The position numbers and the translations under genes are program-made. From Spartobacteria bacterium (GTDB lineage Bacteria > Verrucomicrobiota > Verrucomicrobiia > Chthoniobacterales > UBA10450), in assembly GCA_003134785.1 (NCBI GenBank), contig PLCN01000002.1:124219-188218 (forward strand): a DNA stretch of 64,000 nucleotides, given 5' to 3'. Within the stretch, counting starts at the first letter, position 1; each line of letters starts with the position of its first letter. The notes below the pieces were generated by a model, which saw only the letters and a program-made list of their open reading frames with translations, searched no databases and was not told the DNA's origin. Below, piece by piece: positions 1-64,000 of this stretch.

Positions 1-271
1 ATCTAATTCTCGCTAGTTTCATGAAGGTCGCTCGTTGGTTCTTCGTGCTACCACCAATCCACGTCGAAAGGCAATCAGTTGGGGGCTTTTTTTCGGTGTC
101 GTGATGACGCGTCCTCGGCGACAAGTAATGCGAGACAGCGTTAACTACTGCGCTACCAGGGATCAGCAGGAATATGCCGAGCCCGAAGGTTAGTAGAATG
201 GGCCAAGGCTTTAGCCTGAACCCGCTCAATCGGATAAAGGATGAAACCTGCTGATTCGGCGCGGCGGGCAT
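1..271 (-). CDS. Partial small membrane protein, runs off the left edge
   Basis: An open frame of about 90 codons begins at an ATG at 271 on the minus strand and leaves the window without a stop. It encodes one clear membrane helix (WPILLTFGLGIFLLIPGSAV) followed by a polar tail. No ribosome-binding site is obvious and I do not recognise a family. The hydrophobic segment is the main argument that it is real. The rest of 1-452 shows nothing else I can name. Confidence 0.4.
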   Translation of the reverse strand, partial: MPAAPNQQVSSFIRLSGFRLKPWPILLTFGLGIFLLIPGSAVVNAVSHYLSPRTRHHDTEKKPPTDCLSTWIGGSTKNQRATFMKLARIR

Positions 272-452
272 GCAATCGTCGGGTTCGTTGAACGAATCAG
301 TCTAACATATGATTATGCCGACAATTTCGACGGTCGTCCAGCGTACTAGCCAACAAATCCGTCATTCTCTCATGCCGAGTTCATACGACTATGCTGCAGT
401 GACATCCCGTATCTCCGGTTCGAGTTTTCCCTCTTCTGTTATTGTGGGCGCG

Positions 453-857
453 CTATCGAGTTAGCTCGCAAATCCAATTTGTTTCCCAAGTCTTACCACC
501 GTCGGGCGAGAAGGATTGTTCCATGCGCGCCGATTTAGGTGAGATATTCAACGAGACGTAACGGACAAGAATCGCGCGCCCCTTGTATTGTTCCTCGTCG
601 TAAAACTCGCCGCGGTTATCCTTGAACTCACCTACGACCGGCGGCAAACCGAGACCGCCTTTGTCCAAGTCCAAAAGGTAGACTGGAACGCTCCAGTCAC
701 CCATTATCCCGCGTAAACCGGCAGTGCGGTCGCGCACCCAAACGGTCGTGCCGGGCGGGAAGTCATTCAAGGTAGCTTTGCCTCCGCTGAACATACCCAC
801 TGTTTTCCAGTTAGCGTCCAGATTGGGATCGCCTGTGCAGGTTTGCACTTCGTTCAT
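453..857 (-). pseudogene. Chimeric remnant: FnIII-like segment joined to a DUF1579-like C-terminus
   Basis: The 134-residue frame joins two unrelated-looking parts. The first half (FPPGTTVWVRDRTAG, GDWSVPV) resembles the end of a fibronectin type III domain. The second half (GRAILVRYVSLN, SFSPDGGKTWETNWI) resembles the C-terminus of small DUF1579-type proteins. The start at 857 is preceded by AAAGGAA at a good distance. The junction near YLLDLDKGG suggests a deletion that fused the end of one gene to the end of another. It may still be translated. The family assignments are from memory and are inference. Confidence 0.45.
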
Positions 858-927
858 GCTCGGGATTCCTTTAGGGCGGCAGCGCGCGCCGACCGCGCGC
901 CATGATGTGAAAGCAAGACCTCGATTA

Positions 928-1881
928 TCAGGCGCTGACCTCATGGCTGGTTCGTTTGCTGAGAGCATCAGCCAGAACCAGCGCAGTTCCGCTGAAGGCT
1001 AAAATATCAACGAAATTGTTCAGCCCACCGTCTATGTCGGAAGGGTTAGCGACTATGATGGGGAAGTAAACAAATACTCCTAGAAGCAGAATCACAATCC
1101 CCAGATATATTGCTGCCAAGCGTACCTTTTTATTCAGGCCAATACACGCGCCGCAAGCAATAAGAGCCGAGCCCGTGAGATAGGCCCAGAAAAGACGCCC
1201 AGGAATCCATGCAGGTGTTATTGTTTCCATAGGAATACCGGGCGCGAGCGTGGGATGCAAAAAATGCTCCACGCCGAAGACTATCGCCGGTATCCCCACG
1301 AAAAAGCGGCAAAGAGTTACCAACCCTGGCGTGCCATCGGAAAGCGTTCTTTTCGACTGTCTTCCGGCCAACGCAAAAGCTCCACCGCTGAAGGCTAGAT
1401 CCCTCAGGCCGATGGTCCAAAACAAACGAGCGCCATGTGTGGCCACTATGTTAGGGATATGCATCAGGACCACGAAAAGTAGAAACATGCATCCCAAAAG
1501 TGTGGCCGCCAGCCGTGCATGTTTCTCCAGGATGGTGCTCAGCACCGCGGCAATAAGCGCAATGCCCACCAGATAGACCCAAAATGTGTGCAGCGGCATC
1601 CAGGACGGAACGATACTGGCAACGAACTTTGTATTGGTAAAATGCTGCGTGGCGAATACTGCCATCGGGATGGCAAAGAACAGCCGACCGAATGGCGAGG
1701 TCTTGTCGAGCCCGTGTTTTTGCGGTAGCTCGTCCTTAATAATCTTTGTTAGCCCGATTACAAAAAGAACGGCGCAGCTAAAATACGGCCAGAACACGTC
1801 CGCCCGGATTGGGAAGACAGCAAATGCTAAAGCAAGACGAGCGTGGTGGAGAAATTGGAAACTGCAATACAGCATATTCAT
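928..1881 (-). CDS. DoxX-like membrane protein with internal duplication
   Basis: 317 residues, strongly hydrophobic, with about eight membrane segments in two similar halves. FGRLFFAIPMAVFATQHF in the first half matches LCRFFVGIPAIVFGVEHF in the second, and VPSWMPLHTFWVYLVGIALI matches TPAWIPGRLFWAYLTGSALI. Each half looks like one DoxX-type four-helix unit, so the protein is a tandem duplication within the gene. Substrate and function are unknown. Another single-unit DoxX-like gene lies at 37788. Confidence 0.65.
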   Translation of the reverse strand: MNMLYCSFQFLHHARLALAFAVFPIRADVFWPYFSCAVLFVIGLTKIIKDELPQKHGLDKTSPFGRLFFAIPMAVFATQHFTNTKFVASIVPSWMPLHTFWVYLVGIALIAAVLSTILEKHARLAATLLGCMFLLFVVLMHIPNIVATHGARLFWTIGLRDLAFSGGAFALAGRQSKRTLSDGTPGLVTLCRFFVGIPAIVFGVEHFLHPTLAPGIPMETITPAWIPGRLFWAYLTGSALIACGACIGLNKKVRLAAIYLGIVILLLGVFVYFPIIVANPSDIDGGLNNFVDILAFSGTALVLADALSKRTSHEVSA

Positions 1882-1921
1882 TTTAGGATCACCATTACCC
1901 GACTCTGAATCACAAAGGGCT

Positions 1922-2196
1922 TAACCGGAATCTTCTTTTTGACTTCAAACACGGTGCCGAACTTACACCTACCCCGCCTGTTCGCGACTTTGTGAAACAG
2001 TTTTCATTCGGAGCGCCCCCAACGGTCTGAGTGAGTTCTTGACCTCGTAAGAGATCAGCGCCGCCATAGCCATTGTCGAGCGCGGCGGCGAAGGCGTCAG
2101 CTGGTCCCGCGAGATGCGACGTGGTAACGTTCTCAAATCCGAGAAGGCCGAGCACTTTGGCGCCAGGTTTGCAAGCACTGACAAAGTATGAGGCAT
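1922..2196 (-). pseudogene. Decayed N-terminal copy of the GlxA-type regulator
   Basis: Reading frames here spell PHTLSVLANLAPKC and then, after a frameshift, VLGLLGFENVTTSHLAGPADAF. These match the first 40 residues of the intact regulator starting at 8480 (HTLSVVANLAPKC, IGLLGFENVTASHLAGPADAF). Similarity fades after that. Even the DNA upstream of both starts is alike (GATAGGACATTCGA at 2209 and 8496). It is therefore a truncated, frameshifted duplicate of the 7485-8480 gene. Confidence 0.75.
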
Positions 2197-2564
2197 GTTG
2201 CCATCGCCGATAGGACATTCGAAACGACAATATTAGCCATGATATCTTGAGGTCTGGAGTCGCGCTCGCGCCGGATAGCTGCGTGCGCCCGATGGTGGCC
2301 GCAATTCTGGAGACCGCAGTGTCAGCGTCGGTGCTCGACATTCATATTTTGATTGTAGACGAATTCGTTTTCGACGATGGCCCCGCTCCGACGCACCCTC
2401 ATAATTGTCTGAATTCAGTTTCACTTAAACTGAAGAAGCGCAAGGATTGACCAAGGGATTCCGGATAGCGGTGACGGCGAGACCGTGCCGCGGCAAAGTG
2501 GCCTTGTCACGTTGGCCTAAGCGGGTCTTGTGGCTAACTCGTTTCAATTCCATGACAGAGGTGG

Positions 2565-3641
2565 ATGAATGGCTCATCGAGACTTCCCGGCGATATCGTT
2601 CCGCGACTGGTTGGCATTCTCGGGTTTGATGGTGTCGCAACGCTGGATTTTATCGGTCCCCTCGAAGCATTTAAAGCGGCGCGGACCTATGATAATTACC
2701 ATCGCACTCACGCCTGCTACGAAGTAATAATCCTGGGTCTTAACGCCCGGACCTTCGTTTCTGAGTCTGGCGTTGTCTTTAAAGCTCACCAGACAATCCA
2801 GGCAGCTTCATTGCTGGACACGGTCATTATTCCGGGTGGAACCGGATCTGAGATTCCTGAAATTAGCCGGAGCGTTTCAACCTGGCTACGGCGGCAGGAA
2901 GGTCGCGTCCGACGTGTCGCCGCTGTCCGCAGTGGAATTTATGCTCTCGCGCAAAGCGGTTTGGTTGACGGCCGCCATGTTGCTACTCACTGGAGAGTCT
3001 CTCAGGATGTTGCTCGGCGGTTTCCGAAATTGAAGGTCAATCACACCGCTTCGTTTTTGAAGGATGGGCCCTTCTATAGCTGCGGGGGTGGAACAGCTGG
3101 GATTGAGATGACACTCGCTTTGATTAATGAAGATTATGGCTCGCGAGTCGCGCTCGACGTAGCGCGTGAATTTGTCATGCGTCTCCGGCCACCGGGAGGT
3201 GACAAGTCGCTGATCGATCCTCCGAAGGATGAACGAGAGTCGCCTGAAAGGCTGGCGGACCTGCCAGCCTGGATCCTTGCTCATCTGGATGCCGACCTTT
3301 CTGTAGAAGTGCTTGCTGAGAGAGCTTGTCTTTGTCCTCGCCATTTCAGTCGGCTTTTCAAACGGGTTTTCAAGACTACGCCCGCGGAGTTCGTTGAGCA
3401 GTTGCGTCTCGGCGAAGCGCGACGGCATTTAATGCTGCCGCGCACTACGATCAAGAGCGTGGCGGCATCAGTTGGGTTCAAGAGCGCAGATGCGTTTCGC
3501 CGCGCCTTTGAGCGTCAACTAGGAGTTGCACCTAGCGACTTCCGCACACTCTTTAATCCGGATGTCAAAATCGGTCGCGGGCGCGCCTTGCGCCACTCGA
3601 CAATCTCCCACAGGACGCGGCGTCGAACCTCTTCCCACTGA
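2565..3641 (+). CDS. GlxA family transcriptional regulator (DJ-1/PfpI + AraC HTH)
   Basis: 358 residues. Residues about 15-200 form a DJ-1/PfpI-like domain (LVGILGFDGVATLDFIGPLEAF, DTVIIPGGTGSE); the C-terminal 100 residues are an AraC helix-turn-helix pair (LSVEVLAERACLCPRHFSRLFKRVF ... AFRRAFERQLGVAPSDFR). The position that holds the DJ-1 nucleophile cysteine is serine here (VAAVRSGIYALA), whereas the paralog at 7485-8480 keeps cysteine (VCTGIYGLA), so this domain is likely sensory only. It lies upstream of the TonB receptor and may regulate it. The regulated ligand is unknown. Confidence 0.85.
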   Translation: MNGSSRLPGDIVPRLVGILGFDGVATLDFIGPLEAFKAARTYDNYHRTHACYEVIILGLNARTFVSESGVVFKAHQTIQAASLLDTVIIPGGTGSEIPEISRSVSTWLRRQEGRVRRVAAVRSGIYALAQSGLVDGRHVATHWRVSQDVARRFPKLKVNHTASFLKDGPFYSCGGGTAGIEMTLALINEDYGSRVALDVAREFVMRLRPPGGDKSLIDPPKDERESPERLADLPAWILAHLDADLSVEVLAERACLCPRHFSRLFKRVFKTTPAEFVEQLRLGEARRHLMLPRTTIKSVAASVGFKSADAFRRAFERQLGVAPSDFRTLFNPDVKIGRGRALRHSTISHRTRRRTSSH

Positions 3642-4042
3642 CGATCGCCCTAGCCGTCTTTGCGTGGTCGGTCGCCATAAAGACATCCGATGCGCCGAAG
3701 TGTTCAACCTAATTTAGACGACGCTTGGTCCGCTTCCATATTTACGTCGAGACGCAGAGCGCCGTCGCCGAAAAAAGCGCCGCAACCAAATGCAAGTTCG
3801 CTTGCCTACCGCACCGGGCGAGCCTTTCGGTGGTAACTGATGAAGAACAAGCGTCCGAAAGTGTCGTTATTTACGTCCTAACCGTCTCTCTTCAGTCTGC
3901 GATATACGGTTGCTTCAGCGCGAAGAGGTCACAACCGAATCGTTGCTGACAATCGGAAAAAGATATGATGAACAACGAGAAACAAATACAGCGAAGATCA
4001 TCAGGCTTTTCGCCAAACCTAACCAAACCAATGGAGAAACTA
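3642..4042 (+). other. Gene-free stretch upstream of the TonB receptor
   Basis: About 400 bases between the regulator and the receptor. No convincing frame, tRNA or terminator is visible. It presumably holds the receptor promoter and 5' leader, but I cannot point to a specific box. The in-frame ATG at 3965 would add a polar, non-signal extension to the receptor and is not favoured. Confidence 0.4.
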
Positions 4043-7000
4043 ATGATAAGAAACGTACTGAAAACGTTGGGATCCTTCCGCTCGGCTCTCGCAGCCGGCG
4101 TCGGACTTCCTTTCCTTGTAGTGGCCAGCGCCTACGCGCAGGCACCTGCGCCCGCCCCTGAAGCGACAACCGAGCGAGTCATCGTCACCGGTTCCTACAT
4201 CCCCACCGCGGAAACGGAATCGGCCCTGCCGGTTACTGTTTACACCGCTGAGGTCATCCAGAAGGCTGGGGCAAATACCCCAGTGGAAGGATTGCGCCAA
4301 TTGCCTTCCTTCATCGGAAATACGATGACGGAAAATGATTCGAACGGCGGCAACGGCCAGGCAGCTGTTAACCTTCGCGGGATTGGTTCGCAGAACGTCC
4401 TGGTCCTCATTAACGGTCGTCGTGCGTTCCTCGGAGAAGGCGTGCAAGGGCTCGGTCCTGATATTAACGCCATTTCGCTTGGCGCCCTTAGCCGCACTGA
4501 AGTTCTGAAGGATGGCGCCTCGGCCATTTATGGCTCGGATGCAGTTTCGGGCGTAGTCAACTTTATCATGATCGATGGCCCGGGAGAAAAGCCTTACGAA
4601 GGAGCGGAGCTTTTCGCCCTCTACGGCAACACTACCGACAGCGATGCGCATGTCCGCCAGGTTTTCCTTCGCGGCGGTGTCACAGGTTTGGACGGTAAAG
4701 TTTCCATTGCGGCGGCTGGCGAATATTATTCCCGCGCAAACCTGTTCTCGCGGGATCGTTCCATCGCCACGACCGGCGATTTGAGCAATAATCCGACCGG
4801 CCTTCAGCAGGGCGGCATCAATAACAACAGTCCTACCTTCGCCGGTCGCGTGGCTGTCACTGGCCGGGGACAGCTTGTTCTCTTAAACCCCACCAACAAT
4901 GCGCCCACGGCAGCGAGCTATCGCCCGTTTGACGTTCCGGCTGGAACGGATCCGAGCCGATTCAACTTCCGCGATTTCACCCCGGCGATCCCGGCGGTGG
5001 AGAAAGCGAATTACTTTGTTACCGGCCGGTACAAGATTTTTGGCGATGGCCTTCAGCTCTACGGAGACATCATGTATTCCAAGACGAAGCAAGACAACGG
5101 TCTCGCTGCCTCTCCCTTCGCTCTTCCCGGTGGAGTTTCGCGATCCTCACCGTTCAATCCCTTTGGTCCGGCTCTCACGCAGGTGAGATATCGGCTCGTC
5201 AACGAACTGGGCCTCCGTAAGTCCTTCTTCGATAATGACTACTACCGGTATACCGCTGGAATCAATGGAGATTTCAACATCAAGGATAACGGATTCATCA
5301 GCCGCTTCGGATATGATTCCGGGTTCGTCTACGAACGCTTCGACGAGCTACGCATAGACGGCGGTGACGCGCAGTTTACCCCGCTTTCGGCCGAAATCGC
5401 TGCGGGAAACTTCGATCCGTTCATCGGTCAGGCTGCGCCAACCGCTGGCACTGCTCCGGTTTACAACGCGGCCGGAGTCCAGACCGGCACGGCGGCATAC
5501 GACAATAGAGCTGCGGCGCTACGCGCTTCGTATCTCGGTCATTCGGAATTCTACGAGCGTGATTACCTCTATGACGCCAAGATCAATGCCCATCTCTTTC
5601 CGAACCTGTGGAATGGTGGTGTCGATTTTGCGGCTGGCTACGAACATCGCAATATCGCGCTGCATTCAGTGCCCGATCCAGTTCAGGCAAATGGAGATCA
5701 ACTCGGATTTAACGCTTCGCCCAATTCGAAGACCCTTCAGGAGGTCGACTCATTCTTTACTGAACTGAGCGTTCCGCTTGTCACCTCCACGATGAACGTT
5801 CCATTCGTGCGTTCCTTGGATTTCTCAGTGGCGTGGCGGTACGAGAAATTCAATGACACAGATCAGGAACCCCTGAACCCGGCAAACAGAACCGCAAGTT
5901 TTGACAACTCGAATCCCAACGAAAATTTCGGTGGCACTCCTCGTGTTACCTTGCGTTATCAGCCAATCGCCGACATAACGTTGCGCGCTTCGTTTGGTCA
6001 GTCATTCTTATCCCCGTCTCCTGTCGCATTGTTTAACCCGGTCACTCAAAACTTCCCGGTGGTGTTTGACCCGGTTAACAGAGTGACGCTTCAGCCGCCG
6101 AGCGGCGTTTTCCAAGGGGGGAGCACAACCCTGACGCCTGAAAAGACGGACAGCTATACCATGGGTATCGTTTGGACGCCGAAATTCCTTCCCGGCTTCA
6201 CGATGACGGCGGACGCCTATCAGTTGTATACCAAGAATCTGTTACTACCTGCGGCGAATGCTGCGCAAGTATTACTCTCGCAAGGCGTGATAGATCCAGA
6301 CGGCTGCGGCGGTGGGTCTGGAAACTCCGGAGCGTCAGGCGTCCCTGGAGGGCCGGCCGTTGGCATAACCCGCCTGGCGGACGGCACGCTGGATTGTATT
6401 GACGCTAATAACCTCAACGCAGGCAAGCGCCTCGTCGAAGGAATAGATGTCACGGCGGTTTACGAGATTCCGACCGAACGCTTCGGCAAGTTCACGCTCT
6501 CGGGCGGCTATAACCACGTGTTTATCTGGAAAGCAGAGCCGGGCGATGGCTTGGGGACGCACAACTTCCTGGGCGACTTTAGCGCCACATTTCCGTTGGC
6601 TCCTGGTGGCATTCCATTTAACAAGGCGTTTGTGCGCGGGGAATGGGAATGGCATCATTTCGACTTCATCGCTACGGGTAACTATATTGGCGATTACTTT
6701 GATGATCCCAACTTCATCCTTGGCAATGGGACGGTTGTTGGTAATCCGGGAACGCTGCAGGAGCCGAACTTCCAGTTCCATCGCCTGGTAGACAGCTACA
6801 TCACGCTTGATATGCAGTTGAGCTACGAGTTCGTGAAGCCGGCTGTCGAAGCTCCGCCTACCTACGCGAAAGACGCGAAGGACAGCAAGAACGTTATGCA
6901 GACAGCGGCGGAAACCTCGTCGATCTGGCAGCGGATGCTCTGGGGCACCAAGCTCACCGTTGGCGTGAACAACGCATTTGATCGGAACCCGCCAATCGTA

Positions 7001-7087
7001 CTGGGCGCGTTTAACGACAACTACGATACTTCGAACTACTCGATTCGTAACCGCTACTGGTACGTGAGCTTGGACAAAAAGTTCTAA
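4043..7087 (+). CDS. TonB-dependent outer-membrane receptor
   Basis: 1014 residues from the ATG at 4043, which has GGAG six bases upstream and opens a signal peptide (LAAGVGLPFLVVASAYAQA). A plug domain follows: ERVIVTGSYIPTAETES, LRQLPSF, VNLRGIGSQNVLVLINGRRAF, IEVLKDGASAIYGSDAVSGVVNF-like signature (RTEVLKDGASAIYGSDAV). The rest is a 22-strand type barrel ending YWYVSLDKKF with terminal phenylalanine. Such receptors import siderophores, cobalamin or oligosaccharides using TonB energy. The substrate cannot be told from sequence. It is flanked by two GlxA/AraC regulators and followed by a terminator. Confidence 0.93.
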   Translation: MIRNVLKTLGSFRSALAAGVGLPFLVVASAYAQAPAPAPEATTERVIVTGSYIPTAETESALPVTVYTAEVIQKAGANTPVEGLRQLPSFIGNTMTENDSNGGNGQAAVNLRGIGSQNVLVLINGRRAFLGEGVQGLGPDINAISLGALSRTEVLKDGASAIYGSDAVSGVVNFIMIDGPGEKPYEGAELFALYGNTTDSDAHVRQVFLRGGVTGLDGKVSIAAAGEYYSRANLFSRDRSIATTGDLSNNPTGLQQGGINNNSPTFAGRVAVTGRGQLVLLNPTNNAPTAASYRPFDVPAGTDPSRFNFRDFTPAIPAVEKANYFVTGRYKIFGDGLQLYGDIMYSKTKQDNGLAASPFALPGGVSRSSPFNPFGPALTQVRYRLVNELGLRKSFFDNDYYRYTAGINGDFNIKDNGFISRFGYDSGFVYERFDELRIDGGDAQFTPLSAEIAAGNFDPFIGQAAPTAGTAPVYNAAGVQTGTAAYDNRAAALRASYLGHSEFYERDYLYDAKINAHLFPNLWNGGVDFAAGYEHRNIALHSVPDPVQANGDQLGFNASPNSKTLQEVDSFFTELSVPLVTSTMNVPFVRSLDFSVAWRYEKFNDTDQEPLNPANRTASFDNSNPNENFGGTPRVTLRYQPIADITLRASFGQSFLSPSPVALFNPVTQNFPVVFDPVNRVTLQPPSGVFQGGSTTLTPEKTDSYTMGIVWTPKFLPGFTMTADAYQLYTKNLLLPAANAAQVLLSQGVIDPDGCGGGSGNSGASGVPGGPAVGITRLADGTLDCIDANNLNAGKRLVEGIDVTAVYEIPTERFGKFTLSGGYNHVFIWKAEPGDGLGTHNFLGDFSATFPLAPGGIPFNKAFVRGEWEWHHFDFIATGNYIGDYFDDPNFILGNGTVVGNPGTLQEPNFQFHRLVDSYITLDMQLSYEFVKPAVEAPPTYAKDAKDSKNVMQTAAETSSIWQRMLWGTKLTVGVNNAFDRNPPIVLGAFNDNYDTSNYSIRNRYWYVSLDKKF

Positions 7088-7112
7088 GCCCGAGTCGATA
7101 ACAATTGCATCA

Positions 7113-7147
7113 GGCGGGTGGCAGAAATGTCACCCGCCTTTTGTTTT
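7113..7147 (+). terminator. Rho-independent terminator after the TonB receptor
   Basis: GGCGGGTG (7113-7120) pairs perfectly with CACCCGCC (7131-7138) across a 10-base loop, followed by TTTTGTTTTG. It sits 26 bases after the receptor stop codon. Confidence 0.9.
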
Positions 7148-7173
7148 GTAGAAAGCCGGTTAAAGGAGTTACA

Positions 7174-7476
7174 ATGCTCTCCAACTTTCTCTTACGAGAA
7201 TCAGGCGAAAAGCTTGCCTGGCGTCAAACAAAACTAGATGTTTTTGCTACGCATACTAACACCCATAAATCGACGTTTCGTTCCGTTGTCTGCGTAATCG
7301 TTATAGCTCTGCTAGTCGCTTGGCCGTTCACCGCGGCGAATGCCCAATGGCTTGAGAAAGTCAGTCCGAGGCTGCCGCTCGGCGTATATTTGCAGGGATT
7401 GGAGCGCTACCTAATCCTTTCCCTGACTCTGGAAAGAGCGGCCGAACAACAGACACTCGAGCCGTCCTGTCGTTAG
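7174..7476 (+). CDS. Small exported protein of unknown function
   Basis: 100 residues from an ATG with AAAGGAG seven bases upstream. Residues about 37-56 form a hydrophobic signal segment (VVCVIVIALLVAWPFTAANA) ending in a plausible signal peptidase site before QWLEKVSPRLPLG. The mature part is short and may be truncated. It follows the receptor terminator, so it is probably a separate transcript. Not recognised. Confidence 0.5.
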   Translation: MLSNFLLRESGEKLAWRQTKLDVFATHTNTHKSTFRSVVCVIVIALLVAWPFTAANAQWLEKVSPRLPLGVYLQGLERYLILSLTLERAAEQQTLEPSCR

Positions 7477-7484
7477 GTGAACGG

Positions 7485-8480
7485 TCAACCGTCAACCGTA
7501 TTGAGGGCTGAAGGTCTAACTCCGAATCGCCGGGCAAATGCGCGACGGAACGATCCGGTGTCCCGGAAGCCTACGGATTCGGCTACGCTTTGAAGGGTTC
7601 TTCGATTAGTAGAAAGCCGGCGCCTTGCCTCATTGAGACGCAAGCCTTCCACAAAAGTGCCGGGCAGACTTCCGAAGACACTTTTGAAGGCCCGGCTAAA
7701 TCCCCTTGGGCACATGCAAGCCCTGCGCGCGAGAGCGTCGACCGAGAGATCCTCGTCCAAATTCCGAACAATCCAGGCAACCAGTTGTGCGAAGCGGTCC
7801 ATGGATTGGTTTTGGAAGTATGCGGGTTCCGCGAGTTGCTCCTCCACATTACGCTGGGCCAGATGCATAACGAGATCTCGTCCAAGCGACGCGGCGACCT
7901 GTCGTCCGTAATCTTCCCCGATTAACATCAGGGAAAGATCAAGGCCCGCGGTCAAGCCCGCCGACGTGTAGAACGATCCATCTTTGATCAACTGTTTTTT
8001 GTGATCTACCCTTAGTCTGGGAAATCGTTCAGCGACGTCTCCGGCGAAGCGCCAGTGGGTGGTTACTTCGCGTCCGTCGAGCAAACCGGTCGGCGCCAAT
8101 CCGTAAATGCCGGTGCAGACCGACGCGATGCGGCGTGTTTGCTCAGCACGGCTCCGGATCCAATCTGTTACGGCGCGGTTCACTGCCGGTTGACGCAGTC
8201 CGCTGCCGCCCGGGATAATAATCGTATCGAACTCAGGCGCGTTCCGGAGAGTCTTTTGGGGTTTGAAGATTGTGCCTGATTCGGCTTTGAAAGGCGCCGC
8301 GGTCAAGCCGACCGTCCAAACGTCGTAGCAAGGAATGCGGCCGCCATAGCCGTCATCTAATGCCGCGGCGGCGAAAGCATCAGCCGGCCCCGCGAGATGT
8401 GACGCGGTAACGTTTTCAAATCCAAGAAGGCCGATGCACTTTGGCGCTAGGTTTGCAACCACTGAGAGAGTATGAGCCAT
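7485..8480 (-). CDS. GlxA family transcriptional regulator (DJ-1/PfpI + AraC HTH)
   Basis: 331 residues: DJ-1/PfpI-like domain (CIGLLGFENVTASHLAGPADAF, DTIIIPGGSGLRQP) with the nucleophile cysteine retained in IASVCTGIYGLA, then an AraC double helix-turn-helix (LSVDALARRACMCPRGFSRAFKSVFG ... SFRRAFARRFGVRPSAL). It is paralogous to the gene at 2565-3641 and is the parent of the decayed fragment at 1922-2196. It converges on the TonB receptor region from the other side. The ligand is unknown. Confidence 0.87.
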   Translation of the reverse strand: MAHTLSVVANLAPKCIGLLGFENVTASHLAGPADAFAAAALDDGYGGRIPCYDVWTVGLTAAPFKAESGTIFKPQKTLRNAPEFDTIIIPGGSGLRQPAVNRAVTDWIRSRAEQTRRIASVCTGIYGLAPTGLLDGREVTTHWRFAGDVAERFPRLRVDHKKQLIKDGSFYTSAGLTAGLDLSLMLIGEDYGRQVAASLGRDLVMHLAQRNVEEQLAEPAYFQNQSMDRFAQLVAWIVRNLDEDLSVDALARRACMCPRGFSRAFKSVFGSLPGTFVEGLRLNEARRRLSTNRRTLQSVAESVGFRDTGSFRRAFARRFGVRPSALNTVDG

Positions 8481-8681
8481 GTTCCCATCGCGGATAGGAC
8501 ATTCGACACGACAATATGAGCTATTCTTTCCTTTCCGGATAGTGGCTTGAATGACCCGAATCCGTCGGATTGCTACGTGCGCCGGGGGAGAGAGCTGCTT
8601 AGTGTCCTTCGAGCGGATTTGACGCCGTGTAGTCGGCAGGTCTTATCCTCGGCTGATTCTCGCCAACCAGAAATGCATGGA

Positions 8682-8834
8682 ATGAGCACTCGCTTTGGCC
8701 TGATGGTTAGGGCATTGCGACACCGCAATTTCCGGCTCTTTTCCGCCGGGTCTCTCGCCAGGTTCTTATACAGCAATTTTTCGTGGCAAGGACGGCGGTG
8801 TCGGCATAGGACTAATCGAAGTTTACAAGCTTAA
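8682..8834 (+). pseudogene. N-terminal fragment of an MFS transporter
   Basis: The frame opens MSTRFGLMVRALRHRNFRLFSAGS, a typical cytoplasmic start of major facilitator proteins of the RALRHRNFRLF type, but loses resemblance after about 25 residues and stops. No transmembrane segments follow. The fragment lies beside a tRNA gene among other debris, which suggests deletion of the rest of the gene. The gap 8481-8681 before it shows nothing else. Confidence 0.5.
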
Positions 8835-8926
8835 CTAACAAGCTTGTCCCATCAGGGATCGGGGCCGACAGAATCGAGCGCAGCCATCGACTGGCTACGG
8901 GTTACTCCTTGGGTCCGAAAGGACCA

Positions 8927-9008
8927 TGACAAGGGGGGACTCGGAACCCCTAAGGATTGCTCCACCAGATCCTAAGTCTGGCGCGTCTGCCAATTTCGCC
9001 ACCCTGGC
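8927..9008 (-). tRNA. tRNA-Leu (UAG), slightly irregular
   Basis: On the minus strand the sequence starts GCCAGGGTGGCGAAATTGGC (acceptor and D arm) with anticodon loop ACTTAGGAT (anticodon TAG), a long variable arm as in leucine tRNAs, and T arm GGGGTTCCGAGTCCCC. Two oddities: the T loop carries one extra base (TTCCGAGT for the usual TTCGAGT) and the acceptor stem has one mismatch (C2 against T71). CCA is not encoded. It may be functional or beginning to decay. Confidence 0.75.
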
Positions 9009-9039
9009 TCACTCATAGTCTTGCGGCCAGCCGACGAAG

Positions 9040-9237
9040 ATGCAAGCGCGCGGTGCAGACAGAGATCGTCGCTCATGACCGGATCTCCAGCGAATGATCC
9101 TGTTGTCGTCCAGCCTAAAGACGAACTCAAGCTCGATAGGCTGCCAGGGAAATTCCCGGTGACCCGGTTGGTGACGATGGTCTTGCCGTCTTTCTGAGCG
9201 GACTTGAGCGGCTCGACCGCGTGCTGATATTTCTACG
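9040..9237 (-). pseudogene. SnoaL/NTF2-like protein fragment with frameshift
   Basis: One minus frame reads KTIVTNRVTGNFPGSL; a second frame continues ELEFVFRLDDNRIIRWRSG. Together they match the last third of SnoaL-like (NTF2 fold) proteins, in which V-T-G-x-F-P-G-S is followed by a strand ending FRLxDxKI. A single frameshift near 9125 and missing N-terminal two thirds make it a pseudogene. Confidence 0.6.
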
Positions 9238-9253
9238 ACTGAGGTGCCCGCTA

Positions 9254-9457
9254 TTAGCCAAGGACGGAATTACTTTCGTCTGTCAGCAACAGCATCCGAG
9301 TAAGCATGCCGCTCAAGTTTGGTTGGTCAAACGCCGGTGGGGCCGGCGGTGTCATCGGTGCGGCCGGGGTCGCTGAGGCTGTTTGAACGCTGAGGAAGTT
9401 TGGCACGGACACTTGCGCCTCGGCGAACAGGATAATCGTTATTTTTCTTGGTTTCAT
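9254..9457 (-). CDS. Small proline/alanine-rich protein, possibly exported
   Basis: 67 residues from ATG 9457: MKPRKITIILFAEAQVSVPN then an Ala/Pro-rich linker and LSGMLTRMLLLTDE. The alternative TTG at 9481 overlaps the stop of the PAS gene as TTGA and would make it the third gene of that operon. No family is recognised and the signal segment is weak, so the frame could be a remnant. Confidence 0.3.
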   Translation of the reverse strand: MKPRKITIILFAEAQVSVPNFLSVQTASATPAAPMTPPAPPAFDQPNLSGMLTRMLLLTDESNSVLG

Positions 9458-9477
9458 ACCTGGCTTAACGAGTTTCT

Positions 9478-9921
9478 TCAATAGCAGTGTTGTTTCTCTA
9501 CTAATGACACCGGCGCTGCCTGGCGGTTACCGGCGAACGCAAACGTTTCCACCTGCGTGGCCCACGTTTTGGGTCCGAAGATTTCCGTGACTAGTCCGAA
9601 TACACGGCTGACATCGCCTTCGTTGCCAGCACGAAACGCTGTCCCTGCTTCGACGTGCACCCAACGCACGGCGCCATCTGGATCAACCAGACGATACTCG
9701 AGGGAGCGGTGTTGCCGGCAGTGTCCTTGCAGAGGCTCCATCGCGAAGGCCAGCAGCGTCCGTCGATCATCAGGATGGACGTGCTGCAATACGACTAAGA
9801 ACTCAGGTGGCATGCCATCCGGCACTCGCAGAATGCGCCGGAGTTCGGCCGACCAGTATCGTTCGCCAGTATCGAAATTGATATCGAAGATTCCAATATG
9901 CTGCATGTCCCATCGCTTCAT
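9478..9921 (-). CDS. PAS-domain protein
   Basis: 147 residues comprising one PAS (fold-3) domain: IGIFDINFDTGERYWSAELRRILRVP, HPDDRRTLLAFA, LEYRLVDPDGAVRWVHVEAG, VFGLVTEIFG. No output domain is attached. The ATG at 9921 overlaps the stop of the upstream helix-turn-helix gene as ATGA, so the two are translationally coupled and the PAS protein probably senses a signal for, or acts with, the XRE regulator. A stand-alone PAS joined to an XRE protein is unusual. Confidence 0.75.
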   Translation of the reverse strand: MKRWDMQHIGIFDINFDTGERYWSAELRRILRVPDGMPPEFLVVLQHVHPDDRRTLLAFAMEPLQGHCRQHRSLEYRLVDPDGAVRWVHVEAGTAFRAGNEGDVSRVFGLVTEIFGPKTWATQVETFAFAGNRQAAPVSLVEKQHCY

Positions 9922-10199
9922 TGTCGGCGCTCGTTCCTTTCGAGCCTTGGTGTCTCGATCGCACCGTTCTGGAAGGTGCAACCAATGGCGCGCTGGATTC
10001 GATCGAGCGTCTCTGGCCGGATTCCTATTTCGCCGGCCTCAATCTTCACGATCGTCCGCGGATTCAATCCGCAACGCGCCGCCAGTTTGTCCTGGCTAAT
10101 GCGGCGTGCCGTTCGTTCTCGCCGGACGTTTGCGCCCAACGTCTTCCGCAGCGCCTCTCTCGCGACCCCGTGTGGTTGCGATAACGAAGGATTTCTCAA
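9918..10199 (-). CDS. XRE-family helix-turn-helix regulator
   Basis: About 93 residues. The HTH_3 core is LGANVRRERTARRISQDKLAARCGLNPRTIVKIEAGEIGIRPETLDRIQRAIG. I place the start at a TTG at 10199, preceded by AGGGGG, just after the stop of the outer-membrane protein gene; an ATG further upstream would overlap that gene heavily. It ends in an ATGA overlap with the PAS gene. It probably binds DNA as a dimer; its target is unknown. Confidence 0.7.
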   Translation of the reverse strand: MRNPSLSQPHGVAREALRKTLGANVRRERTARRISQDKLAARCGLNPRTIVKIEAGEIGIRPETLDRIQRAIGCTFQNGAIETPRLERNERRQ

Positions 10200-10212
10200 G
10201 CGAACCCCCTGG

Positions 10213-10926
10213 TCAGAACGCGAAATTGATACCGGTGCGGACCAGGCCGAAATTGTTGTGGGTTCCATCCACAACGTTCCAACTGAAGTCGTTGAGCAAT
10301 CCTACGTGCGGAGTAACACGGATTTCGAACCCGCCGCCAAATTGCCCGACCGCGCGCGATTCGACATCGTGACGAACTCGTTCAAGGGTTCCGCCGACGT
10401 AAACGGCGGTTTCATTGTGACCGCCAAAAGCTCCGCCACCTCCTACCCAAACATACGGCGCAAACCGCGTTTGGCCGATCGGATACCGCAAAGTCAAGGT
10501 GCCAAGCGCACCTCCGACTACGTGCTCGTCACGATCCTTGAAAGCCGCCGTCGTGCCAAAATTCTCTACTGTATAACTGGCGCCCTTCGCTGCCAGAGCG
10601 AACCCTTCGATTCCAATACCAAAGTAGCGGCGAAAGAAATATTTCCCCTCCGCTCCGCCGCCGAAGGCATGATCGTCAGCCAAGAAACGATCGTAAGTGC
10701 CCGGGCCGGGGTTCGCGGAAAATGTGTCAGCCAGACTGTTACGATCATGGTCTGTTGCAGGAAAGGCGTGAGCAAACCAGGCACTGAGGTTCCATTCATT
10801 GTCGCGGTACCAGGTCGGCGGGGTTGTCGGAGCAGGTGATACTTCTTTGGCCGAAAAGGTCTCCGGACCGGCGTAGGCAACGTTGACAAATGCGAGAGCT
10901 ATAAACAAACAAATCAGTTTTTTCAT
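10213..10926 (-). CDS. Outer-membrane beta-barrel protein
   Basis: 237 residues from MKKLICLF at 10926, a standard signal peptide ending VAYA. The mature part alternates hydrophobic strands and glycine-rich turns (YFGIGIEGFAL, FAPYVWVGGGGAFGG, VGQFGGGFEIRV) and ends GINFAF with the terminal phenylalanine used by the BAM complex. The length fits an eight- to ten-stranded OmpA/OmpW-like barrel. It lies upstream of the XRE-PAS pair on the same strand. Confidence 0.78.
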   Translation of the reverse strand: MKKLICLFIALAFVNVAYAGPETFSAKEVSPAPTTPPTWYRDNEWNLSAWFAHAFPATDHDRNSLADTFSANPGPGTYDRFLADDHAFGGGAEGKYFFRRYFGIGIEGFALAAKGASYTVENFGTTAAFKDRDEHVVGGALGTLTLRYPIGQTRFAPYVWVGGGGAFGGHNETAVYVGGTLERVRHDVESRAVGQFGGGFEIRVTPHVGLLNDFSWNVVDGTHNNFGLVRTGINFAF

Positions 10927-10955
10927 GGTGATGGTTGATTCGGTTAAGAGTTGTT

Positions 10956-11165
10956 TCATTGCGGCTGCGGCGCTTCCTCCAACTGGCGCGCCTGTTCCTT
11001 TTGCGCGGCAGTCACGCGGAATGCCTGACTTACCAGATCGACATCGTCGAGCCGGCTTGGAAAGGAGGGAGGCGAGGCGGGACCTGGATCTTGCCCGCTA
11101 ATTGTTCGCAAGGTGAAGGAGTTCCCTACCCACAGAATCGAGAAGACTACTGTTTTGATTTTCAT
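10956..11165 (-). CDS. Small exported protein, unknown
   Basis: 69 residues from MKIKTVVF, with a signal-like segment (VVFSILWVGNSFTL) and a short polar tail ending QARQLEEAPQPQ. It ends just upstream of the outer-membrane protein start and is probably in the same operon. Not recognised, and its shortness keeps confidence low. Confidence 0.4.
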   Translation of the reverse strand: MKIKTVVFSILWVGNSFTLRTISGQDPGPASPPSFPSRLDDVDLVSQAFRVTAAQKEQARQLEEAPQPQ

Positions 11166-11318
11166 CCGATTTATTTTCAATCGACCATGGTGTTGGCACT
11201 AGAGACACCGGCGCGGCTGAGCGGTTACAGGTCAGCGATTAATTTCGCGAATTAGATGTAACCGTGATGAGAAAACGTTGTCTCTATTGCTAGAGTGGAG
11301 TCACGTCACTGATCTCCA

Positions 11319-11909
11319 ATGCAACATGACAACTTTGACGAAGAGGAGAGCCTCCGCCGGATCGAGCAGGGCGACGAAGTCGCCGCCCGGGAATTATTGC
11401 GCCACTTTCATCCGTTCGTCCTCAAGCTTGTCCGTGCGCATCTGCCGCGGCGGATCAGCGAAGAAGACCTGGTTCAAATGATTTTTATTAAAGTCTTTCA
11501 CAAACTCAACCAGTACCGTGGGCGCATGCCGCTCCAGCATTGGATTTCCCGTATTGCGGTCAACACCTGTCTCAGCGCGCTGAAGGCGGAAAAGATCCGT
11601 CCGGAATGGCGGCTGGGCGATTTCAGCGAAGAAATCGCCGCCGGAATCGAGAGGCTCGCCACCACCGAGATTGATACCGCGACCAATGACGATTGCGATC
11701 TGGCCAGGAAACTGGTGACCGAACTCATCGCCCAACTTTCTCCCGAAGACCGGCTGGTCATAACGCTGCTGCATTTGGAGGAGAAATCAGTGGAGGAAAT
11801 TCACGCGTTGACCGGCTGGAGCCGATCCGCCATCAAGGTCCGGGCATTTCGGGCTCGCGGGAAGATGAAGGAAATGCTTAATCAGCGGGAGACGTTGGCT
11901 CTAGCATGA
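11319..11909 (+). CDS. ECF RNA polymerase sigma factor
   Basis: 196 residues. Region 2 is recognised in LLRHFHPFVLKLVRAHLPR, EEDLVQMIFIKVFHKLNQY and PLQHWISRIAVNTCLSALKAEK; region 4 in LSPEDRLVITLLHLEEKSVEEIHALTGWSRSAIKVRAFRARGKMKEML. It binds core polymerase and directs it to a stress promoter set. Its stop overlaps the start of the next gene (ATGA at 11906), a membrane protein that is the obvious candidate for its anti-sigma factor. Confidence 0.9.
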   Translation: MQHDNFDEEESLRRIEQGDEVAARELLRHFHPFVLKLVRAHLPRRISEEDLVQMIFIKVFHKLNQYRGRMPLQHWISRIAVNTCLSALKAEKIRPEWRLGDFSEEIAAGIERLATTEIDTATNDDCDLARKLVTELIAQLSPEDRLVITLLHLEEKSVEEIHALTGWSRSAIKVRAFRARGKMKEMLNQRETLALA

Positions 11910-12211
11910 AAGGAACTGAACAATTGCTGAACGAGGCGTTCGTGCTCGCGCGCCGCGCTCATGTACCGGTTCCTTTGGAGTTGCCATTCGGAATGGAGAC
12001 CGCTGTTCTGGCACAGTGGAAAAGTTCGCGCGCATCTTCGAAGATCGATATCGGCATGCTTCGGGTTTTCCGTTGGGCAGCGCTCATGGCTTGCGTGGTG
12101 GCGGTGGCGGGCGCCGCCTGGAAAAGTGAGGATATCGCTCAGATCTCGCGGCGCCTGGATCCGGAAGCCAGGATCGTAGACTCCGCCCTCCTCGCCGGGC
12201 TCAACCGATGA
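11906..12211 (+). CDS. Membrane-anchored putative anti-sigma factor
   Basis: 101 residues: a cytoplasmic N-terminal half, one membrane helix (VFRWAALMACVVAVAGAAW, about 51-69) and a short external tail. It has no recognisable zinc-binding anti-sigma motif, so the role is inferred from position: it overlaps the ECF sigma gene by four bases upstream and the CpxP-like gene by four bases downstream. Confidence 0.6.
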   Translation: MKGTEQLLNEAFVLARRAHVPVPLELPFGMETAVLAQWKSSRASSKIDIGMLRVFRWAALMACVVAVAGAAWKSEDIAQISRRLDPEARIVDSALLAGLNR

Positions 12212-12615
12212 CCAAGTCGCGGTCCTGGAAGATTGTTTTTTACGCGACGCTGATCTTCGTGGCCGGTCTGTTCATCGGTGCAATCGCCGGTCCGTTTGCG
12301 CTAAGAACGTTCCTTCGTCCCCCGACGCCAGCCGAGATGGGGAGTCATATCCTTGCGCGCCTACACTCGCGACTCTCGCTCACTCCCGAGCAGACTGCGC
12401 AGATCAAGCCGCTGGTCGAGCTGACGGCATCCGACATCGAAGCGATCCGCGAGGCGACGACAAAGCAAATATCGGATCGGATCGCGGAGACAAACTCAAA
12501 GGTCGCGCCTTTTCTCACACCCGAGCAGAAGGCAAAGCTCGACCAAATGGATGCGGAACGTCGCGAACACATGATGCGGCACGCTCCACCTTTCTTTCGG
12601 CCGCGGCGGCCGTAG
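12208..12615 (+). CDS. Spy/CpxP-like periplasmic stress protein (heavy-metal-resistance type)
   Basis: 135 residues: N-terminal membrane anchor (FYATLIFVAGLFIGAIAG) and a helical periplasmic part with two LTPEQ repeats (LSLTPEQTAQIKPL and FLTPEQKAKLDQM), the mark of Spy/CpxP/CnrX-type proteins. In related systems such proteins sense metal or misfolded protein and control an ECF sigma factor. Here it is the third gene of an overlapping sigma/anti-sigma operon, so it may be the sensor. Confidence 0.75.
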   Translation: MTKSRSWKIVFYATLIFVAGLFIGAIAGPFALRTFLRPPTPAEMGSHILARLHSRLSLTPEQTAQIKPLVELTASDIEAIREATTKQISDRIAETNSKVAPFLTPEQKAKLDQMDAERREHMMRHAPPFFRPRRP

Positions 12616-12699
12616 CCCTCCATTTATTCCCATTTATTCAGCTGCAGTACGTCCCTTCGCGGCCTAACGACATCGGCAGTGGTGCGCATTGCTCGGCAT

Positions 12700-13221
12700 C
12701 TAACCGCGCGAATCGCGCGGGCGGCCGAACAAATTGACAAGCAAATTCTGGAGCGACCAGTTGTCATCCATTTGAATCCAGCGCATCCCGGATCGCGGAC
12801 GATCAGTCGCGGTCAGGACCGCAGTAACACGGCCGCTTTCCTTGAGCAGATAAATCTTGGCGCCAGCGGCTAGATCCACCGATCCGCAAGTGGAACTGCC
12901 TTGAATTCGCGCGACCGCTATCTGTTCTCCATGGCGAGTGCTGGCGAACAGGGCATGATTGCTTCGATCCACCTGCACGCCAGGAAAACGAAAAACGAAT
13001 GATTCATCGGAGCGCCGGTTGTCATCTGAGACATACGGCAGATTGCTAAAAGTAATTCGGGCGGTCAAAACACCGCTGGTTGGATCAAGGTAAAGCTGGC
13101 GCCAGATCATCTCGCCGTAAGCGAAGGTGCGAGCATGATCGGGGCTCGTAATCGCGATTTCACCCCCGGACACTGGAGCAATCGAGCCGAGGATAATTGC
13201 GAGCAAAGCGGCGAATTTCAT
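12700..13221 (-). CDS. Exported protein of unknown function
   Basis: 173 residues with a clear signal peptide (FAALLAIILGSIAPVSGGE) and a mature region with many beta strands and one Ser-Thr-Cys-Gly. No catalytic motif stands out and I do not recognise the family. It runs in the same direction as mbfA downstream, about 30 bases away, without overlap. Confidence 0.6.
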   Translation of the reverse strand: MKFAALLAIILGSIAPVSGGEIAITSPDHARTFAYGEMIWRQLYLDPTSGVLTARITFSNLPYVSDDNRRSDESFVFRFPGVQVDRSNHALFASTRHGEQIAVARIQGSSTCGSVDLAAGAKIYLLKESGRVTAVLTATDRPRSGMRWIQMDDNWSLQNLLVNLFGRPRDSRG

Positions 13222-13253
13222 AGCAAATCAAATAGGGACAGGATCTGACTCTG

Positions 13254-14213
13254 TTATGAACTTCCAATCCAAATTCCAACAAGAAACACTAATACTCCTC
13301 CCACGATCACTTGAAAAGCGGCGCGGAGAAACGGCGTGTCCATATACCGGTTTCGAATCCAGCTGATAAGCAAAAGTTCAATTGCCACGATTACGACGGC
13401 CACGGCCGTAGCAGTTCGAAAATCTGGAATCAAATATGGCAAGGTGTGACCGATTCCCCCTGCCGTGGTCATCAATCCGCAGACGACTCCACGCAGCAAA
13501 GGCTTGCCGCGGCCGGTCAGGCTTCCGTCATCTGAAGCTGCCTCAGCGAACCCCATTGAAATTCCCGCTCCGACGCTGGCGGCGAGGCCAACCAGGAAGG
13601 CGGCGTGGCTGTTGTGGGTCGCAAACGCTGCGGCAAAAACCGGCGCAAGCGTTGAGACGGAACCGTCCATCAGTCCTGCCAGCCCCGGCTGCACAATTTG
13701 CAGAACGAACAGTCGGCGATGGGCTTTCTCCTCTTGGGCCTCAACTTCCGGAGTCAGGTACTCCTGTTGGAGATTATCGGCTAAGGTGACATGCTTTCGC
13801 TCCGCCTCCGCCAAGTCTCCCAGGAGCTTTCGCGTTGACGTGTCGCTGACTTTACCAGCAGCGCGCTCGTAGAAACGTTGGGTCTCTGTCTCCATTATCT
13901 CTGCCTGGCGCCGAACCGTTTTGATTCCGAGCGGCCGGATCATCCACACCGGTTTGCGGTGCACAAAACCCTTTACGTCCTCTCGGCGGATGAGCGGGAT
14001 ATGTTCTCCAAAGCGGCGACGGTATTCCTCGATCAATTCGCGGCGATGCTCATCCTCTTCCGCCTCCATTTCTTTAAAGATCTGAGCGGTCGCGGAGTAA
14101 TCGGTTTTCAATCCGGCGGCGAAGTCTGCGTAAATGCGCGCATCTGTTTCCTCGGACGAGATTGCCAGCGCGAGGATTTCCTGTTCAGACAGGTCTTTGA
14201 AATTCATTGCCAC
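13254..14213 (-). CDS. mbfA: MbfA-type fusion: ferritin-like domain + VIT1 iron/manganese exporter
   Basis: 319 residues. The N-terminal half is an erythrin/ferritin-like four-helix domain with acidic iron-binding motifs ([64 protein letters not shown]). The C-terminal half is a CCC1/VIT1 membrane transporter ([42 protein letters not shown]). This is the known architecture of membrane-bound ferritin A, which exports iron from the cytoplasm in rhizobia. Function here is by family. Confidence 0.88.
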
Positions 14214-14249
14214 GGTGTTTCCTACCGTTATGAACCCAGGATGCGAATA

Positions 14250-15473
14250 TTATTTCTTCGCTGTCGCGGGACTGGGCGATGGAGCGGGTGTCGCAGCGAC
14301 GCGGACGGTTGTTCCAGTGACAAGGGAGTCGGATGGGTTGACGATTACTTTGTCGGATTCGGTGACGCCGCTCAGGATTTCGGATTGGATACCGAAGTCC
14401 CGTCCGATTCTAACGTCTCGGAGTTGGACGACACCCTTGGCATCCACCACGCCGACTTGGAGGTTCTTGCCGCGAAATATGAGGGTGTTGTCAGGTAAGA
14501 TAAGCAGCTTCCCTAAGACATTCTCAGGCAGGCGGACCGTCGCGTAGCTGCCAGGCAGGATCTCGTTCTTCGAGTTATCTACCTGTAACTGAACGAGCAT
14601 GGTGCGGGAATCCGGTGAGACGGCCTCCGAAGTCGCGACCACCTTTCCCGGATACGTCTTGGCGCTTTCTGCCCCGATCTGAACATCGAAGGTTTTCCCA
14701 GTCGCGATATTTGGCGCCTCGGGCTGCGGGACGCGGAAGTAAACACGGAGCGGATCTGTCTGTTGGATATGAAATATCTCCAGGCTGGTGTTATTCGCGT
14801 TGATTAGGTCTCCCACATTCACGTTGCGAACTGTGATCGTGCCGGCGAACGGCGCGGTCACTCGTTGGAATGCCAGCTCCTGTTCGAGGAATCGAAGATT
14901 GGCGGCAAAGGCATCGGCATTGGCCTGGCTCGTGGCGAGGGCGGTGGCCATGTTCTCGGCGTCGAGCTCTGAGACGACGCCTTGATGAAATAGCTGCTGC
15001 CATTTGTCGTTCGTACTCTTGGCCTGTGCCAAACTTTTTTGCGCCAGCGTCTCCTGGGAGCGGGCTTGCTGGAGCTGTTGAGCAAGATCAGGTGTGTCGA
15101 TCTCCGCGAGTAACTGGTCTTTGTTGACATGTGCGCCGATGTCTACGAGCCAGCTTTTCAGGAATCCACTAGCTCGCGCAAAGATGGAGGCTTCCTGCCA
15201 GGGTTTCACTTCAGCTGGTAAGTCAAGCCCACTGCCCGGCATGGTGAGAGTAGGCGTGACGACCCCCACCGTAGCAACCGCCAACTGGTTCGTATCGGCC
15301 GTGGCTGTTTGCCGCTGCCGCCATTGAGGAATGAACCCTACGATCAATGCGATCAGGAGAAGTGCGCCGCCGATAATGATGCCGCGACGAAATCGGCGCC
15401 GCGACCGGACGGGATCTGCTTTGTTATCGCCGGTGGTGAGGCCGACGCCGCCAGAATAAGTAGTTGCGCTCAT
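14250..15473 (-). CDS. RND efflux periplasmic adaptor (membrane fusion protein)
   Basis: 407 residues: membrane anchor at about 29-48 (IIIGGALLLIALIVGFIP), biotinyl-lipoyl-like halves (VKPWQEASIFARASGFLKSWLVDIGAHVNKDQLLAEID), a coiled-coil hairpin (QQARSQETLAQKSLAQAKST), and a beta-barrel domain (TAPFAGTITVRNVNVGDLINA). It ends in an Ala/Pro/Ser-rich tail. It is 17 bases downstream of the RND pump and links it to an outer-membrane channel. No outer-membrane factor gene is present in the window. Confidence 0.9.
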   Translation of the reverse strand: MSATTYSGGVGLTTGDNKADPVRSRRRFRRGIIIGGALLLIALIVGFIPQWRQRQTATADTNQLAVATVGVVTPTLTMPGSGLDLPAEVKPWQEASIFARASGFLKSWLVDIGAHVNKDQLLAEIDTPDLAQQLQQARSQETLAQKSLAQAKSTNDKWQQLFHQGVVSELDAENMATALATSQANADAFAANLRFLEQELAFQRVTAPFAGTITVRNVNVGDLINANNTSLEIFHIQQTDPLRVYFRVPQPEAPNIATGKTFDVQIGAESAKTYPGKVVATSEAVSPDSRTMLVQLQVDNSKNEILPGSYATVRLPENVLGKLLILPDNTLIFRGKNLQVGVVDAKGVVQLRDVRIGRDFGIQSEILSGVTESDKVIVNPSDSLVTGTTVRVAATPAPSPSPATAKK

Positions 15474-15490
15474 ATATTAGAGAGATGCGT

Positions 15491-18400
15491 TTAGGTTGCG
15501 GGAATGGCCTCCTCGAGACCGTTTGGTGAGACATTTTCTTTCGGCTCTGTCTTCGCGGTGGCGACTGCCTGACGATGGCAGAGGCTGAACACTACGGGGA
15601 CGAAAAGCAGAGTAGCCACGGTGGCGAGGATGAGGCCGCCGATTACCGCGCGGCCGAGCGGCGCGTTTTGCTCGCCGCCTTCGCCGAGACCTAGCGCCAT
15701 CGGTAACATGCCGATGACCATCGCCGTCGCCGTCATGATCACTGGACGCAAACGGCCGGTGCCGGCTTCCCATGCTGCTTTGAGCGGCTCCATTCCTTCC
15801 TGGAGATGGTTGCGGGCGAAGGTCACGACCAGAACGGAATTCGCAGTGGCGACACCCAGGCACATGATTGCGCCCATCATCGCAGGAACGCTTAAGGTTG
15901 TGCCCGTGATATGAAGTCCCCAAATTACCCCGGCCAACGCGCCGGTGAGGGCAGTTAGAATAATGAATGGATCGAGCCAGCTCTGGAAGTTGACTACGAG
16001 CAACAGATAAATCAGTGCAATCGACATGAGCATGCCAATGGCCAATCCGGTGAAGCTCGAGCTCATGGTCGCTGCCTGGCCGCGCAGAATGATATCGGTG
16101 CCGGGCGGCGCCGTCTTTTTCGCGTCCGCAATAATGGGTCTGATGTCCGTAAGCACACCGCCCAGGTCTCTTGCACCCACGCTGCCGAAGACATCGACTA
16201 CCGGCATGACATTGTAATGCGAGTAAATGGGTTGGCTGACAGTGTGTGAGACGTCGGCGACGTTCTCCAGTAATTGACCATTCGCTCTGCCAGGAACAGA
16301 TGCGCTAAGCGGCGTCGACTTTAGGTCGGAGAGTGTAGTGGTTTGAGGTTCCGGCACACGAACATTGACGAGATATTGAACGCCTATGGCTGGATCGAGC
16401 CAGTAAGTCGGCGTGACCTGACTGCTGCCGCTCAAAGCAAGCAGAACTGAGCCGGCCACATCTCTCTCCGAAAGTCCGAGCTGCATGGCCTTCGTTCGAT
16501 CGACCGAAAACAGCACTCGGTGCAAGTCGTTGGGCTGTTGCACCCGCACATCTACGGCGCCGCGAACGCGCCGAATTTTTTGGGCGATCGCATTCGCGAC
16601 CTTCTGGTCGGCCGCTTGATCTCGCCCAATAACCTGAATGTCGTAGGGAGCGGGGAGGCCGAAGTTAATGGTCTCAGTTACGATGTCGGCCGGAAGGAAG
16701 TAGAACGTTATTCCAGGAAAATCGCGGTTAAGACCAAGGCGCAGATTGCGCACGTAGTCGGCTGTCGGCTTATGTCCGGGCAGTAATGAGACTAATATGT
16801 CGGCATCGGCTGGCCCTGACACACCGCTGTCGTTGTAGCTCAGGTTGATGCCGGAAACCGGAAGTCCGATATTGTCGATCATGCCCTCGAGCTCCTTGGC
16901 CGGAATTTGGCGGCGAATGTTCGTTTCGATTTCGTCGACCAACTTGGCAGTTTGTTCGATCCGCGTGCCGGTGGAGGCACGCACATGCAACCGAAACGTT
17001 CCTGCATCAACCGCCGGAAAGAAGTTTTGGCCGAGAAAGGGCACGAGGAGCCAGGAGCAGAGGCAAAAAGCCAGGAACCCGGCAGCGAAAGCCACCCTGT
17101 GCTCCAGGATTGAGCCTAACAAGTTGCCGTAAGCGTTTCTGAAACGATCAAACGCCTTTTCAAAACCGTGTTGGAGCGCCGCCAGCGGACGCACCCAAAG
17201 TGGGACATGCTTTTCGCTGCCGGCCGCGGGTTTCTGGTGATGGCGCTCGAAAAACATGATCATGGTCGGCACCAGCGTGCGGGAAAGCGCATAGGAAGCG
17301 AGCACAGCAAAAACGACTGCCTCAGCCAAAGGCACAAAGAGGTACCGCGCCACCCCCGCCAGGGAAAACATCGGGACGAAGACAATGCAGATGCACATGG
17401 TGGAAACCAAGGCAGGTAAGGCAATTTCCCCCGCACCGTTCAGGATACCGTCTTCCAACTTTCCACCGGCGGCCAGGTGGCGCTCGACGTTTTCGATAGT
17501 TACGGTCGCATCGTCTACCAGGATGCCGACCGCGAGCGCCAAACCGCCAAGGGTCATGATATTGATCGTCTGGCCCAGGGCGCTAAGAATGGCGAGAGAG
17601 GCCAGCACCGAAAGCGGAATGGAAACCGCAATAATGAGGGTGCTCCTCCACGAGCCGAGAAAAAGCAAAATCATCAGCGCGGTCAAAGCAGCGGCGATTG
17701 CACCTTCCCGCACGACACCGCTGACTGCGGCCGACACGAAGAGCGATTGATCGGCGAATTGCTTTACCTGCACATCGCTCGTCACGGTCTGGAGAATCTT
17801 GGCCATGGCCGCTTTCACTCCTGCCGCGACGGAGAGCGTAGAGGCGCTGCCATTCTTGAAGACCTGGATCAGTGTGCTACGCACACCATCCTGGCGGACG
17901 ATGTTCTCCTGCGGCATGTAGCCGTCGCGCACCTGCGCTACGTCACCTACTCGAATGACGGTTCCGCCGACACTCTTGATCGGCAGAGTGTTCAATGGCT
18001 CGATCTTGATCGGACTCACATTGAGATCGATCGGCACTTCCTTTCCGCCGATCTTAGCGACACCGCTCGGATACGTTAAAGCCCCGTTGCTGATGGCGGT
18101 GACTACGTCCGATGCGACAAGGTTGTTTGCTTCCAATGCCTTTTGATCGAGATCGACCGAAATCACCCTTTGCTTTCCGCCATAGGGATAAGGAATGCTC
18201 ACTCCAGGTACGCTGATTAATCCAACACGGATCTGGTTGAGGGACATGTCGAAGACTTGCTGCTCGGAAAGCTTCGTGCTGCTAACTCCGAATTGCAGGA
18301 TGGAAACGGTGGATGCGCTGTATTGCAGGATCAGCGGCGGAGTCGTGCCCGGCGGAAGCTGCTTCAAAATGGTTTGCGAAACGGCAGTCAATTGTGCCAC

Positions 18401-18715
18401 CGCGGTCGCTGGGTTTACGCCGGGCTGAAAGAAGACTTTGATTACGCCTTGGCTATCATACGAAGTCGATTCGATATGCTCGATATTATCGACCGTGGTC
18501 GTCAGCGCCCGTTCCTCGCTGTAAATGATTCGTTGAGCGATCTGATCGGCTGGCAGACCGGTGTACTGCCAGATCACGCTCACCACCGGGATATTGATGG
18601 AAGGAAAAATATCGGTCGGCGTCTTGGTGAGGACGAAAGGCGTCATCAAGAGCAGCAGTATTGCTGCGACAACAAAGGTGTAGGGGCGATTGAGAGCTAA
18701 GCGAACAATCCACAT
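15491..18715 (-). CDS. RND-family efflux permease
   Basis: 1074 residues, normal length for AcrB/HAE1 relatives. Seen: first helix and TPTDIFPSINIPVVSVIWQY, the conserved GLALAVGILVDDATVTIENVER with the proton-relay acidic pair in helix 4, and the matching second half helices (GAIMCLGVATANSVLVVTFARN). It uses proton motive force to pump drugs, metals or other toxic compounds in complex with the adaptor at 14250. The substrate is not deducible. Confidence 0.93.
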   Translation of the reverse strand: MWIVRLALNRPYTFVVAAILLLLMTPFVLTKTPTDIFPSINIPVVSVIWQYTGLPADQIAQRIIYSEERALTTTVDNIEHIESTSYDSQGVIKVFFQPGVNPATAVAQLTAVSQTILKQLPPGTTPPLILQYSASTVSILQFGVSSTKLSEQQVFDMSLNQIRVGLISVPGVSIPYPYGGKQRVISVDLDQKALEANNLVASDVVTAISNGALTYPSGVAKIGGKEVPIDLNVSPIKIEPLNTLPIKSVGGTVIRVGDVAQVRDGYMPQENIVRQDGVRSTLIQVFKNGSASTLSVAAGVKAAMAKILQTVTSDVQVKQFADQSLFVSAAVSGVVREGAIAAALTALMILLFLGSWRSTLIIAVSIPLSVLASLAILSALGQTINIMTLGGLALAVGILVDDATVTIENVERHLAAGGKLEDGILNGAGEIALPALVSTMCICIVFVPMFSLAGVARYLFVPLAEAVVFAVLASYALSRTLVPTMIMFFERHHQKPAAGSEKHVPLWVRPLAALQHGFEKAFDRFRNAYGNLLGSILEHRVAFAAGFLAFCLCSWLLVPFLGQNFFPAVDAGTFRLHVRASTGTRIEQTAKLVDEIETNIRRQIPAKELEGMIDNIGLPVSGINLSYNDSGVSGPADADILVSLLPGHKPTADYVRNLRLGLNRDFPGITFYFLPADIVTETINFGLPAPYDIQVIGRDQAADQKVANAIAQKIRRVRGAVDVRVQQPNDLHRVLFSVDRTKAMQLGLSERDVAGSVLLALSGSSQVTPTYWLDPAIGVQYLVNVRVPEPQTTTLSDLKSTPLSASVPGRANGQLLENVADVSHTVSQPIYSHYNVMPVVDVFGSVGARDLGGVLTDIRPIIADAKKTAPPGTDIILRGQAATMSSSFTGLAIGMLMSIALIYLLLVVNFQSWLDPFIILTALTGALAGVIWGLHITGTTLSVPAMMGAIMCLGVATANSVLVVTFARNHLQEGMEPLKAAWEAGTGRLRPVIMTATAMVIGMLPMALGLGEGGEQNAPLGRAVIGGLILATVATLLFVPVVFSLCHRQAVATAKTEPKENVSPNGLEEAIPAT

Positions 18716-18721
18716 GGTGTG

Positions 18722-19096
18722 TTATGCTTGAGTTATTCGCGGCGCATTCCCGGTTATGCGCGGTAAGCTGAGAACTGGTTTCAACTGAGAAAGGATCGTT
18801 TCCTTATTCGTGCTTCCAAAAATTCCGATGCGCACCTCACCGCCGCTGAAGTACAAGATGCTCGGAAGACATCGAATGCCGTACCATAACCCGAGGTTGG
18901 GACTGCGATCGAGCTGGACGCGCGCGACCTTTAGATAATCGACAAACTCAGCGGCAATTTCGTCCATCGCGCCATTCATCATCATCGAAGGGAGGCTCCA
19001 TCCCGTGGCGAACTCGACCAGCACTGGTTGGCGCGATTTCAAAACTTCGCTCTCGAAGTTCGCCTCATTGATTTCAATCGTTGGTTTCATGTTCAT
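18722..19096 (-). CDS. Thioredoxin-like protein lacking both active-site cysteines
   Basis: 124 residues with a thioredoxin fold (PVLVEFATGWSLPSMMMNGAMDEIAAEF, VARVQLDRSPNLGLWYGIRCLPSILYFSGGE). Where thioredoxin has WCGPC, this has WSLPS, and the mid-chain cis-proline is kept in IRCLPSI. It cannot do normal dithiol chemistry and may be a chaperone or binding protein. The start at 19096 has GGAG upstream. It overlaps nothing but follows the small gene 19116-19346 on the same strand within 20 bases. Confidence 0.75.
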   Translation of the reverse strand: MNMKPTIEINEANFESEVLKSRQPVLVEFATGWSLPSMMMNGAMDEIAAEFVDYLKVARVQLDRSPNLGLWYGIRCLPSILYFSGGEVRIGIFGSTNKETILSQLKPVLSLPRITGNAPRITQA

Positions 19097-19115
19097 TCCG
19101 TGTTCTCCGTTGCAG

Positions 19116-19346
19116 CTAGGCGCCGGCATAGCTCAACCCGGCCGATGACTGGGTTATTCCAACAGCGCTCGACCGCTGACGGAGTCCGAGTAACTCCGCC
19201 AGGCGAGCCTCATAGGAGTCGCACGTAGGGCAATTGCCGTTCGGCTCGACCCAATCCGGATGCTGGATGCGCAGGTCGTCGTGGATCTGCTGTTGTAGTT
19301 CCCTGTAGGAACGCAAAGGCCTTGTCGGAACGTTGTTCGTTTTCAT
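19116..19346 (-). CDS. Small protein with CPTC motif downstream of cis-element copy J
   Basis: 76 residues: RSYRELQQQIHDDLRIQHPDWVEPNGNCPTCDSYEARLAELLGL. Its one CxxC (CPTC) is a possible metal or redox site. It is co-directional with the cysteine-less thioredoxin-like gene that follows, so the pair may share a transcript. The ATG at 19346 lies exactly 56 nt downstream of the AAATCCC box of the dispersed cis-element. Family unknown to me. Confidence 0.6.
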   Translation of the reverse strand: MKTNNVPTRPLRSYRELQQQIHDDLRIQHPDWVEPNGNCPTCDSYEARLAELLGLRQRSSAVGITQSSAGLSYAGA

Positions 19347-19370
19347 CTGCTATGAGTATCGTTGGCCATC

Positions 19371-19443
19371 CCGCTGCAGCCATGGCGCATGAGTGGGATT
19401 TGCAGTCGCCTCCCCCGAGGTGATGCGATCTCCCCCATTCGAG
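19371..19443 (-). promoter_or_regulatory. Dispersed cis-element, copy J (minus strand)
   Basis: On the minus strand: CTC GAAT GGGGGA (19443-19431), CCTC-GGGG-GAGG hairpin in the middle, then CAAATCCC whose first base is 19402, exactly 34 nt after the start of GGGGGA, then a CCATGGCTGC tail. The first palindrome is degenerate here (GGG for GAG). The box is 56 nt before the ATG at 19346. It is the only copy on the minus strand and precedes a minus-strand gene, so orientation follows the gene. Confidence 0.8.
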
Positions 19444-19565
19444 GTAGAGCCCGTCATCGTCCGAGCGATCAGGCGTCTTCCGATTCGCGCTCCTCGATTA
19501 AGCGTTTGAAACTGTGGCGGGACTCATCGAACCGATGCGCGCAATTGGCCGTGCCGATCATCCTT

Positions 19566-20241
19566 TCAGTGCAAAGACTGCAGCGCCGCTGAGAATAAAA
19601 ATGCCGCCGGCCCAGTGGTGCCCCACGAATGGGCAAAGCGCCCCGCGGCCAGGGCCACCGGGATCATTACCGTCTGCGCGCCGACGATGCAGATCGCCAT
19701 GAAGAGCGACGCCTCTCTCGGGTGGCCTTGCGACAATTTTTGTCCGATGAGCGGCAGCATCGCCGCGTTCGCAAAATGAAGAGCACGACCGAGATGGTGA
19801 AGATCAAAAGCGATCGGTTCGTGAGCAATTCGAACAACCTGCTGCCCGCGCGGTCGTTGCTAACGTCGCCAGGCTCGCAGCCGCGGGAACGTTCGAAATC
19901 AATCTCCTTACTGCGTATAAAAAAAATCGCGACCATCGTGACCGCGCAGAAAACCGGAAGAAAACGATAGTCAGCGCCCCGATTCCCCAAAGTGCGGTGC
20001 CCACCGCGAGCATCTCGCGTTTGTAGCGGAGCCCATCGACGAACGCGCCTACCGGCGTCTGCGCGACCAGACCGGCGATTCCCGCCGCAGAAAGGGCGAT
20101 CCCGATGTCTCTTGGATTCCAGTGCAGCGAAGCGGCGAGATAAATTGCGACAAACGGGCCGACGCCTGTGTGCACATCGGCCATGAGGAAGTTGACCGCA
20201 TCGAGCCCGAGCAAAGTGCGTTTGCTTGGAGCGGTTTTCAT
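19566..20241 (-). pseudogene. Frameshifted MFS transporter
   Basis: Starting at ATG 20241, one frame encodes an MFS N-terminus (LLGLDAVNFLMADVHTGVGPF, AGIAGLVAQTPVGAFVDGLR) for about 90 residues. Other frames continue it with VTMVAIFFIRSKEIDFERSRG and LFELLTNRSLLIFTISVVLF, then MLPLIGQKLSQGHPREASLF and VMIPVALAAGRFAHSWG. At least two frameshifts and a missing C-terminal half make this a pseudogene. The stretch 19444-19565 beyond it holds a short open frame of no clear identity. Confidence 0.8.
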
Positions 20242-20569
20242 TTTTCAAAATTGAAAGTGAAATAAACCGCCGCGGCGATGAGCAGAAACGAGACGATGTT
20301 GTTCCAGCGCGGCACCTGCTGGAACATGAGCCACGCGATGATCGTGAAGACGAAGATCGTGATGCATTCCTGCATGACTTTGAGCTGCGCGAGAGTGAAG
20401 TGAGCCGAGCCGATGCGGTTGGCCGGCACTTGAAGAAATATTCAAAAAATGCGAGCGCCCAGCTCGCGACGATTACCAGCCAGAGTGGTTTGTCCTTGAA
20501 CCTCAGATGCCCATACTACGCGAGGGTCATGAAGATGTTCGAGATGAAGAGCAGCAAAGCGGTGATCAT
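20238..20569 (-). pseudogene. DUF486/DMT-type small membrane protein with nonsense and frameshift
   Basis: ITALLLFISNIFMTLA is followed by TAG where the family has tryptophan (TLAWYGHLRF), then YGHLRFKDKPLWLVIVASWALAFFEYF, then a frameshift before PANRIGSAHFTLAQLKVMQE and a final helix. All four membrane segments of a DUF486 protein can be read across two frames. It overlaps the start of the MFS pseudogene by four bases, as in an intact operon. Confidence 0.8.
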
Positions 20570-20575
20570 GATTGT

Positions 20576-21004
20576 TCAGCTCGCTTCAACCAATCTTTTG
20601 AAATTATGCAGGTATCTATCGATCCGATTTGAGATGGCGCCGCCGAAGCTCGAGGTCAGTTTCAGGGTCACGCAGGTGCTCTGGTCGGAAAGCGACACGA
20701 ACGAAACGACTCCCGCAGCGAGATGATCGGGAGCGCGATGGTCGGCCAAAGTTCGCCAGGCAAGTCTTCGCTCCGGAACACACAGCATCATCTCAAGTGT
20801 CGCGTTGTACTGCTTTCCGTTGAAACCAAGCGACGCGATAAAATGGTTCGCGTCCAATTTTCGCACGCGTTTGATCGCGGTGACGAATTTTGGATAGTCC
20901 TCGAACACAAGCCAGCGTTGATAGACAGCAGCGACTGGCGCTTTGACCACGATTGTTCCCTCCGCGGCGTCGATCGTCCGCGGGTTGCTCTCCTTGTTTG
21001 GCAT
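20576..21004 (-). CDS. SRPBCC (START-like) protein
   Basis: 142 residues from MPNKESNPRTIDAAEGTIVV. Pattern VVKAPVAAVYQRWLVFEDYPKFVTAIKRVRKLDANH and WRTLADHRAPDHLAAGVVSF is typical of polyketide cyclase/dehydrase SRPBCC proteins, which bind hydrophobic ligands. An upstream in-frame ATG at 21166 would add 54 residues that do not resemble the fold. It sits just upstream of two pseudogenes on the same strand and could itself be losing its operon. Confidence 0.7.
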   Translation of the reverse strand: MPNKESNPRTIDAAEGTIVVKAPVAAVYQRWLVFEDYPKFVTAIKRVRKLDANHFIASLGFNGKQYNATLEMMLCVPERRLAWRTLADHRAPDHLAAGVVSFVSLSDQSTCVTLKLTSSFGGAISNRIDRYLHNFKRLVEAS

Positions 21005-21323
21005 TGGCTCGTTATGCGTCGGACCGCGCGTATTCCTGTTTCGAAAACGTGCGGCTCCAGCCGTCGGTGAAATTAAAGATCGATATGTTAAGGACGAGCA
21101 TGGGGTCGTGCCTGCGTGCGCGTGGTCGAAAAATCTTGCGTAGCGTGCTTCTGAAATTGTTTTCACATTGTTTGGTTTTCATTGTTTACCAAAATTCTAG
21201 ACGCAGTTCCGTCCCTCACCACGAAGCACTTGCGGGGTTTTTCAGTACCTCTTTCGAGGGAGGACGTAAGTCTGGCGGAGAGCGCGGACGCCTGTTAGAG
21301 TACTCGGTTGGTTCAAGTCAGAC

Positions 21324-21375
21324 GCGGCCTAACAACGACAGCTTATCATGAAATCCAGCTCGAGAGCGATCGGTC
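21324..21375 (+). repeat. Duplicated 5' end of the kinase gene at 22132
   Basis: CCTAACAACGACAG..., ATGAAATCCAGCTCGAGA, GCGATCGGTCAA at 21328-21373 closely repeats CCTAACAACGACGG..., ATGAAATCCAGTTCGAGA at 22114-22150, which is the leader and first codons of the histidine kinase. The upstream copy opens a short frame that ends before the MEDS gene at 21430. It looks like a local duplication remnant. A CCTC-TTTC-GAGG palindrome at 21248 resembles the dispersed cis-element but lacks its box. Confidence 0.6.
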
Positions 21376-21429
21376 AACGGTTCATCGGATCGGAGCAGTC
21401 TGGAAACTTTATAGAAAGAAAAAACCCCT

Positions 21430-22107
21430 ATGAATCAGACCAAAGACAACACTAAGTCTCGCGAAGAGGACAACCAACCGATGCGGTTTGCCAATGCGAC
21501 GCTCGGCCAACATCGCCATGTCTGCGCGTTTTTTCACGGCGCGGAGGAGGAGTATCGTGTGCTACTTCCGTTCGTTAAGGAAGGGCTCGCGCGCGGCGAG
21601 AAGGCGTTTCACATTGTCGATCCAAAACTGCGCGACGAGCACTTAGAGCGACTTTCCTCAGCCGGCGTCGACGTCCCTTCGGTCGAGAAGAATGGACAAT
21701 TCGAGCTGCACCATTGGCACGAAGTTTATTTGCGCGACGGTCATTTCGACAAGGACCGAATGCTTGCCTGTATGCAGGACGTATTGGAGCAGAGCCAGCG
21801 CGACGGCTTCCCCCTCGCCCGCGTCATGGGCCACGCCGAATGGGCTTCAGGCGACTGGCCCGGGGTAGACGATTTCCTCGAATACGAGTGCCGGCTGAAC
21901 GACATCATACCGCAATATAAGGATGCCGTAATCTGTCTTTATAATCTGACGAAGTGTGGCGGCAACCTTATCATCGACGTCATGCGAACTCACCCGATGA
22001 TTCTCATCGGCGGCATCGTCCAGGAGAACCCGTTCTTTGTGCCGCCGGATGAGTTTTTGCGGGAATTGCGCGAACGCCGCGCGCCCCGGACTAAAGTAAT
22101 GGCCTGA
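21430..22107 (+). CDS. MEDS-domain sensory protein (DcmR-like)
   Basis: 225 residues. HRHVCAFFHGAEEEYRVLLPFVKEGLARGEKAFHIVD is the start of the MEDS (methanogen/methylotroph DcmR sensory) domain, here the entire protein. In other bacteria this domain sits beside histidine kinases as a regulatory input. It is 25 bases upstream of the histidine kinase at 22132 on the same strand, which fits that role. Confidence 0.85.
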   Translation: MNQTKDNTKSREEDNQPMRFANATLGQHRHVCAFFHGAEEEYRVLLPFVKEGLARGEKAFHIVDPKLRDEHLERLSSAGVDVPSVEKNGQFELHHWHEVYLRDGHFDKDRMLACMQDVLEQSQRDGFPLARVMGHAEWASGDWPGVDDFLEYECRLNDIIPQYKDAVICLYNLTKCGGNLIIDVMRTHPMILIGGIVQENPFFVPPDEFLRELRERRAPRTKVMA

Positions 22108-22131
22108 ACTTACCTAACAACGACGGCTTTC

Positions 22132-23265
22132 ATGAAATCCAGTTCGAGATCGAGACCGCTCGGTCAGTGGTTCGCTGACTTCGGCAGACGTAGTTTCGAG
22201 TTCGCAACATCGCCTCTCGCCTTCCAACGCGCAGCGTTCGGCTACGCGCTGGCCGTTCTTTCTGTCGCCGTCGCGCTTGGTGTTGCGCTTCTCCTGGAAC
22301 GCTACGACTTCCGCGGCGTCGAATTTCCGCTTTTGCGCTTTGCCGTTGCCTTGACCGTCTGGTATGCGGAACTGGGGCCGGGGATCCTGTCAGTTGTACT
22401 CTCCAGCCTGGTCTTCAACTTCTTCTTCACAGAGCCCCTGCACAGTTTCTACGTCACACGTTCTGAACTTCCGTACTATATTGTTTTCCTACTATTTGCC
22501 TCGCTTGTTGCCTTTTTTGCCGGCGTTCGGCGCCGCGTCGAGCGAGACCTTCTCCAATCCCGCGGCGAACTCGAGGCCACGAATAAGGAATTAGAAGCAT
22601 TCGCATATTCCGTATCGCACGATCTGCGCGCTCCCATTCGTCATATCTCCGGGTTCACGGAGCTCCTGCAAAAAAATGCGGCGTCAGATCTCAATGACAA
22701 AAGTCAGCGACATGTGGCCATGATCCTGGAGTCGGCAAAACGGATGGGCAACCTAATCGACGATCTCCTGGCTTTCTCTAGAATCGGACGAAAGGAGGCG
22801 CACAGCACAATGGTCAGCTTGCAACAACTCGTGCAAGAAGCTCAAAACGAAGTCGTGCCGGAGACTGGCGGGCGCAATATAAATTGGAAAATTGGCAGCT
22901 TGCCCGTCTGCTACGGAGACCGTTCCATGTTAAGACTTGTACTCGTTAATCTGGTTTCCAATGCTGTTAAGTTCACACGAACGCGTCCGCAAGCCGAAAT
23001 CGAAATAGCTTCTACGAACCACAACCCAGATCAGATAGTTGTATTTATCCGGGACAATGGGGTCGGATTCGATATGAAGTATGTAAATAAACTATTCGGC
23101 GTGTTCCAACGTTTGCACGGGCCTGAGGCGTTTGAAGGCACCGGTATTGGGCTGGCCACCGTTCAGCGTATTGTACATCGACATGGAGGCATAGTCTGGG
23201 CGGAGGGTTTGGTGGATGGAGGCGCCACCTTTTACTTCTCACTTCCCAAATCACAGGGAGTTTAA
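22132..23265 (+). CDS. Sensor histidine kinase with DUF4118-type membrane domain
   Basis: 377 residues. About four membrane helices (residues 38-130, DUF4118/KdpD-like, with LSSLVFNFFFTEPLHSF) precede a HisKA dimerisation domain (AFAYSVSHDLRAPIRHISGF, phospho-His near 163) and an ATPase domain (LVLVNLVSNAVKF N-box, IRDNGVGFDMKY, FEGTGIGLATVQRIV). The next gene, three bases on, encodes a receiver-only protein, its likely partner. Confidence 0.92.
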   Translation: MKSSSRSRPLGQWFADFGRRSFEFATSPLAFQRAAFGYALAVLSVAVALGVALLLERYDFRGVEFPLLRFAVALTVWYAELGPGILSVVLSSLVFNFFFTEPLHSFYVTRSELPYYIVFLLFASLVAFFAGVRRRVERDLLQSRGELEATNKELEAFAYSVSHDLRAPIRHISGFTELLQKNAASDLNDKSQRHVAMILESAKRMGNLIDDLLAFSRIGRKEAHSTMVSLQQLVQEAQNEVVPETGGRNINWKIGSLPVCYGDRSMLRLVLVNLVSNAVKFTRTRPQAEIEIASTNHNPDQIVVFIRDNGVGFDMKYVNKLFGVFQRLHGPEAFEGTGIGLATVQRIVHRHGGIVWAEGLVDGGATFYFSLPKSQGV

Positions 23266-23268
23266 ATT

Positions 23269-23721
23269 ATGAGCAACTTAGGACGTATTTTATTGGTTGA
23301 AGACGATCCAAAAGACGTGGAACTGACGCTAACTGCTCTGGAGGAATACAAGCTCGCCAACGAGGTCGTTGTTGCTCGTGATGGGGAGGAGGCTCTCGAT
23401 TACCTTTACCGTCGTGGAAATTTCACGGCGCGCTCGACCGACAACCCCGCTGTTCTGCTGCTCGATTTGAAACTACCAAAGGTCGATGGCTTGGAGGTGC
23501 TGCAGCAGATCAAGGCCGATGCAAAGCTCAAGCTGATTCCCGTGGTGGTGCTCACGTCTTCACACGAAGAAAAAGACATGGTTGCGAGTTACAAGCTGGG
23601 CGTGAACGCTTATGTGGTAAAGCCGGTGGAGTTTCACGAATTTGTCAACGCTGTTAAGGAGCTCGGGATTTTTTGGGCGCTCGTTAACGAGCCGCCACCT
23701 GGAAGCGTAAAAAAAAACTAG
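23269..23721 (+). CDS. Single-domain response regulator
   Basis: 150 residues, one receiver domain: [18 protein letters not shown], phosphoacceptor aspartate in [23 protein letters not shown], and lysine in [11 protein letters not shown]. There is no output domain, so it acts as a phosphorelay or protein-binding module, as in Rcp1-type regulators that pair with phytochrome-like kinases. It sits between two kinases with 3 and 6 base gaps. Confidence 0.92.
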
Positions 23722-23727
23722 CCGGAA

Positions 23728-26700
23728 ATGAAATCTCCTCTGCGTATTCTGCAGCTTGAGGACGACCCGAGGGATGCAGAGTTGGTTCGGGAAAAGCTCG
23801 CGCTTGACGGTAAGGCTTGCGAGGTCACGCGGGTTGAAACTGAGGCTGATTTCATCGCGTCACTCGAGCAGGGCGGCTTTGACTTAATTCTCGCAGACTA
23901 CTCGCTTCCCTCTTTTGACGGTGTGTCTGCCTTGAAGCTTGCCCAGCGAAACTGCCCGGATGTGCCGTTCATTTTTGTTGCTGGAACTTTGGGCGAAGAC
24001 GTGGCGATCGAAGCGTTAAAGATCGGCGCGACGGACTACGTTTCCAAGACAGGGCTGTCGAGGCTTGTGTCCTCGGTGAAACGGGCATTGCGGGAAGCGC
24101 AGGAAAGAAGGGAGCTCAGCTGTGCCGAGGATGGGCTGCGACGGAGTGAAGCTTATCTGGCCGAAGCGCAGCGCTTGAGTCACACGGGCAGCTTCGGTTG
24201 GGATGTGTCCAGCGGAGAAATCTACTGGTCCCAAGAAACCTTTCGGATATTTGGATATGAGCCGGCATCCGAGATTACGATCGAGCAAGTAATGCAACGA
24301 ACTCATCCGGAAGACAAGTCGGCTGTGCAGCAATTAATCGAGCATGTTTCACGCGAGAGGAAGGATTTCGATTTCGAACATCGATTGCTCATGCCTGAAG
24401 GATCGGTCAAATACGTTCGCGTTGTAGGTTATCCCTCAACGGACGAGTCGAGCAGCTTTGAGTTCGTTGGAGCGGTGACGGACATCACCGAACGCAAGCG
24501 AGGAGAGGCGTTGTTCACGGGCGAAAAGCGCCTTCTTGAAATGATCGCCACGGGCGTTGCACTTGAAGAGATCCTGAATTGCCTGTGCGTGATTATCGAA
24601 GAGTACCGCAGCGGCACGCTTGCTTCTATTTTGTTGCTTCGTCCCGATGGTCTTCATCTGGATTCCGTGGCGGGGCCGAGTCTTCCCAAAGGATGGAGAC
24701 AGGAGATGGAGAAGTTGCCCATTGGACCGTGTGCCGGCTCTTGCGGGACGGCGGCGTATCGCGGATCAGCGGTCATCGTCTCCGACATTTCGACCGATCC
24801 GCTTTGGGAAGTGCCGGAGCATCGTGCGGCCGCATTAAGTCATGGGCTGCGAGCCTCCTGGTCGAACCCAATACTCTCTTCGCAGGGAAAGGTCCTGGGA
24901 ACGTTTTGCATTTACGGTCGCGAACCGCGAAGCCCGAGCTCACAGGATCTTGGGATTATCGAGAAGGCTACCTACCTGGCGCGAGTTGCGATTGAACGTG
25001 ATCGGGCCGAGGCGGATCTGCGGACAAGTGAAGGAAAATATCGAGATTTAATTGATGCTTCGCCGGACGCAATCTGCGTGATCGATGCCGATGGCAAATG
25101 TGTATTGATGAACCCAGCAGGCGCCAAGCTCGCTGGGCGTTCGGAAGATGAACTAATCGGCAGTTCAATTGCAGATACCTACCTGCCGGAAGAGCGCCAC
25201 CTGCTGGCGAACAGGCTCGAGAAACTCAAGGCGGAGGGATCTTTCCGGTTCGAGCGAAAATTCGTGCGGGAAAACGGCGAAGTGATTCCGGTGGAAGTTT
25301 CGTTGTCGGCAGTGCGCGGCCGCTATTACCAGGCGATCATCAGAGATATCAGCCACCGTAAGCGGCGCGAAGCGCTCCTGGCCGGAGAAAATAGAGTTCT
25401 CGAGATGGTGGCCAAAGGCGATTCGCTTTCCGATATACTCGAGAACTTATGTTTGCTGGTGGAAGAGCAATCCTCCGGTGTCCTTGCCTCGATCTTATTA
25501 ATGGATTCAAATGGCAAGCAGTTGCGGCACGGCGCAGCACCGAATCTTCCCAAAGCTTACACGGAAGCCATCGACGGTTCTTTCATCGGGCCTGCCGTCG
25601 GTTCATGCGGGACGGCCGCTTACCGTGCCGAACAGGTGATTGTCTCCGACATGGCTGTCGATCCGCTGTGGGCTGACTTTCACAACCTGGCCTTGGCGCA
25701 TTCGCTTCGCGCTTGTTGGTCCACGCCGATCTTCTCCTCCGAGGGCAAAGTGATCGGAACGTTTGCCATGTACTATCGTGAGCCGCGCAGCCCGAGTCCG
25801 CTGGAGCAGAACACGATTAAACACATTACTCATCTCGCGGGCGTCGCTATCCAGCGGAAACTGGCGGAAACGGCCCGACGCGAGAGCGAAGCGTATCTGG
25901 CGGAAGCGCAGCGGCTCAGTCATACCGGGAGTTGGGCGTGGGCGCCCGCCACAGGCGAAATCAGGTACTGGTCGGAGGAAACTTATCGCGTGCTTGGTTT
26001 CGATCCGGAGGCCGGGCCGCCGCGATTCGAAAAATTCTTTGGGCGCCTTTGCCCTGAGGACCAGGACAGAGTCAGGGAACTGTTCGGAAAATCGATTGCC
26101 CAGAAGGCGGACTTCGAAACAGACTATCGAATTGTTCACCCGAACGGCGACGTCAGGGACATCCACGCGGTGGGACATCCGGTTAGCGATGAGGCCGGTC
26201 ATTTTGTGGAGTTCGTGGGCACTGTTATCGATATAACTGAAAGCAAACGCTCCGAAGAAGCGCTGCGCGCTTCCGAGCAAGTAGCGCGCGGACAAGTGGA
26301 GGCGCTGGCGCAGAGTCTGGACGTCTTGGCGACGGCGCCGGACCCGGAAAAATTTATTGGGCAAATGCTCAGTACCATTGGGCGTCTCTTGAACGCGCAA
26401 AGCGTGAGCTTGTGGTTATTCGATGAATCGGCTGACTCACTGGTTTTCCGTTCAATGTCGGACGGCGGAAAGTTGGTCGCGCGTGACCCGGAGCATCCAT
26501 TCGCGAAGGACCCATTTTTTTGGAAACGGAATACGGTAATCCAGGAACTGCTTTTCACAGGAGGTCCGGTGGTGTGCGAAGACCTGGAGACGGATCCGCG
26601 CGTGAGGGGCGAATGGGGCGATTATTTGAAACAAAAGGGAACAAAAAGGTTTCTGGCGGTTCCGATTTTAGTGGGTGGACACGTGAGGGGTTTTGTTGGA

Positions 26701-27444
26701 ATCCGTCATGCCGACCGCGCGTCTTATCGGCCGGAGGAGATTGAACTAACCCAGGCGCTCGCCCATCAAGTCATGCTTGCGCTTCAACTCAATGAGTTTG
26801 CCGAGCAAGGTCAGCGGGCTGCCGTCTTCGAAGAACGCAATCGGATGGCGCGCGACATTCACGACACGCTCGCGCAAGGTTTCACCGGCGTGATTGTCCA
26901 ATTGGAAGCAGCCGAAGATGCAATTTCCCTGGGTTCGCGGAAGGAGGCGGACAATCATTTGCACCGCGCCGGCGAATTAGCCCGGCGCAGTCTGACCGAA
27001 GCGCGTCGCTCCGTGCATGCGTTGCGTCCGCAAGCCTTGCAAGAATACAATTTTTGGGACGCGCTCAAAGGTACTATTAAGAACACGACCGTTGGAACAG
27101 CGCTCCACGCAACATTTGAAGCGCAAGGCAAGCTACCGGACCTTCCTCAGCGCTGGCAGGAAAATCTTCTGCATATCGGACAGGAAGCTTTGACCAACGC
27201 GCTCAAGTACGCTCACGCTCGCAACTTCAAAACGCGACTAATCTACAAGGCGAAAGAACTTCGTCTGGAACTGCGTGACGACGGCAACGGATTCAAAGTC
27301 AAAGATCGACATGACGGTGTCGGTCTTAGTGGAATGCGCGAGCGGGTCGAGCAAATGGGCGGCGAATTGGAAATTACCAGCTCACGTGGTAAGGGCACGA
27401 AGATTACTGTGGTATTGCCTGGCAACGGAGAAACAATGTCATGA
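23728..27444 (+). CDS. Large REC-PAS-GAF multi-sensor histidine kinase (NarX-type core)
   Basis: 1238 residues. Order: N-terminal receiver (LEDDPRDAELVREKLA, DLILADYSLPSFDG), PAS, GAF, PAS, GAF, PAS, GAF, then HisKA_3 (ERNRMARDIHDTLAQGFTGVIVQL) and ATPase (IGQEALTNALKYAHA, RDDGNGF, GLSGMRERVEQMGG). The PAS-GAF unit is internally duplicated: YLAEAQRLSHTGSFGWDV and YLAEAQRLSHTGSWAWAP, and LASILLLRPDG and LASILLMDSNG. HisKA_3 kinases pair with LuxR-type regulators; the next gene is one and overlaps it as ATGA. Confidence 0.92.
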   Translation: MKSPLRILQLEDDPRDAELVREKLALDGKACEVTRVETEADFIASLEQGGFDLILADYSLPSFDGVSALKLAQRNCPDVPFIFVAGTLGEDVAIEALKIGATDYVSKTGLSRLVSSVKRALREAQERRELSCAEDGLRRSEAYLAEAQRLSHTGSFGWDVSSGEIYWSQETFRIFGYEPASEITIEQVMQRTHPEDKSAVQQLIEHVSRERKDFDFEHRLLMPEGSVKYVRVVGYPSTDESSSFEFVGAVTDITERKRGEALFTGEKRLLEMIATGVALEEILNCLCVIIEEYRSGTLASILLLRPDGLHLDSVAGPSLPKGWRQEMEKLPIGPCAGSCGTAAYRGSAVIVSDISTDPLWEVPEHRAAALSHGLRASWSNPILSSQGKVLGTFCIYGREPRSPSSQDLGIIEKATYLARVAIERDRAEADLRTSEGKYRDLIDASPDAICVIDADGKCVLMNPAGAKLAGRSEDELIGSSIADTYLPEERHLLANRLEKLKAEGSFRFERKFVRENGEVIPVEVSLSAVRGRYYQAIIRDISHRKRREALLAGENRVLEMVAKGDSLSDILENLCLLVEEQSSGVLASILLMDSNGKQLRHGAAPNLPKAYTEAIDGSFIGPAVGSCGTAAYRAEQVIVSDMAVDPLWADFHNLALAHSLRACWSTPIFSSEGKVIGTFAMYYREPRSPSPLEQNTIKHITHLAGVAIQRKLAETARRESEAYLAEAQRLSHTGSWAWAPATGEIRYWSEETYRVLGFDPEAGPPRFEKFFGRLCPEDQDRVRELFGKSIAQKADFETDYRIVHPNGDVRDIHAVGHPVSDEAGHFVEFVGTVIDITESKRSEEALRASEQVARGQVEALAQSLDVLATAPDPEKFIGQMLSTIGRLLNAQSVSLWLFDESADSLVFRSMSDGGKLVARDPEHPFAKDPFFWKRNTVIQELLFTGGPVVCEDLETDPRVRGEWGDYLKQKGTKRFLAVPILVGGHVRGFVGIRHADRASYRPEEIELTQALAHQVMLALQLNEFAEQGQRAAVFEERNRMARDIHDTLAQGFTGVIVQLEAAEDAISLGSRKEADNHLHRAGELARRSLTEARRSVHALRPQALQEYNFWDALKGTIKNTTVGTALHATFEAQGKLPDLPQRWQENLLHIGQEALTNALKYAHARNFKTRLIYKAKELRLELRDDGNGFKVKDRHDGVGLSGMRERVEQMGGELEITSSRGKGTKITVVLPGNGETMS

Positions 27445-28157
27445 AATCTAAAAAGAAAACAGCGGCAAAGTCTAACAAGCGTGCAAAGAAACCAAAATCT
27501 GCGGCGAAGAAAGCACCGAAAGTTGGAGATACAAGAAAGTCTCGGATAACTGTGCTCATCGCTGACGATCACAGTGTTGTCCGCGAGGGGTTGGTTTCGC
27601 TCATCACTCGCAAAGCAGACATGACTGTTATCGGCGAGGCTGCCAATGGACGTGAAGCCGTAGATCTTTGGAAGCAACATCACCCTGATGTGACCCTGCT
27701 CGATCTGCGCATGCCCGAGCTGGATGGCGTAGGCGCCATTAGAGAAATTCGCTCCGACAATGACAAAGCGCGGATCATCGTCCTAACGACATTCGACGGC
27801 GACGAAGATATTTTTCGCGCCATTCAAGCCGGCGCGAAGGGTTACCTGCTCAAGGATGCACCGCGCGAGGCGCTCATGGATTGTATTCGCCGGGTGCATG
27901 CCGGTGAAACCTGCGTGCCGGTGCATCTGGCGGCGAAACTGGCGCAACGCGTCAGCGGCGAGACATTGAGCGACCGCGAGATCGACGTGCTCAAGCTGAT
28001 GGCTCAAGGTAAAAGCAACAAAGAAATCGGGTCGGCCCTCTTTATTAGTGAAGGTACCGTGAAGTCGCACGTGAAAAGCATCTTTGCCAAACTCGACGTC
28101 GTCAGCCGGACCGAAGCGGTGGCGAACGCGACTCGCCGCGGTCTAATTCAACTGTAG
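27441..28157 (+). CDS. NarL/LuxR-family response regulator
   Basis: 238 residues. An unusual N-terminal tail of about 32 residues rich in lysine and alanine precedes the receiver (ITVLIADDHSVVREGLVSLI, DVTLLDLRMPELDG, YLLKDAPREAL) and a LuxR helix-turn-helix (LSDREIDVLKLMAQGKSNKEIGSALFISEGTVKSHVKSIFAKL). The start overlaps the kinase stop (ATGA). The tail is odd and resembles a histone-like extension that could add non-specific DNA affinity. Confidence 0.92.
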   Translation: MKSKKKTAAKSNKRAKKPKSAAKKAPKVGDTRKSRITVLIADDHSVVREGLVSLITRKADMTVIGEAANGREAVDLWKQHHPDVTLLDLRMPELDGVGAIREIRSDNDKARIIVLTTFDGDEDIFRAIQAGAKGYLLKDAPREALMDCIRRVHAGETCVPVHLAAKLAQRVSGETLSDREIDVLKLMAQGKSNKEIGSALFISEGTVKSHVKSIFAKLDVVSRTEAVANATRRGLIQL

Positions 28158-28267
28158 GAAAGCTTGCGGCGTTTAGAGCGTCGCCGCGGCGGCCGGCGCG
28201 TTCGGTGGCGTTTCGCGGAAACGCCTGCAAATAAATCTCGTTAGGCCGAGGCTTAATTTCGATGCTA

Positions 28268-28335
28268 CCTCGAACGAGGGATCACGAATCACCCCAGGAG
28301 CGGCACTAGAAAATCCCTCACGCGTACAATGGCGG
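28268..28335 (+). promoter_or_regulatory. Dispersed cis-element, copy A
   Basis: CTC-GAAC-GAG palindrome (28269-28278), GAGGGA at 28276, AAAATCCC at 28310 (offset 34) and tail CAATGGCGG (28327-28335). GAGGGAT and ATCCCTC are fully complementary here. The box is exactly 55 nt before the lipoprotein ATG at 28365. No Shine-Dalgarno precedes that ATG. Confidence 0.85.
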
Positions 28336-28364
28336 GAATGTGCTCGCGCAGGATATCTTCACGC

Positions 28365-28598
28365 ATGAAAAATACGCTACTCAGGCAAAGAACTATTAGC
28401 CTGGCTGTCGTTTCACTGTTCGTCCTCCTTGGGGCGTGCACCACGACCACATCACGTTACGCGAGCAATCGTCCAATAACAGCATCACGGGATAGCTCGG
28501 GCCCGGTGAGGGACCCCGATATAATCGATGGTGGAACCAGGATACCGGTTGAAACGTACTACAATTGGCCACCTTTCGGAGACACTGGCCCACGTTAG
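28365..28598 (+). CDS. Small lipoprotein
   Basis: 77 residues from MKNTLLRQRTISLAVVSLFVLLGACTTTT, with lipobox LLGAC. The mature part is a polar 45-residue tail (NRPITASRDSSGPVRDPDIIDGG). It is expected to be a lipid-anchored envelope protein. It is the gene directly controlled by element copy A if that element acts in cis. An in-frame ATG twelve codons upstream (28329) lies in the element tail but would bury the signal sequence. Confidence 0.75.
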   Translation: MKNTLLRQRTISLAVVSLFVLLGACTTTTSRYASNRPITASRDSSGPVRDPDIIDGGTRIPVETYYNWPPFGDTGPR

Positions 28599-28666
28599 GA
28601 AAATGGCGAAGCTAATCATGTTGCTCGGTGCTGGCGCGAAATGAACAATCTTCGAGGAATTCATCT

Positions 28667-29560
28667 ATGATAAAGACAATCTCCTATCTCGGCCTCGGCA
28701 CCATGGGCAGCGGCATGGCGTCCAATCTTCTTAAAGCCGGCTACAAACTTACCGTCTGGAATCGGAATGTAGGAAAGTGCGAACCGTTTGCCAAAAAAGG
28801 CGCACGCGTAGCTGTTACACCCGCGGACGCTGTCCGTGATGCCGAGCTTGTCATGTACAGTTTGAGTAACGACCAGGCCGTGGAGGAAGTCGTTTTTGGC
28901 GCGAAAGGAATTCTCAATGGAATCAAGCCTGGCCAGATCGCGGTGGACATGAGCACGGTTCGTCCCGCGATGAGCTTGCGAGAACAGGAAGCCTACGCAA
29001 GACGCGGCGTGGACTTTCTCGATGCACCAGTCTTCGGGAGCAGGAACGAAGCTGCCAGGGCCGAGCTTTGGATCATGGCCGCGGGCAACCAGGCCATTTT
29101 CGAAACAGTGAAACCGGTCCTGGAGCAATTGGGTCAAACCGTTCACTACTTTGGCAAGAACGGAAATGCCGCCGCGATGAAACTAATTGGAAACCTCATC
29201 GTCGCGTTGGAAATGGAAGCGCTCGCGGAAGGACTTGTTCTCGCGCAAAAGGCCGGCCTTGATCTGAATACTGTAATGGAGGTCGTGAAAGTCGCGGACT
29301 TCCGCTCTCCGCTTCTCGTGAGCAACGGTCAGAATATTTTGAAGCGAGATTTCTCCCCCAGCTTCGCACTCAAGCTCATGCTCAAGGACGCCGGCCTGAT
29401 TGAAAAGTTTGCTGGAAGTCTGCAGTCACCCATTCCTGCACTGCGCCTCGCTAAGAAAAATCTCAAATCGGCTGTTGCGCTTGGCTTCGGGGAAGAAAAC
29501 GCCTCCGCCTTGATCAAGGCTCTCGAAAAAGAAGCCGGCGTCGAAGTGAAAGCACAGTGA
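28667..29560 (+). CDS. Beta-hydroxyacid dehydrogenase family (HIBADH/GLYR1-like)
   Basis: 297 residues. N-terminal NAD(P) fold with GLGTMGSGMASNLLKAG, substrate loop DAPVFGSRNEAARAELWIMAAG, catalytic lysine region in KNGNAAAMKLIGN, and the C-terminal all-helical domain. Enzymes of this family reduce or oxidise short beta-hydroxy acids or succinic semialdehyde. A paralog lies at 61626. The start at 28667 is preceded by AGGA. Confidence 0.88.
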   Translation: MIKTISYLGLGTMGSGMASNLLKAGYKLTVWNRNVGKCEPFAKKGARVAVTPADAVRDAELVMYSLSNDQAVEEVVFGAKGILNGIKPGQIAVDMSTVRPAMSLREQEAYARRGVDFLDAPVFGSRNEAARAELWIMAAGNQAIFETVKPVLEQLGQTVHYFGKNGNAAAMKLIGNLIVALEMEALAEGLVLAQKAGLDLNTVMEVVKVADFRSPLLVSNGQNILKRDFSPSFALKLMLKDAGLIEKFAGSLQSPIPALRLAKKNLKSAVALGFGEENASALIKALEKEAGVEVKAQ

Positions 29561-29636
29561 CCCTGAGCACGACGTGGATAAATCAACAAAGGTAACGACG
29601 TTTGTTTTGAATTCCACGGCCGCGCTCGATGTTTTA

Positions 29637-29704
29637 CCTCCAAAGAGGGAGGAAGCATTACCTCCCAGGTGGGACGACAGAATCCTACGGATGTGCAATG
29701 GCGG
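29637..29704 (+). promoter_or_regulatory. Dispersed cis-element, copy B
   Basis: CCTC-CAAA-GAGG palindrome, GAGGGA at 29645, AGAATCCT at 29679 (offset 34), tail ACGGATGTGCAATGGCGG. An inner TCCC-AGGT-GGGA hairpin lies at offsets 19-30. The gene start (GTG 29760) is 81 nt after the box rather than 55. An ATG in the tail (29698) opens a 21-codon frame that ends in a GTGA overlap with that GTG. Confidence 0.78.
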
Positions 29705-29759
29705 ATTTCTGGTTGATCGTCGATTGCCATGAGAGGCAAATAAGCCGAAGAAGATCCCC

Positions 29760-30242
29760 GTGAGTAATCAACAAAGCGCAACACGTCCTCCTCTGCCTCC
29801 GTTCAATCGTGAGACTGCCATTCAGAAAGTTCGCCTGGCAGAAGATGGCTGGAATTCTCGCGATCCGGAAAAGGTGGCCCTCGCTTACACCACAGACTCG
29901 CGCTGGCGAAATCGCGCTGAGTTTCCGAATGGCCGACAGGAAATCATTCAGTTTCTGACGCGGAAGTGGGCGAAGGAGCTGGACTACCGGTTAATTAAAG
30001 AGCTTTGGGCTTACGACGGAAATCGCATTGCCGTTCGCTTCGCCTATGAATGGCACGATGACGCCGGAAATTGGTTCCGCTCATACGGCAACGAGAATTG
30101 GGAGTTTGCTGATCATGGCCTGATGCGGCTGCGGTACGCATCCATCAATGATCTCCCGATCAAAGAGTCGGAGCGTAAGTATCATTGGCCGCTTGGGCGC
30201 CGGCCTGATGCGCATCCTGGCCTAAGCGATCTCGGTTTATAG
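29760..30242 (+). CDS. DUF1348 (NTF2-like) protein
   Basis: 160 residues. [27 protein letters not shown]-type start (here [18 protein letters not shown]), [49 protein letters not shown] and [14 protein letters not shown] are hallmarks of DUF1348. The fold is NTF2-like and the function unknown, often near stress genes. The GTG start overlaps the stop of a short upstream frame. Confidence 0.85.
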
Positions 30243-30286
30243 CTGCTTAGAAAAAACAAAACCAAACCCACACCAAGGAAAATAAT

Positions 30287-30823
30287 ATGCCTAAAAATGG
30301 TTCGACAAAGCTTTCCGAGCTTCGGAAGAGACGCGCGGCGCCACTGGCAACACCGACCGATCTTACGCGTTCGGCCACCAAAGACATTGCCGGCGCCATG
30401 AACGCCATTCTCGCGGACGTGTTCGCGCTCTACCTGAAAACGAAAAATTTCCACTGGCACATGAGCGGCCCGCACTTCCGTGATTATCACCTGCTTCTCG
30501 ATGAACAGGGCGATCAGCTTTTCGCCATGACTGACCCAATCGCGGAGCGAATTCGAAAGATTGGCGGACCTACCCTGAAGTCGATCGGCCATATCTCCCG
30601 CTTTCAGCGCGTCCTCGATAATGACGCGGACTACGTCGCCCCGTCGGACATGATCGCTGAGTTAGCCGAGGACAACAAGACGCTGGCAGCCCGTCTGCGC
30701 GAGACACACAACGTCTGCGATGAGCATCGTGATATTGCCACCGCGAGTTTGATCGAAGTTTGGATCGATGAAACCGAACGCCGCACCTGGTTTTTATCGG
30801 AGATAAGGCGCGGCCGGCGATAG
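30287..30823 (+). CDS. dps: Dps-family DNA-protecting ferritin
   Basis: 178 residues. The ferroxidase motif YLKTKNFHWHMSGPHFRDYHLLLDEQGDQL is intact, followed by DPIAERIRKIGG and the C-terminal helices. A 35-residue polar and basic N-terminal tail could bind DNA. Dps forms dodecamers that oxidise iron with peroxide and shield DNA in starvation or oxidative stress. It follows the DUF1348 gene by 44 bases on the same strand. Confidence 0.93.
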   Translation: MPKNGSTKLSELRKRRAAPLATPTDLTRSATKDIAGAMNAILADVFALYLKTKNFHWHMSGPHFRDYHLLLDEQGDQLFAMTDPIAERIRKIGGPTLKSIGHISRFQRVLDNDADYVAPSDMIAELAEDNKTLAARLRETHNVCDEHRDIATASLIEVWIDETERRTWFLSEIRRGRR

Positions 30824-31354
30824 GTCTACGTCTCCAGGCCGAAGGAAGTTGCAGCTCTGATCGAAGAAGCTGCATCGCACGCTCGGTAGAAGCCTATTCT
30901 TCTGCCGCCCGCTCGCGAATGGAGCGAGCGGGGACGCCGCGACATAGATCACAGAACCCGAGGGGCGAGGGTAAAAGAGCGGGAAGCGAACGCATCAATG
31001 CTTTCGGAGCTCGCGCCGGTGATGACGACGACCTTGTCTTTGATTCCAGGCATGAAGTTTTCTTTTTCCACTCTCTCCGATTTAAAAAGGCTAATCGCCA
31101 CGGGGAGGTTTTGTCGATAATGCGCGCGGCGATGACAAATCCGGCGCGTTCGATTTCTGCGACGGCCACCGGTGACTGAATGTTAAATATTTGGACGCGA
31201 CCCCATCTCTGCCGGCCCCCTTGTTTGACTTCCGGGCCCACTCTTGTCACTCTGCGCCCATGGAGACGCACGCTTTCGGCTTCAGACTCCGGGGTGACGC
31301 CCCGGAGGGCCAAAAGCAATTTCCTATCAGTCGGCTAACGAACGAGGTGAACTC
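30824..31354 (+). other. Gene-poor stretch between dps and the VOC gene
   Basis: About 530 bases with no intact gene that I can support. It contains the short SDR fragment listed separately on the minus strand. The other open frames here lack recognisable domains and read as shadows or debris. Confidence 0.5.
30990..31053 (-). pseudogene. N-terminal scrap of a short-chain dehydrogenase
   Basis: From an ATG at 31053 the minus strand reads MPGIKDKVVVITGASSESIDA. KVVVITGASS is the NAD(P)-binding start of short-chain dehydrogenases, where GIG should follow. Homology ends there, so only about 18 residues survive. Confidence 0.6.
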
Positions 31355-31759
31355 TTGCTCGACCACGTCTTCATAACCGTCAAGGATCTCGCTCGCTCGA
31401 TTGCCTTTTATGAGACGGCTCTCAAGCCGCTCGGCATCGCGCATGCCATCGATTACGACGGCAAGGATGGCCCCGAAGGACATCCCGACCTCAAGGGCTT
31501 CGGACGGGACGGCCGCGTATTCTTCTGGCTCAGGCAGGGCGATGCGGACGCCAAGGCTGCGCATATCGGATTTGTCGCCCAGAGCGAGGCCGAGGTGAAC
31601 GCGTTCTACGAGGCAGCAATGGCGGCGGGCGCGACCGACAACGGCAAGCCCAGCGCGCGCCTGTATTACGATCCCCGTTATTACGCTGCGAACGTTTTCG
31701 ATCCCGACGGCTACAGTCTCGAGGCGGTCTACAAGAGCTGGCAACACCGCCAATCATAG
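31355..31759 (+). CDS. VOC-family (glyoxalase-like) protein
   Basis: 134 residues with the paired beta-alpha-beta units of the vicinal oxygen chelate fold: LDHVFITVKDLARSIAFYETALKPLGI, HIGFVAQSEAEVNAFYEAAMAAGATDNG, YYAANVFDPDGYSLEAVYKS. Metal ligands appear as His4 and the glutamate of LEAVY. The start is TTG at 31355, with AGGTG upstream; no ATG fits. Substrate unknown; members include dioxygenases, glyoxalases and resistance proteins. Confidence 0.82.
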   Translation: MLDHVFITVKDLARSIAFYETALKPLGIAHAIDYDGKDGPEGHPDLKGFGRDGRVFFWLRQGDADAKAAHIGFVAQSEAEVNAFYEAAMAAGATDNGKPSARLYYDPRYYAANVFDPDGYSLEAVYKSWQHRQS

Positions 31760-31828
31760 AGCCTCGAAATTTCAAAGAGCCCCGACCTGTGCCGATGCAA
31801 GAATTGTGACAAGAAGTCGACGACAGGT

Positions 31829-31888
31829 AAACTCATCATCTACGGCGCCACCGGCTATACGGGGCAGCTTGTGCGAGCATGCAAAGAC
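31829..31888 (+). pseudogene. Scrap of a saccharopine dehydrogenase-like gene
   Basis: One frame reads KLIIYGATGYTGQLVRAC, the Rossmann start typical of trans-acting enoyl reductase/saccharopine dehydrogenase-like proteins (IIYGATGYTGxL). No start codon fits and homology stops after 20 residues. The rest of 31760-32085 shows only 7-bp repeats. Confidence 0.6.
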
Positions 31889-31995
31889 TTCTGCCTGCGA
31901 CGTAGGGAAGAAGACCGATTAGTAGGATTGCGCATCGCGCGGTTAGGCGACCGATTTAACTCTGCGCCGTGGGCGAACCGATTTCAGTTTAACTC

Positions 31996-32030
31996 GTTCC
32001 GCATTCCGCATTCCGACCTCCGCATTTGAC
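31996..32030 (+). repeat. Heptameric tandem repeat (ATTCCGC type)
   Basis: Units GTTCCGC ATTCCGC ATTCCGA CCTCCGC ATTTGAC in phase, five near-copies of a 7-bp unit. The same unit (or its complement) makes up the inverted repeat beside tRNA-Sec at 55395-55466. Confidence 0.75.
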
Positions 32031-32085
32031 TCCCTGCATGAAGTCGACGTCCAATCGGCGCAACGTCTCGCGAACTGCGCATCAT

Positions 32086-33126
32086 CTATCTCGAGTTTGC
32101 TGCGATGAATTCTGAAAATCTCGTAAATGTAACCTCATGGACTTTTCTAATGTCCTCGCTAAAACCCTTCACGAAATAACTATCTGGAGTCGGATACTCG
32201 ACGTGAACATCCGGATGAATAGCCTTACTGAAGAACAAACCCACTGTTTGCATCTTGCTGCCCGTAGCGGCGCAAATAATCCGTTCAAAGTTTCCATGCG
32301 CATCGTATACAGAGTTAATTCGATCGATAGTGTCCCTGTAATCTAGAGTCGACGCCACACGTTTAAGCAAACCGTTGCTCTTCGGATTGTCTGCAGCAAA
32401 TTCATCAACTAGTCTTTCGTGAATTGTCTGAGTCGCGTGTTCTCTCCAACCACTCTCGCTTCTCGGCGGCCGACCATTGATAAACATCAGCCTATGTGGG
32501 CTCATCGTGCCGAGCATGTGTCTTACTAGCTGTTCGTTGAACGACGTGAAGGCGACTAGAATTACAGGCTGCCCTTGCATGCGAATGCTGCTGAGGCATC
32601 GTAGCCGTACGACAGACTCAGCGCCTCGACTGGGAAATTTCGTCAACACCGCCATACCTCTTTTCACCGCAGCCTCAAACTCGAGCTTACTAGGCGAATA
32701 GATCTTCGCCTCGGAGTAAACAAGCCTTAATGTTCCCTTGTAAGTCTTGAGCTTGCACAGACAAGCTAAGATCAACAGCTTGGTCATCGCCGTGATATCA
32801 AGCACGACCTCGTCGTATTCTAACTTGTGAAATTCAGCCTCCAGTAAATCCTCCACTGGATAGGGGTAGCGAACATCGCAAACAATATCTTTCGTTTTCG
32901 TTACTCCCAAGTCTGCCAGTTCATCGCGGAGTTCCTGTACCTTATTCTTTCCCTTTGGATGCTTGTACTTAAACACTATGGCGTGTTTTAGGACTCCATC
33001 GCGCTTCGTCTGACGACTGGGCCAACCAAGCGATCGATCTTCAAAACCATACGCACCAATAAAAAGTCGACTACGATTAGGAAGGAGCTTCCCTGCAGGT
33101 TTTAATGGCGGGAATGTCGTATTCAT
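32086..33126 (-). CDS. Unknown protein with two CARF-like motifs; third gene of putative defence operon
   Basis: 346 residues. I do not recognise a family. Two segments recall the ligand loop of CARF/Rossmann sensors: DEVVLDITAMTKLLI (residues 106-118, cf. D-[ILV]-T-G-G-T-K-x-M) and IICAATGSKMQTVGLF (284-298). Each follows a predicted beta strand, so the protein may be two Rossmann-like halves. The start, RLFIGAYGFEDRS, could belong to a further nucleotide-binding unit. It abuts the kinase-NTPase gene with no gap and shares its strand, so it is certainly co-transcribed. A role as nucleotide-sensing or effector partner is inference. Confidence 0.7.
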   Translation of the reverse strand: MNTTFPPLKPAGKLLPNRSRLFIGAYGFEDRSLGWPSRQTKRDGVLKHAIVFKYKHPKGKNKVQELRDELADLGVTKTKDIVCDVRYPYPVEDLLEAEFHKLEYDEVVLDITAMTKLLILACLCKLKTYKGTLRLVYSEAKIYSPSKLEFEAAVKRGMAVLTKFPSRGAESVVRLRCLSSIRMQGQPVILVAFTSFNEQLVRHMLGTMSPHRLMFINGRPPRSESGWREHATQTIHERLVDEFAADNPKSNGLLKRVASTLDYRDTIDRINSVYDAHGNFERIICAATGSKMQTVGLFFSKAIHPDVHVEYPTPDSYFVKGFSEDIRKVHEVTFTRFSEFIAANSR

Positions 33127-35622
33127 TCAATCAGTTATCAATAACTCCGGCGATTCTCCATCCCGAGTGCGGCTTCTCTTGGTTCGCTTCTTCTTCCAGT
33201 ATGCGGTGAACGCCGTAGGGCGTTCGAGAAGGCTTATGAGTTCCACGTTCGTGAGTTGAATGTGGTCGTGACTGGAAAACGTTAACCCAGCGTATGGAAT
33301 CAGAATTCTATTTAAGTAAAGGCGAGGTGTGATCATGCCGCGTACACTTCTACCTCGCCAGTCCTGCAGGAAAATATGCCATCTCACCAACCCTTCCCAA
33401 TAGCTCATGGCCTTATCCGTTGGGCTATAGTGATCGACGACTTCCAGTCGAAAAGCCTGTCGTGGGTTTTTGTACGGATCGTTACCAATCAGCTTCCCTT
33501 TCGTCATCTCGTATTTGGAAACGTTGATAAACGCTTCCACGATATGTTTTAAGTGCGAGCCGTACATTTGACCTGGCTTGACAGTCTTGCTCGTCTTCTC
33601 CCATAAGGCCGGGTCTCTAACCGATTCGGCAAATATCAGAAACTCACTTCCTTGGGTTCGATACGAACGGTCTTGGATCGCAATCGGAATCTGCAAATCT
33701 GAACCATTCAATTTGCCATTCGCTTCTCGCAGCATATCGGTAAGCATCTGAACCATCACGCGAATGTCGCTTGACCACATTCCGACGAACGCGTTTTTGC
33801 CGGAATATAGGATTCTTTTTCGTTCTCCCTTCTCGACAGCTGTTCGCATCGTGTAAGCAAGCTCGTTATTGTCGAAGGGCGTTTGTCCAAGAACATCCTC
33901 CAGATTCAATTTCTTACCCTTATAAAGGCGATGGCGGTCAATACGTGGTCGAAAGATTTTGTTAAGCAGATCTTCCTTAGCGGTAGAGTCTTGATGTAGG
34001 CTCTCGGTTGCGAGATCGAGAAGCTCGAAGTCTTGATGCAACTCCAACGGCTTATCGTTTAAGCCTACCGGTAAAAAGCTGTTTGCCGCTTCCGTTGAAA
34101 CCTTAAAAAATATCTGACTCCTCCGCTTGAATATGATAGGATTTAGAATCCGTTGTACCTCGCGAGTAACGATTGGCACTGTGTAGTCATCTAAGAACAG
34201 GAATAATGCAGAGTCACCAATCCATGATACGTGGTGCTTCAGGAAGACTTGGATTCTATCTAAGGTGTCCATACGAGACAGCGGCCAGTGTAGGGTGCCT
34301 TTTCGTTTACCCAGCTGGCTAACGCGACATCGCTCCTTGTCCGCTTCCAGAAATGCCCTCACATGGGACAAGACATCGGCGCCGCGCGGCAGGGGACCAT
34401 ATTTATCCCCAAAGATTGCGACCATCATGTCGTCAAGCCAGGAGTAGCTAGCTGTCTTGTCGAGGTCGACGCGGGCTATCGTCTTAAAGACCTCGCTAAG
34501 CCACGCTAGATGGAAATAGTGAAGGATCTGCTGCTGCGTCCCTTCGCGAAGGAGTTTTGGTAGCCAAGGAAATGCTTCGACAAGATCTCGACAGTTAAGA
34601 TAGAAACCAACAAAGCGCTCTGAGCCGTCAACGCCCGAACGTTCGCCGATTATAGTATCCATCAAGGCCGTTAGCCGACGGAACGCCATGGTTTTGCCGC
34701 AGCCGCGTGCTCCGGTCAGAACCGTAATATTATAGGTCAATAATTGTTGGGCGGCCAGAAATTCTGGTACAAAGAGATTTTTCCACTCGTGGACGCGATA
34801 GCCAAGTGCTTCAGCCCAAAGAAAATCGCCGGGTTCCTGTAAAACCTCCCCTCGGCTCGCAGCGGCGGACTCGCGTTCTGCCGTGCTCCGCAACTGCGCA
34901 AGTTCATCCAGAAGGGCCGCTGCATTCAGACCGACCGTTCGGTCAGCATCTAATAGACGTTTGGATGCAAAACTGGACAGCGACTCGTGAAGCAGACGAT
35001 CCCGTGCATTTAGGTCGTGGGGGTTAAGGCGGCGAAGTAAAGCAGAAATAATTGACGCGGTCTGCTTATAATCATCCTTCGGTTCGATTTCGTTGTGAGA
35101 TCCGCCGTAACCGAAATCTGAAATCCAAATTGTTCTAGGGCTCCGCGTCAACCGCGGGTCCGGCGCTTCCACTAAAATGTTACCTTCATGCAGGTCGCCG
35201 TGGTAGATCTGAACGGCCCTGCATGCGTGAAGAACATCCAAAATGGCACGGAGAACCCCTTCGATAAAAGCCAAGTCGATGGAGCTTGACGGGTTGGACA
35301 AGTATTCGTTCAGATTTTCGCCGTTAATGAACTGGAACATGACCCATGTGTAAGGTCTGTTTTTCTTGTCCAAGCCCGAGCCGTGGGAATGATATTGCAC
35401 GACATGAGGAATACCTCGCAGTTTCGTGACCTTTTGGAGTTCTCTTTCCCACCCCTGTTTTAATCTTCCTTCAGGAATTATTTTGCAGGCCAACTCATCC
35501 GCTGGGTCGGTCCTCTCAGCGCGATAGACGCGACCAATTTTGCCCTCGCCCCTAAGCTCTTTTAGATAGTAGTTTGCGACCGGCTGAAGGCCTCCGTATA
35601 GGTCGTCTTCCGTACCAGCCAT
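33127..35622 (-). CDS. Protein kinase fused to a P-loop NTPase; second gene of putative defence operon
   Basis: 831 residues. Residues 20-235 are a Ser/Thr kinase-like domain: glycine loop GEGKIGRVYRAE (25-36), Lys47 in ACKII, catalytic YHGDLHEGNIL (Asp143, Asn148) and SDFGYG (Asp169). Residues 285 onward are an NTPase with Walker A VLTGARGCGKT (301-311) and Walker B ALFLFLDDY (472-480). The last 300 residues have no recognised domain. All key kinase residues seem present. Kinase plus ATPase plus methyltransferase recalls the Pgl/BREX-2 phage-defence parts list, but fused and without PglZ. It starts one base after the methyltransferase stop. Confidence 0.85.
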   Translation of the reverse strand: MAGTEDDLYGGLQPVANYYLKELRGEGKIGRVYRAERTDPADELACKIIPEGRLKQGWERELQKVTKLRGIPHVVQYHSHGSGLDKKNRPYTWVMFQFINGENLNEYLSNPSSSIDLAFIEGVLRAILDVLHACRAVQIYHGDLHEGNILVEAPDPRLTRSPRTIWISDFGYGGSHNEIEPKDDYKQTASIISALLRRLNPHDLNARDRLLHESLSSFASKRLLDADRTVGLNAAALLDELAQLRSTAERESAAASRGEVLQEPGDFLWAEALGYRVHEWKNLFVPEFLAAQQLLTYNITVLTGARGCGKTMAFRRLTALMDTIIGERSGVDGSERFVGFYLNCRDLVEAFPWLPKLLREGTQQQILHYFHLAWLSEVFKTIARVDLDKTASYSWLDDMMVAIFGDKYGPLPRGADVLSHVRAFLEADKERCRVSQLGKRKGTLHWPLSRMDTLDRIQVFLKHHVSWIGDSALFLFLDDYTVPIVTREVQRILNPIIFKRRSQIFFKVSTEAANSFLPVGLNDKPLELHQDFELLDLATESLHQDSTAKEDLLNKIFRPRIDRHRLYKGKKLNLEDVLGQTPFDNNELAYTMRTAVEKGERKRILYSGKNAFVGMWSSDIRVMVQMLTDMLREANGKLNGSDLQIPIAIQDRSYRTQGSEFLIFAESVRDPALWEKTSKTVKPGQMYGSHLKHIVEAFINVSKYEMTKGKLIGNDPYKNPRQAFRLEVVDHYSPTDKAMSYWEGLVRWHIFLQDWRGRSVRGMITPRLYLNRILIPYAGLTFSSHDHIQLTNVELISLLERPTAFTAYWKKKRTKRSRTRDGESPELLITD

Positions 35623-35623
35623 T

Positions 35624-36742
35624 CTACTTGACAGCTAAAACCAAGATAGTTTCAGATTGGCTACCACAGTAACCTCTGCGCACTCGACGGAGCATCGGAA
35701 TCTCCTCGCAGTATCTACATTCTACGGTGTAGCCCCCCAATTCTGCCACGGCAATTGTTTCTACAACGTCCGGCAAAGAAAGGTCGTATAGGCGGCTCCA
35801 AGTGTCCCCCAAAATCAAGACGCACCGCCCGTTCGGTAATAAAGTGGGTCGCCAAAGCGCAAGACAGGATCGAATCAAAGTCAGGAAATTCTTTTCCGAA
35901 GGTGATATGTGTTCATCCAGCCTTTTCCAGTCAGCCACACCTAACAGCCAAAGGCGAAGTCGATTATCACGGCCATAATTTAACTGACGCATATAGGGCG
36001 GGCTTGTAATGACCGCATCAACTCTGCCGGACGGAATAAACCTAGCAGCGTCTTCTCGAAAACAGGCGCGATCAAGGTTAGTATCCAAGTCAGGAATTCT
36101 TCTGAAGGCGCGGCTGACCTTCCGTTCAAGCCGATCCCGTAGGCTGCGATACTCGTAAAGCCTGGGAAAACGACTGCGGGGGAATTTCTTTCTTCGTAGA
36201 TATGGAACCGTGTGGCTACTCGGAAACGACAAGAACCCGGGCCGTTGATGGTGAAGGATACCCATGAGACAGCTGCGCAAGAAATAAAGATCACGTGAGG
36301 AAAGAATCGAATTCCAAGTCAAAATCTCTCGGAGCGTTTCCGGATGAAAGAATTGACGAACCCACAATGGTACTCTGCGTAGATCGAATTTGTCAGCCGT
36401 TTTGTCCGCCAATTTGGCCACGTCCTCAATGTCGGCGAATGCATGTTTTACTGAGGCGTATGGAAAAAGTTTAGCTCTCGTTAGGAGGTTGGCGTAGGGG
36501 CTCGAGTCATTAGCGGTAACTCGTCGCCCGGCGAGCCAAGCTTCTAAGGCAATTGTTCCAGAACCTGAGAATGGGTCGCATACAGAGTCTCCCTTTCTCG
36601 TAAACCGCGAGATCAAAGAAGCAGCGATCGTCGACTTAATCTTACCAATATATGGTGACAGTTGGTGAAGTGTAGTTTCTACACCTGCGGCGCTGCCGGT
36701 CCATTCACGGGGTTCGATTTTGGCGAGAGATTTTAGCAACAT
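35624..36742 (-). CDS. DNA methyltransferase (N6-adenine/N4-cytosine type); first gene of putative defence operon
   Basis: 372 residues. SAM-binding motif I is DPFSGSGTIALEAWLAGRRVTANDSSPYA (56-84), and catalytic motif IV is VITSPPYMRQLNYGRDNRLRLWLLG (244 on). TSPPY identifies an exocyclic-amino methyltransferase. About 160 residues between I and IV are long enough for target recognition. The region is visibly richer in A and T than its neighbours and flanked by gene scraps, suggesting horizontal transfer. No restriction nuclease is adjacent. It leads a three-gene operon with 1 and 0 base gaps. Confidence 0.88.
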   Translation of the reverse strand: MLLKSLAKIEPREWTGSAAGVETTLHQLSPYIGKIKSTIAASLISRFTRKGDSVCDPFSGSGTIALEAWLAGRRVTANDSSPYANLLTRAKLFPYASVKHAFADIEDVAKLADKTADKFDLRRVPLWVRQFFHPETLREILTWNSILSSRDLYFLRSCLMGILHHQRPGFLSFPSSHTVPYLRRKKFPRSRFPRLYEYRSLRDRLERKVSRAFRRIPDLDTNLDRACFREDAARFIPSGRVDAVITSPPYMRQLNYGRDNRLRLWLLGVADWKRLDEHISPSEKNFLTLIRSCLALWRPTLLPNGRCVLILGDTWSRLYDLSLPDVVETIAVAELGGYTVECRYCEEIPMLRRVRRGYCGSQSETILVLAVK

Positions 36743-36987
36743 ACGGCTTTTTCTAATAGTCGAGAGGATAAATTGCTTTGTCGAGCCGTGTTCTCAAGGG
36801 CATTTTACGCGTGATCGGTAACTGAATTGATGGCAAACTTTTCTCCAGCAGTTTGTCACATCGCCCTTCGTGGCGCGGGCGATAACAACAGGCGGCGGCG
36901 CGCCTCGCTCGTATCCATCAGCAGGCGAGAGCAGGCGTTTGCCGGCGACGCGTTTGAAAAGCCTGGCTCGGTGAACGAATTGTTCGC

Positions 36988-37239
36988 ATGATCGACCCGC
37001 CCTTTCGTAGCCCGCGCGAGCGCGTTGGCGAGCTCGAACACTTCGGCCGGGTGCTCGACAAAATCCGCTGCCACCTGCTCGACGAGTTGCCGGAGGAATA
37101 TCGTCCGAATTTCGGACTGAGTGTCGGCCTGGACGGAATGCTCTGCGGCATGCTCGGCGTGGCCCACGCCCGATCTCATCGAGCGGATGCGCAGCGGCGG
37201 GAGCGACGAAGAAATTCTCGAGTGGAAGGGCAAGAATGA
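36988..37239 (+). pseudogene. DUF5069 protein with frameshift
   Basis: MIDPPFRSPRERVGELEHFGRVLDKIRCHLLDELPEEYRPNFGLSVGLDG matches DUF5069. After about residue 57 the frame is lost, and the expected C-terminus (DLIERMRSGGSDEEILEWK) is read in the next frame up to 37237. One frameshift near 37160 therefore inactivates the gene. The stretch 36743-36987 before it shows no gene. Confidence 0.78.
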
Positions 37240-37249
37240 GGTTCAGTCC

Positions 37250-37720
37250 TCACTTTTGACACTTGCGAGTTTCGGCCGCGTGTTTGCCCAGTTTTTTCAA
37301 GAGCCGCAGCAATGTCAGCCGTTCGTTATTTGAAAGGGCGCCGGCCACATCTTCCATCGCGGCGGCGTGCTCGCCAAAGCCACGAGTGATCAGCGCCCGT
37401 CCTTTGGGTGTCAGTTCAACCTGACGCACGCGGCGGTCGTCCGGGTGATCCTTGCGCGAGACGAGTCCTTTTTTAACCAGCCGATCGACGGCCACACTGA
37501 TGGACCCGGGGGTGAGCCAAACTTTCGGGCCGATGGTGTTCACTGGGAGCGGGCCCTTATGCAGGAGAACTTCCAGGACGCGGAAATCGGAGTCGCCCAG
37601 CGCCGTCCGCTTGATGCTCCCGGCCGCATGGGGGAGCAGCGCTTGAAAGGCTTTCATGAAAACGAGCCAGACATGGACGCCGGCGGAGTCCTGCTTCTTG
37701 GTGGTGCGTTTGCGTTTCAT
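37250..37720 (-). CDS. MarR-family transcriptional regulator
   Basis: 156 residues. The winged helix is seen in LGDSDFRVLEVLLHKGPLPVNTIGPKVWLTPGSISVAVDRLVKKGLVSRKDHPDDRRVRQVELTPKGRAL, with the wing DDRR motif. It is divergent from the oxidoreductase cluster that starts at 37788, with a perfect palindrome in the 67-bp gap. It probably represses that cluster and itself until it binds an effector, perhaps a quinone or other electrophile. Confidence 0.9.
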   Translation of the reverse strand: MKRKRTTKKQDSAGVHVWLVFMKAFQALLPHAAGSIKRTALGDSDFRVLEVLLHKGPLPVNTIGPKVWLTPGSISVAVDRLVKKGLVSRKDHPDDRRVRQVELTPKGRALITRGFGEHAAAMEDVAGALSNNERLTLLRLLKKLGKHAAETRKCQK

Positions 37721-37743
37721 TGAAATAGTTGCTTGACGAAATA

Positions 37744-37761
37744 TATATTGATGTCAATATA
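37744..37761. promoter_or_regulatory. Probable MarR operator palindrome
   Basis: TATATTGA TG TCAATATA is a perfect 8+2+8 palindrome in the divergent gap between the MarR gene and the DoxX-like gene. Its size and AT-richness fit a MarR dimer site. It would overlap promoters in both directions. Confidence 0.75.
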
Positions 37762-37787
37762 CTTCAAGTCAAACAAAGGAACCTAAC

Positions 37788-38183
37788 ATGAAAATCACTA
37801 CTGTCATCGCTCGTTTTCTTCTTGGATTCATCTTTCTCGTCTTCGGACTGAACGGCTTCCTCCACTTCATTCCCGCAACTCCGCCTACCGGAACTGCCGG
37901 TCAGTTTGTGGGGGCGCTCTTCGTCTCCCATTATCTGGTCCCGATATTTCTGCTCCAGATCATTTCGGCGGTGCTGCTCCTGGTCAATCGCTACGTCCCA
38001 CTCGCGCTGACCCTACTCGCTCCGATCATCGTCAACATTCTGCTCATTCACATATTGATGCTCCCGAGCGGTCTGCCTCTCGCCCTCGTCGTGACTGTGC
38101 TGTGGATCATTGTCTTCCTGAGCGTCCGCTCAGCGTTCGCCGGTCTCTTCCAACAGCGCGTTCCGGCTGAGGGGCTGCGATAA
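37788..38183 (+). CDS. DoxX-like membrane protein
   Basis: 131 residues with four predicted helices (IARFLLGFIFLVFGLNGFLHFIP, LLQIISAVLLLVNRYVPLALTLL). First gene of the cluster divergent from marR. DoxX-like proteins often sit in oxidative-stress or quinone-related operons; the reaction is unknown. AAAGGAACC precedes the ATG. Confidence 0.82.
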   Translation: MKITTVIARFLLGFIFLVFGLNGFLHFIPATPPTGTAGQFVGALFVSHYLVPIFLLQIISAVLLLVNRYVPLALTLLAPIIVNILLIHILMLPSGLPLALVVTVLWIIVFLSVRSAFAGLFQQRVPAEGLR

Positions 38184-38206
38184 GTAAGGTCACGAGGAAA
38201 AAACTT

Positions 38207-38782
38207 ATGCTCAAGATTGCCATCATCATCGGAAGCACGCGGCCGGGTCGTAACGGCGAGGCCGTAGCTAAATGGGTTTACGAAGTTGCGAAAAAGCGCA
38301 GCGACGCCGAGTTCGAACTCGTGGACATCAAAGATTTCAACCTGCCGCTGCTCGACGAGCCGATGCCACCAATGATGGGGCAATACAGTCAGCCGCACAC
38401 CAAAACGTGGGCCGCCAAGATCGACACGTTCGATGCCTACGTTTTCGTCACGCCCGAGTACAACCATGGCATTCCCGGCGCGCTAAAGAACGCGATCGAT
38501 TTTTTGTTCGCCGAGTGGAACAACAAGGCGGCCGGTTTCGTCAGCTACGGCGGCGTTAGCGGAGTGCGCGCGGTCGAGCAATTGCGTCTGGTATTGGCCG
38601 AAGTGCAAATGGCCACCGTGCGCCTCCAGGTCTTGCTCTCCATGTATACCGACTTCGAAAACTTCAGTGTCTTCAAACCGGATTCGCGAAAGGAACAGTC
38701 GGTCAACGACATGCTGGATCAGCTCATCGCGTGGGGCGGCGCGATGAAGCCGCTGCGGAAGACGTCGGGATCAATCAAGTAA
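38207..38782 (+). CDS. NADPH-dependent FMN reductase
   Basis: 191 residues: IAIIIGSTRPGRNGEAVAKWV is the FMN phosphate loop of the NAD(P)H-dependent FMN reductase family, and VTPEYNHGIPGALKNAIDFL is the family signature, followed by GFVSYGGVSG. Likely reduces quinones, azo dyes or nitro compounds with flavin. Second gene of the marR-linked cluster. Confidence 0.92.
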   Translation: MLKIAIIIGSTRPGRNGEAVAKWVYEVAKKRSDAEFELVDIKDFNLPLLDEPMPPMMGQYSQPHTKTWAAKIDTFDAYVFVTPEYNHGIPGALKNAIDFLFAEWNNKAAGFVSYGGVSGVRAVEQLRLVLAEVQMATVRLQVLLSMYTDFENFSVFKPDSRKEQSVNDMLDQLIAWGGAMKPLRKTSGSIK

Positions 38783-38844
38783 CGGATATGGAAATTTCGA
38801 ATCGGGAAGAAAACAAGAATCATCGACGGTAGGAACCAAAAATT

Positions 38845-39603
38845 ATGAGCGGAAACAAACTTGCGGAAAAAATCGCTCTCATCACCGGTGGCACCAGCGG
38901 TCTCGGCCTGGCCACAGCAAAACGCTTCGTTGCGGAAGGCGCGCACGTCTTCATCACAGGCCGTCGCCAACCGGAACTCGACGCGGCCGAGAAGGAAATT
39001 GGCCGCAATGTCACGGCCGTCCGCGGCGATGTCTCGAACCTCGCCGACCTCGACCATCTCTTCACTACCATCAAGAATGAGAAAGGGCGGCTGGATATCC
39101 TTGTGGCCAATGCCGGCGGGGGCTCGTTTGCGCCGCTGGGCGAGGTCACCGAGGCTCAGTTCGATAAATATTTTGGCATCAATGTCCGGGGCACCCTCTT
39201 TACAGTGCAGAAGGCGCTGCCGCTGATTCCGGCGGGCGGCGCGATCGTTATCACCGGGTCAATGGTCTCCATCAAGGGCTTTCCGGGTTTCGGCGTTTAC
39301 GCTGCCACCAAGGCGGCCCTGCGGTCGTTCGCGCGAACGTGGTCAATTGATCTCAAAGGCCGAAACATTCGCGTCAACGTCGTCAGCCCCGGCACGGTGG
39401 TCACGCCTGCCTACAAGAGCGAACTTGGCCTCACTGACGAGCAGATCGAAGAATTTGTAGCGCACGCCGCCGCGACGACGCCTCTGGGTCGCACGGGCAC
39501 GCCCGATGAAATCGCCAAGACCATCGTGTTCCTCGCGTCGGATGACAGCAGCTTCGTCAACGGCATCGAACTGTTCGTGGATGGGGGTGCCGCGCAGATT
39601 TGA
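38845..39603 (+). CDS. Short-chain dehydrogenase/reductase
   Basis: 252 residues. Nucleotide motif [30 protein letters not shown], catalytic Ser in VITGSMVS, and YAATKAA (Tyr and Lys four residues apart). C-terminal [16 protein letters not shown]. Full length for the classical SDR family; substrate unknown. Third gene of the cluster. Confidence 0.9.
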
Positions 39604-39639
39604 ACCGCGTAAATCATTCACTCAACACCATTCAAGACT

Positions 39640-40536
39640 ATGTTATCCAACAATAAGAAACTGATCGCCGTAATCGGCGCAACGGGGCAGCAAGGAGGCG
39701 GAGTCGTCCGTGCTCTGCAAGCCAGCAGCCAATTCAAGGTGCGCTCTCTGACTCGCAATCCAGACAAGCATCGCGAACTTGCCGACGAAGTCGTCGAAGG
39801 GGATTTAAACCGCCCGGAAACGCTGAAGGCTGCATTTGAAGGAGTACATGGCGTTTTTCTGGTCACCAATTTCCGGGAAGCAGGTCCAGACGAAGCCAAG
39901 CAGGCAACGGCGGCGGTCCGCGCGGCCAAGGATGCCGCGGTCAAACACTTTGTCTGGTCAACGCTGCCTAATGTAGAAGCGATCAGCGGCGGCAGGTTCG
40001 ACGTTCCCCACTTTACCGGCAAGGCCAAGATTGATCGGATCGTGAAGGAAGCCGGGTTCCCGCATCATACGTTCGTCATCGCGCCTGGCTACTACCAGAA
40101 TTTTGTGGGCTTTCTCGCTCCGCAAAAACAGGCAGACGGATCCGTGGGCTGGGCTCTTCCGCTTGATCCCGATGTGCGTTGCCTTCACATGGGCGACATT
40201 CGCGAACTTGGCAACATCGTTGCTGGAGCATTCGCACACCCAGATGAGGCAGGTAATGGCGAGTATCTGCCACTCGTCGGTGATTTCCTGAGCTTCAACG
40301 AAATCGTCGAGACGCTAAATCGACAGGGACATGAATTTTCATTCAAACAGATACCCAAGGAGGTTTTCGCTGGTCTCTTTCCCGGGGCCGCCGAGTTGGC
40401 AGAGATGATCGGTTACTGGGAAGCTCATACCTACCTGGGTTCGGATTCGTCCGACCGAATTGCGCTCGCGAACAAAATAGCAGGCAGGCAACCGACCAAG
40501 TTCGCGACGTGGGCCCAAGTGAATTTTCCGGCTTAA
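39640..40536 (+). CDS. NmrA-like NAD(P)-binding protein
   Basis: 298 residues. LIAVIGATGQQGGGVVRALQASSQFKVRSLTRNP is the NmrA/atypical SDR start, followed by VHGVFLVTNF and KHFVWSTLPNVEAISGGRFDVPHFTGKAKID. These proteins either sense the NADPH/NADP ratio or reduce quinones and aldehydes. It lacks the Ser-Tyr-Lys triad of classical SDRs. Confidence 0.87.
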   Translation: MLSNNKKLIAVIGATGQQGGGVVRALQASSQFKVRSLTRNPDKHRELADEVVEGDLNRPETLKAAFEGVHGVFLVTNFREAGPDEAKQATAAVRAAKDAAVKHFVWSTLPNVEAISGGRFDVPHFTGKAKIDRIVKEAGFPHHTFVIAPGYYQNFVGFLAPQKQADGSVGWALPLDPDVRCLHMGDIRELGNIVAGAFAHPDEAGNGEYLPLVGDFLSFNEIVETLNRQGHEFSFKQIPKEVFAGLFPGAAELAEMIGYWEAHTYLGSDSSDRIALANKIAGRQPTKFATWAQVNFPA

Positions 40537-40551
40537 GGCGCCTTAACTCCA

Positions 40552-41631
40552 ATGCAAATCGGCGTAGACAGTTTCGTAGCGGCAACCGTTGACACGGCCG
40601 GTCGGGCCGTCGATCCGGCGAGGCATCTCAGCGAGTTACTCGAAGCAATCACGCTCGCGGACGAGGTGGATCTCGATGTGTTTGGCATCGGCGAACATCA
40701 TCGGCGCGAGTTCCTCGATTCCGCGCCAAAGATGATTCTCGCCGCCGCCGCGGCCCGAACAAAAGATATTCGCCTAACGAGCGCGGTCACGGTCCTGAGC
40801 GCAGCCGATCCGGTGCGCGTGTTCCAGGAATTCGCGACGCTTGATCTACTTTCGAACGGAAGGGCGGAGATCGTGGCGGGGCGCGGTTCATTCATCGAAG
40901 CGTTTCCGCTCTTCGGGCTGGAACTCGAGGACTACGATTCACTCTTTGCCGAAAAGCTCGATCTGCTCCTGAACATCCGCGAGAACACGCACGTTTACTG
41001 GTCGGGGAAACACCGCGCGCCACTGACCGGGCAGGGAGTTTACCCGCGCCCGCTGCAGAACCCGCTGCCGGTTTGGCTCGGGGTCGGAGGCACACCGAAC
41101 TCGTTCATTCGCGCCGGCATTCTCGGGTTGCCGCTAATGGTCGCGATCATCGGCGGCGCGCCGCACCGGTTTCGGCCATTGATCGATCGATATCGCCAAG
41201 CCGGTCTGCGCGCTGGACATTCGCCGGATCAGCTTAAAGTGGGCATCCATTCGTTAGGGTATGTCGCCGAGAGTGCAGCGAAGGCGGCGAACGACTTCTT
41301 TCCCGGTTATGCGCGCAGCTTTTCTGAGATCGGGAAGGAACGCGGTTGGCCGCCGGTCACTCGCGCACAGTTCGACGCGCTGCTCGGCCCAACCGGAGCG
41401 CTCATTGTCGGCGATCCGGAAACCGTCGCGGAAAAAATCCTGCGCGTGAACGAATCGTTAGGCGGCATTTCCCGTCTCACGTTCCAGATGAGCGTAGCGG
41501 ACCTGCCGCACCCGAAACTCATGCGCGCGATCGAGCTGCTCGGAACGCGTGTTGCGCCTCTGGTGCGAACCGCGCTGGCGTCTGAGACAACGGCGGCGCC
41601 TTTGCCGACGCACTCACACGCAGCCGCCTGA
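40552..41631 (+). CDS. LLM-class flavin-dependent oxidoreductase
   Basis: 359 residues of the bacterial luciferase-like monooxygenase fold: LADEVDLDVFGIGEHHRREFLDSAPKMILAAAAARTKDIRLTSAVTVLS, DLLSNGRAEIVAGRGSF, VYPRPLQNPLPVWLGVGG. The protein would use reduced FMN, which the reductase at 38207 could supply. The C-terminus ends in an Ala/His-rich tail. Confidence 0.9.
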   Translation: MQIGVDSFVAATVDTAGRAVDPARHLSELLEAITLADEVDLDVFGIGEHHRREFLDSAPKMILAAAAARTKDIRLTSAVTVLSAADPVRVFQEFATLDLLSNGRAEIVAGRGSFIEAFPLFGLELEDYDSLFAEKLDLLLNIRENTHVYWSGKHRAPLTGQGVYPRPLQNPLPVWLGVGGTPNSFIRAGILGLPLMVAIIGGAPHRFRPLIDRYRQAGLRAGHSPDQLKVGIHSLGYVAESAAKAANDFFPGYARSFSEIGKERGWPPVTRAQFDALLGPTGALIVGDPETVAEKILRVNESLGGISRLTFQMSVADLPHPKLMRAIELLGTRVAPLVRTALASETTAAPLPTHSHAAA

Positions 41632-41665
41632 AGCGCATTAAGTCTCGAACTCCTGGATGGCCTCC

Positions 41666-41728
41666 CTCGAATGAGGGAGTGCAAATCACCTCGCAAGCGA
41701 TATTGGAAAATCCCACCGCCGCAGAATA
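41666..41728 (+). promoter_or_regulatory. Dispersed cis-element, copy C
   Basis: CTC-GAAT-GAG inside CTCCCTCGAATGAGGGAG, GAGGGA at 41673, AAAATCCC at 41707 (offset 34), and TCGC-AA-GCGA in the middle. The SDR start (41809) is 102 nt after the box; a 19-codon frame from ATG 41753 fills the gap and ends TGA overlapping the SDR ATG. Confidence 0.8.
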
Positions 41729-41808
41729 GTTGCCTAACAACGAGCAGCTACAATGTCGGAAGGCTCAGAAGCAATCACTTCCCCAAATCAAAGAATAGAA
41801 GGAACACA

Positions 41809-42564
41809 ATGAAAAATGGAAAACTAAACGGAAAAGTTGCGGTGATAACAGGCGCGTCGAAAGGAATCGGCTCGGGCATCGCCAAACAGTTCGCAGGTGA
41901 AGGTGCCACGGTCGTTGTTAACTACGCATCGTCAAAAACGGGTGCCGACAAGGTGGTGGATGAAATCACAAAACGCGGCGGAAAAGCTGTCGCAGTGCAA
42001 GGGAACGTCGCGAAGAAAGCGGACGTTGAACGTCTTTTCGCGGCTACAAAGAAAGCCTTCGGCAAGATCGACATCCTGGTCAATAGCGCCGGCGTCTATC
42101 GCTTCGAACCCTTGGAAGCAGTAACGGAGGACGAGTTTCATCGTCAGTTCAACACGAATGTTCTCGGACTGATCTTAGCTACCCAGGAGGCCGCAAAATA
42201 TTTCGGACCGGAAGGAGGCAGTGTCATTAACATCAGTTCTCTCGCGAGCTCGGCGACGCCGGCAATGACGGTAGTTTACTCGGCAACGAAGGGTGCAGTG
42301 GATGCAATCACCGGCGTGTTGGCGAATGAGCTTGGACCAAAAGGCATCCGGGTGAACGCCATCAATCCCGGTCCCGTGGCAACCGAAGGCTTTGATGCCG
42401 GCGGTTTCGCGGGAAGTGACTTCGAAAAAGAAACGACGGCGCGAACGCCGCTCGGCCGCATCGGTCAGACGGACGACATCGCGCCGGCGGCGGTCTTCTT
42501 CGCGTCGGATGACTCCGGTTGGATAACCGGCGAGACGCTGTTGGTCGCGGGAGGTCTTCGCTAG
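41809..42564 (+). CDS. Short-chain dehydrogenase (glucose 1-dehydrogenase/FabG-like)
   Basis: 251 residues from MKNGKLNGKVAVITGASKGIG, chosen because GAAGGAACACA precedes it. SIGIAKQF-type motif GSGIAKQFAGEGATVVVNYASSK, NSAGVYRFEPL, catalytic serine in INISSLAS, YSATKGA (Tyr and Lys), and PLGRIGQTDDIAPAAVFFASDDSGWITGETLLVAGG. A typical NADP SDR, often a stress gene. Its position after cis-element copy C suggests separate control from the cluster upstream. Confidence 0.92.
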   Translation: MKNGKLNGKVAVITGASKGIGSGIAKQFAGEGATVVVNYASSKTGADKVVDEITKRGGKAVAVQGNVAKKADVERLFAATKKAFGKIDILVNSAGVYRFEPLEAVTEDEFHRQFNTNVLGLILATQEAAKYFGPEGGSVINISSLASSATPAMTVVYSATKGAVDAITGVLANELGPKGIRVNAINPGPVATEGFDAGGFAGSDFEKETTARTPLGRIGQTDDIAPAAVFFASDDSGWITGETLLVAGGLR

Positions 42565-42593
42565 TCGCCAGCTCGATGGCTAAGATTCGATTT

Positions 42594-43613
42594 ATGAATA
42601 AGAAAATGAAAGCGGCCCAGATCAGCAAACCCGGCGGAGATTGGGAATTGGTGGAACGCGACATCCCGGAGCCAGGCGCCGGCCAGGTTCGCGTGAAGGT
42701 GGAGGCGTGCGGGATTTGCCACAGCGATTTCGTCGTCAAAGAAGGTATGTGGCCCGGGCTTCAATATCCTCGCGTGCCTGGTCATGAAATCGCGGGCCGC
42801 GTTGATGCGGTCGGCGGCAACGTCACGAATTGGAAGAAAGATCAGCGCGTTGGCGTCGGCTGGCACGGCGGACATTGTTTCGTGTGCGAACAGTGCCGGC
42901 GCGGGGATTTCGCCATGTGCGTTAATCGCAAAGTCACCGGCATCGATTTCGACGGCGGATATGCCGAGTACATGATCGCGCCGGCGGAAGCGGTCGCGGC
43001 GATCCCCGATGATTTGCCGGCGGAGGAAGCAGGGCCGTTCATGTGCGCGGGCGTTACGGTCTATAACGCGCTCCGCAATTCGGGTGCGCGCGCTGGCGAC
43101 GTGGTGGCAGTGCACGGCATCGGCGGACTGGGACATCTCGGAGTTCAGTACGCACGGCAGATGGGATTCAAGACCGTGGCGCTCGGCCGAGGAAAGGACA
43201 AGGAACCGTTGGCGAAAAAACTGGGCGCGCATCATTACATTGATTCGGGCACCGGCGATGCGGCCGCGGAATTGCAAAAGCTCGGCGGCGCGAACGTGAT
43301 CCTGGCGACGGCGCCGAACTCACAGGCGATCTCAGCGCTGGTGGATGGATTGGCGGCGGGCGGCAAGCTGGTTATGCCAGCCGCGCCTACCGAACCGCTG
43401 ACTATAAGTCCGATGTCGTTGTTCCTGGAAAGGCGATCGGTGTTGGGTTGGTACTCCGGCACCGCGAAAGATTCGCAGGATACTTTGGAATTTAGCGCGT
43501 TGACCGGCGTGCACCCGATGATTGAGAAATATCCGCTGAGCCGCGTGGCCGAAGCCTACGAACAGATGCACAGCGGCAAGGTGCGCTTCCGCGTCGTCCT
43601 CACCATGGCGTAG
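42594..43613 (+). CDS. Zinc-dependent alcohol dehydrogenase
   Basis: About 339 residues. Catalytic zinc ligands lie in ACGICHSDFV and GHEIAGRV, four structural cysteines in GHCFVCEQCRRGDFAMC, and the NAD fold in VHGIGGLGHLGVQYARQMGF. Starts at 42576, 42594 and 42606 are all in frame with no strong ribosome site; 42594 is a compromise. It resembles AdhP/propanol-preferring enzymes and oxidises primary alcohols or reduces aldehydes. Confidence 0.9.
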   Translation: MNKKMKAAQISKPGGDWELVERDIPEPGAGQVRVKVEACGICHSDFVVKEGMWPGLQYPRVPGHEIAGRVDAVGGNVTNWKKDQRVGVGWHGGHCFVCEQCRRGDFAMCVNRKVTGIDFDGGYAEYMIAPAEAVAAIPDDLPAEEAGPFMCAGVTVYNALRNSGARAGDVVAVHGIGGLGHLGVQYARQMGFKTVALGRGKDKEPLAKKLGAHHYIDSGTGDAAAELQKLGGANVILATAPNSQAISALVDGLAAGGKLVMPAAPTEPLTISPMSLFLERRSVLGWYSGTAKDSQDTLEFSALTGVHPMIEKYPLSRVAEAYEQMHSGKVRFRVVLTMA

Positions 43614-43660
43614 GAGTCGGCGCTTAAGTGATTCGCAAAACAGAATAGAGAACGAAAATT

Positions 43661-44560
43661 ATGAGCGACATTAATACGATCAAGGCCACGGCAGCATCTT
43701 CTCGTCCTGCGGAAGCGAGCGGAACATTTTCGATCGGTGGCGATATTCCCGTTCGCCGGCTCGGCTTCGGCACGATGCAACTGACCGGCCCTGGCGTCTG
43801 GGGAGAACCGGCCAACCATTCCGAGGCAATCGCCGTCCTGCGGCGAGCCGTCGAGCTGGGCATCAATCTCATCGACACCGCCGACTCGTACGGGCCCATA
43901 GTCGCCGAGTGTCTCATCGCCGAGGCGCTGCACCCCTATCCGAGCGATCTTTTGATCGCGACCAAGGCTGGCTTTCAACGGCCCGGGCCTAACAAATGGG
44001 TCGAAGACGGCCGTTCCCAACATTTGCGCTCGGCGGTGGAGGGTAGTCTCCATCGATTGCATGTTCCGCGGATTGATCTGTTACAATTGCACCGGATCGA
44101 CCCGAAGGTTGCGATGGAAGATCAAATTGGCGCGCTGGTCGAGCTGCAGCGCGAGGGCAAGATCCGTCATATTGGATTGTCGGAGGTAAACGTAAGCCAG
44201 ATCGAGGCGGTGCGGCGCATCACACCGATCGTTTCGGTGCAGAATCGATATAATCTGGTCGACAGAAAATCCGAGGACGTCCTCGAGTACTGTACTCGGG
44301 AAAACATTGGCTTCATTCCGTGGTTTCCGCTGGCCACCGGCGAACTTGCGAAACAGGACGGCCCGCTGACGCGCGCAGCGAAGCGCCTCAACGCACAGCC
44401 GGCGCAGGTCGCGCTGGCCTGGTTGCTTCGGAAATCTCCGGTCATGCTCCCGATTCCCGGAACATCCAAGGTGAAACACCTCGAGGAAAATACCGCCGCC
44501 GCTCTGATTGATCTCGATGATTCAACTACGAAAGAATTAGAACGACTCGCCGGCGAATAA
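43661..44560 (+). CDS. Aldo/keto reductase
   Basis: 299 residues. VRRLGFGTMQLTGPGVWGEP, catalytic Asp-Tyr in INLIDTADSYGP, Lys in LLIATKAGF, His in LLQLHRIDP, and NADPH-binding tail LPIPGTSKVKHLEENTAAA. Closest in look to the YajO/pyridoxal-reductase type. Last enzyme of the oxidoreductase cluster. Confidence 0.9.
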   Translation: MSDINTIKATAASSRPAEASGTFSIGGDIPVRRLGFGTMQLTGPGVWGEPANHSEAIAVLRRAVELGINLIDTADSYGPIVAECLIAEALHPYPSDLLIATKAGFQRPGPNKWVEDGRSQHLRSAVEGSLHRLHVPRIDLLQLHRIDPKVAMEDQIGALVELQREGKIRHIGLSEVNVSQIEAVRRITPIVSVQNRYNLVDRKSEDVLEYCTRENIGFIPWFPLATGELAKQDGPLTRAAKRLNAQPAQVALAWLLRKSPVMLPIPGTSKVKHLEENTAAALIDLDDSTTKELERLAGE

Positions 44561-44700
44561 GAAGGGGTCGGCCGTGGTCGAGGTAATCCTTCATCGACAA
44601 GAGCTGTCGATGCCACCGACGATTACGTTGGAGCAGGCCACCGGTTTTGGCGCGATCCGCCAGGAGGGTCCTTCGAGTGAAATGAATCATTTCCCTCTAT

Positions 44701-44770
44701 CTCGAACGAGGGACTGCGGATCACCTCCTGAGCGGTATTTCAAAATCCCACGCTTGCGACGTGGTGGCGG
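44701..44770 (+). promoter_or_regulatory. Dispersed cis-element, copy D
   Basis: CTC-GAAC-GAG (44701-44710), GAGGGA at 44708, AAAATCCC at 44742 (offset 34), tail ACGCTTGCGACGTGGTGGCGG. The box is 56 nt before ATG 44798. A GTG in the tail opens a 13-codon frame whose TGA overlaps the start region of the next frame. The gap 44561-44700 before it holds no gene. Confidence 0.85.
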
Positions 44771-44797
44771 ATTCACTCCTGCGAATACTCTTCGGTT

Positions 44798-44893
44798 ATG
44801 AATGAAAGCGATTCCGGACTGGATGGATATCTGCGAGAGATCGGGCGAATTCCGCTCTTAACGCCGCAAGAAGAGATCGAGCTCGAAGCTTAG
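44798..44893 (+). pseudogene. Sigma-70 region 1.2 fragment (31 codons)
   Basis: MNESDSGLDGYLREIGRIPLLTPQEEIELEA then TAG. LDGYLREIGRIPLLTPQEEIEL is region 1.2 of group 1/2 sigma factors; the DNA-binding regions that should follow are absent. Either a broken rpoD/rpoS-like gene or, less likely, a decoy peptide. It keeps the fixed 56-nt distance to element copy D. Confidence 0.7.
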
Positions 44894-44909
44894 GAAAGGC
44901 CGATAATTC

Positions 44910-45059
44910 ATGAACGCCATCAGCGGTAAGTTTGAGCGGGTGATAACGCATGGCTCGCTGGCTACCAGCATAGCTCTCTGGTTCACTATCCTTAGCCCGT
45001 TAATCGGCCTAAGCCTCTCCTTTCTAGGCGCGTGGTTTTTCAGTCAACTGAGCGGTTAG
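44910..45059 (+). CDS. Small single- or double-pass membrane protein
   Basis: 49 residues: NAISGKFERVITHGSLATSIALWFTILSPLIGLSLSFLGAWFFSQLSG. Hydrophobic from residue 18 on. AGGAAAGG precedes the ATG by 9 bases. Seventeen bases after the sigma fragment, so possibly on the same transcript. Not recognised. Confidence 0.5.
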   Translation: MNAISGKFERVITHGSLATSIALWFTILSPLIGLSLSFLGAWFFSQLSG

Positions 45060-45096
45060 GCAAACGGCGCGGCAAAATGTCGTCGAAGAGAAAATC

Positions 45097-45534
45097 ATGA
45101 ACAGAACCATCGAAGCAAACTTTCTCCCGCAGGACTTCGAACCGATGAAAGAGAAGGCATGCATCTTGATCATCGATGACAACCGCGATTTGACCCACGC
45201 GGCCAGGCTGGCGCTGGAGAGGACGGGCCGCTACGTCGTTCGGGAAGAGAACGACGCGAGCAAGGCCCATCAAACAGCCCAGGGCTTTAAGCCGGACCTT
45301 ATTCTGCTCGATATCGCGATGCCGGAAACCGATGGCGGCGAAGTCGCTGCTCAGATTCAATCCGATCCGGCATTGCACAGAATACCGATTGTCTTTCTGA
45401 CCGCTCTGGTGACGAAGGCCGAAGGAGAGCCGGGCCTGCGCATCAAGGGACATCCGTTTTTGGCCAAGCCAATCAGTCTCCCGGAGTTGATCGAAGGCAT
45501 CGAAGAAAATTTGCCTGCGCGGGCAGAGTTTTGA
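45097..45534 (+). CDS. Single-domain response regulator
   Basis: 145 residues, receiver only: CILIIDDNRDLTHAARLALERTG, phosphoacceptor in DLILLDIAMPETDGGEVAAQI, Thr in VFLTALVTK, Lys in FLAKPISLPEL. An alternative start at 45145 would remove 16 residues. No partner kinase is adjacent; the receiver may answer to one elsewhere. Confidence 0.88.
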   Translation: MNRTIEANFLPQDFEPMKEKACILIIDDNRDLTHAARLALERTGRYVVREENDASKAHQTAQGFKPDLILLDIAMPETDGGEVAAQIQSDPALHRIPIVFLTALVTKAEGEPGLRIKGHPFLAKPISLPELIEGIEENLPARAEF

Positions 45535-45611
45535 CGGGCAAATCTTTTGCGCTTTACCCCTGAAGGTGAAAAAGGTAGGAACGAAGACTGGCGGTTAAGC
45601 GATTAAATAAT

Positions 45612-48600
45612 ATGGCGACGCTCACTGGCTTGCTCTCCAAATGGCCGCTCGTTCGGCAGATTCGCGAACGCAAAGACGGAACGGGCCCGGAGTCGATGTC
45701 AGACAAAACTCGCGCGATGCACGCGCGGATCGATGGGGCGAACGTCGCGCGCTCAGTTTGTCCGTACTGCGGCGTCGGCTGCGGCCAGTTAATTTTTCAC
45801 AAGGATGGGAAACTGATTTCGATCGAAGGCGATCCGGAGAGTCCGATCAGCCAGGGGAATCTTTGCCCGAAAGGCGCGGCTTCCTATCAATTGCTCACGC
45901 ACAATCGGCGCGAAACGAAAATGAAATATCGCGCGCCGCGCGCCAAAGAATGGACGGAAATTTCGCTGGATCGAGCGATGGACATGGTGGCGGACCGTGT
46001 CTGGGAATCGCGCAAGCGCACTTTCGTTCACAAGAAAGACGGCGTGACCATCAATCACACGACGGCGATCTGCCATCTCGGCGGCGCGACGCTCGACAAC
46101 GAAGAAAATTATCTCATCCGAAAACTATTCACTCTTGGCCTGGGGATGGTCTGCATATCCAACCAGGCGCGGATATGACATAGCAGCACGGTGCCCGGTC
46201 TGGGCACCTCCTTCGGCCGGGGCGGAGCTACGACTGCCCAACAAGATCTCGCTAACGCCGATTGCATTTTAATCGAAGGCTCGTCCATGGCGGAAGCGCA
46301 CCCGGTCGGTTTCCGCTGGGTCATGAAAGCGAAGGAGCGCGGCGCCACCATCATCCATGTCGATCCACGATTTTCGCGGACCAGCGCATTAGCCGATATC
46401 TGGGTGCCGATGCGCGCCGGCGGCGACATCGCGTTTCTCGGCGGCATTATCAGGCACATTATCGAGAACAACCTTTTCTTCCGCGAGTACGTGGTGCACT
46501 TCACGAATGCGTCCTGCATTCTGCGCGAAGATTTTCGCGATACGGAAGAAGGGGCGACCGGCTTTTTCTCCGGCTGGAACGAAGAGCAACGAGCCTACGA
46601 CAAGGGTAGCTGGGCCTACGACGGCGATGGCGGCCTCAGTTTTCCGGAGCGCGATTTGACCTTGCAACATCCGCGATGCGTTTTCCAAACACTGCGCCGC
46701 CACTTCACCCGTTACACGCCCGAAATGGTGGAGAAGATTTGTGGAATTTCGTCAGTGCTTTTTCAGAAAGTGGCCGACGCGCTCGTCGCGGCGTCGGGTC
46801 CGGACAAGACCGCGGCGATCTGTTATGCGCTCGGCTGGACGCAACATTCAAAGGGCGTTCAGATCATTCGCACGGCTTCGATCCTGCAACTTTTGCTTGG
46901 CAACATTGGCCGGCCTGGTGGCGGTATTCTGGCGTTGCGCGGTCACGCTTCGATCCAAGGCTCGACCGACATTCCGACCCTCTACGATATTTTGCCCGGT
47001 TACCTCTCGATGCCGAAGGGCGACGGGAGCGAGGAAACGTTGCGCGATTACCTTGCGCATCAAACCAAGCCGACCGGTCTCTGGAATAATTATCCTAACT
47101 ACTTCATCAGTTTGCTGAAAGCCTACTACGGCAAGAACGCGACGGCCGAAAACGACTTTGGGTATAGTTGGATCCCGAAGCTGACCGGCAACCATTCCTT
47201 CTTCGAATATCTCTACGACATGGCCGATGGGAAAATGGAGGGCATGTTCATGATGGGCCAGAATCCGGCGGTGGCTGCGGCCAACTCGCGGTTCCAGCGC
47301 ACGTCGCTCTCAAAATTAAAATGGCTCGTCGTGCGCGAGATGGTCGAGATCGAAGCGGCCACGTTTTGGCGCAGCGACGCGCCCGAGATCGAACGTGGCG
47401 AATTGAAGACGGAAGATATCGAGACGGAGGTTTTTCTTTTTCCGGCCGCGGGACACGCCGAGAAGGAGGGCGCCTTCACGCAAACGCAGCGCATGTTGCA
47501 GTGGCGCGAAAAGGCGGTGAATCCGCCGGGCGATGCGCGCTCCGAAGGTTGGTTCATGCATCAGCTCGCTTTGCGTTTGATCGCGAAGGCGAAGCAATCG
47601 AGCGACCCCCTCGATGAACCGTTGCGCGCTCTCGATTGGTGGTACCCGGAAGATGAATACGGTGAACCGCAGATGGAATCTGTGCTGGCCGAGATCAACG
47701 GTTGGTCCACCAATCCACAGCCAGGCGCTGATGGAGTCGTGTTCGGCGGCGTCGATCGCAAAGGCAATCCACATCACGGCCCGCAGGTGGACGGATTTGG
47801 GAAACTGAAGGCTGATGGTTCAACTGCCAGCGGCTGCTGGATTTATTCCGGCGTCCTTGGTCCGGACAAAATCAATAAGGCGAACTCGCGAAATTCGAAA
47901 AATTATCTCGGCCACGGTTGGGGCTTCGTCTGGCCGGCCGATCGCCGCATTATATATAATAGAGCCAGCGCCAAACCGACCGGCGAGCCATGGAGCGAGC
48001 GCAAGAAATTGGTTTGGTGGGACCCGGCGCAAGGCAAATGGGGCGGGATCGACGTTCCTGATTTTGTCCCGGACAAGTCGCCCGATTATCGTCCAACTGG
48101 AAACGAAAGCGGGCTCGCTGGGATTCCCGGCGATGCGCCGTTCATCTTGCACGAGGACGGTCTCGGGTGGTTGCATGTCCCGAAAGGTTTGCAGGATGGG
48201 CCGATGCCCACGCATTACGAGCCGCTCGAGTCACCGGTGCATAATGCGCTTTACTCCCGCGACACGAATCCGGCGGTCAATTGGTTTACCCGCCAGGAGA
48301 ATCGGTTCGCGCCGCCGGGTGATCCGCGATTTCCTTTTGTCCTGACAACCTACCGGCTGACCGAGCACCATACGGCTGGCGGCATGTCTCGCTTCCTCAG
48401 CCATCTGGCCGAATTGCAACCGGAGTTGTTCGCGGAAATGTCTCCCGAGCTCGCCGCCGAACTAAAGATCAAGAACGGCGATTACATTTCGATTGTGAGC
48501 TTGCGCGGAGCAATCGAATCGCGCGCACTCGTTAGCCGCCGCATGCGCCCGATGCATCTCAACGGAAAAACCGTGCATCAAATTGCGATGCCGTTTCATT

Positions 48601-48872
48601 TCGGCACGGCCGGACCAGTGAAGGGTGGTGCGACTAATGATTTGGTTCCGATCTCGGGCGAGCCGAACGTCACGATCATGGAAGCCAAGGCGCTCGCTTG
48701 CAATATCGTCCCGTGCCGATTGCCGCGCGGACCCGCATTCCATGAGTGGTTCAAAAAATATGTGCCGCAAGGCGGCCCACCGAATCTGCATCCGGAACAG
48801 CCGCCGCCAGGCGCATCTCCCGGCCCAGAAGCTGGCGGTCACGGTCAACATGGAAAGACTGACTCACGATGA
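45612..48872 (+). CDS. fdhA: Formate dehydrogenase alpha subunit, selenocysteine-containing (Sec189)
   Basis: 1086 residues read through the UGA at 46176-46178. Context QARI-U-HSSTVPGLGTSFGRG matches the FdnG/FdoG/FdhF active site, where Sec binds molybdenum. The [4Fe-4S] motif is CPYCGVGCG...NLCPKG (Cys50, 53, 57, 85). AEAHPVGFRWVMKAKERG, HYTNASCILR-type HFTNASCILREDF and ALGWTQHSKGVQIIRT follow as in FdnG. There is no twin-arginine signal, so the enzyme probably faces the cytoplasm. It oxidises formate with a molybdopterin-guanine dinucleotide cofactor. A bacterial SECIS hairpin sits just after the UGA. Confidence 0.96.
46190..46208 (+). promoter_or_regulatory. bSECIS hairpin of the fdhA mRNA
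   Basis: GGTGCCC-GGTCT-GGGCACC: a perfect 7-bp stem with loop GGTCT, 18 bases after the UGA. The loop is the same GGUCU that SelB recognises in the E. coli fdhF SECIS. This is direct evidence that the UGA is selenocysteine. Confidence 0.92.
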
Positions 48873-48888
48873 GAGCAGGATTTTTCTC

Positions 48889-49004
48889 GGGTAGCGCACG
48901 CGTCTCGCGTGTTGGCGACCCCCGAAAGCATTCGGGGCCGCGAACTTTCGAAAGCCTGTTTCGGCGAGACGCCGAAACCAACACGCGCGACGCGTGCGCT
49001 ACCC
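48889..49004 (+). repeat. Long inverted repeat between fdhA and fdhB
   Basis: GGGTAGCGCACGCGTCTCGCG at the left end faces CGCGCGACGCGTGCGCTACCC at the right, nearly perfect over about 25 bases, with inner hairpins (CCCCCGAAAGCATTCGGGG). It looks like a REP/MITE-type repeat inserted in the operon spacer. It could modulate mRNA stability between subunits. Confidence 0.8.
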
Positions 49005-49029
49005 AATCCACTGAACCGCGCGTAAACAT

Positions 49030-49923
49030 ATGATTGGCGAAGGAATCCAGAGCACGAATCAGAGGAAGCATTCCTACGTGCAAGATCGCGTGGAGGTCGG
49101 CTTCTTCACTGACCCGAGCGTTTGCATCGGCTGCAAAGCCTGCGAGGTCGCGTGCAAAGAGTGGAACGAAGTGCCCGACGACGGGTTCACCTGGTCGGGG
49201 AACTCGTACGACAACACCGGCCATCTCGGGGCGTCGACCTGGCGACACGTGATGTTCCTCGAGCAAGATCGACAAAAAGGAAACCAGGTCACGGGACCAA
49301 TGGGTCTCCGCAATCCGCAATCCGAAATCTACAATCCGCAATCCGACGATCCGTTCCGGTGGGTTTTCGTGTCCGACGTCTGCAAGCATTGCGAAGAGGC
49401 CGGTTGTCTTGAGGCGTGTCCGACTGGATCGATCGTCCGCACCGAAGTCGGCTCCGTGCTGGTGCAGAACGATGTCTGCAACGGCTGCGGGTATTGTGTG
49501 GTGTCGTGCCCGTTCGGCGTGATCGATCGCCGGCCGGAGCCATTGCCGGATGCGGGTGGCGCGTTCAAGTGCACCTTCTGTTACGATCGACAGAAGAGCG
49601 GACTCGTTCCGGCCTGCGCCAAAGTTTGCCCGACAGAATCAATCGTATTCGGCCGGCTCGACGATTTACGCGTGCGCGCTTCGGAACGCGTGAAGCACTT
49701 GCAGGAAAGCGGCTACTCCGATGCGCAATTGTATGATCCCCGCGAAACAAGTGTGCGCGGCATTCACGCCTTCTTTTTGATTCTCGGTGAACCGGAAGCC
49801 TACGGACTCCCGCCGAAGCCACAGATTCCAACAATTTACCTGAAGTCCGCGTGGACTTCGGCGTTCGCGACGGCGATCGCATCAATCATCGCGGCGCTCG
49901 TGGCGTTCGCATTTTTCTCATGA
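49030..49923 (+). CDS. fdhB: Formate dehydrogenase iron-sulfur subunit
   Basis: 297 residues. Four [4Fe-4S] clusters: CIGCKACEVACKEWNEVP, CKHCEEAGCLEACPTG, CNGCGYCVVSCPFGV, CTFCYDRQKSGLVPACAKVCPTES. A single C-terminal helix (FATAIASIIAALVAFAFF) anchors it to the membrane, as in FdnH/FdoH. Electrons from FdhA go through it to the NrfD subunit. Residues near 95-109 (RNPQSEIYNPQSDDP) come from a 7-bp DNA repeat and look like an insertion. Confidence 0.94.
   Translation: MIGEGIQSTNQRKHSYVQDRVEVGFFTDPSVCIGCKACEVACKEWNEVPDDGFTWSGNSYDNTGHLGASTWRHVMFLEQDRQKGNQVTGPMGLRNPQSEIYNPQSDDPFRWVFVSDVCKHCEEAGCLEACPTGSIVRTEVGSVLVQNDVCNGCGYCVVSCPFGVIDRRPEPLPDAGGAFKCTFCYDRQKSGLVPACAKVCPTESIVFGRLDDLRVRASERVKHLQESGYSDAQLYDPRETSVRGIHAFFLILGEPEAYGLPPKPQIPTIYLKSAWTSAFATAIASIIAALVAFAFFS
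49311..49345 (+). repeat. Heptameric tandem repeat inside fdhB
   Basis: CAATCCG CAATCCG AAATCTA CAATCCG CAATCCG, five units. It adds a repetitive RNPQS...YNPQS segment to the iron-sulfur subunit, between clusters. Confidence 0.85.
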
Positions 49924-49944
49924 CCGGATTCAAATCGTGCGGAG

Positions 49945-50027
49945 TTGTAGCCGTCGCCCTGTGGGCGACGCAACGCGTGCGAGTTTCGCAAACCTGGACC
50001 CGCGCTTCGCATAGCGAAGCGGCTACA
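49945..50027 (+). repeat. Composite inverted repeat between fdhB and the NrfD gene
   Basis: TTGTAGCCG at the left (49945-49953) faces CGGCTACAG at the right, with inner hairpins GTCGCCC-TG-TGGGCGAC (49954-49970) and GCTTCGC-ATA-GCGAAGC (50004-50020). It differs from the repeat in the other fdh spacer. Confidence 0.8.
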
Positions 50028-50050
50028 GCAGGGCGCGAGCTAATATACAA

Positions 50051-51037
50051 GTGACGAACGAGCCCCAATCCGAAAAGCGGCTCGAAGAATTGCGCGAGCA
50101 GGCGTGGAAGGACGGAGTCGTAACGGACAAAGGCGTTGATGTTGCCGGGGGCCCGATTCCGCGCAAACCCGGTTACTACGGCCAGCCCGTGGTCAAACCG
50201 CCGGTTTGGACGTGGGAAGTTCCACTCTATTTTTTCATGGGCGGGCTGGCGGGGATGTCAGCGGTGATCGCAAGCGGCGCCATTATCTTTCACCATGTCG
50301 ATCTTGCGCGCGCGGCCATGTGGCTCGCGGCCATAGCTGGGGCGATCCTTTCACCTGTTCTGCTCATCATGGATCTGGGCCGCCCCCGGCTTTTCCTCAA
50401 CATGCTGCGGGTTTTTAAGCATCGATCGGCCATGTCGATGGGCGCCTGGATTCTCAGTCTATTCGGCGCCTGCGCCGTTCCAGGATTGATCGCGCTTGAA
50501 CTGCACGCCCATCAAATTTTCGCCGGCAACCTCGATCAATTCCTGCGCGTCGCGGCCGATCTCTTCATTTTTGGTTCCGCGATCTTCGGAACTTTGCTTG
50601 CGACATATACGGGCGTGCTGATTGGGGCGACCGCGATTCCGGCGTGGTTTTTGCATCGAACGCTGCTGCCGATTCATTTTGGAACCGCCGGATTGGGATC
50701 TGCGGCTGCAGTGTTGGAATTGCTCGGGCACCGAATCCCCGCGCTCAACTTCCTCGGGTTTTACGCGGCCGCGGTTGAATCGGCGCTCCTGATCTGGCTC
50801 AGTGTCGATAAACACGGCGTCGCCGATCGCGCGATACACGAGCACGGCTCCGGCTGGCTGATTCGGATCGGCGAAGTTTTGAACGGCCCGCTCGCAATCG
50901 TTCTCCGGCTGTTCGGCCAGGTCCCATTCGCAGCCGTCTCGTTCTTGATTGGGGCGCTGGTCAGCCGCTTCGGCTGGATTGCCGTGGGAAAAGTTTCCGG
51001 CTCCGACCCGGAAGCCGTCTTCGCTTCGCAAAAATAG
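50051..51037 (+). CDS. NrfD/PsrC-type membrane subunit of formate dehydrogenase
   Basis: 328 residues, GTG start. After a 60-residue cytoplasmic tail come about eight helices: TWEVPLYFFMGGLAGMSAVIASGAIIF, AAIAGAILSPVLLIMDLGRPRLFLNMLRVF, SMSMGAWILSLFGA, all typical of NrfD/PsrC. It replaces the cytochrome b subunit of FdnGHI and likely passes electrons to quinone. It ends 4 bases from the convergent selB stop. Confidence 0.92.
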   Translation: MTNEPQSEKRLEELREQAWKDGVVTDKGVDVAGGPIPRKPGYYGQPVVKPPVWTWEVPLYFFMGGLAGMSAVIASGAIIFHHVDLARAAMWLAAIAGAILSPVLLIMDLGRPRLFLNMLRVFKHRSAMSMGAWILSLFGACAVPGLIALELHAHQIFAGNLDQFLRVAADLFIFGSAIFGTLLATYTGVLIGATAIPAWFLHRTLLPIHFGTAGLGSAAAVLELLGHRIPALNFLGFYAAAVESALLIWLSVDKHGVADRAIHEHGSGWLIRIGEVLNGPLAIVLRLFGQVPFAAVSFLIGALVSRFGWIAVGKVSGSDPEAVFASQK

Positions 51038-51041
51038 AATC

Positions 51042-52967
51042 TCAGTGCGCGAGCGTGCGTTTATCTCCCACACGCCGCGTCACGCCATCGTGATCGAGTC
51101 GTTCGAGAAACGGCACGATTACGCGACGCGAACTGCCTAGCGCTTGTCGCAAATCACTGACGCTCGCGTAGCCTTTGGCGCGAATGAATTTGACGACCTC
51201 GTCGCGCATCTTCGCGAATTCTTTGCTGCCCAGGAATACGTCGTCCGTGGTCTTAATGACCTCACCGGTATCGCACAAAAACCGCAGCGCTTGCTCGGAG
51301 GTCGCATCCGGCGCGAATTCCTTGCGTGACGGCGGATCAAATGGCTTCGCCGCAAGTGCTGCACGAATTCGCGTACACACCGCCTGAAGGGAACTTGGCA
51401 AGGTAGGCTGGTGCTTCGCACGCTGGATGGTTTCACCGGCGCGCACGAAGCCGTTCTTGCACAATTCGGAGATGAGCGCGTCGAAGACTTCCGGCAGCGG
51501 CATTTCGCCGCCCACCGCACTGCGCAGCCGCGCAAGCTCGAGACCGATCCGATTCGGATGCGTCCTGTGCTCATCCTCAATCTTCGAAATGGCGTTTTCT
51601 CGGAAATCCGCCCACCACTTCGCGTCGAAGATAAGGTCACCGAGTTCAACGGCTATTCCGCTTTTGCTTAATTCGGAGATCGCGGCGGAGATTTCGGCGC
51701 GGCTGAAACGCGATTTCACCAGCAGCGCCGGCCGCCGCGTGGCATGGCCGCGGGCCAGCTGGGTGCGGACAAAGACGGACACGTTTTCGGAGGAACCCAT
51801 GCGTTGGTCCAGAAATTCTCGCTGCGCTCCGCTCCTGAAATTCTTCACGCTCGCATCCGGATCGAGCACGACTCCACCTGCCAGCGTGCTTTGCCCGGAC
51901 ACGTCGCGGACAACGAACTGGTCGCCGGCGAACATGAAAACCGGTGAGTCGAAACGTAATTGCACGATGCCCGTTTCGCGCGCACGCAGATCTTCTCCGC
52001 TTTGGAAAAAAATGCGCGCCAACGAATTTCTGCTGCCGTGATGCACGCGCACGGCCGAGCCATGTTTGAGCGCCCGCGTCGTTATGGGTAACCGCGAGGA
52101 ACGCGTCAGCGCGACGTCGATGACGTCGCTTGCATTGCCGAAATCTGCGAGCGTGATAACGTCGCCGCGCCAAACACCGCGTTGGCCTTTGTCTCGCGCA
52201 ATTGCCACGTCCGCGAGGTTGAGCGCGGTGCGCACGCCGGGACCGATCTCTTCCAGTTCATGGTTGTGACTTTGGATTGCGCGGATGCGCGCCGGAATGT
52301 TGGTCGGTTGAATGACAACAGCGTCGCCCCGGCGAAATGTTCCTCCGGTCAGCGTGCCGGTCACGACAGTGCCGATGCCGCGCAGAGTGAAGGCGCGATC
52401 AACGGCGAGGCGGCTCTTGCCGATGTCGGCCTGCGGCGCCATCGATCCAAACTCACGAGCGAGTTGCGCTTTCAATTCTTCAATCCCACGGCCTGTTGGA
52501 ACGGAAGTCCGCACTATCGGGGCGTCGTGAAAGGCGGTGCCAGCAAGCTTAGCTCGCACTTCGCTCTCAGCCGCGTCTTCTGATTTCGCCAGATCGATCT
52601 TCGTCAACGCGACGACTGCGCGTCTCACCCCGAGATAGGTGAGGATTTGCAAATGCTCCTCGGTCTGCGGCATCCAGCCGTCATCGGCGGCGACGACGAG
52701 GAGCGCGAGGTCAATCGAGCCAACGCCCGCGACCATATTCTTGACGAAATCTTCGTGTCCGGGGACATCCACGATTCCGATCGATAGCGTTGATGGTTGA
52801 TGGTTGATGGTTGATGGAAGCAGGAGGTGAGAGAAGCCAAGCTCGATCGTGATACCGCGCGCTTTTTCTTCCGGCAGCCGATCGGGATCCACGCCGGTGA
52901 GCGCTTTGACGAGCGCGCTCTTCCCATGATCGACATGTCCGGCGGTTGCGAGGATGAAATGCTTCAA
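51042..52967 (-). CDS. selB: Selenocysteine-specific elongation factor SelB
   Basis: 641 residues. G1 [17 protein letters not shown]3 [16 protein letters not shown]4 TKIDL, then EF-Tu-like domains 2 and 3, and C-terminal winged helices ([44 protein letters not shown]) that bind the SECIS loop. It carries Sec-tRNA to the ribosome at UGA. A four-fold 7-bp repeat inserts [13 protein letters not shown] between [11 protein letters not shown] and IGIVDVPG. It overlaps selA by four bases (ATGA). Confidence 0.95.
52789..52816 (-). repeat. Heptameric tandem repeat inside selB
   Basis: Four perfect units of GTTGATG on the plus strand (CATCAAC on the coding strand). They encode the INHQPST stretch in the loop before switch II of the SelB GTPase domain. 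Confidence 0.9.
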
Positions 52968-54331
52968 AGCGATTGAGCGGCCGAACGCAGAGCAGTCACG
53001 AGTTCTTCATCCTGTCGTGAGAGAATTGTTCGCAGATCGAGCTTGAATTTCCCGGCGGCGACGTAGCCGATAACGGGCGGTGTTCCGCGACGCAGCCGAG
53101 CGGCGAACGCGCTCAAGTGATCGCCAGAAAAATCCAGCGTGACCGATTGGATCGTTGAGCGAGGAAGTGTGCCCCCGCCGAGCTGCCCGTCCCCGTGGCC
53201 AATTTGCGGCCGCAGCGGCAACTCGTGCAGCCGCGTGATTATCTTTTCGGCGCGTTGGCGCAATTGGTCGTTCGAAAGTTGCATCATGGCGAGCGCGGGA
53301 ACGGCGCTCGTTTCGCCGGAAAGATACAGATCAATCGTGGTCTGCAGAGCAGCGAGAATGATTTTGTCGCAACGGAGCGCGCGGAAGAATGGCTCGCGTT
53401 TCAACGCAGCAACGTGGCGCGCTTTCCCGGCGATGATACCCGCCTGCGGCCCACCTAATAGTTTGTCGCCGCTGAAACAAACGAGATCGACGCCACGTTT
53501 GAGAGTTTCCGAGGGAGTTGGTTCGTGCTCGATAGCCGCCGCTTTTTCCGTGGCGATAATGGCGCCGCTGCCAAGATCTTCCACGAGTGGAATGCGCTTC
53601 TTGCGTACCAGCGTTACCAGCAATTCCGTGCTCGGCGATGCGACGAAGCCGCCCATGAAGAAATTGCTGCGATGCACTTTCAGAATCATGGCGGTGTTGG
53701 GGGAGATCGCGCGCGCGTAGTCATCGATCGTGGTCTTGTTCGTCGTCCCGACCTCGCGCAGCGTCGCGCCGCTGGCTTCCAGAATATCTGGAATACGGAA
53801 ACCGCCGCCGATTTGAATCAGCTCGCCGCGCGAGATGATGACTTCCTTTTTTTTCCCGGTGAAATGCCGCAGAATGAGGACAAGCGCCGCGGCACAATTG
53901 TTGACGACCGTCGCTGCTTCGGCGCCGCAGAGGAGCGCAAGATTGTGTTCCAAGTAATTCGCGCGATGACCGCGCTCCCCGCTGTTCAAGTCGTATTCGA
54001 GATTGCAATAACCTTGGGCGATCTCGCTGAGCGACTCGAGGACGCGCGGACCGAGCGGCGCCCGACCCAGGTTCGTGTGGATGATAATTCCCGTGCCGTT
54101 GATCACGGGCTGGATTTTTGAAAGCCGCAAATCGTCGACTGACGCACGCACTCGAGTGATGACAGCGGCCAGATCCAGCACATTTTTTCCGGCGCGCATC
54201 GCTGACAGTTCGCGGCGCACGAGCGCAACGATCACCGGACGCGGCAAATAATCGCAGCGACCGAGTTCGATCACCACTTTTTCGACGGCTGGAATGTCCC
54301 GCAGTGAACGCGCCGTTACTCTCTCAGGCAT
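52964..54331 (-). CDS. selA: L-seryl-tRNA(Sec) selenium transferase SelA
   Basis: 455 residues from MPERVTARSLRDIPAVEKVV at 54331. Motifs: NGTGIIIHTNLGRAPL, YCNLEYDLNSGERGHR, NNCAAALVL, KVHRSNFFMGGF, and the PLP lysine in FSGDKLLGGPQAGI. It converts Ser-tRNA(Sec) to Sec-tRNA(Sec) using selenophosphate. The start overlaps the selD end by 16 bases, which argues for translational coupling; a start at 54379 is also in frame but would overlap more. Confidence 0.95.
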   Translation of the reverse strand: MPERVTARSLRDIPAVEKVVIELGRCDYLPRPVIVALVRRELSAMRAGKNVLDLAAVITRVRASVDDLRLSKIQPVINGTGIIIHTNLGRAPLGPRVLESLSEIAQGYCNLEYDLNSGERGHRANYLEHNLALLCGAEAATVVNNCAAALVLILRHFTGKKKEVIISRGELIQIGGGFRIPDILEASGATLREVGTTNKTTIDDYARAISPNTAMILKVHRSNFFMGGFVASPSTELLVTLVRKKRIPLVEDLGSGAIIATEKAAAIEHEPTPSETLKRGVDLVCFSGDKLLGGPQAGIIAGKARHVAALKREPFFRALRCDKIILAALQTTIDLYLSGETSAVPALAMMQLSNDQLRQRAEKIITRLHELPLRPQIGHGDGQLGGGTLPRSTIQSVTLDFSGDHLSAFAARLRRGTPPVIGYVAAGKFKLDLRTILSRQDEELVTALRSAAQSL

Positions 54332-55368
54332 ATTTTCGGCATGTCCGTGCGGATGATTTTCCCGATGACGGCGGCGCACACGGTGCGGTGTTTTTTCAGC
54401 ACGCTTTGCACGGCGCCCCAGCGTTTTGGCGAAACAGAGAGCAACAGACCGCCGCTGGTTTGTGCGTCGGCCAGGAGGAGGCGGATCGGTTCGGCCGTGT
54501 CATTCCATTCGACGATCGCGTTGGCCGTTTCGAGATTCTGCCGCGTGCCGCCCGGCACGCAGTCATCGTTAATGAGGGAGAAAATCTCCGGGCTAATGGC
54601 GGGGACCGCGCCGGTTGAAATCTCCGCGCCGACTCCGCTCGCACGGCACATGGCGGCGAGATGGCCAAGCAATCCGAAGCCGGTGACATCGACCGCGGCA
54701 CGCAGAAGTCCGCGTTCGGCGAGGACGGCGCCGACCGTGTTCAAGCAACGCATCAAGACGATCGATTTTTTCGCCAAGGCGGCCGAAGTCAGCCCGCGCT
54801 TGATCCCGGTGGTGGCGATCCCAGTCCCGAGCGGTTTTGTTAAAACGAGCAGATCGCCGGAACGTGCGTTCGCATTCGTCAACATGCGCTGGGGCGACAC
54901 GATGCCGGTGACTGCGAGACCGTAGATCGGCTCCGGATTTCGAATCGTGTGCCCCCCGATGATCACACAACCTGCCTCTTTTGCTTTCGCGGCTCCCCCG
55001 CGCAGAATCGCGGCGATCACGTTCGGCGGCACAAGGTCGGTGGGAATGCCCATGATATTCAAGGCGATGAGTGGACGGCCACCCATCGCGTAGACATCTG
55101 ACAACGCGTTGGCCGCCGCGATCTGGCCGTAGGAAAATGGGTCGTCCACGATCGGTGTGAAAAAATCCACCGTCTGCACGAGGGCGCGATCGCGTGTGAG
55201 GCGATACACGCCGGCATCGTCCAGGCTTGCGGACCCGACGAGTACGTTCGGATCATCCATTTTTGGGAGCTGCCGCAAAACTTGCGACAGGGCCTGTTGG
55301 CTCAATTTCGACGCTCACCCCGCGCAGGACGAAAGCGACGTAAGCTTAAGAATTTGCTCGCGCGACAT
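54316..55368 (-). CDS. selD: Selenophosphate synthetase SelD, itself selenocysteine-containing (Sec18)
   Basis: 350 residues from ATG 55368, which has AAAGGAGGTGATTTGC upstream. The N-terminus reads SREQILKLTSLSSCAG-U-ASKLSQQ; the UGA is at 55315-55317 and aligns with the catalytic Cys17 of E. coli SelD. Reading on from there gives DDPNVLVGSASLDDAGVYRL, GGHTIRNPEPIYGLAVTG and DVTGFGLLGHL. It makes selenophosphate from selenide and ATP. A start at the internal ATG (55260) or TTG (55305) would drop the active-site residue. Sec-containing SelD is known in other bacteria and archaea. Confidence 0.95.
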
Positions 55369-55394
55369 GCAAATCACCTCCTTTCACAAATTGG

Positions 55395-55466
55395 GAATGC
55401 GGAATTCGGAATGCGGAATGGTCTGGAGGCTTTAATTCCATATTCCGCACTCCGAATTCCGCATTC
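55395..55466. repeat. 25-bp near-perfect inverted repeat between selD and tRNA-Sec
   Basis: GAATGCGGAATTCGGAATGC.. (55395-55419) faces its reverse complement (55442-55466) with one mismatch and a 22-base loop. Each arm is built from 7-bp units (GAATGCG/GAATTCG). It could fold in the transcript just 3' of the tRNA and help separate tRNA from selD mRNA. Confidence 0.88.
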
Positions 55467-55470
55467 GAAT

Positions 55471-55570
55471 TGGCGGAGAGGATAGGAATCGAACCTACCC
55501 CGATCCGGCAGTTGCCGGACCGACAACGGTTTTGAAGACCGCGAGGGCCACCAGGCACCCTTCACTCTCC
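55471..55570 (-). tRNA. selC: tRNA-Sec (UCA)
   Basis: 100 nt including an encoded GCCA end. It starts GGAGAGTGAAGGGTGCC, has anticodon TCA in GGTCTTCAAAACC, a long variable arm (GTCGGTCCGGCAACTGCCGGA), T arm GGTAGGTTCGATTCCTATC, and the extended acceptor stem expected for tRNA-Sec. It lies between the SelW-like gene and selD on the same strand. Confidence 0.96.
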
Positions 55571-55581
55571 GGGAGAGGGAA

Positions 55582-55616
55582 AACGTCCAACGCTCAACGT
55601 CCAACGTCCAACGTCC
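55582..55616 (-). repeat. Heptameric tandem repeat upstream of tRNA-Sec
   Basis: AACGTCC AACGCTC AACGTCC AACGTCC AACGTCC on the plus strand: five 7-bp units between the small selenoprotein gene and tRNA-Sec. Confidence 0.88.
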
Positions 55617-55638
55617 AAATAAAGAAGAAGCGAAAACG

Positions 55639-55878
55639 CTAGTGAGATTTGTGCGCGCTAATCTGTTGCGCGATCGCGTCAAAGTCCGGCCACTCGCCGG
55701 TCTTGAGTTTGGAATGGATAAGTTCACCGTTGACGCGAATTTCAAAAGCGCCGCCGCTGGAGGGGATCAGTTGCAGCGATTTGATCTCCGCGACGTCGCG
55801 AATTTTGGCCGCCAAACTGGCGGCTCTGGGTTCGTAGTTTCAAGCCGTGCAATATTCGATCGTTACTTCCGGTTTCAC
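55639..55878 (-). CDS. Small Rdx/SelW-like selenoprotein (Sec13)
   Basis: 79 residues from a GTG at 55878 with AAAGGAGG five bases upstream. It reads KPEVTIEYCTA-U-NYEPRAASLAAKI...; C10-T-A-U13 is the CxxU redox motif of the SelW/SelT/SelH (Rdx) family. IQLIPSSGGAFEIRVNGELIHSK-type (here LQLIPSSGGAFEIRVNGELIHSK) and GEWPDFDAIAQQI complete the fold. The UGA is at 55840-55842. The function is thiol redox, partner unknown. It is easily missed because the UGA cuts the frame. Confidence 0.94.
55808..55824 (-). promoter_or_regulatory. SECIS-like hairpin of the SelW-like gene
   Basis: On the coding strand GCCGCCA-GTT-TGGCGGC, a perfect 7-bp stem about 15 bases after the UGA. The loop is GUU rather than GGUCU, so recognition may be looser than in fdhA. 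Confidence 0.75.
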
Positions 55879-55944
55879 GCGCGCCTCCTTTCTCTGGCTG
55901 ACGCTATTCGTCCGCGGCCGCGCTGTCGAGGCTGAGCCTCTTAC

Positions 55945-56008
55945 CTCCAAAGAGGGAGTCGCGATCCGTTCTTCAGTGGCACGTGAAAATCCCACGGACG
56001 CGTCGTAG
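55945..56008 (+). promoter_or_regulatory. Dispersed cis-element, copy E
   Basis: CCTC-CAAA-GAGG, GAGGGA at 55952, CCGTT-CTTC-AGTGG hairpin, AAAATCCC at 55986 (offset 34), tail ACGGACGCGTCGTAG. The box is exactly 55 nt before ATG 56041. It is divergent from the SelW-like gene, 74 bases away. Confidence 0.86.
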
Positions 56009-56040
56009 AAATCGTTCGAAAACGCCGGTACTCGTTTCCC

Positions 56041-56307
56041 ATGCAAACGAGCGATTCCGTTATGATAGCCGTGATCGAACAGGCCGGCGTCCCTGCGCTA
56101 CGGGTCGCCTTTACTCTCGCTGTGATCATCTTCCTGGTTATCGGCATTATCATTTTCCGCCGCCGACACCGATTTTTCGATGGCGATCCAAACGTCGAAA
56201 ATGATTTTCCTGTAGTCCGGCACAATCGCGCGGAGGGAATCATTTTTGTTTGGAGCGCTCTGATGCTGGTTCTGCTTTGCATCGTGTACCAGGTATGGAC
56301 CGCATGA
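56041..56307 (+). CDS. Small two-helix membrane protein
   Basis: 88 residues: helix 1 VAFTLAVIIFLVIGIIIF, polar loop RRRHRFFDGDPNVENDFPVVRHNRAEG, helix 2 IIFVWSALMLVLLCIVYQVW. The loop-helix arrangement recalls short cytochrome-oxidase-linked proteins but no ligand motif is present. Its ATG is at the fixed distance from element copy E. It precedes the oxalate decarboxylase by 56 bases. Confidence 0.7.
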   Translation: MQTSDSVMIAVIEQAGVPALRVAFTLAVIIFLVIGIIIFRRRHRFFDGDPNVENDFPVVRHNRAEGIIFVWSALMLVLLCIVYQVWTA

Positions 56308-56363
56308 CTTGAACAATTTCCAATCACCAACGCAACCTCACAACCCTAAAGGAGAGATAATCA

Positions 56364-57569
56364 ATGAGCGCATTTACTCGTCGAAATTTCATCGGAAAAA
56401 CCGCTGTTGCGATAGGCAGCTTCGCCGCATTGCAAAAAGTGATCGGTGCGGGCCACCCGACTGATCCGGGTCCAGCCAATCCAGCGCTTGATGGCCAGAA
56501 CCCGGATTCCATCTGGCCACCCAGCACGGACTCCAAGAGCCTGGTCCAAAACTTCAAGTATCCGTTCTCTTACGCGAATAAGCGCACTTATGAAGGCGGA
56601 TGGTCGCGTGAGGTGACTGTTCGGGAACTACCCGTCTCCAAGACCCTGGCGGGCGTAAACATGAGACTCACACCCGGAGGCTGCCGGGAGCTGCATTGGC
56701 ACACGGCCGGTGAGTGGGCCATCATGCTTTACGGGACGGCGCGGATTACGGCGATTGACCTGGACGGCAAGAGTTTTGTTGCCGATGTGAAGAAAAACGA
56801 TCTTTGGTTTTTCCCCAGCGGAAACCCGCACTCGATTCAGGGTCTCAATCCCGACGGCTGCGAATTCATGCTCGTGTTCGACGACGGTGAGTTTTCCGAG
56901 TCAGAGACGGTGCTGTTGAGCGACGCGATGGCGCATCTACCTTCCGAGGTGCTGGCAAAAAATTTCGGCGTTCGCGAACAAGCGTTTCAGAATGTGCCCA
57001 AAGAAGAGCTATTCATTCTCCAAGCGGATGTTCCAGGAGGGCTGGAGGCCGATCAGAAAGCAGCGGCCGGAGCACGTGGAAAGTCACCGAAGGATTTTGC
57101 TTTTCGCACGATGGAAATGCCGCCGACGATGCAGACCAAAGGGGGCGAGGTGCGCATTGTTGATTCGAGCAATTTCAAAGTCTCAACCACAGCGATGGCC
57201 ATGGTCACCGTTCATCCGGGCGGAATGCGGGAACTGCACTGGCACCCGAACGCGGACGAGTGGCAGTATTTTATCACTGGCAAGGGACGAATGACTGTGG
57301 TGGCGACCGGCAACAAAGCTCGGACAATGGACTTTCAGGAGGGAGACGTCGGATACGTGCAGAAGAGCTTGCTGCACTACGTCGAGAACACGGGCGACAC
57401 CGATTTGGTGTTCCTCGAGATATTCAAAGCCGATCGCTTTCAGGACCTTTCATTCTCGGAGTGGCTGGCTCACACGCCGCCGGAACTGGTCATGGCGCAC
57501 TTACATATCGACAAAGCCACCTACGATACGATACCAAAGAATGGAGCGGTAATTACGCCGCTGTCGTAG
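56364..57569 (+). CDS. oxdC: Bicupin oxalate decarboxylase
   Basis: 401 residues with a twin-arginine-like signal (TRRNFIGKTAVAIGSFAAL). Cupin 1 manganese ligands are His111, His113, Glu117 (HWHTAGEW) and His156; cupin 2 has HWHPNADEW. A lid SESET (178-182) stands where OxdC has SENST, which favours decarboxylase over oxidase activity. It converts oxalate to formate and CO2 and is probably exported. AAAGGAGAG precedes the start. The next gene is a transporter of the oxalate/formate family. Confidence 0.9.
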   Translation: MSAFTRRNFIGKTAVAIGSFAALQKVIGAGHPTDPGPANPALDGQNPDSIWPPSTDSKSLVQNFKYPFSYANKRTYEGGWSREVTVRELPVSKTLAGVNMRLTPGGCRELHWHTAGEWAIMLYGTARITAIDLDGKSFVADVKKNDLWFFPSGNPHSIQGLNPDGCEFMLVFDDGEFSESETVLLSDAMAHLPSEVLAKNFGVREQAFQNVPKEELFILQADVPGGLEADQKAAAGARGKSPKDFAFRTMEMPPTMQTKGGEVRIVDSSNFKVSTTAMAMVTVHPGGMRELHWHPNADEWQYFITGKGRMTVVATGNKARTMDFQEGDVGYVQKSLLHYVENTGDTDLVFLEIFKADRFQDLSFSEWLAHTPPELVMAHLHIDKATYDTIPKNGAVITPLS

Positions 57570-57578
57570 GAGGCCTTT

Positions 57579-58796
57579 ATGCGAACAAATAATCGGTGGG
57601 TAATCGCAATCGCGGGAGTGTTCTTTCAGATCGCGCTTGGTGCGGTGTATGCCTGGAGTGTTTTCCGCGCTCCGCTGGCAAAGCAATTCGGGTGGAGCAT
57701 TTCAGAAATAACGCTGACCTTTACAATCAGCATCTTTGTCCTGGGATTTGCGGCGTTCTTCGGTGGCCTGTGGCTGAACCGCAAAGGACCGCGCATCGTT
57801 GCCTTGACCGGCGGCGCGCTCTACGGCGTGGGAGTTTTTCTCGCGAGCTTCACCCATAACATTTCCTGGTTATACATCAGTTATGGCTTGATCGGCGGAA
57901 TGGGTCTCGGTCTCGGATACATCGTTCCGGTGGCCGTGCTGGTGAAATGGTTTCCGGATCGCAGAGGGCTCATCACCGGCATCGCGGTGGGCGGGTTCGG
58001 AGCGGGCGCACTCATCACCGCGCCCGTGGCGACGCGACTCATTCAGAGCGTTGGCGTCTTGAACACCTTCGCTTACCTGGGCGTCGCGTATCTCATCGTG
58101 ACAATAATTTCCGGTTCCTTCATGCAGAACCCGCCGGATGGTTGGAAGCCGGAGGGTTGGTCACCGACAGCCGGCGAAACGTCGCAACGCGCAGGACACG
58201 ACTTCAACTTGGGCGAGGCGCTCAAGACCTGGCAGTGGTGGGCGCTCTGGCTGCTTTTGTTCCTCAATACCTGTGCCGGTATTTCAGTCATTTCGCAGGA
58301 GGCTCCGATCTTCCAGGAACTGACCGGAGCGACCGCGATCGTCGCCGCGGGCATGGTGGGGCTGGCCAGCATCGGCAATGCAGTCGGCCGAGTATTCTGG
58401 GCGTGGGTTTCCGACTTGATTACGCGTCGAGCGACCTTTGCCGTCATGTTCATTCTTCAGGTTTTGCTTTTTTGGTTTCTGCCAAACATCGCAACCGTCA
58501 CATTGATGACGATCATTACCTTCGTGGTGTTGATGTGTTACGGCGGCGGGTTTGGCACCATGCCCGCGTTTGCGGCGGATTATTTTGGTCCGAAGAACGT
58601 CGGTCCCATCTACGGTTTAATGTTGACGGCTTGGAGCTTTGCCAGCGCGGTTGGTCCCTTGATCATCGCGCACATGCGCGAGACAGCCGGTTCATACGGC
58701 GGCGCGCTTCATGTCATCGCCGGGGTCATGGCGGTTTCTACTCTGCTCCCGATCCTGGTGCGACCTCCGCGCCCGGCCGAGAGAGCAGTCACTTAG
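57579..58796 (+). CDS. OFA-family MFS transporter (oxalate:formate antiporter type)
   Basis: 405 residues, 12 helices. RWVIAIAGVFFQIALGAVYAWSVFRAPL and GGMGLGLGYIVPVAVLVKWFPDRRGLITGIAVGGFGAGALI are OxlT/OFA signatures. It lies nine bases after oxdC. If oxalate decarboxylase is periplasmic it may import formate or export product; in other bacteria OxlT swaps oxalate for formate. AGGAGG precedes the ATG. Confidence 0.9.
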   Translation: MRTNNRWVIAIAGVFFQIALGAVYAWSVFRAPLAKQFGWSISEITLTFTISIFVLGFAAFFGGLWLNRKGPRIVALTGGALYGVGVFLASFTHNISWLYISYGLIGGMGLGLGYIVPVAVLVKWFPDRRGLITGIAVGGFGAGALITAPVATRLIQSVGVLNTFAYLGVAYLIVTIISGSFMQNPPDGWKPEGWSPTAGETSQRAGHDFNLGEALKTWQWWALWLLLFLNTCAGISVISQEAPIFQELTGATAIVAAGMVGLASIGNAVGRVFWAWVSDLITRRATFAVMFILQVLLFWFLPNIATVTLMTIITFVVLMCYGGGFGTMPAFAADYFGPKNVGPIYGLMLTAWSFASAVGPLIIAHMRETAGSYGGALHVIAGVMAVSTLLPILVRPPRPAERAVT

Positions 58797-58807
58797 CGAA
58801 CGGCGCT

Positions 58808-58876
58808 CTCCCAAAAGAGGTGGTGGTGAGCGCCTCTCGCGTGAGACCAAAAAATCTCACGGACGCGTCATAGCAG
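58808..58876 (+). promoter_or_regulatory. Dispersed cis-element, copy F
   Basis: CTC-CCAAAA-GAG (loop longer here), GAGGTG at 58817, inner TCTC-GCGT-GAGA hairpin, AAAATCTC at 58851 (offset 34), tail ACGGACGCGTCATAGCAGC. GAGGT against ATCTC keeps pairing by compensating changes. The box is exactly 55 nt before ATG 58906. Confidence 0.85.
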
Positions 58877-58905
58877 CGTCGTGCCGGTCTGCAATAGCGT
58901 GAGCT

Positions 58906-59286
58906 ATGAAAAGGGAAAACTCTCGTTTTCGGGCGATGTCATTCACAGCGCGACTCGTTAGGTCGATCGACCATCATTATACTAACTCGTTTGGCCTTCC
59001 TTCCGCGAACGAGCAGCCCGGCGTCCATGCGCGACGGATTTTCGTCATCAAGCGGGCGAGCCGCCTGCCGGCCACAAATACTGAGGGCAAAACGATACAG
59101 CGCATTCTGATCTTTGACGATCATCCCGACAGTCTCCGCCTGGTTTTTGGACGCGGCGCGCATCCACCGGTCGGCCGCACGGCGCCGCAGAGCGCAAGAT
59201 GGTGGGATCTCATGCTGGCCTGGATGCTGATAATTGGCGCATTGATCCTGATGTTCTCGCCGCTCCTTTTGAAATTCCCATCCTGA
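58906..59286 (+). CDS. Unknown small protein with C-terminal membrane helix
   Basis: 126 residues. Middle segment ILIFDDHPDSLRLVFGRG looks like the first strand of a receiver-type domain but is too short to be one. C-terminal helix WWDLMLAWMLIIGALILMFSPLLL gives a tail anchor. The N-terminal half is basic. It starts at the fixed distance from element copy F, with no Shine-Dalgarno. Not recognised. Confidence 0.6.
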   Translation: MKRENSRFRAMSFTARLVRSIDHHYTNSFGLPSANEQPGVHARRIFVIKRASRLPATNTEGKTIQRILIFDDHPDSLRLVFGRGAHPPVGRTAPQSARWWDLMLAWMLIIGALILMFSPLLLKFPS

Positions 59287-59369
59287 ACGCGAAGCAAGGT
59301 TTGGCGCCGTTCCTCGCAGGTTCTATCACGCTTGTTGTAGTCGGTGTGCGCACGTCCCCGGGACTCTCA

Positions 59370-59436
59370 CTCAAAAGAGGGAGCTAGGGGCAACTCTTAC
59401 GTGACACCGCAAAATCCCGCGAACGCACCATGGCCG
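59370..59436 (+). promoter_or_regulatory. Dispersed cis-element, copy G
   Basis: CTC-AAAA-GAG, GAGGGA at 59377, AAAATCCC at 59411 (offset 34), tail GCGAACGCACCATGGCCGC. The box is exactly 55 nt before ATG 59466. The tail ATG (59430) is in frame twelve codons upstream, as in copy A. Confidence 0.86.
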
Positions 59437-59465
59437 CAAGACCTAAGAGTGACGATCTTTGGGGT

Positions 59466-60281
59466 ATGAAAAAGATTACCTTGTTGAGTTTAGTCGGCAT
59501 CACTTTGATCGCCCTTACTCACGCTGGATTGGCAGCAGGCCGCGGCGGGGGTGGAGGAGGCTTCCATGGTGGTGCTTTTGGTGGCGGACACTTCGGAGGC
59601 GGAGCGCGCGGAGGCGGCTTCGGTGGAGCCCGTCATTTCTCAGGCGGACCCATGTATTTTGGGAGGGGAGCTCAGCGCTTCTCCGGCCGAACTGGCACGT
59701 TCCGAACAACACCGCGCTCCTTTGCGCGGCCAAATTACAGAACGACCAATCGCACGGCTTCTTCGAACATCGCCGGCAATCGTGCCGCCATGCCTTCAGT
59801 TGCGCGACAGTCGCGAACATTTTCGCAACGCGGATTGAATGGACGAACGGATCATGTCTTCGCACGTCATGAGGCAAATTGGCACAGCGATTGGGATCGG
59901 CGGCATGCGCATTTTGACCGCGGTCGCTTCTTCGTCTTTGACGACGGTCTCTGGTTCGGATTGGATGACGGATTCTTCCCGTGGGATTACCTGCCGTATT
60001 ACGCAGACGACTACTACCCCTACGATTACTACACTGACGACCAGGGGAATGATGACAGCGCCGCCGCTTATGATAACACCCCGGTCGCTGACTCCACGGT
60101 CCAGTCCGTCCAAACGCGGCTGAGCCAACTCGGGTATTACAACGGTCCAGCCGACGGCATCTTCGGACCGACGACGCGTGATGCGGTGGCGAAATATCAA
60201 ATCGCCATGCAGCTAAACGTAACCGGAAGTCTGTCCCCCGATACGCTGCAGTCGCTGGGCTTGCAGGCAACATCGAGCTGA
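59466..60281 (+). CDS. Exported Gly-rich protein with peptidoglycan-binding domain
   Basis: 271 residues from MKKITLLSLVGITLIALTHAGLAA (signal peptide). Then a GGGGGGFHGG-type glycine-rich stretch, a His/Arg/Asp-rich middle, a Tyr/Asp-rich acidic patch (DDYYPYDYYTDDQGNDD), and a C-terminal PG_binding_1 domain (VQSVQTRLSQLGYYNGPADGIFGPTTRDAVAKYQ). Likely anchored to the cell wall. The short distance element-to-start favours 59466 over 59430. Confidence 0.85.
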   Translation: MKKITLLSLVGITLIALTHAGLAAGRGGGGGGFHGGAFGGGHFGGGARGGGFGGARHFSGGPMYFGRGAQRFSGRTGTFRTTPRSFARPNYRTTNRTASSNIAGNRAAMPSVARQSRTFSQRGLNGRTDHVFARHEANWHSDWDRRHAHFDRGRFFVFDDGLWFGLDDGFFPWDYLPYYADDYYPYDYYTDDQGNDDSAAAYDNTPVADSTVQSVQTRLSQLGYYNGPADGIFGPTTRDAVAKYQIAMQLNVTGSLSPDTLQSLGLQATSS

Positions 60282-60363
60282 CTGCCAACACTGGATCACG
60301 AATGAAACCGCGGCGGCCGATCAGCAACCAGCCGCTGCCTAACGAAAACAAACACCTGAAGGT

Positions 60364-60582
60364 ATGAAACTAACTAATGCAGATGTTAAAACGAAAGAAA
60401 CGAGAGCTATGAAAGCAAACGAACCAATCAAGGAAGTGGAAGAATCCACCTACTCATTGTTGGTACGATCGGAGGAAAAGAAGCGCGCGCTATTTGAGAC
60501 GCTCGTCTACGCCTTGGTCATTCTGAGCGCGGTGGTTGCAATCCTGCAATTCGCCGACCAACCCGTGCTGTTCGGTCCTTAG
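60364..60582 (+). CDS. Small single-helix membrane protein
   Basis: 72 residues; a charged N-terminal half and one helix (ALFETLVYALVILSAVVAILQF). GAAGGT lies just upstream of the ATG. Not recognised. It is not preceded by the dispersed element. Confidence 0.55.
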   Translation: MKLTNADVKTKETRAMKANEPIKEVEESTYSLLVRSEEKKRALFETLVYALVILSAVVAILQFADQPVLFGP

Positions 60583-60639
60583 GCCGAAACCCGTGCGCGA
60601 GTGAACCTGAACATGACAACGAAACGAAAAGAGGGTGAG

Positions 60640-61611
60640 ATGATTACGAATCAGCTCGGTAAGACCGACTTGTTCATAACGCCGGTTGGTTTTGGGGCAT
60701 GGGCTATCGGTGGAGCCGGCTGGGAATTTGGATGGGGCGAACAAGACGACAAGGTGTCGGTCAACGCGATCCATCGAGCGCTTGAACTTGGCATCAACTG
60801 GATAGACACCGCCGCCGTTTACGGGATGGGTCACTCCGAGGAAGTCGTCGCGTTTGCGTTACGGACCTGGCGAGGCCCACGGCCGTACGTCTTCACCAAA
60901 TGCGGTCTGCGCTGGGACGAACAAGGATACATTCATCGCTCTTTGAACGCGGGCTCCATCCGTCGCGAATGCGAGGACAGTCTGCGCCGCCTGAAGGTCG
61001 ACGTTATCGACCTTTATCAAATCCACTGGCCGACAGAGGATTTGGAGGAAGGCTGGAGCGCCATGGCGCAACTTCAGAAGGAAGGGAAGGTCCGATGGAT
61101 CGGCGTGTCTAACTTCAACGTCGATGAGCTGCGTCGAGCCCAAGCGATTGCTCCCATCACTTCGCTCCAACCTCCTTATTCGTTGATTCGCCGCGAAGTC
61201 GAGCAAGAGATTTTGCCTTACTGCCGAGCCAACGAAATCGGGGTGATTGTTTATTCCCCGATGGCTTCCGGCTTGTTAACCGGCGCAATGACGCGGAAAC
61301 GCGCGGCCGCTCTCCCAGACAGCGACTGGCGGAGTCGCGACGTGGAGTTTAAGGAACCCGCGCTCTCAAAGAATCTCGCGCTCGTTGAACGCTTGCGGGA
61401 GGTTGGCGAACGCCGCGGACGCGCGCCGGGCCAGATCGCCATCGCCTGGGCGCTTCGAAATCCTACCGTGACCGGCGCCATCGTCGGTGCGCGCGACGCG
61501 AAGCAAGTCGAAGGAAATGTCGGCGCTGCGAACCTTTACCTCGCCGATGAAGAAATCGCGAAGATCGAAGGAAGAAACAGCTACCAACCGGAATTGGTCA
61601 TGGCTGTCTGA
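60640..61611 (+). CDS. Aldo/keto reductase
   Basis: 323 residues from MITNQLGKTDLFITPVGFGAWAIGG. Catalytic Asp-Tyr in INWIDTAAVYGMG, Lys in YVFTKCGLRW, His in DLYQIHWP; NADPH tail TGAIVGARDAKQVEGNVGAA. GAGGG precedes the ATG closely; upstream in-frame starts (60601, 60613) are possible. It resembles YajO/L-glyceraldehyde reductase-type enzymes. The next gene, 14 bases on, is another NAD(P) dehydrogenase. Confidence 0.9.
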   Translation: MITNQLGKTDLFITPVGFGAWAIGGAGWEFGWGEQDDKVSVNAIHRALELGINWIDTAAVYGMGHSEEVVAFALRTWRGPRPYVFTKCGLRWDEQGYIHRSLNAGSIRRECEDSLRRLKVDVIDLYQIHWPTEDLEEGWSAMAQLQKEGKVRWIGVSNFNVDELRRAQAIAPITSLQPPYSLIRREVEQEILPYCRANEIGVIVYSPMASGLLTGAMTRKRAAALPDSDWRSRDVEFKEPALSKNLALVERLREVGERRGRAPGQIAIAWALRNPTVTGAIVGARDAKQVEGNVGAANLYLADEEIAKIEGRNSYQPELVMAV

Positions 61612-61625
61612 CGAAAGGAATAAGA

Positions 61626-62507
61626 ATGAAAATCGGATTTATTGGCCTGGGCATTATGGGGAGCCGCATGGCGGCGAACCTGCAAAAGCATGGCCACTCG
61701 CTGGTCGTGTTCAATCGCACTCGCGCCAAGGCGCAACCGTTGCTGGACAAAGGTGCAACCTTCGCGGAATCGCCAGCGAAAGTTGCCGAACACGCAGACG
61801 TTTTGATCACGATGCTCGCGCAGCCCGACGCTGTCGCGCAAGTGGCCTTGCGGGCGAACGGCTTCTTAAATCATCTCAAGCCCAACGCCATTTGGATCGA
61901 TTGCAGTTCGGTCAATCCCTCCTTCTCCAAGAAGATGGCGACCGCGGCCGCGGCGGAACAGGTCCGCTTTCTGGACGCGCCGGTGACTGGTTCCGCGCCC
62001 ACGGCCGCAGAGGCGAAGCTTGTTTTCTGGGTGGGCGGCGACGCCGCCGATGTGGAAGCGATTCGCCCGTTACTGTTGGACATGGGTAACAAAATTGTTC
62101 ACGCGGGAGGAAACGGAATGGGGACCTCCATCAAAATGGTGATCAATCTCTTGTTAGGCACGGGCATGGCCGCGTTCGCCGAAGGAATGGCGTTGGGGGA
62201 AGGGCTCGGACTCTCGCGTAAAACGTTGTTCGATTCATTGCTGGGGATGCCCGCAGTCCCGCCGTTTCTGACGGGAAAGCGGGACAAGATCGAGAAGGGA
62301 GACTATGACGCGGAGTTCCCGCTGCGCTGGATGCAGAAGGATATGCATCTCGCTTCGGTGAGTGCGTACGAATCTGGTGTGGCCATGCCCTTAGCCAACG
62401 CCGCGAAAGAGCTCTATCGCCTTGCCATGAGGGAAGGACATGCCGGCCAGGATTTCTCGGCCATCTACGACTACCTAACGAATACTTATGACTTAGGCGA
62501 CGATTGA
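61626..62507 (+). CDS. Beta-hydroxyacid dehydrogenase family (HIBADH/GLYR1-like)
   Basis: 293 residues. IGFIGLGIMGSRMAANLQKHGHSLVVFNRT, FLDAPVTGSAPTAAEAKLVFWVGG, catalytic lysine in GGNGMGTSIKMVINLLLGT, and the helical C-terminal domain. Paralog of the gene at 28667, with better fit to the glyoxylate/succinic semialdehyde reductase branch. AAAGGAATAAG precedes the ATG. Probably co-transcribed with the aldo/keto reductase. Confidence 0.92.
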   Translation: MKIGFIGLGIMGSRMAANLQKHGHSLVVFNRTRAKAQPLLDKGATFAESPAKVAEHADVLITMLAQPDAVAQVALRANGFLNHLKPNAIWIDCSSVNPSFSKKMATAAAAEQVRFLDAPVTGSAPTAAEAKLVFWVGGDAADVEAIRPLLLDMGNKIVHAGGNGMGTSIKMVINLLLGTGMAAFAEGMALGEGLGLSRKTLFDSLLGMPAVPPFLTGKRDKIEKGDYDAEFPLRWMQKDMHLASVSAYESGVAMPLANAAKELYRLAMREGHAGQDFSAIYDYLTNTYDLGDD

Positions 62508-62745
62508 CCAAAAGGCACCCGCTCCGCGCGATAAGACACCTGCGATTCAATCGCAAGGTCAGGTCCGATGAGAATAAGAGAGCAGGCGAGACCGGGGTTC
62601 CAGGGTGGCGCCTGCTTTGATCGTTGTGGTGTGGGTCGCGGGATCATTACGCTGATCTTCGCTTCGGAGCCTTCGGCCAAGAAGACTGGATCGACGGTAA
62701 CTCCAACTTCAGCGACTGATCCCTTTAGGTGCAGCCGAATTCACT

Positions 62746-63064
62746 TCAGCAAGTTGGCGCGCCGGTTGACGATCGCGCTGGTATCGAGTCAGACATGTCG
62801 GCGCGCGGCCGCTTTCTCGTCACCAAGAAGGAGGCGAATATTGCCTTCTTCAAAAGACGCCGAACATCCGCAACGTGCTCGTAACTGGACCCTACTTTCA
62901 CGATGGCTCGCAGGAGACGCTTTGGGATGTGATGGACCATTACAACAAAGGCGCCGGCTTGCAGAGTGTTATCTCGACGAAGACATCCAGCCGCTCGCGC
63001 TAGTGAGAATAATATCGACGATCTGGTAGCTTTCATGGCGTCGCTCACCAGTGCGAACTACTAG
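62746..63064 (+). pseudogene. Di-heme cytochrome c peroxidase C-terminus with frameshifts
   Basis: Three frames together give GRFLVTKKEANIAFFK, then TPNIRNVLVTGPYFHDGSQETLWDVMDHYNKG, then YLDEDIQPLAL and SENNIDDLVAFMASLTSANY with a stop at 63064. This is the end of a MauG/cytochrome c peroxidase protein. At least two frameshifts and loss of the N-terminal heme domain make it dead. The stretch 62508-62745 before it shows no gene. Confidence 0.85.
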
Positions 63065-63189
63065 GAACAGGGAACAGCGGAATTGGCTCGCCAGCGCGCA
63101 CTCTCCCGGACGAATCGGCCCCAGCGCGACACATTTAGTTGGAAACCGCCGCGGCGAACTAACCCGGAGTAGGTCTCGGGAGGACCTAT

Positions 63190-63256
63190 CTCAAAAGAGA
63201 GAGCGGCTAGCAGGTCTTAAGGAGCAGATCAAAACCCCGCCTTCGCGCGGTGGCTG
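63190..63256 (+). promoter_or_regulatory. Dispersed cis-element, copy H
   Basis: CTC-AAAA-GAG, GAGAGA at 63197, AAAACCCC at 63231 (offset 34), tail GCCTTCGCGCGGTGGCTGG. It is the most divergent plus-strand copy, yet the box is exactly 55 nt before ATG 63286. A GTG in the tail opens a ten-codon frame that ends five bases before the ATG. Confidence 0.8.
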
Positions 63257-63285
63257 GCCAAGTGGAGCAGGCGCACGGTTAGGCC

Positions 63286-63591
63286 ATGAAAAGAAACAGT
63301 ATTGTTAGTTTGTTAATGGCGATCGTGGCCTGCGCCATGCAACCGGCCAACGCAGGGAATGCGGATCGCGTGGAAAACCCGACAGAAGTCGGTTACAGCA
63401 GCCTGGATAACGATCCAGTGGTCCGTGAGGTTCAGATAGCCCTGGAAAAGAAGGGGTACAACGTTGGCAACACCGAAGGCAAGTTCAACGCGGACACCCG
63501 TGCCGCGGTGAACCGCTTCGAAAGGGACAGCGGATTGCCCGAAACCGGAAGCATCACGCCGGCCGTGCTCAAAGCCCTGGGGCTGAGCTAG
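63286..63591 (+). CDS. Small exported peptidoglycan-binding protein
   Basis: 101 residues: signal peptide (IVSLLMAIVACAMQPANA), then a PG_binding_1 domain (VVREVQIALEKKGYNVGNTEGKFNADTRAAVNRFERDSGLPETGSITPAVLKALGLS). Same domain as the C-terminus of the 59466 gene, and the same cis-element stands before both. No Shine-Dalgarno is visible. Confidence 0.85.
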   Translation: MKRNSIVSLLMAIVACAMQPANAGNADRVENPTEVGYSSLDNDPVVREVQIALEKKGYNVGNTEGKFNADTRAAVNRFERDSGLPETGSITPAVLKALGLS

Positions 63592-63663
63592 GCACATCTG
63601 GAGGAGGCGGGGCAGCGCGTCAGAGCGCACGCCTCGGCGCCATGTCCGCCTCCTCATTGCTCG

Positions 63664-64000
63664 ATGAAAACAAATATTATGATCGCCTGCTTGGCCACTG
63701 GACTTCTGATGTTAGGTCAACCAGCGCTCGCTGCCGGTAATCACGCTATCGCTACCTCTCACGCCGCTTCTTTTGAGCACAGACTTCGTGCAGATAAAGC
63801 TCGACGGCTCGTGCCTCTCTTCGAGCGCGATATCTCTGGAGTGATCTCCCGCGCTATCCGCGGCGGTAATTGGGTGCAAATGGTGAACCCGCGCGCACCG
63901 ACGAAATACGGTACCTCAGAGGAAAGTGTTTCGCTGGATCCCGGGTTCCCGGCAAGGGGAACGGAATCAAGTTTGTCAGCATTTCTTTTTAGCAAGTGGC
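63664..64000 (+). CDS. Exported protein, partial at right edge
   Basis: 112 codons open to the window end, from MKTNIMIACLATGLLMLGQPALAAG, a signal peptide. The mature part FEHRLRADKARRLVPLFERDISGVISRAIRGGNWVQMVNPRAPTKYGTSEESVS is not recognised. It lies 72 bases after the peptidoglycan-binding gene. It lacks the dispersed element. Confidence 0.6.
   Translation, partial: MKTNIMIACLATGLLMLGQPALAAGNHAIATSHAASFEHRLRADKARRLVPLFERDISGVISRAIRGGNWVQMVNPRAPTKYGTSEESVSLDPGFPARGTESSLSAFLFSKW

Follow-up and report, generated by a model that had tools for sequence, protein, structure and literature searches.

A probable selenocysteine-containing Rdx (SelW-like) protein encoded directly upstream of tRNA-Sec in a Verrucomicrobiota selenocysteine gene cluster

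We analysed a 64,000-nucleotide stretch (the window) of contig PLCN01000002.1 from a Spartobacteria bacterium of the phylum Verrucomicrobiota. On its minus strand lies the gene order rdx - tRNA-Sec - selD - selA - selB, with SelA, SelB, SelD and tRNA-Sec all encoded beside rdx (Table 1). A sequence-only reading had proposed a hidden 79-residue Rdx/SelW-like selenoprotein at this site, next to tRNA-Sec. Its coordinates and length are correct, the strand, which it did not give, is minus, and the tRNA-Sec gene follows on that strand after 68 nt. The rdx frame runs from a GTG at 55878-55876 to a TAG at 55641-55639. The predicted ribosome-binding site is present, and the predicted active-site motif CTAU is found as described, with Cys10 and the UGA as codon 13. 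The description of the gene as hidden is fair, since the UGA codon cuts its reading frame in two and makes it easy to overlook; the longer spurious frames said to cover it are also there, on the plus strand at 55642-55935 and 55649-55837.

Table 1. Features of the rdx locus and its surroundings (window positions)
Feature	Position	Strand	Remarks
rdx / SelW-like selenoprotein gene (probable)	55639..55878	-	79 codons + TAG, GTG start; PF10262, TIGR02174
In-frame UGA, putative selenocysteine 13 (C-T-A-U)	55840..55842	-	56 TGA / 11 TGC related loci
Ribosome-binding site AAAGGAGG	55884..55891	-	5 nt spacer to GTG
Bacterial SECIS-type hairpin	55808..55824	-	7-bp stem, loop GUU, 15 nt after UGA
tRNA-Sec (anticodon UCA)	55471..55570	-	ARAGORN; Rfam RF01852, 63.2 bits
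selD (ATG at 55368)	54316..55368	-	Selenoprotein, UGA 55317-55315 (CAG-U)
selA, selenocysteine synthase	52964..54379 (ORF as listed)	-	TIGR00474, 488 bits
selB, Sec-specific elongation factor	51042..52967	-	TIGR00475, 329.7 bits
Formate dehydrogenase alpha subunit	45696..48872	+	UGA 46176-46178; SECIS-like hairpin; start codon tentative

The neighbouring genes have features of their own. The selD UGA is followed, starting 24 nt past it, by a 9-bp stem with a GUU loop, and an ordinary ORF caller misplaces the selD start at 55305, which truncates the gene. The true start of selA is probably the ATG at 54331, and the C-terminal winged helices of selB are matched by Pfam SelB-wing_2 and SelB-wing_3. 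Past selB, on the opposite strand, lies the gene for a formate dehydrogenase alpha subunit. Its UGA stands in the context RI-U-HSSTVPG, with the hairpin GGUGCCC-GGUCU-GGGCACC (7-bp stem) 11 nt downstream, and for an ordinary ORF caller the gene begins only at 46191. This gene terminates in TGA, and TGA is therefore a normal stop codon in this genome.

Read through the UGA, the rdx product matches Pfam Rdx (PF10262) with 74.4 bits over residues 4-74 (cut-off 22.6) and NCBIfam TIGR02174 (CXXU_selWTH) with 65.8 bits (cut-off 34.2), which upholds the proposed family identity. An absence of Rdx similarity downstream of the UGA would have spoken against the proposal; on their own, the 66 residues that follow the UGA score 48.6 bits against Rdx, and this objection therefore falls away. 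The gene is the one Rdx gene found in this genome. In an alignment of 42 proteins, Cys10, residue 13, Gly43 and Phe45 are invariant, and the AlphaFold2 model built from the 42 aligned sequences has a mean pLDDT of 92.1. Its best PDB match is the SelW-related 2fa8 (TM 0.85), and the top 23 matches are without exception SelW-related proteins, MIEN1 or mouse SelW. Relatives of solved structure include 2fa8, 2obk, 3dex and mouse SelW 2npb. The product is thus predicted to adopt a SelW-type thioredoxin-like fold, in which the CxxU motif C10-T-A-U13 would sit between strand E4-10 and helix H16-29.

Codon 13 is TGA in 56 of 67 related loci and TGC (Cys) in the other 11, and is never Trp; some of these loci are one record reached through two collections. 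Their hosts belong to Verrucomicrobiota, Poribacteria, Gemmatimonadota, Acidobacteriota, Deltaproteobacteria and other lineages, and the closest relatives with a name are metagenome bins of Spartobacteria and Verrucomicrobia. The TGC loci, mostly from Rhizobiales, encode Cys-type proteins whose Cys aligns at residue 13, where the sequence-only reading had suggested that Cys homologs be sought. In an even sample of the phylum Verrucomicrobiota, 35 of 289 genomes carry Rdx, 29 of them without a stop and six, this genome included, with one in-frame TGA. We retrieved five loci from the group of 29 without a stop; a pattern search recovered four of these, and all four have CxxC. Sec and Cys forms therefore coexist in Verrucomicrobiota. 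Within this sample, Cys-type and Sec-type Rdx occur one per genome and by sequence resemble two separate subfamilies.

The perfect 7-bp hairpin anticipated 15 nt past the UGA is also real: it reads GCCGCCA-GUU-UGGCGGC, with a 3-nt loop and a stem free of mismatches. A published bSECIS model (PMC13188914) calls for a loop of 3-9 nt that has a G within its first two positions, a stem of 4-16 bp, a UGA-loop distance of 16-37 nt and an MFE of at most -7.5 kcal/mol. The rdx hairpin falls within each of these ranges, with its GUU loop, a UGA-loop distance of 22 nt and an MFE of about -15 kcal/mol. Among the 1913 TGA triplets on both strands of the window, only eight are followed by a comparable Watson-Crick hairpin whose first two loop positions include a G, and two by one with the exact rdx geometry. 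Folding of the single sequence gives z values of -1.3 to -1.7, which are not significant by themselves. Synonymous shuffles of single sequences reach a mean of about 4.9 pairs, as the amino-acid sequence itself gives part of the pairing, and equal the observed pairing about 0.06-0.07 of the time; the pairing count alone is therefore moderate evidence. Given the modest z values and the roughly 7% of shuffles, the case for the hairpin has to be made by comparing sequences across species, and these are not independent of one another.

In nearly all Sec loci the hairpin occupies the corresponding position. Of 50 distinct Sec sequences, 33 form all seven pairs and 47 form six or more, whereas none of the 11 Cys homologs has at least six of seven pairs at the hairpin position. 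Four Acidobacteria sequences have a C-G pair swapped for G-C with pairing retained, and in L069, a distant relative, a 7-bp stem persists with a different sequence; three Poribacteria loci (L008, L009, L012) have only five of the seven pairs. All 54 loci with Ser at the codon that puts G-U in the loop use AGT, and the other two loci have AGG. In long ORFs of these loci AGT accounts for just 8.9% of Ser codons, and in the window for 6.1%. We regard this codon bias as a stronger sign of a SECIS element than the pairing count, and claim no formal probability for it because the sequences are related. Taken at the sequence level, these data support a bacterial SECIS-type element after the rdx UGA that is conserved across phyla.

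The genomic setting recurs in relatives, where tRNA-Sec lies immediately downstream of rdx on the same strand. The entire rdx - tRNA-Sec - selD - selA - selB cluster is syntenic in L002 and L006, and the order of rdx and the Sec-machinery genes is conserved in the host family. Rdx is present in 21 of 56 related genomes, 20 of which have a selB match above the cut-off; selB was matched in only four of the 35 genomes that lack Rdx (Fisher p 2.5e-10 for co-occurrence). In G008, the sole Rdx genome without a selB match, rdx lies about 0.5 kb from a contig end.

Several other explanations of the locus deserve weighing. If the UGA were a true stop, the locus would be a pseudogene of a Cys-type Rdx gene, and a standard gene caller does find just a 12-codon frame and then a stop. 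However, the TGA is shared by 56 loci from several phyla, in which the frame continues intact beyond it, the ribosome-binding site of that frame is kept in close relatives, and the protein after the UGA is conserved: changes relative to the nearest relative, L002, number 10, 4 and 17 at codon positions 1, 2 and 3 and so fall mainly at the third. Decay of this kind is therefore extremely improbable. An open frame does not by itself say which residue is inserted, and the UGA might be read as another amino acid (e.g. Trp) or be passed by low-level readthrough. The chance of this is just as slight, given that tRNA-Sec, selA, selB and selD adjoin rdx, that homologs have Cys at the aligned residue, that TGA serves as a normal stop, as in the formate dehydrogenase gene, and that the UGA is followed by a SECIS-type hairpin with a conserved G-U loop. 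The plus-strand ORFs of 97 and 62 aa noted above offer longer uninterrupted frames on the same DNA. Neither has a Pfam match and the conservation pattern tracks the minus-strand frame, and we reject them as the real gene, with a likelihood close to nil.

We consider it very probable that rdx encodes a Sec-containing member of the Rdx (SelW-like) family, in which UGA codon 13 is decoded by SelB and tRNA-Sec through the adjacent hairpin. Following established selenoprotein biology, SelB with Sec-tRNA would read the codon on meeting the hairpin and so insert Sec at residue 13, and rdx may be co-transcribed with the cluster. The 79-residue thioredoxin-fold product would most likely act as a thiol/selenol oxidoreductase, its reduced Cys10/Sec13 pair alternating with a selenenylsulfide in a thiol-redox cycle; family and fold alone suggest this activity. 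Since the Sec-type rdx is, across one Verrucomicrobiota family, the first gene of the cluster, directly before tRNA-Sec, one could also imagine that decoding of its UGA is a selenium-dependent regulator of the Sec cluster, for instance if ribosome stalling or termination there altered tRNA-Sec and selD expression. We think such a role very unlikely.

A Sec-containing Rdx protein places this gene in an already well-known bacterial selenoprotein family, one of the commonest known. In marine microbes, few selenoproteins are as widespread as the SelW-like ones, of which GOS samples yielded 427 Sec forms (PMC2398784), and 10 bacterial SelW-like selenoproteins were catalogued in genomes in 2006 (PMC1794560). 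The omission from annotation likewise has a precedent, as the SelW genes of Epsilonproteobacteria were wholly overlooked in genome annotation (PMC4607533). With the bacterial SelW-like family the rdx product shares the CxxU motif in the first beta-alpha turn, a length of about 80 residues, the thioredoxin-like fold and the SECIS hairpin after the UGA; it differs only in host lineage and in its placement directly upstream of tRNA-Sec in a Sec-machinery cluster. Against the epsilonproteobacterial SelW model (NF041051, SelTWH_Campy) it scores 79.7 bits, under the equivalog cut-off of 88 bits, and we therefore do not assign it to that subfamily. The Cys-type Rdx proteins 2fa8 (Agrobacterium), 2obk (Pseudomonas) and 3dex (Streptomyces) have the same fold (TM about 0.8-0.87), but carry CxxC in place of CxxU, with Cys instead of Sec, and the Cys-type Rdx genes tested have no SECIS-type hairpin at the corresponding position. 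The recent papers on prokaryotic selenoproteins that we searched do not mention Verrucomicrobiota; we claim no priority for the lineage. Our analysis adds to soil Verrucomicrobiota a selenoprotein gene with good support that plain ORF calling passes over, and shows that in these bacteria the Rdx family member is syntenic with tRNA-Sec and selDAB. This should be of use in annotating genomes and in surveying selenium use, and leaves general principles unchanged.

Additionally, the surroundings of tRNA-Sec are repetitive. In the window, the gene is flanked at 55383-55470 and 55580-55640 by short repeats, both direct and inverted (GGAATGCGGAATTCGG; AACGTCCAACGCTCAACG). A related locus, L061, carries a tandem pair of tRNA-Sec genes downstream of rdx (976-1065 and 1241-1330, minus strand), 265 bp apart and each with an Rfam score of 69.1 bits; the pair may have arisen by genuine duplication or through an error of assembly. 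Repeats similar to those of the window surround tRNA-Sec in L061 as well.
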